Assembly (NCBI GenBank): GCA_020532515.1
Contig: JAJBAY010000015.1
Location: 1-34,203 of the forward strand
Direction: 5' to 3'
Length of the DNA: 34,203 nucleotides
DNA from: Candidatus Cloacimonadota bacterium
Lineage (GTDB): Bacteria > Cloacimonadota > Cloacimonadia > Cloacimonadales > Cloacimonadaceae
Shown here: positions 1-34,203 of the stretch, piece after piece
Layout: each line of letters starts with the position of its first letter
How positions within the stretch are numbered: the first letter of the stretch is position 1
Position numbers and translations under genes: made by a program
Notes under the pieces: model-generated
What the model was told of the DNA's origin: nothing
Seen by the model: the letters and a program-made list of their open reading frames with translations, nothing else
The model's database searches: none

Positions 1-141
1 GCGTGCATCGACAGCAAAATTACAGCATGCGTGGCAATAAGAGACCTCTTTACCTGTTAATAGAGCCCATCATTTCAGAGTAATAATGGAAGAATAAGGA
101 GGCAGAGAAAAAATGGGGGGATGCCTGTTTGCACATTTCGC

Positions 142-170
142 TTGACAGTATTGCAGTCTTAAGCAATTAT
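142..170 (+). promoter_or_regulatory. Candidate promoter for the HEAT/greA/bamD operon
   Basis: A perfect TTGACA box lies at 142-147, followed after 17 bases by AATTAT at 165-170, which matches four of six positions of the TATAAT consensus. Transcription would begin near 177, about 33 bases before the first gene of the plus-strand operon. The assignment rests on sequence alone. The same perfect -35 box precedes several other operons in this window, which adds support. Confidence 0.5.
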
Positions 171-209
171 GCAGATAATTGAAAAATGATGTAATTATAG
201 GAGAAATAG

Positions 210-1025
210 ATGCTTACCATAGACTGGAAAGAACGGCTGACCTTAGATACAGAAGATTATCTAAAGCACAAACTGCCCAAGAAGGATTATGATTTTGAGA
301 TCATATTTATCGCATATCCGGAACGGGTCAATGGTAAGATACCCTCCGAAGTTATCACCTTTATCAGTGGCATAATGGTCAGGAAAATCGGTAAGAAACA
401 CCTTGATTATATCCCGTTTTACAAGCATTTGTGGCTGAAGAATGAGGATTATGGCAAGGTCGCATTTGGCGCGATACTATCAAAACTCATCAACAAAAAG
501 CCTGAGATCTACCTCCCGCTCTTGGAAGAAATGATGCACCATGGCAATACCTCTGAGATCAATGCCCTGCTGGATAAAGTGATGCTTTCATTGACCCGTA
601 AAAAACCCGAATTATATCTGGAGAAAGTGCTGCAGTGGACCAAAAGCGAGAAAGAGGAGATTTCCTGGGCAGCCAGCAATCTCTGCTTAAAATTGATCAA
701 ACGCAGCAAGGAGCTGATCCCCCAGGTGCTGAGCCATTTTCAAAATCAATGGGCGTATCCCTTGGGTGAAGTTCAGGGCTTGCACGTACTCTTGCTGAAG
801 GCCATTGCAAAGCTGGATCCAGAGTCCTACCGCGCTACCTGGAAAGAATTTGGCATCTCCCGCGATCCTCAGATTGTGGAACTGCTCTGCGCTGCTATCG
901 TGGATTACGATCCCGAAATATATCAAGAAGTAGAGCTTTGGACCAAAAGTGGCAATGCCAGAGTGAAGAAAGCCAGCCTTTCCGCGATGAAAGTGTTGAA
1001 AAGAAAGAAAGGAGCCAAGGCTTAG
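210..1025 (+). CDS. HEAT-repeat-like all-helical protein of unknown function
   Basis: This 271-residue protein has no signal peptide or membrane segment and should be cytoplasmic. It reads as a series of amphipathic helix pairs. Several repeat-like units carry a 'KKPE(I/L)YL' or 'DPE(S/I)Y' turn (about residues 95, 130, 203 and 235), as expected for HEAT/ARM-type solenoids and resembling the AlkD-like DNA alkylation repair superfamily. I see no catalytic motif that would justify calling it a glycosylase. The ATG is preceded by a good ribosome-binding site (AGGAG, about 5 bases away). Its stop codon overlaps the GTG start of greA in the string TAGTG, so the two are probably translationally coupled. 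A scaffold role or degenerate AlkD-like DNA binding are both possible. Confidence 0.75.
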   Translation: MLTIDWKERLTLDTEDYLKHKLPKKDYDFEIIFIAYPERVNGKIPSEVITFISGIMVRKIGKKHLDYIPFYKHLWLKNEDYGKVAFGAILSKLINKKPEIYLPLLEEMMHHGNTSEINALLDKVMLSLTRKKPELYLEKVLQWTKSEKEEISWAASNLCLKLIKRSKELIPQVLSHFQNQWAYPLGEVQGLHVLLLKAIAKLDPESYRATWKEFGISRDPQIVELLCAAIVDYDPEIYQEVELWTKSGNARVKKASLSAMKVLKRKKGAKA

Positions 1026-1507
1026 TGGATTTGAGTGTATTTATTACCACGATCGGCATGGAGCGCTTGCAAAAGCGCATCAACGACCTGATGGCAGAGC
1101 GTCCCGAAGTGATTAAATCGATTACAATTGCCCGTGAATTTGGTGATTTGAGCGAGAATGCGGAATACAAGGCCGCCAGAGAAAGACAGCGCGCCATAGA
1201 TTCTGAGATAGATTATCTGAGGCGCAGATCTGCCCAATTGAAAGTGGTGGATCCCAGCGGTTTTTCCAAAGATGTGGTTCGCTTTGGCAGCTCATGCCGG
1301 GCCAGCGATTGCAAGACAGACGAAGAACTGGTTTTCAAAGTGGTGGGAGCTGCAGAATTGAATTTTTATGAAGACGAAGACGATCTGCAGGTGGTCTCGG
1401 TGGTTTCCCCCATCGGAAAAGGACTGCTGGGCAAAAAGCCGCAGGAAATAGCCGTGATCAGCGCACCAATGGGTGAACGCCGGCTCAAGATACTTGAAAT
1501 ATTGTGA
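1025..1507 (+). CDS. greA: Transcription elongation factor GreA
   Basis: GreA enters the secondary channel of backtracked RNA polymerase and stimulates cleavage of the nascent transcript. The 160-residue product has the N-terminal coiled-coil domain with the conserved 'AREFGDLSENAEY' tip, followed by the C-terminal FKBP-like domain ending in 'SPIGKGLLGKKP'. An ATG-initiated reading would start at 938 inside the previous gene. The GTG at 1025 is preferred because it overlaps the upstream stop (TAGTG) and has GGAG upstream. It also places the two acidic tip residues at positions 41 and 44, the same numbering as D41 and E44 of E. coli GreA. The length matches the family (about 158). It is the second gene of the operon, 27 bases before the aminopeptidase gene. 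Confidence 0.93.
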   Translation: MDLSVFITTIGMERLQKRINDLMAERPEVIKSITIAREFGDLSENAEYKAARERQRAIDSEIDYLRRRSAQLKVVDPSGFSKDVVRFGSSCRASDCKTDEELVFKVVGAAELNFYEDEDDLQVVSVVSPIGKGLLGKKPQEIAVISAPMGERRLKILEIL

Positions 1508-1534
1508 TAAAATAAGCAGATAAATGGAGATCAA

Positions 1535-2950
1535 ATGAAGAACAGCAAACCTAAGAAAAGCGAATTTGCCTACGAGCGTAAGAACTTTTGGAAAGACGCT
1601 CCTCCCGCAGAACAAAAAGCTGCCATGGACTATGCCGTGGGCTACAAGGAATTTCTGAATCAGGCCAAGACCGAAAGAGAAGTCACGGCTTGGATGGAAA
1701 AACTCCTTAAGAAACATAAATTTGTCGATATGCACAGCAAAGCTGGCGCCGGAAAGGTCTATAGCATCTTCAGAGGCAAGACCATGGCCGTGGCGATCCT
1801 GGGCACTGAACCCCTAAACAAAGGCTTTAACATGGTGGCTGCACACATCGATTCCCCCAGAATCGATCTCAAGCAAAACCCGCTCTATGAAGACAGCAAC
1901 ACCAAGATGGCCTGCATGCGCACTCATTACTATGGTGGCATCAAGAAATACCAGTGGGTTTCCACTCCTCTGTCCCTGCATGGAGTGATCATCAAGCAGG
2001 ATGGTAGCGTGCTGAACATCAGCATAGGCGAAAAAGATAATGAGCCGGTGTTCATTATTCCGGATCTGCTGCCTCATCTGGCTGCAAAAGAGCAGTATGC
2101 CAAAAACCTTGGTGAGGCTATCGATGCCTCCAAACTCAATCTAGTTTTCAGCGGGATGGTGGACCCTTCTGGCGAAGAAAAAGAAGCTGCCAAAGCCTTT
2201 GCTCTAAAAGCTTTGAATAAAGCCTATGGCATCAAAGAAGCAGATTTCCTTTCGGCTGAATTGCAATTGGTTCCCGCCGTAAAATCCCGGGATTCCGGAA
2301 TCGATGGTTCGATGATCGCAGGATATGGCCAGGATGATCGCGTCTGCGCCTACACCGGCCTTACCGCACTTTTGGCAAACCAAGGCCAAAAACCTCAGCG
2401 GAGCATGATAGTATATCTATCAGACAAAGAAGAAGTGGGAAGCATGGGTGCCACAGGCGCACAATCCATCTTCGTTCAGGATTTTGTGGCCGATTTGATG
2501 GCATACAAAGGGGAAGATAATTCCAGCGCAAACCTGCGTAAGGCTTTTATCAATTCCCATATCCTCAGCGCAGACGTGTGTGCTGCCATGAACCCGAATT
2601 ATCCCAATGTGCATGAAAGAGAAAACGCAGTCCTCCTGAATTACGGCATCGGAGTCTCAAAATTCACCGGTTCCCGCGGGAAAAGTGGCTGCAACGACGC
2701 TGATGCAGAATTCTCAGCACAAGTACTCAAAATATTCACCGAATCCGGCGTTTTTTGGCAGACCGGAGAGCTGGGCAAAGTGGATGAAGGCGGCGGCGGT
2801 ACCATCGCTTACATCTTGGCCAATCTCGGTGCCCAGGTGATCGACTGTGGAGTGGGGCTAATGGGTATGCACTCTCTGTATGAACTCAGTTCCAAAGCCG
2901 ATATCTATTCCACATACAAAGGATACAAAGCGTTTTTGGCCAACAGTTAA
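1535..2950 (+). CDS. M18 family zinc aminopeptidase (aspartyl aminopeptidase type)
   Basis: M18 enzymes are cytoplasmic, oligomeric, dinuclear-zinc aminopeptidases that release N-terminal residues, often acidic ones, during peptide turnover. The 471-residue product shows the family metal sites in order: H104 and D106 in 'AAHIDSPRID', D267 in 'GQDDRV', the E299-E300 pair in 'SDKEEVGS', D347 in 'SADVC', and H446 in 'GLMGMHS' near the C terminus. The glycine-rich 'VDEGGGGT' stretch is also typical. Length agrees with bacterial M18 proteins (about 430-470). A GGAG sequence precedes the ATG. There is no signal peptide. It sits between greA and the cpoB-like gene in the same operon. The exact substrate cannot be told from the sequence. 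Confidence 0.92.
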   Translation: MKNSKPKKSEFAYERKNFWKDAPPAEQKAAMDYAVGYKEFLNQAKTEREVTAWMEKLLKKHKFVDMHSKAGAGKVYSIFRGKTMAVAILGTEPLNKGFNMVAAHIDSPRIDLKQNPLYEDSNTKMACMRTHYYGGIKKYQWVSTPLSLHGVIIKQDGSVLNISIGEKDNEPVFIIPDLLPHLAAKEQYAKNLGEAIDASKLNLVFSGMVDPSGEEKEAAKAFALKALNKAYGIKEADFLSAELQLVPAVKSRDSGIDGSMIAGYGQDDRVCAYTGLTALLANQGQKPQRSMIVYLSDKEEVGSMGATGAQSIFVQDFVADLMAYKGEDNSSANLRKAFINSHILSADVCAAMNPNYPNVHERENAVLLNYGIGVSKFTGSRGKSGCNDADAEFSAQVLKIFTESGVFWQTGELGKVDEGGGGTIAYILANLGAQVIDCGVGLMGMHSLYELSSKADIYSTYKGYKAFLANS

Positions 2951-2969
2951 CCAAAAAAAGGAGTAAATT

Positions 2970-3782
2970 ATGAAACAAGCATTAATTCTAACCCTGACTC
3001 TGGTGATGGTCGTTTTCACAGGATGCGTGAGCAATAAAGCCTTCCGTACTGAACAAAAAAAGCTGCAAACCGTGGAAGCTGATCTGAGACAAAACGAAGA
3101 AGAACTTGTAGTTTTACGTAAAGAAATCATGCAAACTCGCAGAAATGTTACAGGCCTTGATGCAGGCACTGCGGATGTCGAGGACATTGAACAGCTCAAT
3201 CGTCAGCTTTTGCAAAATGAGCAGGATATGAAATCCCTCATTTTTGAGCACTCGAAGGTTAATGTTGCCCTTGGGGAGCTCTCAGATAGCGTGCAAGAGG
3301 CAGATCAGGCTATAGTGGAAATGATCAGAGAGCTTGAAAACAGGATAAATAAGCTCGAATCTGGGGGCACAAAGCCAGGACAGACAAGTCCTCCAGAAGG
3401 CATGACTGTCGATGAGTGGTCCGCTTATGAAAAGGCCAGAGACGTGTATTTCGATGGTAATTTCAGCAACGCTATCGTCCAGCTCGACAAGTATCTGGTG
3501 GATTATCCTAACAGCAAATACGCCGGTCATGCAGTATATTGGAAAGGCGAAAGCAACTATGCCATGGGCAATATGCCAAACGCTCTGCGCGAATTTCAAA
3601 CCGTGATTTCACGCTATCCTAAATCCTGGAAAGTAGAAGATGCACAGCTCAAGATTGGCATGTGCTACAAGAATATGGGAGATCACCAGGCTGCCAGAAG
3701 CGAGTTTAACAAGCTCAAAAAGGACTCCCCTAAGTATTACAGAATGGATTTGGTAGATCGCTTTCTGGGCGAACTTAAATAG
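2970..3782 (+). CDS. CpoB/YbgF-like lipoprotein with coiled coil and TPR repeats
   Basis: The 270-residue protein starts with a lipoprotein signal ending in 'VFTGC' (cysteine 19), so it is probably anchored to a membrane facing the periplasm. Residues about 25-130 are rich in charged heptads and predict a long coiled coil. After a short linker, residues about 150-270 contain three TPR units of the YbgF type ('YPNSKYAGHAVYWKGES', 'YPKSWKVEDAQLKIG', then the last repeat). This order matches CpoB/YbgF, the Tol-Pal-associated trimeric protein that couples outer-membrane constriction to peptidoglycan synthesis. CpoB itself is usually not lipidated, so the lipobox is a deviation. No tol or pal genes lie in this window. 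AAGGAG precedes the ATG. A BamD gene follows two genes downstream. Confidence 0.8.
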   Translation: MKQALILTLTLVMVVFTGCVSNKAFRTEQKKLQTVEADLRQNEEELVVLRKEIMQTRRNVTGLDAGTADVEDIEQLNRQLLQNEQDMKSLIFEHSKVNVALGELSDSVQEADQAIVEMIRELENRINKLESGGTKPGQTSPPEGMTVDEWSAYEKARDVYFDGNFSNAIVQLDKYLVDYPNSKYAGHAVYWKGESNYAMGNMPNALREFQTVISRYPKSWKVEDAQLKIGMCYKNMGDHQAARSEFNKLKKDSPKYYRMDLVDRFLGELK

Positions 3783-3788
3783 AGACCA

Positions 3789-4376
3789 ATGACAAGATAT
3801 TGCGCCCTTGGGCTCCTGATGACAATGCTGCTATTGGCCCACGCCACCATGGTGTGGGCAGAGCAGCCCGATGAGGAACTGGGGGCTGTCGCCCGAGATA
3901 TCGCAGATGCCATTGCTTTGGATCAAGCTCTATTTTTGGATCTGCGCTGTGGCGAATTTAGTCCTGCTCTATCGAAGAATCTCAGCCAATTATTGCTGGA
4001 GCAGGGGGCGGATATCAGGCAGAGTTCTGCCCACTCTTTTTACACAGAATTTGACCCCGAATCCGAGAGCATTTCGCTGGATGAATATGGACTCCAGCAA
4101 GCGCTCTTGGTGCAGGTGCAACTAAATATCAAATGGGTGACAAAGGAGCATAAAAGCTTCCTTTCATATCGCACCGAACGCAAAGCGGTGCACAGTTTTG
4201 AAGTAAAGCAGGTTCAGCTTCCGGGGCGTCAGCTCATCGATATCGATAGCTTTGAATATATGCAGCCAGACAGTGCAGAAAACACCGTGTCGGCTCCTCA
4301 CCTGCGTTGGTTTGAACCTTTGATAGCCACCACTGCTATCGCTTCGATCATATTTTTATTGTGGACTATGGAATAA
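3789..4376 (+). CDS. Unknown exported protein with C-terminal membrane anchor
   Basis: I do not recognise this 195-residue protein. It has an N-terminal hydrophobic segment with a plausible signal peptidase site after 'TMVWA' (about residue 24), a soluble domain of about 145 residues, and a hydrophobic C-terminal segment ('LIATTAIASIIFLLWTME') that ends the protein and would form a tail anchor. The soluble part starts with 'DQALFLDLRCGEF.PALSKNLSQLLLEQGADI', which loosely recalls the start of CsgG/TolB-N-like domains. That is only an impression. It lies 6 bases after the cpoB-like gene and 10 bases before bamD, so a role in envelope assembly is likely by context. The ribosome-binding site is weak, suggesting coupling to the upstream gene. 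Confidence 0.72.
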   Translation: MTRYCALGLLMTMLLLAHATMVWAEQPDEELGAVARDIADAIALDQALFLDLRCGEFSPALSKNLSQLLLEQGADIRQSSAHSFYTEFDPESESISLDEYGLQQALLVQVQLNIKWVTKEHKSFLSYRTERKAVHSFEVKQVQLPGRQLIDIDSFEYMQPDSAENTVSAPHLRWFEPLIATTAIASIIFLLWTME

Positions 4377-4386
4377 AGGACATCCG

Positions 4387-5109
4387 ATGAGAAGATACCT
4401 GAGCTTTTTGCTGCTGATCATATTAGTTTTCGGCGCTTGTAGCAAGAATAAAGTGGAGATCCCCACCGATCAAAAACTGGCTAAGGCCGATGAGTATTAT
4501 GCAAATCGCAAATACTCCAAAGCTGCCGTGCTGTATGACGAGATTTCGTTTGAAAGGAAATCAGCGGCCACGGCTTATGCCACCATGCGCCTGGCAGACA
4601 GCTATTTTGCCATGAACAAATTTACCGACGCCAGGCTGAAATATCAGCAGTTTATCGATGGCTTTCCGGATCATACAAATGCTGTGGATGCGTATTTCCG
4701 CACGGCCTTGTGCTACTTTGAGGAATCCCTGAAGTCCGATCGTGATCAAACCGAGACGGTATCCGCCATCGAAGCTTTCGGGGTTTTCCTGGAGCGTTTT
4801 CCCAAAGACAGTAGATACGAAAGGGCTCTGGAATACATCCGCCGGGCCCAATACAAAATCATTGAAAAGAAATATCAAAATGGCTATATCTATTACAAGA
4901 TGAAGGATTACAGCGCTGCCCTGATGTATTTTGATGAAGTGATTGCCTTGGGTAATACCGACGCTCTGGATCGCAAATCCCTATACTATTCGGCCCTGCT
5001 CCATCTGCGTCAGAAAGATAAAGAAGCCGCAAATGCATCTTACACACGCCTGAAATCCCGATATCCGGGCAGTCAGGAAGTGCAGAAGCTGGATAAGAAG
5101 TTCGATTGA
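4387..5109 (+). CDS. bamD: Outer-membrane assembly lipoprotein BamD
   Basis: BamD is the essential lipoprotein partner of BamA in the complex that folds beta-barrel proteins into the outer membrane. The 240-residue product begins with a lipoprotein signal ending in 'VFGAC' (cysteine 18), followed by five TPR-like units: 'KADEYYANRKYSKAAVLYDE', 'MRLADSYFAMNKFTDARLKY', the 'AVDAYFRTALCYFEES' repeat containing the longer insertion typical of BamD/YfiO, then two more. Length agrees with the family (about 240-270). It follows the unknown tail-anchored gene by 10 bases, and nadD begins one base after its stop. BamA is not in this window. General TPR lipoproteins are the alternative, but the repeat spacing favours BamD. 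Confidence 0.87.
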   Translation: MRRYLSFLLLIILVFGACSKNKVEIPTDQKLAKADEYYANRKYSKAAVLYDEISFERKSAATAYATMRLADSYFAMNKFTDARLKYQQFIDGFPDHTNAVDAYFRTALCYFEESLKSDRDQTETVSAIEAFGVFLERFPKDSRYERALEYIRRAQYKIIEKKYQNGYIYYKMKDYSAALMYFDEVIALGNTDALDRKSLYYSALLHLRQKDKEAANASYTRLKSRYPGSQEVQKLDKKFD

Positions 5110-5110
5110 C

Positions 5111-5749
5111 ATGGCTGGTAATCAAATCCTGACAGGCGCTTATGCCATCTTGGGTGGAAGCTTTGATCCCATCCACAACGGTCACATGTATCTGGCCAAG
5201 GAAGTGCTGAGTCTGATCCCCATCCACAAGGTGATTTTGGTGCCCAGCTTCAATCACAATTTCAAAGGCGAGAATATCGTTCTGGATTATGACTGCCGGC
5301 TTGCCCTGGCGCAGGAAGCGGTGGATAACTATAACCCTGTGCACTTTATCTCCCAACCCGCAGCGGATTTTCGCACGCCCATCGAGGTCTGGGATGCCGA
5401 GCGCGGAGAAAGCGGATATACCAGCGATCTGGTGCGAAAATTAATGAAGCTGAATCCAGAGCAGAACTTTGCCTTCATCATCGGAGCGGATAATCTGGAG
5501 AATCTGCCCAATTGGCATGAGTTTGACTGGCTCAAAGAGAATCTGCATTTTATCGTGCTTCCACGTCCGGATAGCGCCATGCCCTGTGATGTGCTCTCAC
5601 AGATCGGCTACACCATCCTGGATATGCCTTTGTGCGCTATATCCTCTTCCCTGATCAGAGCCAAAATCAGGGCGGGAGAGAGCATCTCTGGCTTGGTTCC
5701 GGAAGAACTCGAACTGCGCATTCGCGATCTGTATCTGGCCAAAGCTTGA
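5111..5749 (+). CDS. nadD: Nicotinate-nucleotide adenylyltransferase NadD
   Basis: NadD transfers AMP from ATP to nicotinate mononucleotide, giving deamido-NAD in the NAD biosynthesis pathway in the cytoplasm. The 212-residue product carries the nucleotidyltransferase signature 'GGSFDPIHNGH' at residues 15-25 (the T/HxGH class) and the C-terminal 'ISSSLIRAKI' motif that closes on ATP. 'FIIGADNLENLPNWHE' in the middle is the usual NadD substrate-binding region. Length is standard. The start lies one base after the bamD stop, so translation is probably coupled. The stop overlaps the TTG start of the next gene. BamD and NadD being adjacent is unusual in enterobacteria but plausible in compact genomes. 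Confidence 0.94.
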   Translation: MAGNQILTGAYAILGGSFDPIHNGHMYLAKEVLSLIPIHKVILVPSFNHNFKGENIVLDYDCRLALAQEAVDNYNPVHFISQPAADFRTPIEVWDAERGESGYTSDLVRKLMKLNPEQNFAFIIGADNLENLPNWHEFDWLKENLHFIVLPRPDSAMPCDVLSQIGYTILDMPLCAISSSLIRAKIRAGESISGLVPEELELRIRDLYLAKA

Positions 5750-6411
5750 CTAAGAAAAGATTTTTAGACCGTATCCCCCTGAGCCCAAAGCAAAGCACCA
5801 GGGAAGAGATCGCCAATGCCGTCACGCACGGCATCGGAGTGGGGCTGGCCATCGCTGCTTTGGTGATTCTGGTGGTATATTCAGCCCGCATCAGCGATAC
5901 GTGGAAGATCGTATCCTTTAGCATTTATGGCGCCACCTTGATCACGCTCTTCCTGTCCTCCACCCTGTATCACGCTTTCCCTCAACCCTATGTGAAGCGC
6001 TTTTTCAGGATACTGGACCATTCCTCCATCTTCTTGCTCATTGCCGGAACCTATACGCCGGTGACCATCGGCACCATGCGTGGAGGCTGGGGCTGGACTA
6101 TGTTTGGCATCATCTGGGGGCTCACTATAGCCGGAATCTGCCTGAAGATCTTTGCCATGCGCATACCAAAGTGGGTGTCTTTAGCGGTTTACCTGCTCAT
6201 GGGCTGGATTCTGATCATTGCGCTGAAGCCGCTTTTGGCCTGTGTATCCGGTAAGTTCCTGATCTGGGTGCTGATCGGAGGCTTCTTTTACTCTATGGGT
6301 GTGATCTTTTATACCGCGCGCAAAATGCCCTATCATCACGCGATTTGGCATCTATTTGTGTTGGCGGGCAGTGCCTGTCACTTTGTTGCGATGCTCCATC
6401 TGATTCAGTAA
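5746..6411 (+). CDS. Hemolysin III / PAQR family membrane protein
   Basis: This is a seven-helix integral membrane protein of the hemolysin III (YqfA, PAQR-related) family. The historical hemolysin name is poorly supported, and related PAQR proteins are linked to lipid or membrane homeostasis. Visible family motifs are 'EEIANAVTHGIG' near the start, 'SSTLYHAF', 'LDHSSIFLLIAGTYTP' and the C-terminal 'HHAIWHLFVLAGSACHF', which together supply the serine and histidine residues thought to bind a metal. The best start is TTG at 5746, overlapping the nadD stop in TTGA. It gives 221 residues, the usual family length, and puts the conserved motif near residue 22. A longer ATG reading from 5632 would lie inside nadD. 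It ends the plus-strand operon. Confidence 0.88.
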   Translation: MTKKRFLDRIPLSPKQSTREEIANAVTHGIGVGLAIAALVILVVYSARISDTWKIVSFSIYGATLITLFLSSTLYHAFPQPYVKRFFRILDHSSIFLLIAGTYTPVTIGTMRGGWGWTMFGIIWGLTIAGICLKIFAMRIPKWVSLAVYLLMGWILIIALKPLLACVSGKFLIWVLIGGFFYSMGVIFYTARKMPYHHAIWHLFVLAGSACHFVAMLHLIQ

Positions 6412-6458
6412 ATCCAGATTACCCGAGCTTCTCCGCAATACCGCCCTCTTCCACTGGT

Positions 6459-6547
6459 CTCGCTTTTAATTCACCTTTGACTCGAGATGACTCGAGGGCT
6501 CGAGTGAATTCGAGTTAAAGCTAAGTTAAAATCAAGTTGAAGGCAGG
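6459..6547. repeat. Dispersed palindromic repeat, copy 1 (four TCGAG boxes)
   Basis: The 38-base core at 6479-6516 contains four TCGAG boxes in an inverted arrangement and can fold into a hairpin with internal mismatches. A second copy at 15327-15422 shares the flanking CTCGCTTT exactly 20 bases before the core, the core itself, and a tail ending in AAGGCAGG. This copy lies in the 162-base gap between two convergent operons, downstream of both the hemolysin III gene and uvrD. There is no run of T after the hairpin, so it is not a standard intrinsic terminator. It may be a REP-like or MITE-like element, or a structured 3' end. Confidence 0.7.
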
Positions 6548-6573
6548 GGCTGGGAGAGCGGGATAAGCTATAG

Positions 6574-8742
6574 CTAGGAAGGTTCTGTCTTCAGATAGCT
6601 TCCCACTATTTTGAGCAATTTGCCGCTTTTGAAAGAGACTACCAGCACAGCATCCTGATCTGTGCCATTTACCGAGAGCACCACACCTTCCTGATGTTCA
6701 TCGTGCCAGACCTTTTGCCCGATACGGAAGACCTTTTGGCTATCCCGGACTTTGTGCTTGGGCTTTTGGTAAGTGCTACGCGGCCGTTGCAGATCAAAAT
6801 CCTCGCTATCCAGGACATCATCGCCCAGACCACTGAGAAACATGCTGGGTTTGGTGATATTATAGGTGTCATAGAGCCTGCGGGAGAGGGCCAGGCTGAG
6901 GATCAATCTGCGTTTGGCGCGGGTGATGCCCACGTAAAACAGGCGGCGTTCCTCTTCGATTTCCTCTCTGGTTTCCATGCTCATGCGATGCGGGAGCAGC
7001 TCGTTCTCCAGGCCGGCGATATACACGGTTTCAAATTCCAGACCCTTGGCATTGTGCAGGGTCATGAGGCGCACGCTCTGCTGATCGTCGGATACCTTAT
7101 CCAGATCCGTCTGGAGCGCGATGAAGGGCAGAAAGTCCTCCAGGAGCGCGGGCTTATTGCTCTCTTTGGCAAAGCGTTCGGCAAATTCATTGACTGAAGC
7201 CACAAATTCGATCAGGTTTTCCGCGCGGGTGATGTCTTTGGGATCGCTGCTTTTACGGTAAAGGCTAATCATCCCAAGCTCTTCTACGATCTCTTTGACC
7301 AGATCCGCCACAGGCTGGGTTTTGGCAGCCTTACTCCAGGCCTGCATCATTTCGGCAAAATCGCTTACCCGTTTGAGGGCTGTGGATTTCAGTTCTTTCA
7401 CTGCACCGGGGTTCAAGATGCTCTGATGCAGGGAGATATGCGTCTTTACGGCATAGCTCAGGAGTCTGGTGACAGTGGTTTGTCCGATCCCGCGGGGAGG
7501 TTCATTGATGATTCTCAGGAGGCTTTCATTGTCGGCGGGATTGCTCAGCGAATTCAAATAGGCGATAAGGTCTTTGATCTCTTTGCGTTGATAAAACTGC
7601 AGGCTACCCACGATGCTATAGGGTATCTTCTTCTGCATCAAGGCATTCTCAAAGAGGCGGGATTGGGCGTTTGTGCGGTATAGGATGGTGAAGTCTCGCA
7701 AGTCGCAGCCTTCTTCCCAGAAGGTTTGGATTTCAGAGGCGGTCTGCTCGGCTTCGGCGTTGGCATCCGGATAGACCCGCAGCAGGGGTTTTATCCCTAC
7801 TCCCAGCTCGCTCCACAGTTCTTTGGGATGGCGGTTTTTATTGTGTTTGATCACCTGATTGGCCAAATCTAAAATCGCGGTGGTGCTGCGGTAATTCTGC
7901 TCCAGGCGAATGGCTTTTACTTCTTTGTAATCGCGTTCAAATTCCAGGATATTACGCAGCGTGGCGCCGCGAAAACTGTAGATAGCCTGGTCGTCATCGC
8001 CCACCACGCAGACCCTCTGGTGCTGCAGGGCCAATTGGTGGATGATCTCAAACTGCGCCTTATTGGTATCCTGATATTCATCGATCATGATGTATTGAAA
8101 GATGTTCTGGTACTTGGTACGTAGCTCGTCATTTTCCTGCAGCAGGCGAGCCGTATAAAGCAAGATATCATCAAAATCCATGGCCTGATTCAGGAGCAGA
8201 GTCTGCTGGTAATGGTGGTAAATGCTCACAAAACCGGAGAGAAAGGCGCTGTCTTCAAATTCAGCTTTATCGATATCCTCAGGCAGCATGAGCCGGTTTT
8301 TGTAGCGGCCGATGCGTCCCAAGACTCTGTTCAGGGGATATTTCTGTAGGTCAAAGCCATGCGTCTTATAGATCTTTTTGAGCACAGACTTCTGCTCGTC
8401 TGTGCCGTAGATGGAGAAATTTGCGTTGTAGGGCAGAAAGCTGGATTCAAAGCGCAGGATGCGCAGACAGATAGAGTGGAAAGTGCCTACCCACAGCGAG
8501 CGAACCGGGATATTGAGTAGTTGTTCCAGCCGGGTTTGCAGCTCTCTGGCCGCTTTATTTGTAAAGGTGACGATCAGTATCTGCCAGGGCGGGATGTGCT
8601 TCTCTTTGATCAGATAGGCAGCACGATAGATGATGCAGCGGGTCTTGCCGCTACCAGCTCCTGCCAAAACCAGAATCGGGTGATCAAGGTCTGTAACCAC
8701 TTCCAGTTGGCGGTCATTTAGTTTGGCCAGGTAATCTATCAT
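6574..8742 (-). CDS. UvrD/PcrA-type superfamily 1A DNA helicase
   Basis: This 722-residue ATP-dependent 3'-5' DNA helicase would act in excision repair and removal of proteins or conflicts from DNA. Motifs in order: Q motif 'LNDRQLEVV' at the start, Walker A 'AGAGSGKT' (27-34), Walker B 'DEYQDTN', motif III 'GDDDQAIYSFRGA', motif IV 'LEQNYRS', motif V 'LMTLHNAKGLEFETVYI' and motif VI 'VGITRAKRRL'. The C terminus ('IGQKVWHDEHQEGVVLSVNG') is the Tudor-like domain that binds RNA polymerase in PcrA and UvrD. A longer start at 8775 exists, but ATG at 8742 overlaps the upstream stop as TGATG and puts the Q motif at residue 8, as usual. It is the last gene of a six-gene minus-strand operon. Confidence 0.95.
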   Translation of the reverse strand: MIDYLAKLNDRQLEVVTDLDHPILVLAGAGSGKTRCIIYRAAYLIKEKHIPPWQILIVTFTNKAARELQTRLEQLLNIPVRSLWVGTFHSICLRILRFESSFLPYNANFSIYGTDEQKSVLKKIYKTHGFDLQKYPLNRVLGRIGRYKNRLMLPEDIDKAEFEDSAFLSGFVSIYHHYQQTLLLNQAMDFDDILLYTARLLQENDELRTKYQNIFQYIMIDEYQDTNKAQFEIIHQLALQHQRVCVVGDDDQAIYSFRGATLRNILEFERDYKEVKAIRLEQNYRSTTAILDLANQVIKHNKNRHPKELWSELGVGIKPLLRVYPDANAEAEQTASEIQTFWEEGCDLRDFTILYRTNAQSRLFENALMQKKIPYSIVGSLQFYQRKEIKDLIAYLNSLSNPADNESLLRIINEPPRGIGQTTVTRLLSYAVKTHISLHQSILNPGAVKELKSTALKRVSDFAEMMQAWSKAAKTQPVADLVKEIVEELGMISLYRKSSDPKDITRAENLIEFVASVNEFAERFAKESNKPALLEDFLPFIALQTDLDKVSDDQQSVRLMTLHNAKGLEFETVYIAGLENELLPHRMSMETREEIEEERRLFYVGITRAKRRLILSLALSRRLYDTYNITKPSMFLSGLGDDVLDSEDFDLQRPRSTYQKPKHKVRDSQKVFRIGQKVWHDEHQEGVVLSVNGTDQDAVLVVSFKSGKLLKIVGSYLKTEPS

Positions 8743-9182
8743 CAACCGGGGATGCGGACAAAATGAGCTGGGCAAAGCCTGCCTTCCAATCTGCCCTCAG
8801 GGTATTCCTTGTAGGCGGAGACACGGTACCAAAAGTCTCCCGGGCGCACGGTGGGGTCATTGTCAGAACTGTGTATATATCTCTGCAAAGGCTCATTAGC
8901 AACGTGTAACACGGTATCCACAATAGCATAAGCGCTGAAATAGCCCAGACTGCGATAGACATAATATCCATCTGTGTAGGAGGTGGTATTGCTATTCCAG
9001 GTAAGATCGATATAACGCGCGAAGTTTCCTGCCACCCTTACATCGCTATTCAGGCCTTGCACATCTTCGGGAGGGCTAATGATACTATCATTGAAATGTG
9101 GATCCAAAGGATTGTCGCGCTTGATGCCACAGGCACCCAAGGCCAGGGCGATCAGGATGATGGGGATCAATTTGCGGATCAT
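8742..9182 (-). CDS. Small lipoprotein with fibronectin type III-like domain
   Basis: The 146-residue product starts with a lipoprotein signal and lipobox 'LALGAC' (cysteine 18). Next comes 'RDNPLDPHF', a short motif common just after the lipidated cysteine in lipoproteins of some Gram-negative phyla. The remainder ('DLTWNS...YTDGYYVYRSLG...FWYRVSAYKEYPEG') has the beta-strand spacing of a single FnIII-like domain, with the characteristic W, the YxVYR strand and the terminal YRVSA strand. Such domains usually bind protein or polysaccharide outside the cytoplasm. Its stop overlaps the start of the helicase gene (TGATG), and the DUF5683 gene lies 8 bases upstream. The specific role is unknown. 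Confidence 0.75.
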   Translation of the reverse strand: MIRKLIPIILIALALGACGIKRDNPLDPHFNDSIISPPEDVQGLNSDVRVAGNFARYIDLTWNSNTTSYTDGYYVYRSLGYFSAYAIVDTVLHVANEPLQRYIHSSDNDPTVRPGDFWYRVSAYKEYPEGRLEGRLCPAHFVRIPG

Positions 9183-9190
9183 AATTCCTC

Positions 9191-9790
9191 CTAAAACCGT
9201 AATTCTACGCCATCGGGAGTGATCTGTAAGGGAGAGCTACTCCCGCGCTGGATGATTTCATCCCACAGATTGGCGTTGTATTCATTGGTCGAGATCACCG
9301 TGTCGTAAATATTGTAGGCCCAAATGATAGAGCCCAATCCCATCAGCATCAGTGAATAGTGGTGTGGCTTTTCGGTCTTGCCCCAATAACTGTTGATATT
9401 ATCTATCTGATTTGCCGCACAGTATTTATCGTAGTTCTTTTTAGCTTGATCATGGAAATACACAGATCCGATTATCGAGAGCAGTTCCAGACTCAAGATC
9501 ACGGTACCCTTGGTGGCATGTTTGGTGGAAAACTGTCCCAAGCCTGGCACCAGTGCACCTTTTATGAGGTTTAGATTAAATGGCACAGATTCCAGCTCAT
9601 AAAGCTGGAGGCGGCTTTGCCTGCTCAGAAGGTCTTCGCGGTAATTGGCACGATCTTGATAGTCCTGCCAGTTATATTTGGTGCTATCGGAAAAAGCTTG
9701 AATATCAAAGGCATCTGCCAGCAAGAGGCCGCAGCAGAGCAGGAAAAGCAGCATCAGCATCGGTTTCATAAAGTTATATCTCATCGTCAT
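9191..9790 (-). CDS. DUF5683-like exported membrane protein
   Basis: The 199-residue protein has an N-terminal signal peptide ('MLMLLFLLCCGLLLADA'). The central 'KGALVPGLGQFSTKHATKGTVILSLELLSIIGSVYFHD' has the 'PGLGQ' turn followed by a hydrophobic helix, the hallmark of DUF5683, a family of uncharacterised envelope proteins found in Bacteroidota and relatives. A second hydrophobic stretch ('HYSLMLMGLGSIIWAYNIYDTV') follows near residue 145. The ATG has AAGG overlapping the upstream stop (TAAGGATATG), so translation is coupled to the TPR gene. Neighbours (TPR protein upstream, FnIII-like lipoprotein downstream) suggest a shared envelope complex, but this is inference. Confidence 0.75.
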   Translation of the reverse strand: MTMRYNFMKPMLMLLFLLCCGLLLADAFDIQAFSDSTKYNWQDYQDRANYREDLLSRQSRLQLYELESVPFNLNLIKGALVPGLGQFSTKHATKGTVILSLELLSIIGSVYFHDQAKKNYDKYCAANQIDNINSYWGKTEKPHHYSLMLMGLGSIIWAYNIYDTVISTNEYNANLWDEIIQRGSSSPLQITPDGVELRF

Positions 9791-9794
9791 ATCC

Positions 9795-11219
9795 TTATTG
9801 CATCAGCGCTTCAGAGAGCTTATTTAAGGGGATCACAGAGCGATCCCGCAGGTTGATCTGCCAGATGTACAAAAAGGTCTGGGTGGGGGTGATAATGTCG
9901 TATCTGGCCTCGTATTTATACTGTCCGCTGGAGAGCAGAATCTTCCATCCGCTATCCCGGATATCTTTGAGTTCAAGTCCTCTCAAGACCTCAGCGCGTT
10001 TCTCTTCGATGCGTTTCAAAAGCAGGCCGCCCCGGTATTCATTGATGATCCTGCGGGCAAAGCCTGTGGGGTTGTTTTCAGCTTCGATTACGTTGCGCAT
10101 GGTGGCAGCCCTTGCCTTGTATTCTTCTTTGGGATCCAAGGCAATAGCCTGATTGTAGAGTTTCAGCGCCTCCGCGTGCTTCTGGGTATCTTCCAACAGA
10201 TCAGCTTGGGCAAAGAGCTGCTCGGCCTGACGGATGTTTGCCTTGACTTTATCCAACCTGGCGATGGCTTCCAACGCTGGAGGGTAACCCGGGATAATCT
10301 CAAAAGTCTTATTGTAATGCAGCAAAGCAGCTTCAAAATCCCGGTCTGCCAAGAGACTGTTTCCCTTGCGCACATACAGCGAAGTGATGGCTTCCAGGCG
10401 GGCATCCACCTCAGCTTGCTTGCTGGGATCATACTGTACAGCAATGCGGAAAAGCCGGTCTGCTTTCATGTAGTCCTGATCGTCGATATAGCCTTCTGCC
10501 TGAGCCCGATAGACATCGGAAATCAAGCGGTTGATAGTATCAGATTTTACCACGGGATAGCGTGAGAGTTCAAATAGCTCTCTCAAAGCAGCGTCGTAAT
10601 AGCCCTGCTCCAGCAGATGTTGGGCATAATCTGTCTTGCTGTCTATAAATTGCATCACAAAACGCCGGGCTTGTATTTCATAGGGATTATTAGGGAAATT
10701 ATCATAGAGATATTTGTAATCCTGCCAAGTGGAATTGCGGTCTTGGTACTCTTCCATATAGATGCTGATGCGGCGCAGCATCACCTGCGGAATCAGTGCG
10801 GAAGCGGGGATCTCGCGAATGATATCGTCCATATGGACCTTGGCCTGCGGCAGATTTCCCGCCTGAAAAGCTTCTTCCCCCATGCTCAGGTAAATCTGTG
10901 CCAGCTCATTGTCTGCCTCTTCGTTATTTGCCAGTTTTAAGAAGCGGATGGCCAAGGGGCGACTATTACGCTCGAGAGCTGTCTTACCCAGTTCCAGATA
11001 GCTATTTCCCCGCAGCAGTTCAGCCCGGGTGACGATAGCGCCATTCTTTCCGATCCTGACCAGGTCGTCGAGCTCTTGGATGGCTGCGGCATAGCGTCCT
11101 CCATCATATAGTCTCTGCGCGCTGTTCAAACGGTTTATCTCACAAGCACTGCCCAGCAGTAGCCACAAAGACAGGCCAAAGAGCAGGAGTAACGTGTTTA
11201 ATACTTTCTTAATCTGCAT
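9795..11219 (-). CDS. Exported TPR-repeat protein, possible lipoprotein
   Basis: A 474-residue protein of mostly TPR helices. The N terminus ('MQIKKVLNTLLLLFGLSLWLLLGSAC') is a hydrophobic export signal. The cysteine could be lipidated, but the preceding 'GSA' is a poor lipobox. TPR units occupy about residues 35-390, clearest at 'AQRLYDGGRYAAAIQELDDL', 'GNSLLADRDFEAALLHYNKT' and 'LEDTQKHAEALKLYNQAIAL'. The last 80 residues form a separate beta-rich segment ('GWKILLSSGQYKYEARYDII'). The reading could begin at a TTG at 11249 overlapping the upstream stop, but ATG at 11219 places the export signal at the very start and has GAGG upstream (12-base spacing, rather long). Function is unknown. It is likely periplasmic or outer-membrane associated. 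Confidence 0.78.
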   Translation of the reverse strand: MQIKKVLNTLLLLFGLSLWLLLGSACEINRLNSAQRLYDGGRYAAAIQELDDLVRIGKNGAIVTRAELLRGNSYLELGKTALERNSRPLAIRFLKLANNEEADNELAQIYLSMGEEAFQAGNLPQAKVHMDDIIREIPASALIPQVMLRRISIYMEEYQDRNSTWQDYKYLYDNFPNNPYEIQARRFVMQFIDSKTDYAQHLLEQGYYDAALRELFELSRYPVVKSDTINRLISDVYRAQAEGYIDDQDYMKADRLFRIAVQYDPSKQAEVDARLEAITSLYVRKGNSLLADRDFEAALLHYNKTFEIIPGYPPALEAIARLDKVKANIRQAEQLFAQADLLEDTQKHAEALKLYNQAIALDPKEEYKARAATMRNVIEAENNPTGFARRIINEYRGGLLLKRIEEKRAEVLRGLELKDIRDSGWKILLSSGQYKYEARYDIITPTQTFLYIWQINLRDRSVIPLNKLSEALMQ

Positions 11220-11245
11220 TTTAAAGAATATCCTCAGAGTGTATT

Positions 11246-11983
11246 TCAAATAACATATTTATGACCTTGAATGGCCTCTTGATAACGGCTGTCGGGGTTT
11301 TCACCCAGCCACTTTCTGGTTTCGGGTCTGCATTCATGGGTGAGCAGGATGCGCTTTAGGCCGTATTCCCTCAGCTTTTGAATCTGCTGCAGCTCTGGGT
11401 GTCCGGCATCAACTAACAGGGTGTGCGCTCCTCTAACGAAATCTGCAATGCTATCCGTAGTGTGAAGGTCTGAGCTATAGACAAAATCGCCCTTGGGAGA
11501 GCTCAGCTTCAGCGAAAAGGCACCCAGTTGATTGGGCAGCTTATGACTCTCGATCAAGTCTTGATAACCCCAAAGATGGTCGTTTTTACAGATGCTGATT
11601 TCGGGGAAATCTTCAGAGACTTTGGACAAAGGAAGTATCTGCAGGTCAAAATCAAAGCGTCTGGGAAAGATGTAAAAGAACTGCAGCATTTGGTGGAATT
11701 CAGCTTCCCGCTCTGGCAGATAGAGCTTGAGAGCCTTTTCCCGCCCCTGCAGATAGAGCATTTGAATCAGCATAAAGATCCCGCTGATGTGATCCGGATG
11801 CAGATGGGTGATGAGTACGGCATCCAGCTCATTTTTCGGTATTTGAACGTTGAGCAGGCTACGGGAACAGCCTTCTCCGGCGTCCCAAAGGAAGGTCATG
11901 ATATCCGTCTTGACCAAAACACAAGAAGCGTTCAGCTCTGGGCTGGGCATGCCGGAACCAGTACCTAAGATCTGTATTTGCAT
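11246..11983 (-). CDS. Metallo-beta-lactamase-fold hydrolase (RNase Z/PhnP-like)
   Basis: The 245-residue cytoplasmic protein opens with 'MQIQILGTGSGMPSPE', typical of the RNase Z/PhnP branch of the metallo-beta-lactamase superfamily. It carries the dinuclear zinc motif 'THLHPDH' (residues 59-65), then 'SSDLHTT' and 'LLVDAGH' in the middle and a late 'LLTHECRPE'. These fit a phosphodiesterase or tRNA 3'-processing type fold, but RNase Z itself is longer (about 300) and has an exosite arm not seen here. The start ATG directly follows the stop of the upstream transferase gene (TAGATG), with AAGG nearby. Substrate is unknown. PhnP-like cyclic phosphodiesterase and a small RNase Z are both possible. 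Confidence 0.85.
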   Translation of the reverse strand: MQIQILGTGSGMPSPELNASCVLVKTDIMTFLWDAGEGCSRSLLNVQIPKNELDAVLITHLHPDHISGIFMLIQMLYLQGREKALKLYLPEREAEFHQMLQFFYIFPRRFDFDLQILPLSKVSEDFPEISICKNDHLWGYQDLIESHKLPNQLGAFSLKLSSPKGDFVYSSDLHTTDSIADFVRGAHTLLVDAGHPELQQIQKLREYGLKRILLTHECRPETRKWLGENPDSRYQEAIQGHKYVI

Positions 11984-13075
11984 CTACTTTACCTTCTTTT
12001 GATTCTCTGGTACCACGATCGGCACTTGATCCAGCTTGCGGCCAAAGATCAGGAAGAATACCGTAAAAAGCAAAGTGCTAAAAATGAGCAGCTCCCGCGA
12101 GCCGATCCTGAAGACGATGATGGAAGTGAGCACGATGAGCACGTTTATCGTATAAATGATGGCAGCCGTTACCTTTACTGAGCCCAGCACGGTATTGATC
12201 CGGTGGGTGGAGTGGTCTTTTCCGCCTTGCATCACATGGCGGCCGTCGCGTCTGCGGGTAAAGCTCACCAGCGAGATATCAAAGATAGCATAGCTCAGCA
12301 GCAGTACTGGTAAGAGATAGAAGAACTTGTCATTGTACTTGATGCCGGCATATTGCGCCATCAGGATGCCCATTGAAGACAGGAAATAACCGATAAACAT
12401 ACTGCCGGCATCTCCCAAAAAGATCTTGGCGGGATTGAAATTATAGGGTAAAAAGCCAAAAGTGGAGCCGGCAAAACTAAGAGAGATCAGTGCGATGAGC
12501 GCCATGGCATTTTGATTTGAAGAAGTGGCATTGGTCAGTGCAAAGGCAAAAAAGCCCAGTCCCAGGATTCCCGCCATACCACTGATGATGCCGTCCATGT
12601 TGTCCAAAAAGTTCATCGCATTCATCAGCCCTACCATCCACAGAACCAAGAGTGGGAGAGTGATATAAGCACTGCCAAACATGCGCTGCAATTCGGGAAA
12701 AGTAAAGTTTGTAAAGATGAAGATAAAGCTTACCAGAAATTGCCCGAAGAGCTTGATCAGGGGCTGCATCCCGCGTCGGTCATCGATTACGCCAATGACC
12801 ACAATGATCACGCTGCCAGCCAGATAGCCCAACATGGGCCGATCAAAATACCGACCCGGAGAGATCAGCACATCATACACGCAAAGCAGGATAAAACCTA
12901 AAGCCACGACCAGCCCCCCCATCAGCGGTACGCTTTTAAGGTGCATTTTTCGGGCTTCGGGCTTGTCCACGAAATTTATCTTATTGGCCAATTTGATGAT
13001 AAAAGGCGTTAGCCCATATACAAATAGCCAGGACATTATGAATACGCTAAGGTACTCATATATGCGAAAGTTCAT
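11984..13075 (-). CDS. Glycosyltransferase family 4 polyprenyl-phosphate sugar-1-phosphate transferase (WecA/TagO/MraY type)
   Basis: This 363-residue membrane enzyme would move a sugar-1-phosphate, probably GlcNAc or a relative, from a UDP-sugar to undecaprenyl phosphate, starting surface polysaccharide synthesis. About ten hydrophobic segments are visible. Family motifs are 'DKPEARKMHLKSVPLMGG' after the first helix, 'GVIDDRRGM', 'NAMNFLDNMDG' (metal-binding aspartates), 'FLGDAGSMFIGY', and the cytoplasmic basic loop 'RRRDGRHVMQGGKDHSTHR'. The HxTHR-type loop and absence of mur/ftsZ neighbours favour WecA/TagO over MraY. Two ATGs are possible. The one at 13075 has GGAG at a 5-base spacing and is preferred over 13087. 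It is the first gene of the six-gene minus-strand operon. Confidence 0.88.
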   Translation of the reverse strand: MNFRIYEYLSVFIMSWLFVYGLTPFIIKLANKINFVDKPEARKMHLKSVPLMGGLVVALGFILLCVYDVLISPGRYFDRPMLGYLAGSVIIVVIGVIDDRRGMQPLIKLFGQFLVSFIFIFTNFTFPELQRMFGSAYITLPLLVLWMVGLMNAMNFLDNMDGIISGMAGILGLGFFAFALTNATSSNQNAMALIALISLSFAGSTFGFLPYNFNPAKIFLGDAGSMFIGYFLSSMGILMAQYAGIKYNDKFFYLLPVLLLSYAIFDISLVSFTRRRDGRHVMQGGKDHSTHRINTVLGSVKVTAAIIYTINVLIVLTSIIVFRIGSRELLIFSTLLFTVFFLIFGRKLDQVPIVVPENQKKVK

Positions 13076-13128
13076 CAGCTTCTCCATGCAATATTCTCAA
13101 GTCACCACACTCAATTGCAGGTGGATTT

Positions 13129-13134
13129 TGTCAA
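13129..13134 (-). promoter_or_regulatory. Possible -35 box for the WecA-to-UvrD operon
   Basis: A perfect TTGACA on the minus strand lies about 55 bases before the WecA-like start. At a 17-base spacing the -10 position reads AGTGTG, which is a poor match, so the promoter is uncertain. It lies in the 148-base divergent region shared with the plus-strand fusion gene. Confidence 0.3.
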
Positions 13135-13235
13135 TGTATTTTCAGAGGGGGGTTTTCCCCAGCCAGTTCATATTGTCTTTGGAAGCCGCCCTATCTGACT
13201 TATTATATCTATAAAAGTAAATTTAGGAGTGAAAT

Positions 13236-14570
13236 ATGTCTGGCATCATCTTTTTCAAAACGGTCAATTTGGCTAAAATCAGGGAGTTTTATGAGGGGAG
13301 ATTGGGGCTGAAACTGTGGAAAGATCAAGGCAAATGTTTGATCTTTGCCCATGGCAGCCTGAAACTGGGGTTTTGTGAGGGACAGGCCAGCGAAACGGGC
13401 GGCATCATCACCTTTGTCTATGACAGTCCAGCAGAAGTAGATGCAAGCTATGCCCGCTTTGAAAAGATCGCCACCGGTAAACCGGAAATCAGCGAATACT
13501 ACAAAATCTACCATTTCTGGGCTCGCGATTTTGAAGGTAGAAGTCTTGAGTTCCAATGCTTCATCGAGCCTGAAAAGAAGGGCACAGAAAAAGCAGAGAT
13601 CAGCATCCTCAATCCGGATAAAGCCAAACCCAAATTGCTGCTCACCCGCATGATTCCCGAAAACGCCGTGGATCAATTGAAGCAGGTCTTTGAGGTTCAT
13701 GCCAATACCGAACCCCGAAACTTAAGCAAAGCTGAGCTTCTGCAGCACATTCCCCAAATGGACGGACTGCTCTGCCTTTTAGGAGACACCATCGATCGTG
13801 AACTGCTCGATGCTGCCCCAAAGCTGCGCGTGATCTCAAACTATGCCGTGGGCTACAACAACATCGATATCGACTATGCCAAGTCTAAGAATATCGCCGT
13901 GTGCAATACCCCCGGCGTGCTTACCGAAAGCACCGCAGACCTGGCTTGGGCGCTGATCATGGCTGCCTCCCGACGCATCGTGGAAAGTGATAAATTCGTG
14001 CGCCGCGGAGAATTTGTGGGTTGGGAGCCGCTCCTGTTTTTGGGACAGGATCTGCACCATCGCACCTTGGGGATCCTGGGTCTGGGCAGGATTGGTGAAG
14101 CTGTGGGCAAAAGAGCCACCGGCTTTGGCATGAAAATCCTTTATCACAGCAGAACTGAAAAATCCCCAAGTTATGAAGCCACCAGGGTCGATTTAGAGAC
14201 TTTGCTGAAAGAATCCGACATCCTCAGCATCCACGCACCTTTGACGGATAAGACCCGGCATCTGATCGGAAAGAAAGAATTAGCGATGATGAAGGAAACT
14301 GCCGTTCTAATCAACACAGGCCGAGGCGCCATCGTGGATGAAAAGGAGCTGATCAAAGCTTTGCAAGAGAAACGCATCTTTGCCGCAGGATTCGATGTAT
14401 ATGAACATGAGCCGCAGATCCCTCAGGAGCTCTTAGATTTGGAAAATGTGGTGGTTCTTCCGCATATCGGTTCAGCCAGTTTTGCCACGCGGGCTGCGAT
14501 GGGAGAGATGGCGGCAGAAAACGCGATTGCGATTGTCAAAGGGGAAAAGCCCAAATCCCGAATCGTCTGA
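13236..14570 (+). CDS. VOC (glyoxalase-like) domain fused to D-2-hydroxyacid dehydrogenase
   Basis: This 444-residue protein joins two domains in one uninterrupted frame. Residues 1-112 resemble a vicinal-oxygen-chelate domain: 'FFKTVNLAKIREFYEGRLGLKLW' at the start and 'ARDFEGRSLEFQCF' at the end, retaining E105 as a possible metal ligand. The usual first-strand histidine is not visible. After a charged linker (113-130), residues 132-444 form a complete NAD-dependent D-2-hydroxyacid dehydrogenase (glyoxylate/hydroxypyruvate reductase or D-3-phosphoglycerate dehydrogenase type). It has 'GLGRIG' at 282-287 and the catalytic triad R363, E392 and H410, whose spacings of 29 and 18 match D-glycerate dehydrogenase. 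It is a single-gene unit with AGGAG before the ATG. Substrate is unknown; a 2-oxoacid or methylglyoxal-derived compound is possible. Confidence 0.88.
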   Translation: MSGIIFFKTVNLAKIREFYEGRLGLKLWKDQGKCLIFAHGSLKLGFCEGQASETGGIITFVYDSPAEVDASYARFEKIATGKPEISEYYKIYHFWARDFEGRSLEFQCFIEPEKKGTEKAEISILNPDKAKPKLLLTRMIPENAVDQLKQVFEVHANTEPRNLSKAELLQHIPQMDGLLCLLGDTIDRELLDAAPKLRVISNYAVGYNNIDIDYAKSKNIAVCNTPGVLTESTADLAWALIMAASRRIVESDKFVRRGEFVGWEPLLFLGQDLHHRTLGILGLGRIGEAVGKRATGFGMKILYHSRTEKSPSYEATRVDLETLLKESDILSIHAPLTDKTRHLIGKKELAMMKETAVLINTGRGAIVDEKELIKALQEKRIFAAGFDVYEHEPQIPQELLDLENVVVLPHIGSASFATRAAMGEMAAENAIAIVKGEKPKSRIV

Positions 14571-14640
14571 TCCTGCCAGCTATGGCACAGGGTTAAGCAA
14601 GAGTTTTTGCCCATTTACGCTTTACTATAGCCAAGACATA

Positions 14641-14677
14641 AAAAAACCGATCGGGGCAGGAATCCACCTCGATCGGT
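14641..14677 (-). terminator. Intrinsic terminator of the tRNA operon
   Basis: On the minus strand, the inverted repeat ACCGATCG...CGATCGGT (arms 14670-14677 and 14646-14653, extended inward by GG/CC) is followed at once by six T residues. It starts four bases after the CCA end of tRNA-Gln(CTG). This is a textbook rho-independent terminator. Confidence 0.88.
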
Positions 14678-14680
14678 AAA

Positions 14681-14754
14681 TGGCTGGGATGGGAGGACTT
14701 GAACCCCCACGTACGGAACCAGAATCCGCTGTCCTACCATTAGACGACATCCCA
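14681..14754 (-). tRNA. tRNA-Gln (anticodon CTG)
   Basis: The minus strand folds as a full cloverleaf. The seven-base acceptor stem TGGGATG pairs with CATCCCA, followed by G and an encoded CCA. The anticodon loop is TTCTGGT on a five-pair stem, giving CTG, which reads CAG glutamine codons. The T loop is TTCAAGT. It is the last of four tRNAs in the operon. Confidence 0.93.
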
Positions 14755-14766
14755 TCAAAATTATAT

Positions 14767-14841
14767 TGGCTGGGCAGGGAGGATTTGAACCCCCGGATGC
14801 CAGGACCAAAACCTGGTGCCTTACCGCTTGGCGACTGCCCA
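14767..14841 (-). tRNA. tRNA-Gln (anticodon TTG)
   Basis: Acceptor stem TGGGCAG pairs with CTGCCCA, with G and an encoded CCA after it. The anticodon stem CCAGG/CCTGG encloses loop TTTTGGT, giving anticodon TTG, which reads CAA (and CAG by wobble). The T loop is TTCAAAT. It lies 12 bases upstream of the second glutamine tRNA. Confidence 0.93.
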
Positions 14842-14855
14842 ACTCAAATAAAATG

Positions 14856-14947
<92 letters not shown>

Positions 14948-14984
14948 ATACATTTGTCTATATTATGTTTTCACTACTATACAC

Positions 14985-15070
14985 TGGCGGAGGATGAGGG
15001 ATTCGAACCCCCATGGGCAGAACCCGGCGGTTTTCAAGACCGCTGCCTTACCAATTAGGACTAATCCTCC
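14985..15070 (-). tRNA. tRNA-Ser (anticodon TGA)
   Basis: Acceptor stem GGAGGAT pairs with ATCCTCC, and G plus CCA are encoded. Anticodon stem GCGGT/ACCGC encloses loop CTTGAAA, giving TGA, which reads TCA and related UCN serine codons. The variable arm (CGGG...CCCA) marks class II. It is the first tRNA of the operon, behind the promoter at 15083-15112. Confidence 0.92.
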
Positions 15071-15082
15071 ATGTGGTCTTAT

Positions 15083-15112
15083 CCTTTAATTTGGGAATGG
15101 AAATTTTGTCAA
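15083..15112 (-). promoter_or_regulatory. Promoter of the four-tRNA operon
   Basis: On the minus strand a perfect TTGACA (15112-15107) is followed after 17-18 bases by TTAAAG/TAAAGG (about 15089-15083). That is a weak match to TATAAT but correctly placed about a dozen bases before the mature 5' end of tRNA-Ser(TGA). The strong -35 and the position make this the best-supported promoter in the window. Confidence 0.6.
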
Positions 15113-15442
15113 GCGGATTCTTAATCAGGGTCAATATGCTGCAGAGCAAATGGGCTTTCATAGCCTTCAAAACCTGCATTCAGAGGCGATCAGTTAACTC
15201 AATATATTTTGGCTCAAACCTGGATCAGAACCCCAATTCCTCATGAAATCTTGGGATTCAGAACCGTGCTTTCATCTCCAAAGCAGAGCTGCGGGATACC
15301 CAGCCATCGCTTCCTCTTTTGCCGAACTCGCTTTGCATTGGTCTTCGACTCGAGATGGCTCGAGCATTCGAGTCATCTCGAGTCTAACCCAAGTTTATAG
15401 CAAGTCCAGGGCACAAGGCAGGACTCGCTATCGCGCCGATAA
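15113..15442. other. Gene-free stretch holding repeat copy 2
   Basis: This 330-base gap lies between the tRNA operon promoter and the end of the GltD/NuoG chimera gene. Short open frames are present but lack ribosome-binding sites and recognisable protein features. The right part (15327-15422) is the second copy of the palindromic repeat. In the left part I see nothing beyond weak hairpins. No intrinsic terminator with a T run is evident after the redox operon. Confidence 0.6.
15327..15422. repeat. Dispersed palindromic repeat, copy 2 (four TCGAG boxes)
   Basis: The 38-base core at 15347-15384 is a near-perfect inverted repeat: GACTCGAGATG at the left pairs with CATCTCGAGTC at the right, and further TCGAG boxes face the centre. 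The core has the same length as copy 1 at 6479-6516, with an almost identical left half. CTCGCTTT lies 20 bases before the core in both copies, and AAGGCAGG closes both. The tail here adds a further short inverted repeat (AGTCC/GGACT). It lies just downstream of the stop of the redox operon, parallel to copy 1 downstream of uvrD. Confidence 0.75.
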
Positions 15443-18400
15443 TCAGAATTGTACGGGTGTTTTCCTGAGTTTGTACAGGGATTCCAGATACTGCTCAATC
15501 GGCGCATCCGAGGGTACCACAGCTTCACGCAGAGCAATATCAGGCAGAGAATCGTAGGGCTCGGGAACGCTGTGGCTCATTTTGGCGAGCAAGCCTAAAG
15601 CCAGATTGTTCCAGTGTGGCAAATCTGCCGTGGCGGGGGATATCCAATTCAGTGTATAAAATACACGCATCAGTTCGTTGATGACCATAGACTTAGCAGG
15701 ATTGACAAAGCGGGAGACTTCTCCATTATCGCCTATTGCGAGGCCCTCGATTTCCAGATAGTTGGGACCGGGCAGGATGATATCCGCCTCGTGACCTTCT
15801 GGCATATAAGGCGTGATAGCCACTTTGAAGTCTGCCTTGGAAGCAGGGACTTGACCAAAGCACAAGGCAAAATCTACCTTGCGGGTACGCACCGGCCTGG
15901 CTCCCACACTCAAAAAAGCGCCATGGTTTGTATAATCTGTGGTTACCAAAACATGCTGATTACTACCAGCTAATTGCCAGATATGGCCTGCCTCGGCTTC
16001 TGAAATACGGTTTTGATTGTAGATAAAGAGTGGATTCCCGCCTTCTGGCAAATCACTGAGATTAGACAGCTTGAGATCGGCAAATTTGGCAAAGGGTTCA
16101 TCCGGATATGCGACCAAAGTGAGCTTTTTGCCTTGGCGCTGCTGGAGCCTGATCATGCTGCGGAGGGTACAATTCAGATTTCCAATCACCACAAATTCGT
16201 TGTGATCTTCCAAGAGCCCGAAGGCATACTCTTTGGGCACAAGATCCAGCCAATAATCGCTAAAGGCAAAATAGCGGCGATTTGCACGCAGATCCAGCCC
16301 CAGTGTATCGGCGATCCTCTGTGCGATCAGCATCTCTTCACAGGTTATATGAGGGGTGATTTCGATGCTGTGGCTCTCTGCCTGTTCCAGTTTGGCCTGG
16401 ATCGCCACAATGGCGTCTTTCCAGCTGATCGTTTGATATTTACCATTTTGCTGGATCAGGGGTAGGCTGAGTTTTCCGGCAAAAGACTGCCAGCCGAAGC
16501 GCCCTTTGAAGCACAGGTTTTTGCCATTGAACCCAGGATCCTGCTCCGGTGTAGTGATTCTAACCACTTCCCCGGCTTGCATCTCCACCTGAATCTTGCA
16601 ACCCACACCGCAAAGTCCGCAGTTTTGCAGAATATCTTCTTTGGGCCTGGGATTGAGTTTGTAGTTCAAATTGCGTTCCACCAAGGCTCCCACGGGGCAG
16701 ACGTCCGTACATTTGCCGCAAGCCAAACAGTTGGTTTGGGTGAGGGATTCGCCAAATTCCGGAGCTACAATCGCGGAAAACCCTCGGTAGATAAAGCCTA
16801 AAACATTGGCTCCCTGAATCTCGGCACAAGTCCTGATGCAGCGTCCGCAGTTGATGCACTTATTGGCATTACGCACGATAAAAGGATGGGTGTAATCTAT
16901 AGGATGGCGGGAAATAGAGCCCATAAAGCGGTCCATTTCCACTTCATACTGGCTGCAGTAGGATCTTAAGGTACAGGTGTCGTTGACCTGACAGCCACAT
17001 TCCAGACAGCGGGCTGCCTCTCTGCGTGCCTGGATTTCGGAAAAGCCTGTCTCCACTTCCTGAAAAGTGCAGATTGCTTTTTCCAGAGGAATCTGGGGCA
17101 TTTGGATGCGGGGCGCTTTGATAAACATCTCATATTCTTCAGGGGCAACATCTTCCAGCTTTTGTGCCCGCTTGGAATCGAAGACAAACTTGGGTTTGGG
17201 CAATTCACCCGTGAGCAGATAGCTCTGAATGGCCTCAGCGGCCTTGCGTCCATCGGCAATAGCCTCAATGGCGGTGGCGGGCCCTCTTTGAAAATCTCCA
17301 CCGGCAAAGATATTGGCCATGCCGCTATACATGGTGGCATTATCCACGATGGCGGTTTGCCAGCGCGAGATGGGCAGAGTTTCGCCCCCGATCTGGTTTT
17401 CGGCTCTGCTGAAAGGCTCCACTTCCGGCACCTGTGAGATGGCGGCAATGATACTGTCAAATTCTTCGTTGAAACACTGTCCGGTGGGCTCGGGGCGTCT
17501 TCTGCCACTCTTATCCGGCTCTCCCAGGCTCATCTTCTCTATCTTTACTGTATTGAGTTTGCAATCTATACCGCTATATTCCACGGGGTTGCACAGGAAA
17601 TGGAACTTCACCCCTTCCTGCATGGCAGCATCGATCTCAAAAAGCTCTGCGGGCATTTCGTCTTTGGTGCGGCGATAGATGATGCTCACGTCGCAGCCCA
17701 GACGGATGGCGGTTCTGGCGCAATCTATGGCGGTATTTCCCCCACCCACGACGGCGACCTTTTTGCCTAAATCCGGGGTTTGGCCCTTGGCGTGGCTTTT
17801 CAGGAAATCCACTCCCAGATAGCATCCACAGAGATCACTGCCCTGCACAGGCATGGGCACTGCATTTTGCGCACCCACAGCCAGATACACGGCGTCGTAG
17901 TCACGGCTGAGATCACTGAGGGAAAGCTGGTCTCCCAAAGCCATGCCATAGTGAATCTGCATGCCGCCCATGCACATCAGTTCGATCTCACGATCCAGGA
18001 TATCCTTGGGCAAGCGGTACTCCGGGATGCCGTATCTCAGCCAGCCTCCACAGGCCTGTTCCGCTTCAAAAAGATGTACTTCAAAGCCTTCAAAACTAAG
18101 GTAATAGCCACAGGTCAGTCCGCTGGGACCACCTCCGATAATGGCAATCTTCTTACCATTAGCAGGCTTTATCTCGGGGATGTATTGCCAAAAGTCTTCC
18201 AGATCTTCATCGGCGGCAAAGCGTTTGAGCTGGCGGATGGCGATAGGCTCTTCTACGATCTTGCGGCGGCATTCCACTTCACAAAAAGCAGGACACACTC
18301 GCCCGATGGAAAGCGGCATGGGCAGGGTGTCTTTGATGACCTTCACCGCTTCATGATATTTGCCATTGGCGATCAGGGATACATAAGTCTGCACATCTAC

Positions 18401-18724
18401 CTGATCCGGACAGGCCAGCTTGCAAGGGGCCTCACAATCCGCATAGTGATCGCTGATCAGAAGTTCCAAAGCCATCTTGCGCGCGGCATGAATCTCCTGG
18501 TCATCGGTGGTAATTTTCATCCCCGGGGTGAGTTTGGTACCGCAGGATGTCACAAAACCGCGGCGGCCCTCTACCTTGACGGCGCAGACCCAGCACGAGC
18601 CATTGGGCACCAGTTCTTTATCATGACAGAGGGTGGGAATGGCTATGCCTTCGCGGTTTGCGAGGTCCAGAATTGTCATTCCCTCAGGGGCTTCAAGATT
18701 TTTCCCATTCAACACTACTTGCAT
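15443..18724 (-). CDS. GltD-like FAD/NAD(P) oxidoreductase fused with NuoG-like iron-sulfur and degenerate molybdopterin domains
   Basis: This 1093-residue protein is the large subunit of the redox complex. In order: a [2Fe-2S] domain (C33, C44, C47, C61); the GltD-type two-cluster domain (C97, C101, C105 and C144, C148, C152); FAD site 'IIGGGPSGL' (195-203); NAD(P) site 'VVGGGNTAID' (325-334); a cysteine patch at 573-590; two ferredoxin [4Fe-4S] motifs (623-633 and 666-676); a molybdopterin-type [4Fe-4S] motif (C702, C705, C709, C738, then 'KGRFG'); and about 350 residues of molybdopterin-like fold. Where formate dehydrogenases carry catalytic Cys/Sec, this one reads 'NRRYFAFSDYW', so that site is lost, as in NuoG. 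No hydrogenase H-cluster motif is present. AAGGA precedes the ATG, five bases after the NuoF-like stop. Confidence 0.88.
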   Translation of the reverse strand: MQVVLNGKNLEAPEGMTILDLANREGIAIPTLCHDKELVPNGSCWVCAVKVEGRRGFVTSCGTKLTPGMKITTDDQEIHAARKMALELLISDHYADCEAPCKLACPDQVDVQTYVSLIANGKYHEAVKVIKDTLPMPLSIGRVCPAFCEVECRRKIVEEPIAIRQLKRFAADEDLEDFWQYIPEIKPANGKKIAIIGGGPSGLTCGYYLSFEGFEVHLFEAEQACGGWLRYGIPEYRLPKDILDREIELMCMGGMQIHYGMALGDQLSLSDLSRDYDAVYLAVGAQNAVPMPVQGSDLCGCYLGVDFLKSHAKGQTPDLGKKVAVVGGGNTAIDCARTAIRLGCDVSIIYRRTKDEMPAELFEIDAAMQEGVKFHFLCNPVEYSGIDCKLNTVKIEKMSLGEPDKSGRRRPEPTGQCFNEEFDSIIAAISQVPEVEPFSRAENQIGGETLPISRWQTAIVDNATMYSGMANIFAGGDFQRGPATAIEAIADGRKAAEAIQSYLLTGELPKPKFVFDSKRAQKLEDVAPEEYEMFIKAPRIQMPQIPLEKAICTFQEVETGFSEIQARREAARCLECGCQVNDTCTLRSYCSQYEVEMDRFMGSISRHPIDYTHPFIVRNANKCINCGRCIRTCAEIQGANVLGFIYRGFSAIVAPEFGESLTQTNCLACGKCTDVCPVGALVERNLNYKLNPRPKEDILQNCGLCGVGCKIQVEMQAGEVVRITTPEQDPGFNGKNLCFKGRFGWQSFAGKLSLPLIQQNGKYQTISWKDAIVAIQAKLEQAESHSIEITPHITCEEMLIAQRIADTLGLDLRANRRYFAFSDYWLDLVPKEYAFGLLEDHNEFVVIGNLNCTLRSMIRLQQRQGKKLTLVAYPDEPFAKFADLKLSNLSDLPEGGNPLFIYNQNRISEAEAGHIWQLAGSNQHVLVTTDYTNHGAFLSVGARPVRTRKVDFALCFGQVPASKADFKVAITPYMPEGHEADIILPGPNYLEIEGLAIGDNGEVSRFVNPAKSMVINELMRVFYTLNWISPATADLPHWNNLALGLLAKMSHSVPEPYDSLPDIALREAVVPSDAPIEQYLESLYKLRKTPVQF

Positions 18725-18729
18725 TGACT

Positions 18730-20496
18730 TTATCCTTTACTGATCGCGTTAAATTTGCAGGCGGAGTAGCAGGCACCGCAGTGAATGCACAGCTCCTGAT
18801 CGATTAAATGTACTTCCTTTACCTTTCCAGAGATGCAGGAAACCGGGCATACTCGTGCACAAGCGGTGCAGCCGATGCACTGATCCGGGATGATTTCAAA
18901 TCTTAAGAGAGAGCTGCAGACCTTGGCGGGACAGCGTTTGTCCTGGATATGTGCCAGATATTCATCCTCAAAATAGCGCAGGGTGGTAAGCACTGGATTG
19001 GGAGCGGTCTGCCCCAGTCCGCACAGTGAACCTTTGGTGATATTAGCGGCCAGATCGCGCAGCTTTTGAATGTCTTCCATAGTGCCCAGGCCTTTGGTGA
19101 TACGGGTGAGGATTTCCAGCATGCGGCGGGTGCCGATCCGGCAAAATGTGCATTTACCGCAGGATTCGCTTTGGGTGAAATTCAGGAAGAAGCGTGCCAC
19201 ATCTACCATGCAGGTAGAGGAGTCCATCACCACCATGCCTCCGGAGCCCATGATGGCGCCAGTAGCATTGATGGAATCGTAATCCACCGTGGTATCCAAG
19301 AGTGAATCCGGGATGCAGCCCCCGGAAGGGCCTCCCATCTGCACTGCTTTGAAGGGCCTGTCGCTCTTCATGCCTCCGCCAACTTTATAGATAATATCCC
19401 GGAGCGAAATACCCATCGGCACTTCGATGAGACCACTGCCGGCGATCTTACCGGTGAGGGCAAAGACCTTGGTGCCAGGAGAATCCTGGGTGCCAATCTC
19501 CTTGAATTCATTGGCGCCATGATTGATGATCCAGGTGATATTTGCCCAAGTTTCCACGTTGTTAATATTGGTAGGGCAGCCCCAGAGCCCGCTTTCGGCG
19601 GGGAAGGGTGGGCGAATTACGGGCATGCCGCGTTTACCTTCAATGGATTGCATCAATGCAGTTTCTTCTCCGCAAACGAAGGCACCGGCGCCTTCCTTGA
19701 TATGAAGGGTAAAGTAAAAATTGGTGCCCAAGATACTCCTGCCCAGATAGCCTTTCCTTTGGGCATCTGCGATGGCCAGCTTGAGATGCTTCACCGCCAT
19801 CGGATACTCGGCCCGGCAATAGATATAGCCTTCATCCGCGCCCATGGCATAAGCCCCGATGATCATACCTTCGATCACGTTGTGCGGATCTCCTTCCAGG
19901 GTGCTACGGTCCATGAATGCGCCGGGATCGCCTTCATCGGCATTGCAAATCACATATTTCTTGGCACCTTTGGCTTGGGCGGCAAAGCTCCATTTGAGGC
20001 CAGTGGGGAATCCGGCTCCGCCCCGGCCGCGTAAACCGGAGGCTTTGATGATCTCTATGACCTCTTGGGGAGACATAGTCATCACTTTCTTCAGCGCGGA
20101 GTAGCCCCCATGTGCTTCGTAATCGTCAATGGATTTGGGGTCTATCACTCCACAGTTTTTCAGCACGATCCGGGTTTGCTCACTGAGCAGACTGTCCCGG
20201 CTGCCTTCATGTGTTTCGGTAAGGATTACGTTGGCATTGGGGATTTTATCCTGGCGATATTCTTCGATATTCTCCAGGATATCTCCCGGTTTTACTTGAC
20301 CCAGGCTGAGTGTGCCGAGTTTGCCACCGCTCAGCTCCACAATGGGCTCTTCAAAGCACATGCCGATGCAGGCAGTGCGCATCAGGCGAAAATCTGCGCC
20401 TTGCTCGCGATGCTTTTCCAAAAGCTCAAATACTTCCATAGCCCCTGCAGCAACGCCACAGCTGGCGAGTCCTACTTTTACCGTGATCTGGCTCAT
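18730..20496 (-). CDS. NuoF/HydB-like FMN and NAD(H)-binding subunit
   Basis: The 588-residue product is the NAD(H)-oxidising flavoprotein of NuoEF-type complexes. An N-terminal thioredoxin-like domain has three cysteines (C13, C43, C47) where four are usual. The core carries FMN motif 'GRGGAGFPTGLKW' (about 157-169), NADH motif 'NADEGDPGAFMDR', 'EGAGAFVCGEETALM' and the [4Fe-4S] ligands C446, C449, C452 and C492. Two extra C-terminal [4Fe-4S] ferredoxin motifs follow (C540, C543, C546, C550 and C570, C573, C576, C580), as in HydB/HndC of bifurcating hydrogenases and absent from complex I NuoF. Length agrees with HydB (about 600). It overlaps the NuoE-like gene by four bases (ATGA). Its partner is the GltD/NuoG chimera encoded next. 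Confidence 0.93.
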   Translation of the reverse strand: MSQITVKVGLASCGVAAGAMEVFELLEKHREQGADFRLMRTACIGMCFEEPIVELSGGKLGTLSLGQVKPGDILENIEEYRQDKIPNANVILTETHEGSRDSLLSEQTRIVLKNCGVIDPKSIDDYEAHGGYSALKKVMTMSPQEVIEIIKASGLRGRGGAGFPTGLKWSFAAQAKGAKKYVICNADEGDPGAFMDRSTLEGDPHNVIEGMIIGAYAMGADEGYIYCRAEYPMAVKHLKLAIADAQRKGYLGRSILGTNFYFTLHIKEGAGAFVCGEETALMQSIEGKRGMPVIRPPFPAESGLWGCPTNINNVETWANITWIINHGANEFKEIGTQDSPGTKVFALTGKIAGSGLIEVPMGISLRDIIYKVGGGMKSDRPFKAVQMGGPSGGCIPDSLLDTTVDYDSINATGAIMGSGGMVVMDSSTCMVDVARFFLNFTQSESCGKCTFCRIGTRRMLEILTRITKGLGTMEDIQKLRDLAANITKGSLCGLGQTAPNPVLTTLRYFEDEYLAHIQDKRCPAKVCSSLLRFEIIPDQCIGCTACARVCPVSCISGKVKEVHLIDQELCIHCGACYSACKFNAISKG

Positions 20497-20969
20497 TTAT
20501 CCTCTCCAAAAGCGTAGCGCTGAAGGATGTTTGGAATAAGCTCTGGAGTGAGCTTTCCATAAGTGGTGTCATCGATCATGATCACCGGAGCCAGCGAGCA
20601 ACAGCCCAAACAGGCAACTTCCACCAAGGTGAATTTCATATCCATGGTAGTATCTTCATCACTTTGCAGCCTCAAAGCAGCTCTGAGTGCTTCCTTGATC
20701 TCATCTGCGTCCGACACATGACAGGCAGTGCCTTTGCAGACGCGGACGATGTGCCGGCCCTGAGGCTTGAGTTTGAACATGGAGTAAAAAGTGGCAACTC
20801 CATAGATATCCGCTGCGGGGATTTGCATCTTATCCGCTATATAACGCATGGCATCCTTGGAAAGATAGCCAAGCAGATCTTGTACCTCTTGTAATAAGGG
20901 GATCAGGATTCCGGGCTTTGTTTGATAAGCCTGGATGATTGTATCAAGCTGGGAAAAATCCCGTTCCAT
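20493..20969 (-). CDS. NuoE/HydC-like [2Fe-2S] subunit
   Basis: The 158-residue protein is the small thioredoxin-like [2Fe-2S] subunit of the NuoEF module. A helical N-terminal part ('LLQEVQDLLGYLSKDAMRYIADKM.IPAADIYGVATFYSMF') is followed by the cluster domain with 'VCKGTACH' (C-x4-C) and 'CLGCC' (C-x3-C). These supply all four ligands, as in NuoE, HndA and HydC. A longer reading could start at 21017, but two adjacent ATGs at 20972 and 20969 follow AGGA. The second has the better seven-base spacing and yields the usual family length. It opens the three-gene operon downstream of a TTGACA box at 21070-21075. Confidence 0.92.
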   Translation of the reverse strand: MERDFSQLDTIIQAYQTKPGILIPLLQEVQDLLGYLSKDAMRYIADKMQIPAADIYGVATFYSMFKLKPQGRHIVRVCKGTACHVSDADEIKEALRAALRLQSDEDTTMDMKFTLVEVACLGCCSLAPVIMIDDTTYGKLTPELIPNILQRYAFGEDK

Positions 20970-21045
20970 CATGTATTCCTTTGTGCATCGCGTCTGGTAA
21001 CAGTCCATCGCACACACAGTTATAGTGTTTAAACCAAATTAAAGT

Positions 21046-21075
21046 GATAAATCCACAAGATAGGGGAATTGTCAA
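21046..21075 (-). promoter_or_regulatory. Candidate promoter of the NuoE/NuoF/GltD-NuoG operon
   Basis: On the minus strand TTGACA (21075-21070) is followed after 17 bases by ATTTAT or, at 18 bases, TTTATC (three of six matches each). The distance to the NuoE-like start (about 75-80 bases) leaves a short leader. A second AT-rich string, TATAAC, lies further downstream and might serve instead. Confidence 0.45.
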
Positions 21076-21138
21076 ATGAAAAATACCAGTCCCTTGGGGA
21101 ATGAGCATCGTGGCAGTAAAACCCGCTAAGAATATAGC

Positions 21139-22089
21139 CTATGCGTGATTCCGCAGTTTTAGCTCCATGGGATGGGGGGACAGATAGACCTGAGAAGACA
21201 GATATTCTTTGTCGTATTTGCGCACATAGTGGTTGATCAGGGTGATGGGCACGATGAGGGGGATGAGTCCATCTTTGTATTGGGTGATGAGCTGAATCAA
21301 TTCCTGTTTTTCGAAGCTATCCAGATCGTCTTTGAAGTAGCCCAATAGATGCAGCATCACGTTTTGATGCTTGCTGGGAGTGGCATGTCTGGCGGTGGCT
21401 GTCATGAGCAGCTTGAGATATTCAAGCAAAAAGTCTGGCATGGCGTGCTGCTTTACGGCTGCCACCAATTTGCCCATTTCGCGATAATGCTGCGGGCTGT
21501 GTGCCATGAGCAGGTATTTATGAATGCGATGAAACCAAATAACCTCGGCTGCGGTGACTTTGCGGGAAAGTAAATCGTGCCAGCGCTGCATGATAAACAC
21601 CCGTTCAATGAAGTTTTCCCGGATGGCGGGATCGTGCAATCTGCCTTCTTCTTCTACGGGGAGTAGAGGGAAAGCGGACAATAGTTCACGGGCAAAGATG
21701 CCCACACCGGTCTTGCCGGCAGCTCCGCCATGCAGAGGATAGATCTTCACTCTTTCCATACCGCAGGAAGGGGATTTGCTTTTCAGGATATAGCCGCAGA
21801 GCTGCTCATCTTTCAGCTTGTGGATGGCTGCTGCGCTCCAATCCAGCATCCTCTGGGTATGATCTATCCCCGTCTTTGCTGTGAGTATGCGGTATTCGTC
21901 CTTTTTACCCTTGAGGTTCATGGCCTCACGGGGGATGGAAAGACCACATTCATGCTCCGGGCAGAGCACGACATAGTCTGCATAAGTACCCAGGGTATTG
22001 GCGATCCAATTATCGTATTTGTGTCCGCCATCATACCGTACTTCGTTACCTAAAAGGCAGGAAGAGATACCGATTTTGAGCTTTTCCAC
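21139..22089 (-). CDS. DUF523-DUF1722 protein (TudS-related, YbgA-like)
   Basis: The 316-residue cytoplasmic protein joins two known uncharacterised domains. Residues about 5-150 are DUF523: 'GISSCLLGNEVRYDGGHKY', 'LCPEHECGLSIPRE' and 'SKSPSCGM', with cysteines C11, C43, C48 and C109. A member of this family, TudS, is a [4Fe-4S] thiouracil desulfidase whose cluster is held by three cysteines. Residues about 180-305 are DUF1722 (YbgA), with 'RWHDLLSRK', 'FHRIHKYLLMAHSPQHYREMGKLVA' and the late 'LINHYVRKYDKEYLSSQVYLSPHP'. The start is GTG with AGGAG seven bases upstream; the ATG two bases earlier is out of frame. The gene lies 82 bases after the Psd-like gene and may be read through from that operon or stand alone. 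Confidence 0.92.
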   Translation of the reverse strand: MEKLKIGISSCLLGNEVRYDGGHKYDNWIANTLGTYADYVVLCPEHECGLSIPREAMNLKGKKDEYRILTAKTGIDHTQRMLDWSAAAIHKLKDEQLCGYILKSKSPSCGMERVKIYPLHGGAAGKTGVGIFARELLSAFPLLPVEEEGRLHDPAIRENFIERVFIMQRWHDLLSRKVTAAEVIWFHRIHKYLLMAHSPQHYREMGKLVAAVKQHAMPDFLLEYLKLLMTATARHATPSKHQNVMLHLLGYFKDDLDSFEKQELIQLITQYKDGLIPLIVPITLINHYVRKYDKEYLSSQVYLSPHPMELKLRNHA

Positions 22090-22171
22090 ATTGAACTCCT
22101 CGTGGCTATATTTTATTGGGATGAAGATGCTTTTTAAGCCGTATAGCTAAATGTCCTGATGCTTTTCAAAG

Positions 22172-22765
22172 TCAGCTTTGGGCGATGTCATTCAGGATGC
22201 TGATTCTGGTTTCTCCGGCCTCGCACACGCTTTTTTCTTGAAGCAAGAGACTCAGAGACTTGGGCAGTTCGATTACGGCGCTGCCACCCCCGATCATCAG
22301 GGCAATCACTTCTCCGGCCTTCATGCGGGCTTCGGTGATGCGGTAGATGCGTTTACCTGAAATGGAAAGCTTCAGACGGGGATCTTTTGAAACCAATTCC
22401 CTACCTTCCCAGTAACAGTCATCGTATGGACAACGGACTTCCACATGGTCATAAGCACTTTTGCGAATGGTGAGCTTCCAGGTATTTCCTGCTTCTTGTA
22501 GCGATTCCACTCTACCGGAGACTGGCGCGTAAATGCTGCCGGCTTCGGGCATAAGGATCTTCTGGCGATAGCGGTGGGTCATAAAGGCAATCGCATACGG
22601 TACGGCACACGCAAGCGCCAGGAAAGCCAATACGCGATTGTTCCCAAAGCCCAGTGCCAAGACAAAGCAGATGATGACCAAAGCCAAGGGGATGAATTGG
22701 GCACGAAACTTAAACTTCCTGATTCTTTCCAATACATCCCCTTCGGAAAGCAGGTATTTATTCAT
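22172..22765 (-). CDS. Small phosphatidylserine decarboxylase-like membrane protein
   Basis: The 197-residue product has two N-terminal membrane helices (about 22-40 and 45-62) and then a domain resembling the short phosphatidylserine decarboxylases: 'PVSGRVESL' (compare PADGKV), 'RKSAYDHVEVRCP' (compare SPFDVHxNRxP), 'SGKRIYRITEARMKAGEVIALM' and 'GGGSAVIELP' (159-168) at the position of the self-cleaving GS motif. If active, it would decarboxylate phosphatidylserine to phosphatidylethanolamine using a pyruvoyl group formed at S162. Similarity is weak over parts of the domain, and a non-catalytic relative is possible. The ATG at 22765 overlaps the DUF2147 gene by eight bases and is preferred over a longer start at 22816. 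Confidence 0.7.
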   Translation of the reverse strand: MNKYLLSEGDVLERIRKFKFRAQFIPLALVIICFVLALGFGNNRVLAFLALACAVPYAIAFMTHRYRQKILMPEAGSIYAPVSGRVESLQEAGNTWKLTIRKSAYDHVEVRCPYDDCYWEGRELVSKDPRLKLSISGKRIYRITEARMKAGEVIALMIGGGSAVIELPKSLSLLLQEKSVCEAGETRISILNDIAQS

Positions 22766-23201
22766 TCTTGGTGCGTGTCCAGGTGTCCGTCCTTCCGAAC
22801 AGAGGGCTGCCGACATATCCGCGCAGGGTGAGTGTATTGTTATTTACCATCTCTGCTTTGGAGGAATAGGTCTTACCGGCTTTAGGATCGTAGATTTTGC
22901 CGCCACTGAATTTGTCTTTGCCGTCATATTTCAGATCGGAAAGCACTTGTAGCCCGATCAGAGGCTTTTTTCTAAGCTTGGCATCGGGGTTTTTCGAGTC
23001 GGTTTTGGGCTTACCATCTTTTTCATTGGGCTCTTCGAGCCAGACTATATGGCCAACATATAGTCCGTTTTCGGCTTTACTGATTTCGATCTTGCTGGTT
23101 TTCTCCCCATTGAACCATACTCCAGTGATGCGCTGGGCACCCTGGGCGAAAATGGGGAGGATGAGACTGAGGGCGATCAGGATAAATATAATCTTTTTCA
23201 T
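22758..23201 (-). CDS. DUF2147 family exported protein
   Basis: The 147-residue protein has a signal peptide ('MKKIIFILIALSLILPIFAQG') and then the full DUF2147 pattern: 'ITGVWFNGEKTSKIEI', 'GLYVGHIVWLEEP', 'KNPDAKLRKKPLIGLQVL', 'GGKIYDPKAGKTYSSKAEM', 'LTLRGYVGSPLFGRTDTWTR'. The family is widespread in Gram-negative bacteria, periplasmic, and lipocalin-like, with no assigned biochemical role. The ATG at 23201 has AGGAAG six bases upstream and places the signal peptide at the start. The reading frame could be extended to 23252 inside purB, but that is unlikely. It lies 13 bases after purB. Confidence 0.88.
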   Translation of the reverse strand: MKKIIFILIALSLILPIFAQGAQRITGVWFNGEKTSKIEISKAENGLYVGHIVWLEEPNEKDGKPKTDSKNPDAKLRKKPLIGLQVLSDLKYDGKDKFSGGKIYDPKAGKTYSSKAEMVNNNTLTLRGYVGSPLFGRTDTWTRTKNE

Positions 23202-23214
23202 TTTTCTTCCTTGT

Positions 23215-24510
23215 TTAGATGATGCCACAGCGGCGGAAGATCTGATCCACATTCTTCAGATAGCGTTCGTAAGAGAAAATCTCTTTGATCGCGCTTTCGC
23301 CCAAGGCATCGGTGATCTCTTTACTGGCGAGGATGAGTAATTTGAAATCCTCACCGTCGTTAATGGACTTCATGGCAATAGCTTGAACCAGAGCGTAGGC
23401 CTCTTCCCGGCTCATTCCGGTATTGGTCAGGTGCAAGAGCAAGGCTTGCGAGAAGACCAGCCCACCGGTGAGCTCGATATTCTTCATCATATTATCCGGA
23501 TACACTGCCAGGGATTCGATCATGGCAGAGCTTTTGACCAGCATATAATGGACCAGGATGCAGCTATCCGGCAGGATGATGCGCTCCACGCTGCTGTGTG
23601 AGATATCGCGTTCGTGCCAAAGTGGGTTATTTTCCAGGGCGACAGAGGCATTGGCTCTCAGGATGCGGCTGAGGCCACAAAGCTGTTCACTGAGGATGGG
23701 ATTGCGTTTGTGCGGCATAGCAGAGCTGCCTTTTTGTCCACGGCTAAAGTTCTCTTCTGCTTCGTTCACTTCGGTGCGTTGCAGATGGCGTATTTCCAGA
23801 GCGATCTTTTCGAGGGTGGAGCCGATCTGGGCGATGGTAAACAGGAATTGGGCATGGCGATCACGTTGAATCACCTGAGTGGAGATATTCACCGGGCATA
23901 GCTCCAAATGCTTGCAAGCCCGTTCTTCCACTTCCGGATCCAGATGGGCGTAATTTCCCACAGCGCCGGAGAATTGTCCCACGCTCACGATCCGGATCGC
24001 TTCCTGCAGGCGCCGAATATTGCGATTCGTTTCATCATACCACAGGGCAAATTTGAGGCCAAAAGAAGTGGGCTCGGCATGGATGCCATGGCTGCGCCCC
24101 ATACAGAGAGTGTGGCGGTGCTCACGCGCTTTCAGCTTGAGAGTCTCAGCCAGGCGGTAAAGCTCGGAGAGGATCAGCTCTCCGGCCTGTTTGAGCTGCA
24201 AGGCAGTGGCGGTATCCAGAACATCCGAAGAAGTCATCCCATAATGAATCCAGTGAGAAGCAGGCCCCACATATTCTGCCACATTGGTCAAAAAGGCAAT
24301 CACGTCATGACGTGTCTCCTGCTCGATCTCGGCAATGCGCTCCACATCGAAATCGGCTTTTTCAGAGATAGCCTGGTAATCTGGAGTGGGAATCATACCC
24401 ATTTCATGCATAGCCTGCGCTGCTGCCAATTCTACTTCGAGCCAGCAGCGATAGCGGTTTTCGAGCGTCCAGACTCGCTCCATTTCTGCCAAAGAGTAAC
24501 GCGGAATCAT
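23215..24510 (-). CDS. purB: Adenylosuccinate lyase PurB
   Basis: PurB cleaves fumarate from SAICAR and from adenylosuccinate, acting twice in purine synthesis. The 431-residue product begins with the usual 'MIPRYSLAEM' and carries 'YGMTSSDVLDT', 'GRSHGIHAEPTSFG' (H141, a catalytic histidine) and the fumarase/aspartase superfamily signature 'GSSAMPHKRNP' at 261-271, whose serine loop acts as the base. Length is standard for the bacterial enzyme. The ATG immediately follows the upstream lipoprotein stop (TAAATG). No other purine genes are nearby, so its place in an envelope gene operon is not pathway-driven. Confidence 0.96.
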   Translation of the reverse strand: MIPRYSLAEMERVWTLENRYRCWLEVELAAAQAMHEMGMIPTPDYQAISEKADFDVERIAEIEQETRHDVIAFLTNVAEYVGPASHWIHYGMTSSDVLDTATALQLKQAGELILSELYRLAETLKLKAREHRHTLCMGRSHGIHAEPTSFGLKFALWYDETNRNIRRLQEAIRIVSVGQFSGAVGNYAHLDPEVEERACKHLELCPVNISTQVIQRDRHAQFLFTIAQIGSTLEKIALEIRHLQRTEVNEAEENFSRGQKGSSAMPHKRNPILSEQLCGLSRILRANASVALENNPLWHERDISHSSVERIILPDSCILVHYMLVKSSAMIESLAVYPDNMMKNIELTGGLVFSQALLLHLTNTGMSREEAYALVQAIAMKSINDGEDFKLLILASKEITDALGESAIKEIFSYERYLKNVDQIFRRCGII

Positions 24511-25227
24511 TTATTTCCCCAAAAGTCCTTTAAACATCTCAAACATTCCTCCTTGTTCCAGGAGATCCTTGATGTTTTCTTCTGTGGCCTTACCTTTCGG
24601 CAAAGGCGTTATTAACGGCACATTATATTTCACATCGTCAAAGAGCAGTTTTGCCGAGATGCCGCGCCCAGCTTTGATTTCCAGCTGATCCAGGTCGCCC
24701 CGGCTGGTATAGCTCACCGTTACATTTGCTCCGGATTTGCGGTCAATCACGGAGTCCAATTTGTACTTCGGGGTAAATTTGATCGTCAGGTCATCCCGCA
24801 CTATCGCCTTTTCGCGGATAATCTCCGCACCGTACTTCTCCATAAGATAATCCGAAGAGGAGAATAAAGCCAATACTCCCAGAGGAATCTTATCTTTCAG
24901 GTTCAAGGCTTCCAAAACGGGCATAGAAGGTGAGAGTATCGAGAAATAATCTCCCATATACATACTGATAAGGGGAGAGGCGTTTGCACCAAAGATGCCG
25001 CCTTCGATCACATCAATGCGCATCTGTTTCTCGCTTTTGGCCAATGAAAAGGGCTTGCGCAAGCTAAAGCCCAAGGCAGACACCTCGATGATGCCGTTTC
25101 CGGTAAAGCTTTCCCATTTTTTAAGCTCTGAGCGGAGCAGGGCTTCTTCGCTGAATTTTTGGAAGGCAGCGCAGGAAGCCAAAATCAGGCTGAGGAAGAT
25201 GAGGCAGAGGATGAGTATTCTATTCAT
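24511..25227 (-). CDS. Lipoprotein, possibly LolB/DUF4292-like
   Basis: The 238-residue product has a clear lipoprotein signal ending 'LILASC' (cysteine 19). The rest is a beta-rich domain. 'WESFTGNGIIEVSALGFSLRKPFSLAKSEKQMRIDVIEGG' resembles the opening strands of the LolA/LolB/DUF4292 fold (a half-barrel that carries lipids or lipoproteins), and a mostly beta body follows. A helical C terminus ('ATEENIKDLLEQGGMFEMFKGLLGK') is present. Assignment to a lipoprotein carrier is tentative. It starts within the lgt stop (ATGA overlap) and has GGAG upstream. Being encoded next to the enzyme that lipidates lipoproteins fits a role in lipoprotein handling, though this is inference. Confidence 0.72.
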   Translation of the reverse strand: MNRILILCLIFLSLILASCAAFQKFSEEALLRSELKKWESFTGNGIIEVSALGFSLRKPFSLAKSEKQMRIDVIEGGIFGANASPLISMYMGDYFSILSPSMPVLEALNLKDKIPLGVLALFSSSDYLMEKYGAEIIREKAIVRDDLTIKFTPKYKLDSVIDRKSGANVTVSYTSRGDLDQLEIKAGRGISAKLLFDDVKYNVPLITPLPKGKATEENIKDLLEQGGMFEMFKGLLGK

Positions 25228-26030
25228 GCTTTTCTCCTATATAAAGACCATATGCCAATGCCAGAGGCGATAATCATCAAGAGTGAAAGAAATTGGCCGA
25301 TGCTCATAAAACCAAAGATGAAGCCAAAATCCTGATAAAAGCTGATATCATCCGGCACTCGCACAAATTCGATCAAGAAGCGCACAATGCCATAACCGCC
25401 GATAAAAGTCCAGAAGCCCAGACCTTCCTTCAGATTCTTTTTGAGGATGAGGTACGAGACCAGCCCCAAGAGCAAACCTTCTGCAAGCATTTCATAAATC
25501 TGAGTGGGATGGCGGGGCAGACCGCCAGCTCCGGGAAATACTACTCCCCAGGGCAGGGTGGTCACTCTGCCCCAGAGCTCGGCATTGATGAAATTGCCCA
25601 GGCGTCCCAGCCCCAAGCCAATGGCCACCAACGGCATAACCGGATCCGCCAGGGCCAGGAAAGAAAGCTTATTCCGCCTACAAAATATAAGGCCAGCTAC
25701 GATCACGCCCAAAGCACCACCGTGGAAGCTCATACCCCCTTCCCAGACGGCAAAGATGGCAAGCGGATGCGCCAGATAATACATGAAGTTATAAAAGATT
25801 ACATAGCCCAAACGCCCGCCCAGGATCACGCCCAGCATCATATAAAAGATGGCTGATTCATATTTATCCCGCTCCAGTTCTATGCCTTTGAGGCGGAGCA
25901 AGGGGCGATAAAGGAAATAGGCCAGTACAAAGCTGAGCACATACAAAAAGCCATACCAACGGACATGCAGATCAAGGCCGAATACCGAAAAGCTGGCGAT
26001 CTCAGGACTGATATTGGGAAACTGTATCAT
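25224..26030 (-). CDS. lgt: Prolipoprotein diacylglyceryl transferase Lgt
   Basis: Lgt moves a diacylglyceryl group from phosphatidylglycerol to the lipobox cysteine of prolipoproteins in the inner membrane, the first step of lipoprotein maturation. The 268-residue protein has about seven membrane helices. It keeps the essential residues at the same positions as E. coli Lgt: Y26 in 'RWYGF', H103 in 'SFHGG' and R143 in 'GRLGNFINAELWGR'. 'LPRHPTQIYE' and the late 'GYGIVRFLIEFVRVPD' are also typical. It matches the many lipobox proteins in this window. Its start lies three bases after the etfB stop. The ribosome-binding site is modest. Confidence 0.96.
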   Translation of the reverse strand: MIQFPNISPEIASFSVFGLDLHVRWYGFLYVLSFVLAYFLYRPLLRLKGIELERDKYESAIFYMMLGVILGGRLGYVIFYNFMYYLAHPLAIFAVWEGGMSFHGGALGVIVAGLIFCRRNKLSFLALADPVMPLVAIGLGLGRLGNFINAELWGRVTTLPWGVVFPGAGGLPRHPTQIYEMLAEGLLLGLVSYLILKKNLKEGLGFWTFIGGYGIVRFLIEFVRVPDDISFYQDFGFIFGFMSIGQFLSLLMIIASGIGIWSLYRRKA

Positions 26031-26033
26031 AAA

Positions 26034-26819
26034 TCATCTCTTGGTGATTTCATCCAGGCGTTTTACGATCAGTGTCACGGCTTCATCGGGGTCGCCGTCA
26101 AATTTCTCCACCTGTTTCTCGTGTTTGGGACTAAAGATATTCAGCACCTGAGTGGGGGAACCGTTCAGGCCGATTTTGGCTTCGTCCAGATTCAAGTCCT
26201 CTGCAGTCAAGATCTTGAGCTCTGCATTTCGGGCACTGCGCTTGCCTCTCAGCGATGGCAGCCGGGGGTTATTGATCTCCTTGACCACCGAAATCAGGCC
26301 GGGGAGCTGCATCTCCACCGTGTCATAGCCATCTTCCATGAGGCGCTGCACCCTGGCTTTGTGGCAATCGATACTCTCGATCTTACGTACAAAACAGGTC
26401 TGTGGAATATCCAGATGAGCGGCGATGCCAGGGCCTACCTGAGCAGTGTCTCCATCGATCGCCTGCTGGCCGGTGAGAATAAGGGTGTATTCTCCCAAGT
26501 GCTTGATCGCAGCGGCCAGGGTGTAACTGGTAGCCCAGGTATCTGCTCCGGCAAATTTGCGATCACAGAGCAGATAGATTTCATCCACACCCAGAGAAAC
26601 CGCTTCTCTCAAGGTAGCTTCCGTCTGCGGAGGTCCCATGCTGATAGCGACTATAGTGCCGCCATGAGCTTCTTTCAGGCGCACCGCTTCTTCGATGGCA
26701 TAGGCGTCAAAGGGATTGAGAATGCTTTCCACACCCTCGCGGATCAGGGTATTCGTCACGGGATCTATTCTGATCTCAGTGGTATTTGGGACCTGCTTGA
26801 TACATACGATATAGCGCAC
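26034..26819 (-). CDS. etfB: Electron transfer flavoprotein beta subunit, bifurcating-type signature
   Basis: EtfB pairs with EtfA to carry electrons between dehydrogenases and other acceptors, binding AMP or FAD. The 261-residue product has the family start 'MRYIVCIKQVPNTTEIRIDP', 'LNPFDAYAIEEAVRLKE', 'GVDEIYLL' and 'GQQAIDGDTAQVGPGIAAHL'. The 'GDTAQVGP' string (123-130) is the form found in flavin-based bifurcating ETFs that bind a second FAD and NADH, whereas classical mitochondrial-type ETFs have 'DDxNQT' here. The start is GTG (26819) with AAGGAG six bases upstream. EtfA is not adjacent: downstream is lgt, upstream a DegT aminotransferase. The partner subunit must be encoded elsewhere. 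Confidence 0.93.
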   Translation of the reverse strand: MRYIVCIKQVPNTTEIRIDPVTNTLIREGVESILNPFDAYAIEEAVRLKEAHGGTIVAISMGPPQTEATLREAVSLGVDEIYLLCDRKFAGADTWATSYTLAAAIKHLGEYTLILTGQQAIDGDTAQVGPGIAAHLDIPQTCFVRKIESIDCHKARVQRLMEDGYDTVEMQLPGLISVVKEINNPRLPSLRGKRSARNAELKILTAEDLNLDEAKIGLNGSPTQVLNIFSPKHEKQVEKFDGDPDEAVTLIVKRLDEITKR

Positions 26820-26829
26820 ACATTGCTCC

Positions 26830-27933
26830 TTAGTTGTAAAATTCCTGGATGCTATCCACCACGTATTGTTTCATTTCCTGGGTCAATTCCGGGTAGATGG
26901 GGATAGAGAGAACCTTATTTGCCATCTCTTCGGCCACGGGCAGGTCGCCTTTTTTGTAACCCAAATCGATGAAACACTCTTGCAGATGCAGGGGCAGGGG
27001 ATAGTAAACCGCACAGCCGATGCCTCTGTCTTGCAGATGCTTCATCAGATCATCCCGCTGAGAGGCGATGAATGTATATTGATTGTAGATAGTTAGCGCT
27101 TTGGGATCTATATAAGGGGTAGTGAGCCCTTCTATACCGGATAAGTTCGCATCGTAAAAAGCGGCATTGGCACGGCGCGCTTTGCTCCAGGAGGCCAATT
27201 GATCCAGCTTTACCAAAAGCACCGCTGCTTGCATAGTGTCCAAACGGCTATTCAGCCCCACGCACTTGTGATAATATTTGGGACCTTCGCCATGAACGCG
27301 CAGCTGTCTCAGCGCTATGGCCAGTTCATCGTCATTGGTCAGACACATGCCGGCGTCTCCCATTGCGCCCAGATTCTTGCTGGGGAAGAAAGACAAAGTT
27401 CCGATATCGCCAAAAGAGCAGCTCATCTGGTCATTCCAGGTGGAGCCAATGCCCTGGGCATTATCCTCAATCACTTTCAAATTGTGCTTCTTGGCAATTG
27501 CCATGATGGCCTGCATGTCCGAACACTGGCCAAAAAGGTGCACTGGCATGATGGCTTTGGTCCTGGGCGTGATTGCCGCTTCTATTTTGCTGGGGTCCAG
27601 ATTGAAAGTTCTGGGATCGATATCCACAAAGACAGGACGGGCATGATTGCGCCAGATGGACGAAGCGGTGGCAAAAAAGGTGAAGGAAGTGGTGATGATC
27701 TCATCGCCTTCTCCGATCTCCAAAGCCTTGACCGCCAGCACCAAAGCATCCGTGCCGGAAGCGCAGCCAATGGCGTGTTTGATGCCCAGATAATCTTGCA
27801 TCTTTTCTTCAAACTCTTTTACCTGAGCACCCATAATGTAATGATGATTCGCAAAGACCTTGTCCAGCTCTATCCTGATCTGTGGCATCAGCGCTTCATA
27901 TTGAGCGTGTAAATCTAACATTGGTACTTTCAT
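26830..27933 (-). CDS. DegT/DnrJ/EryC1/StrS family sugar aminotransferase
   Basis: This 367-residue PLP enzyme would transfer an amino group to a nucleotide-linked keto sugar, producing amino sugars for surface polysaccharide. Features are 'IGCASGTDALVLAVKA' (cofactor phosphate site), 'PVHLFGQCSDM', 'IEDNAQGIGS' (D157 region contacting the pyridine nitrogen) and 'SFFPSKNLGAMGDAG' with the Schiff-base lysine K186. The late 'YNQYTFIASQRDDLMKHLQ' and 'YYPLPLHLQ' are typical. Length is standard. It follows the SLBB export gene and epimerase in the same operon, which fits a polysaccharide pathway. The exact sugar (for example 3-amino or 4-amino) cannot be fixed. Confidence 0.93.
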   Translation of the reverse strand: MKVPMLDLHAQYEALMPQIRIELDKVFANHHYIMGAQVKEFEEKMQDYLGIKHAIGCASGTDALVLAVKALEIGEGDEIITTSFTFFATASSIWRNHARPVFVDIDPRTFNLDPSKIEAAITPRTKAIMPVHLFGQCSDMQAIMAIAKKHNLKVIEDNAQGIGSTWNDQMSCSFGDIGTLSFFPSKNLGAMGDAGMCLTNDDELAIALRQLRVHGEGPKYYHKCVGLNSRLDTMQAAVLLVKLDQLASWSKARRANAAFYDANLSGIEGLTTPYIDPKALTIYNQYTFIASQRDDLMKHLQDRGIGCAVYYPLPLHLQECFIDLGYKKGDLPVAEEMANKVLSIPIYPELTQEMKQYVVDSIQEFYN

Positions 27934-27947
27934 CGTGTATAAACTCC

Positions 27948-29336
27948 TTATTTTGCAAAGTTTACGACGCCAAGGACAATCGTGACGGCCCCGGCTAAGA
28001 TGCCTACAATATCTCTGACATCTACCCAGTTGCTGCGATCCAATTTATCTGATACAAAGATCATATCCCCTGGTTTCAGAGGCTGATTCTTTTTTGTTTT
28101 TTCCCAGTTCCCGCTGCTGGCGCGCAAGAGCCTGATTCCCGTGACACTGTAATTATTTGCATATCCTCCAGCCTGCTGGACATAATATCTCCAGTCTTCG
28201 TCTGCTTTATAAGGAACCAGCCCGGGATTCTTTACCTGTCCGCTCACTCTGATCATATTCAGCTTGTGGGGCAGGTAGATGTAGTCGTTGTTATTTAAGA
28301 CGATATCGCCTTCTTTGCCTTCAGTGCGCAGAACCTTGGCGAAATCAACGCTATATTTTCCTTTTACCTGGCGCAGCTTGTTACGGAAATAGGCATATTC
28401 TATGGGGCTCATACTGCTGGGGTCTAATAGTTTGAGGCGTTCAAATTCGGGATCCGGCTCTGCATTATAATCATGATTTAAGACTACTGCATTTTCTGGA
28501 TCAGCATTTTCAATAATGCCGCCAGCCATCTGAATTGCATCCCACAAAGTAGCGTTTTCTGCCAGGACATACCAGCCTTGATGCAAAAATCCTCCGTTTA
28601 AGCTCACCACATTCTTCTCTTGAAAACGGCTGTTTAAGGGTATCATGAGCCAGTCTCCGGGATGCATCTCAATCTCTCTGTGCTGGGGCTCATCTCTTAG
28701 ATTCAGGGTTTGTACTGTATAAGGACTTCCTATGCCCTGATATTTGCTGAGGCGTACTGCCGAAAGCTCTGCCCCGGGCATCACGCCCAAAGCCAGATCC
28801 ATCATAGTCCCCACAGTATCTCCCACTTTGTATTCCACATCGCCGGCAAAGTAAACCGCTCCCCAGATATTGACAATATGCTCCAAAACCGGAACGTGAA
28901 TCAAATCTCCGTCCCTGAGTAGTGGATTTTGTGAGATATCGCCCAGACGGTAATAGCGCAGCAGATCGTAAATTTCCTCTTTACCCCCGCGGGTTAGACG
29001 GATATGGCGCAAAGCCTGATGCTTAGGATAATTGCGGGTTTTTACTCTTTTCGTATCTTCTTCTCTCAATCCTGGAATTGGATTCGTTTGCTGCTCTGTC
29101 CCCGTCTCATGGCTGCTGATATCGGATTGCCCCAATTTCAGCTCCTGCGGGGTCTGTGCCATCATCAAGGCATCTGAAATCCGGTCTGTGGGATAGACTT
29201 TGTAAGAACCAGGTAATTCCACATAGCCACTAATGCTGATGCTAAGCTGCGGAGCCTCAGGCAGAGGAAAATCCATTGCAAAGCCCAGACTGAGCAGCAG
29301 CAGAAAGGCAATGCTGCAAAGATATTTAGTTTTCAT
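27948..29336 (-). CDS. Polysaccharide export protein with SLBB domains (Wza-like)
   Basis: The 462-residue protein has a signal peptide (about 1-20). Four SLBB-like units follow, at about residues 32-60 ('SISGYVELPGSYKVYPTDRISDALMMA'-type start), 155-185, 242-273 and 362-395, each with the 'GxV.xPGxYxxxxxxTxxDAIxxAGG' pattern. A hydrophobic C-terminal helix ('DIVGILAGAVTIVLGVVNFAK') is present. SLBB proteins form the periplasmic to outer-membrane channel for surface polysaccharide, as Wza does. There is no obvious classical Poly_export (PES) motif, and the N-terminal unit is separated from the rest by a 90-residue polar linker, so this may be a variant subfamily. It overlaps the epimerase gene by 11 bases. 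Confidence 0.85.
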   Translation of the reverse strand: MKTKYLCSIAFLLLLSLGFAMDFPLPEAPQLSISISGYVELPGSYKVYPTDRISDALMMAQTPQELKLGQSDISSHETGTEQQTNPIPGLREEDTKRVKTRNYPKHQALRHIRLTRGGKEEIYDLLRYYRLGDISQNPLLRDGDLIHVPVLEHIVNIWGAVYFAGDVEYKVGDTVGTMMDLALGVMPGAELSAVRLSKYQGIGSPYTVQTLNLRDEPQHREIEMHPGDWLMIPLNSRFQEKNVVSLNGGFLHQGWYVLAENATLWDAIQMAGGIIENADPENAVVLNHDYNAEPDPEFERLKLLDPSSMSPIEYAYFRNKLRQVKGKYSVDFAKVLRTEGKEGDIVLNNNDYIYLPHKLNMIRVSGQVKNPGLVPYKADEDWRYYVQQAGGYANNYSVTGIRLLRASSGNWEKTKKNQPLKPGDMIFVSDKLDRSNWVDVRDIVGILAGAVTIVLGVVNFAK

Positions 29337-30285
29337 ATTGCTCTAACATGCGCGTGATAATGTCATCAAGATTGTACTCTGGCTCATAGCCGATGTACTT
29401 TTTAATCTTGTCCAAATCTGGCTTACGGTTCATCATGTCCTCAAATCCTTCCTCAAAAGCCACTTCATAGCTCATGTATTCGATCTTGGATTTGCTATCG
29501 CACATGCTTTTTACCTTATGCGCCAGCTCTTCTATGCTGATCGATTCTGTGGTGCCCACATTGAAGATTCCGCCTTCACATTCGGGGGTATTCATGAGCT
29601 TGACAAATGCACCCACCACATCGGAAACATCGGCAAAACAGCGGGTCTGCTTGCCTGTGCCAAAGATTACGATGGGTTGATCCAACCGGGCTGCTTTGAT
29701 GAATTTCGGCAAGACCATGCCATACTGTCCGGACTGCCGGGGCCCCACGGTATTGAAACAACGTACGATCACTATCGGCAGCTTCTTTTCGCGATAGTAA
29801 GCCAAAGCCATAAATTCATCGATGGCTTTGGAGCAGCTATAACCCCAGCGGCTGATGTGGGTGGAGCCCAAAAGGCGGTCGTCCTGCTCCGAAAAAGGCA
29901 TTTTTTCACTCTTGCCATAAATCTCGCTGGTGGAGGTAATCAAAGCCTTGGATTTGTGTTTGTTGCACAGCTCGAGGACGTTTTCCGTGCCCACGATATT
30001 GGTTTTCAGCGAGAGCAGGGGATTTTCTATGATGTATTTTACTCCCACTGCAGCAGCCAGATGATAGACCTGCTGGCACTTTGAGATCAAATCATTCATC
30101 AGCTCACGATCCAGGATGCTCCCTATGCAAAAATGGAACTTGGGATGATCCTTAAAGGATTCAATATTAGCGAGACTTCCGGTAGAAAGGTTATCTATCG
30201 CGAAGACTTCATGGCCTTCTTTTAGAAGACGTTCGGCCAAATGCGAGCCGATGAAGCCCGCGCCGCCTGTGATCAGTATTTTCAT
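29326..30285 (-). CDS. NAD-dependent nucleotide-sugar epimerase/dehydratase (extended SDR)
   Basis: The 319-residue extended short-chain dehydrogenase carries the NAD motif 'TGGAGFIGSHLAE' at the start, 'YHLAAAVGVKYIIENP', the catalytic 'SRWGYSCSKAIDEF' (Y and K of YxxxK, with the preceding serine/threonine in 'ITSTSEIYG') and 'GPRQSGQYGMVLPKFI'. The likely substrate is a UDP- or dTDP-sugar. UDP-glucuronate decarboxylase-like and 4-epimerase-like enzymes are both compatible. GGAG lies seven bases before the ATG. It is the first gene of the nine-gene minus-strand operon, with a promoter candidate at 30346-30372. The downstream SLBB and aminotransferase genes fit surface polysaccharide synthesis. 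Confidence 0.92.
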   Translation of the reverse strand: MKILITGGAGFIGSHLAERLLKEGHEVFAIDNLSTGSLANIESFKDHPKFHFCIGSILDRELMNDLISKCQQVYHLAAAVGVKYIIENPLLSLKTNIVGTENVLELCNKHKSKALITSTSEIYGKSEKMPFSEQDDRLLGSTHISRWGYSCSKAIDEFMALAYYREKKLPIVIVRCFNTVGPRQSGQYGMVLPKFIKAARLDQPIVIFGTGKQTRCFADVSDVVGAFVKLMNTPECEGGIFNVGTTESISIEELAHKVKSMCDSKSKIEYMSYEVAFEEGFEDMMNRKPDLDKIKKYIGYEPEYNLDDIITRMLEQYEN

Positions 30286-30345
30286 ATTTAGCTCCGTAAG
30301 ACATTATTAGAAGCGCTTTTCAGGCACTTTTACATTAATGGTAAC

Positions 30346-30372
30346 ATTATCTGTCTGCTGTGTTTCTGTCAA
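30346..30372 (-). promoter_or_regulatory. Candidate promoter of the nine-gene envelope operon
   Basis: On the minus strand TTGACA (30372-30367) is followed after 15 bases by GATAAT (30351-30346), a five of six match to TATAAT. The spacing is shorter than the usual 17. The start of transcription would be near 30339, giving a leader of about 55 bases before the epimerase gene. The leader can form a small AAGTGC/GCGCTT hairpin. Confidence 0.5.
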
Positions 30373-30457
30373 TACAAAAACCATTCCGCACATCCTCCCG
30401 TTTATCAAAGCGGGTATCCAGAGCTACTGATTTTCATGACATATCTGTATAAAAGAA

Positions 30458-30490
30458 GTAGGGGAGTCCAGAAATGGAAACCTCCCCTAC
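30458..30490 (-). terminator. Hairpin terminator after the M16 peptidase gene
   Basis: The inverted repeat GTAGGGGAG/CTCCCCTAC (arms 30458-30466 and 30482-30490) is read on the minus strand just after the M16 stop codon at 30501-30503. It is followed by TTCTTTT, a fairly T-rich run. The nine-pair GC-rich stem and its place at the end of the operon support an intrinsic terminator. Confidence 0.72.
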
Positions 30491-30500
30491 CGGAATAGAT

Positions 30501-33317
30501 CTATTTCGTCTGAGTTTCTGGCTTCATCACCACCGCCAGGTGGTCCTTATCAAAGCGCAGGTATTGTTTGGCTGCTTTCGTGATGGTCTTCTTATCGATT
30601 TTAGCATAACGCGCAGGATGATCCAAAAAGGAATCCAGCTTCTCTCTGCCAAAGGCGTTGTTCGACATATTGCTGAGCCAATAGCGGTTCTGAGAGATGT
30701 TTTCCTCATAGCGCTTTTGCAGCACGGCCTTGCTGGAGCTTACATAGCGATCGCTAAATTGCCCAGCGCGCAGGCTATCCACCGTGGCAAAGATCGCTTC
30801 ATTCAGCTCCTGAGCCCGGCCCGGATCACAAGTCATCATGATGCTCAGGGTATAGTGCTCAAAAGGGAAGCTTTCATACTGTTGCCAGGCTTGGATCACA
30901 TACACTCCACTCATCTGTTCGCGGATGTTTTCGCGCAGCTTTTCATTGAGCACCATGAGCATCGCACTCATTTCGGCTTTATTGTTATCGGTCAGTTTCA
31001 TCTTGCCTGTGGTCACATGTGTCACATAGGCGCTTTCGCTGCTGCCTCTTTGGAAGCTGACATCTTTTTTGCCTTTGAAGGGCAGGATCTTAGCATTGAA
31101 AATCTGGTCTTTTCTACGGCTCACAGGCAGGGTGGCCAGGTAGGTCTTGACATATTCCTGAAGCTGTTTTTCTTCAAAGTTTCCTACAAAGAAGAAGGAG
31201 AAATCGGAGAAATCGGCGTAGCGATCGCTATACACGCTCTCCAATTGCCCCAGTTGCAGCTCTTCCAAATGCTTGGCGCGCAGAGAGACCTGCATCTCAT
31301 GATTATTATAGGTCATGGTGCGCAGTGTGTCGTAAAAGACCTGTTCGGGGGAGTTCATCGCATTTTCCAAAAACGGTTTGTAGCGATTCACAAAGGAAGT
31401 CAGGCTCTTTTGGTCAAAGCGGGCATTGGTGGCATTTTGATAAATGAGCTGGAACATTACTTCCAAATCCCGTGGAGAGGCGGAGCCATTCATGCCTTCG
31501 TAATAAGTATCGACATCCAGATTGACACTGGCGATCTTTCCTGCCAGGACCCGGCTGAGATCATTGCTGTCAAAAGCTCCCAGACCGCTATTGGCGGTAT
31601 ATGAACCCAAACTCTGAGCGGCATGAAAGCGGCCGGCATCATAACGGGAATAACCCCCGGGGCTTTTTGCCGTAAAAAGAATCTCGTCAGCCTTAAAATC
31701 TGTCTTTTTGCTATAGACCTTCACACCGTTTGAAAGCGTCCATTCCTTGATCCCGCTTTTGGGATGCAGTGTGCTTTTCACGATCTTGCCGGGCTGCGGA
31801 ATTTCGGCCATGAGCGGCTCGGTAACTTCATTGTCTTCATAAGCTTCGATCTGGGAGGCCTGCACTTCGCCATACACTGCCAAAAGCTGCTCTTCGGTAG
31901 GATGGATCGCACCCTCTTTGGCAGTGGCGGTGTAGCTGATGGTGAGGTTTTCCGGAGTGATGAGTTCGTCGATCACGCCGTTCACAGCTTCCAGACTGAT
32001 GGCCTGAATCATCTGCGAGGCCAGCATCAGTTCCTGTTCTGCGCTCATGATGGCGCTATCATTGATCAAAGAGGCAAAGATACCCCAGACGATCTGTCCT
32101 GATTCCCGGGTGGAGCTGGATTCCATCGCTTTTTCCAATCCGCGGGTATAGCGCAGCTTGGCTCGTGCCAATTCGCTTTCGGTAAAGCCATGCTGGCGTA
32201 CTCTTTCCGCTTCGGTGAGCAGGGTCCTGAGGGCTTCGCGGTTTTTACCTTCTCCGGTATAGGCAGTAAGCTCTGTGCTATTAACCCCTTTCAGCATAGA
32301 ACCGCTGTAGCCATAGGCCACACTAAAAGGCGGATCTTCCTCCTGAATGAGCTCTTCAAAGCGGGCATTCAGCATATTGAAAAAGAGTTTTTCATGCAGA
32401 TCGCGATAAAAATCTCCTATGCTCTGATAAGTAGTGGCTTCGCGGTGCCAGGATGCGGAGATGGTGGAATATGGGTATTCGGGATCTGTGGCTACCACAG
32501 CCCTGGCAGCGGGGTGATTGGGAACTTTAAAAACTTCGCGGGGACGGGGGTTTTCACGCGCCGGAATATCGCCAAAATATTCTTCCACCAAAGCCCTTGC
32601 AGCCTCAACTTCCAAATCGCCGATCACCACCACGCTTTGCAAATCCGGGCGATACCAATCTTCATAAAAGCGCACGATCTTATCGCGCTTGAAAGTGGTC
32701 AAAGTCTCATAGGTCCCGATAGGCTGGCGGGTGGCATAGCGGCTGCCGGCAAAGCGTACTTTGGAAACTTCGTTCCCAACCCGGCTTTGGGCATTTTGCC
32801 CCATGCGCCATTCTTCGATAATCACGCCGCGTTCGCTTTCCAGCTCAGTCGGCTCAAAACTAACCTTATTTGCCATGTCGGAGAGGATCAAAAAGCCTTT
32901 TTTGAGCTGCTCCTCATTGTCCGTGGGGATCTTGAGCTGATACATGGTAAAGTCATAGCTGGTCATAGCATTGAGCCCATTGGCAAAGCCCATGCCGATG
33001 GAGGCCAGATAGTCCACTACTTCGCTTCTGCCAAAGTGGGTGGTGCCATTGAAAGCCATGTGTTCCGTAAAATGCGCCAGACCCAGCTGATCCTCATCTT
33101 CCAGAATGCTGCCAGCATCCACATAAAGCCTGAGTTCCGCACGATTGGCCGGGCGGGAATTTTGCATGATGTAATATCTGATCCCATTTTCCAGAGTTCC
33201 CATCAGGATCTCAGGATCTTGGGGCAAGGGCATTTCTGCCACTTGTGGTGGTAATTGCGCAAAGGCCAGGCTGAGCGCCAAAGCCATCAGAGAAAGCCAT
33301 AGGACCTTCATTCTCAT
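30501..33317 (-). CDS. M16 family zinc metallopeptidase (pitrilysin/PqqL-like), exported
   Basis: The 938-residue protein is a full-length two-half M16 peptidase of the large bacterial periplasmic type. It has a signal peptide ('MRMKVLWLSLMALALSLAFAQ'). The inverted zinc motif 'HFTEH' lies at 82-86, with a later glutamate near 162 in 'LESERGVIIEEW' as the third ligand. The first C-terminal-type domain follows ('VVIGDLEVEAARALVEEYFGDIP'), then a second, catalytically silent half from about residue 520 ('TLSNGVKVYSKKTDFKADEILFTAKSPGG'). Such enzymes degrade peptides in a closed chamber. ATG at 33317 has AAGGAG seven bases upstream, and the export signal begins there. A longer start at 33344 is less likely. 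It follows a lipoprotein gene by 23 bases and is followed by a terminator. Confidence 0.93.
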   Translation of the reverse strand: MRMKVLWLSLMALALSLAFAQLPPQVAEMPLPQDPEILMGTLENGIRYYIMQNSRPANRAELRLYVDAGSILEDEDQLGLAHFTEHMAFNGTTHFGRSEVVDYLASIGMGFANGLNAMTSYDFTMYQLKIPTDNEEQLKKGFLILSDMANKVSFEPTELESERGVIIEEWRMGQNAQSRVGNEVSKVRFAGSRYATRQPIGTYETLTTFKRDKIVRFYEDWYRPDLQSVVVIGDLEVEAARALVEEYFGDIPARENPRPREVFKVPNHPAARAVVATDPEYPYSTISASWHREATTYQSIGDFYRDLHEKLFFNMLNARFEELIQEEDPPFSVAYGYSGSMLKGVNSTELTAYTGEGKNREALRTLLTEAERVRQHGFTESELARAKLRYTRGLEKAMESSSTRESGQIVWGIFASLINDSAIMSAEQELMLASQMIQAISLEAVNGVIDELITPENLTISYTATAKEGAIHPTEEQLLAVYGEVQASQIEAYEDNEVTEPLMAEIPQPGKIVKSTLHPKSGIKEWTLSNGVKVYSKKTDFKADEILFTAKSPGGYSRYDAGRFHAAQSLGSYTANSGLGAFDSNDLSRVLAGKIASVNLDVDTYYEGMNGSASPRDLEVMFQLIYQNATNARFDQKSLTSFVNRYKPFLENAMNSPEQVFYDTLRTMTYNNHEMQVSLRAKHLEELQLGQLESVYSDRYADFSDFSFFFVGNFEEKQLQEYVKTYLATLPVSRRKDQIFNAKILPFKGKKDVSFQRGSSESAYVTHVTTGKMKLTDNNKAEMSAMLMVLNEKLRENIREQMSGVYVIQAWQQYESFPFEHYTLSIMMTCDPGRAQELNEAIFATVDSLRAGQFSDRYVSSSKAVLQKRYEENISQNRYWLSNMSNNAFGREKLDSFLDHPARYAKIDKKTITKAAKQYLRFDKDHLAVVMKPETQTK

Positions 33318-33340
33318 TATGTTCTCCTTAAGGATTAATA

Positions 33341-33970
33341 TCATATAATTTCAGGTGGCTCCACATGAATCACCCACTGCTCGTCAATGCCCAGGACGGT
33401 AGTCGTAGAATAGACCAGAGGATCTTCCAGCCCTTCCAGATAGAGCACCACCTGGTAAGTATAGTTATCCTGCAAAGTGGCAGGTTTCACTCTATACCAA
33501 AAACTTTCTCCACTCAGAATATCTATATCCAGAGTTGCCACCACATAATCCGTGCTAGGGCTTATGTGGCGGATCTCCACCAGGCTAATCTTCTCAGGAC
33601 GCTCGTTTAAGATCTTAATCGAGGCCTTGTTTGGTTTCAGAAAAGCATGGGTAGTCTTTCCGGCTCTTATGGTGACGTATGTGCTGTCCACATCTTTATT
33701 TTCATAATCATCAAAGAGTGAAAAAGTCTCCCCTTTCACTTTCACAGCCACGGTCCTGCTCACTTCACCAGTAAGAAAACTCTGGCTATCCGTATCAATT
33801 TTAAATTCCCGGTTTTCCTGAGCAGGAATGGTGACGATAGGCCCGCCATGCACCGAGGCGTAAATGGGGAACGAAGTCTCATTTACCATGTTAAATTTCC
33901 CACCGGATTCACAAGCTCCCAGAAGAAGGAGCAAGCTGCCGAGCAGGATAAAGTATATCAGCTTTTTCAT
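33341..33970 (-). CDS. Lipoprotein of unknown function
   Basis: The 209-residue product has a strong lipoprotein signal ('MKKLIYFILLGSLLLLLGAC', cysteine 20). The mature part is beta-rich: 'FNMVNETSFPIYASVHGGPIVTIPAQENREFKID' resembles the first strands of an Ig-like fold, and 'SFWYRVKPATLQDNYTYQVVLYLEG' further on looks like another strand pair. I do not recognise a named family. It is the first gene of a two-gene unit with the M16 peptidase, suggesting envelope location and possibly a partner or substrate-delivery role. The mature protein contains no further cysteines. Confidence 0.72.
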   Translation of the reverse strand: MKKLIYFILLGSLLLLLGACESGGKFNMVNETSFPIYASVHGGPIVTIPAQENREFKIDTDSQSFLTGEVSRTVAVKVKGETFSLFDDYENKDVDSTYVTIRAGKTTHAFLKPNKASIKILNERPEKISLVEIRHISPSTDYVVATLDIDILSGESFWYRVKPATLQDNYTYQVVLYLEGLEDPLVYSTTTVLGIDEQWVIHVEPPEII

Positions 33971-33998
33971 ATTACTAACCTCTCTTGTTTTTTATGTG

Positions 33999-34027
33999 CA
34001 GATTGCACAGGGATAAATAGATGTCAA
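33999..34027 (-). promoter_or_regulatory. Possible promoter of the lipoprotein/M16 unit
   Basis: A perfect TTGACA (34027-34022, minus strand) lies about 52 bases before the lipoprotein start. At a 17-base spacing the -10 position reads AATCTG, a poor match. The more AT-rich CATAAAAAAC lies too far away. The remaining bases to the window end (34028-34203) are AT-rich, with no gene that I can support. Confidence 0.35.
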
Positions 34028-34203
34028 GATAAATCGGGATAAAAGGCTCAGAGATGCTACCATAAAGGCTCAAATAACTAATCTTTCCAAGACGTAAGTG
34101 CTTGAAATACAGCACTTGAAATGTTCGACAAGCATAGTCAACTGATTATACTGCTTTACGATAAGAGAATTTGCAAAAAGCCAGATTATCTACTTCCTCG
34201 ATT

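Follow-up and report, generated by a model that had tools for sequence, protein, structure and literature searches.

A VOC-like domain fused to a glyoxylate/hydroxypyruvate reductase-type dehydrogenase in one genus of Cloacimonadota

A gene of a Candidatus Cloacimonadota bacterium (assembly GCA_020532515.1, contig JAJBAY010000015.1) joins a domain resembling the glyoxalase-like VOC superfamily to what looks like a complete D-2-hydroxyacid dehydrogenase, which raises the question of whether this join is genuine and, if so, what a VOC domain does on a reductase. The window, that is, the whole stretch of DNA analysed, comprises 34,203 nucleotides of a genome of 2.33 Mb distributed over 150 contigs and estimated to be 93% complete. 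In GenBank, it is closest to metagenome-assembled genomes of Candidatus Cloacimonadota. As the preliminary description of this DNA stated, the gene is one continuous frame without internal stops (Table 1), and of the 12 fused genes found in the genus of the window (hereafter g1), most have a purine-rich site of the GGAG type ahead of the start.

Table 1. Position of the fused gene and of its parts in the window.
Feature	Position	Strand	Remarks
VOC-GRHPR fusion gene, 444 aa + stop	13236..14570	+	single open frame, ATG
Ribosome-binding site AGGAG, 7 bases 5' of ATG	13224..13228	+	
VOC-like domain, residues 1-112	13236..13571	+	predicted paired beta-alpha-beta-beta-beta; family-invariant residues
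Linker, residues 113-130	13572..13625	+	ILNP..K motif conserved genus-wide
GRHPR-type D-2-hydroxyacid dehydrogenase, residues 131-444	13626..14567	+	PDB 2dbq/6bii/5aov best by sequence and fold
Catalytic Arg363	14322..14324	+	Arg241 of Pyrococcus GRHPR
Catalytic Glu392	14409..14411	+	Glu270 of Pyrococcus GRHPR
Catalytic His410	14463..14465	+	His288 of Pyrococcus GRHPR
GRHPR, glyoxylate/hydroxypyruvate reductase.

The full-length fusion was present in all 12 g1 genomes, with 60-100% identity and free of internal stops, and residues 1-444 (or 4-444) were spanned in one frame in each of them. Two findings might have undone the preliminary description, namely a frameshift or an absent stop codon at the domain junction, and homologues that are all devoid of the N-terminal domain; both were looked for among these congeneric genomes, in which the frame was uninterrupted and the VOC part retained in every case. 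By the Nei-Gojobori method, the VOC part had a dN/dS of 0.083 in one and 0.074 in the other of the two closest g1 pairs, and the dehydrogenase one of 0.086 and 0.069, respectively, which corresponds to strong purifying selection on both alike (dN/dS ~0.08); the N-terminal domain is therefore kept by selection. The linker evolves more freely than either part; it is charged in the window sequence, as had been noted, and varies across the genus apart from the ILNP..K motif. An assembly or sequencing artefact, or read-through joining two separate genes, has in its favour the weak score of the window sequence alone as a VOC domain and nothing else, and its probability is close to nil given that 12 genomes, from different species, share the same join in one frame, that both parts are under purifying selection and that the 12 fused genes lack a conserved in-frame internal start at the N-terminus of the dehydrogenase. 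The production of a separate dehydrogenase from an internal start was also considered and rejected, as it lacks a conserved candidate start. The join of VOC domain and reductase is thus real and inherited, and not an artefact of sequencing.

Among the 125 Cloacimonadota genomes searched, the fusion was absent from the 113 outside g1. A broader scan of one genome per species, covering 84,980 species, returned among the matches listed two records spanning residues 1-444 in one frame, both from Cloacimonadota metagenome-assembled genomes in GenBank (L006, 90%; L027, 63%) that may duplicate two of the twelve g1 assemblies, and the remaining 78 loci among the matches listed carried essentially the dehydrogenase part alone. 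The architecture appears to be restricted to one genus within the genomes searched, and fusions may exist elsewhere in UniProt and InterPro. The preliminary description had regarded the combination as unusual, in agreement with the literature searched, in which no published description of a VOC domain combined with a D-2-hydroxyacid dehydrogenase was found. This is a new domain architecture assembled from known parts, documented here in a single genus.

The dehydrogenase begins at residue 131, which aligns to residue 2 of 6bii, and exceeds the curated cut-offs of both PF00389 (108.2 bits; cut-off 24.6) and PF02826 (208.7 bits; cut-off 25.1). Its best PDB matches by sequence were the glyoxylate/hydroxypyruvate reductases (GRHPR) of Pyrococcus (6bii, E 2e-97; 5aov; 2dbq). 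These Thermococcales enzymes match residues 131-441 with 47-50% identity, reach a TM-score of ~0.9 on the target in the fold search and have all catalytic and tunnel-gate residues in common with the fused protein, but they are 333-336 aa long and carry no VOC domain. Nine GRHPR determinants were invariant in the 12 fused proteins, namely L182, V205, G206, W263, R363, E392, H410, S413 and R419, which through the 6bii alignment map to Leu53, Val76, Gly77, Trp138, Arg241, Glu270, His288, Ser291 and Arg297 of Pyrococcus GRHPR, respectively. In Pyrococcus GRHPR the equivalent residues bind, gate and reduce glyoxylate or hydroxypyruvate, and Leu53 and Trp138 have been named as the gatekeepers (PMC4749974). 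The catalytic Arg, Glu and His were located exactly where the preliminary description had placed them, with the correct spacing (241/270/288 plus 122), and the intact D-2-hydroxyacid dehydrogenase that it proposed was borne out, with the class sharpened from the spacing of D-glycerate dehydrogenase to a GRHPR-like enzyme. The NCBIfam equivalog for glyoxylate reductase (NF009714) was not reached (391 bits against a cut-off of 455, which is a naming rule and not a biochemical feature), and a free-standing orthologue from another genome (G001) also fell below it (406); because the cut-off was missed, the protein was filed as GRHPR-like and not as a named equivalog. Taken together, these features indicate that the dehydrogenase is most likely a working GRHPR, i.e., an NAD(P)H-dependent D-2-hydroxyacid dehydrogenase, and that it most likely reduces glyoxylate, hydroxypyruvate or another small 2-oxo acid of this kind. 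Glycerate as the main product is unsupported, since the glycerate kinase families PF13660 and PF02595 are absent from the 93% complete genome. A glycerate salvage pathway, considered as a candidate role, was left unsupported by the same absence of these two common families.

The preliminary description drew an analogy with phosphoglycerate dehydrogenase (SerA), whose ACT domain is C-terminal. SerA resembles the fused protein in belonging to the same dehydrogenase superfamily and in bearing an added small domain, yet the extra domain of the fused protein is an N-terminal VOC domain and its GRHPR-type gate residues set it apart. No ACT domain was matched, and the 2-Hacid_dh match extends to residue 443 of 444.

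The VOC domain proposed for residues 1-112 was corroborated mainly through its relatives. The window sequence scores 13.9 bits with the Pfam Glyoxalase model, below the cut-off of 20.6, whereas 10 of 16 diverse members of the same family match PF00903 at E <= 0.01 (best E 2.6e-10), so that membership of the VOC superfamily is indicated by the family members and not by the window sequence itself; the VOC fragment of the fused protein matched no NCBIfam family. An AlphaFold2 model of the full protein showed the order beta-alpha-beta-beta-beta in residues 4-47 and again in residues 57-109, with low confidence in the VOC part (pLDDT block means ~45-83). The single-sequence model of the VOC domain alone was poor (pLDDT 47), and the fold search with it returned mainly VOC proteins, including dioxygenases, FosA/FosB, glyoxalase and bleomycin-binding proteins, all at E ~0.05 or worse. 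Similarly, the family profile, which includes the window VOC sequence, gave weak matches in the PDB (best E 0.02), many of them VOC proteins.

According to this profile, members of the VOC family occur in 46 of 125 Cloacimonadota and 16 of 399 Bacillota genomes, and a search with one member recovered relatives annotated as 'VOC family protein' on two haloarchaeal plasmids. No relative was found in viral contigs, a single weak match was obtained in 396 Bacteroidota genomes, and the family was absent at E 0.001 from twelve genomes that belong to other phyla and encode related dehydrogenases. The free VOC proteins of Haloarchaea, Bacillota and other Cloacimonadota are similar over their whole length to residues 1-112 and have the same invariant residues, but are single-domain proteins of ~108-122 aa that, where annotated, are called just 'VOC family protein'.

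The aligned VOC sequences of Bacillota and Cloacimonadota are invariant at G3, F6, Y19, Q31, C34, I36, F46, C47, T59, I91, Y92, F94, D98, G101, E105, Q107 and F109, and these family-invariant residues are conserved in all 12 fused proteins. Five of them (Q31, C34, C47, E105 and Q107) are conserved whether the VOC protein is free, linked to a nitroreductase or linked to the reductase. Regarding the four usual metal-ligand positions, which we take partly from general knowledge of VOC enzymes and located through a loose alignment with the methylmalonyl-CoA-epimerase-like VOC protein encoded in the same genome, Glu105 alone persists and the other three are occupied by hydrophobic residues, Gly or Thr. 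The preliminary description had already remarked that the first ligand is missing and a late glutamate kept; the alignment extends this to the loss of three of the four positions throughout the family. The set of four His/Glu/Gln ligands that defines metal-dependent VOC enzymes and glyoxalase I thus appears to be incomplete, and the VOC module is probably a non-canonical, metal-free, putative ligand-binding domain. Because three of the four canonical ligands were lost family-wide, the module is unlikely to perform glyoxalase chemistry on adducts of methylglyoxal. Glyoxalase I activity through a normal metal site was accordingly disfavoured as a candidate function, given the missing ligands and the absence of an NCBIfam match. 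In the AlphaFold2 model, C34 and C47 would lie opposite each other on the predicted hairpin of strand 3 and strand 4 (residues 34-39 and 42-47) and might form a pair, and the invariant Cys34/Cys47, Gln31, Glu105 and Gln107 would line a pocket, judging its geometry from strand order and alignment.

The relatives of the fused gene suggest how it may have arisen. In seven of the nine genomes of the sister genus g2, the VOC family is fused N-terminally to a nitroreductase (PF00881) in a protein of 278-279 aa, whose gene lies immediately upstream of that for the orthologous reductase and usually overlaps it by four bases; in one g2 genome (G009) the contig ends within the VOC part. In three of six g8 genomes the reductase comes first and the VOC-nitroreductase lies downstream, while the other three have the reductase without a match to the VOC family. 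The VOC-nitroreductases of other Cloacimonadota and of one Bacillota genome (G001, G386, etc.) contain the same VOC family at the N-terminus (~38-53% identity), and those of g2 and g8 are encoded beside the orthologous reductase, but their partner domain is a nitroreductase and not a D-2-hydroxyacid dehydrogenase. Elsewhere the VOC-nitroreductase is unlinked, and lone VOC proteins of ~112-120 aa also occur; in one genome (G083) the gene immediately after a free VOC gene encodes a free nitroreductase. Several genera possess the reductase but no member of the VOC family, which indicates that the VOC module is generally dispensable for reductase activity. In two related Bacillota, a free VOC gene lies 12 bases upstream of a reductase with 49-50% identity, an adjacency that probably represents one event (two close relatives among ~16 VOC-bearing genomes) and could conceivably be due to chance.

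The reductase tree grouped g1 in one clade (99/97) and g2 in another (100/96), with the two as sisters (95/88); the VOC tree was too poorly resolved to establish a path from operon to fusion, though it does not contradict one. Since the g2 order is VOC, nitroreductase, reductase, the simplest route would be that the g1 fusion derived from such an operon by in-frame loss of the nitroreductase. A likely path is therefore visible in living relatives, from a free VOC protein to a VOC domain beside or fused with a nitroreductase, then to an operon with the reductase and finally to direct fusion. Through this partner-swapping series, an uncharacterised VOC family that occurs in Bacteria and Archaea becomes connected with reductases, and its role is brought within reach of ordinary enzymology.

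As to what the VOC module does, an accessory ligand-binding or regulatory role on GRHPR is the explanation we favour, with about an even chance of being right. The covalently attached module would ride on an otherwise ordinary GRHPR in one Cloacimonadota genus, its pocket would bind a small metabolite of the carbonyl- or thiol-adduct type, and the ligand-bound module would either modulate the attached reductase or hand substrate over to it. Functional coupling is supported by the repeated occurrence of this VOC family together with reductases, through fusion, operon and adjacency. The preliminary description had offered substrate channelling and regulatory sensing as possibilities, both of which would fit the sequence, and its interpretation is partly supported. 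The domain might instead be an enzyme itself, acting on a thiol adduct via Cys34/Cys47 or through a non-standard metal site and passing a 2-oxo or hydroxy-acid product to the attached reductase, which would make the protein a two-step detoxifying enzyme. This alternative gains from the invariant Cys, Gln and Glu residues, from the switch of partner between reductases of two types and from a Bacillota relative that weakly matches glyoxalase I models, but it is unlikely, if still a serious contender, in view of the lost metal ligands, the lack of an NCBIfam match for the VOC fragment and a nitroreductase partner that has no known substrate class in common with GRHPR.

VOC domains commonly pair, which would suit a purely structural domain that dimerises or stabilises the reductase without a ligand. 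The homodimeric state of GRHPR (PMC4749974) and the short, freely evolving linker would fit such a role as well; nevertheless, the five residues conserved across unlike partners look more like a pocket than an interface, and we regard this explanation as slightly less likely again. A decaying remnant of a lost VOC-nitroreductase, passively carried, would be in keeping with the fact that no such protein was seen in g1 and with the somewhat faster divergence of the VOC part (85% identity against 93% for the reductase in the closest g1 pair), but is very improbable for a domain with a dN/dS of ~0.08 and all family-invariant residues conserved in 12 of 12 proteins. Beyond the accessory ligand-binding or regulatory role in g1, the metal-free VOC family with its conserved cysteines could constitute a portable redox- or ligand-sensing module controlling different reductases, plugged onto a nitroreductase in several lineages or onto GRHPR in g1, in a manner comparable to the control of phosphoglycerate dehydrogenases by ACT domains; we consider this broader proposal rather unlikely.

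Some additional observations concern the VOC-nitroreductase family itself (~280 aa), which occurs widely among Cloacimonadota and in one or more Bacillota genomes (loci L116:6971-7810 of G001, L117-L119, L121-L130 and L132; Bacillota L193/L214). The nitroreductase part resembles BluB weakly, as it does other nitroreductase models, and falls below cut-off with every one. In one genome (G031, L122:5118-6071), the reductase gene adjoining the VOC-nitroreductase is split into two ORFs by one TGA. Genes adjoining a VOC-nitroreductase or VOC gene include RseC-like and CsoR/FrmR-like genes (by eye; L214:5264-6873), a CoA-disulfide-reductase-like gene (by eye; L126:5510-7249) and an annotated pair of DUF1641 and FAD oxidoreductase genes (L191:6283-8282), and these three neighbourhoods could conceivably reflect a link to thiols or sulfide.

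The neighbours of the fused gene differ among g1 genomes, and hence its operon context says little. In two of them (G035, L170:8359-9567; G039, L174:6427-7638), a gene resembling iron-type alcohol dehydrogenases by eye lies ~132 bases upstream on the same strand; it was not seen in the other g1 members examined. In the window, four tRNA genes (Gln CTG, Gln TTG, Ser GCT and Ser TGA; 14681-15070, - strand) are located just downstream of the fused gene in convergent orientation. Further along, a three-gene set resembling NuoE/NuoF/NuoG (15443-21017, - strand) includes a 1093-aa protein with 2Fe-2S, GltD-like pyridine-nucleotide oxidoreductase, ferredoxin and partial molybdopterin-oxidoreductase domains, an unusual-looking combination.
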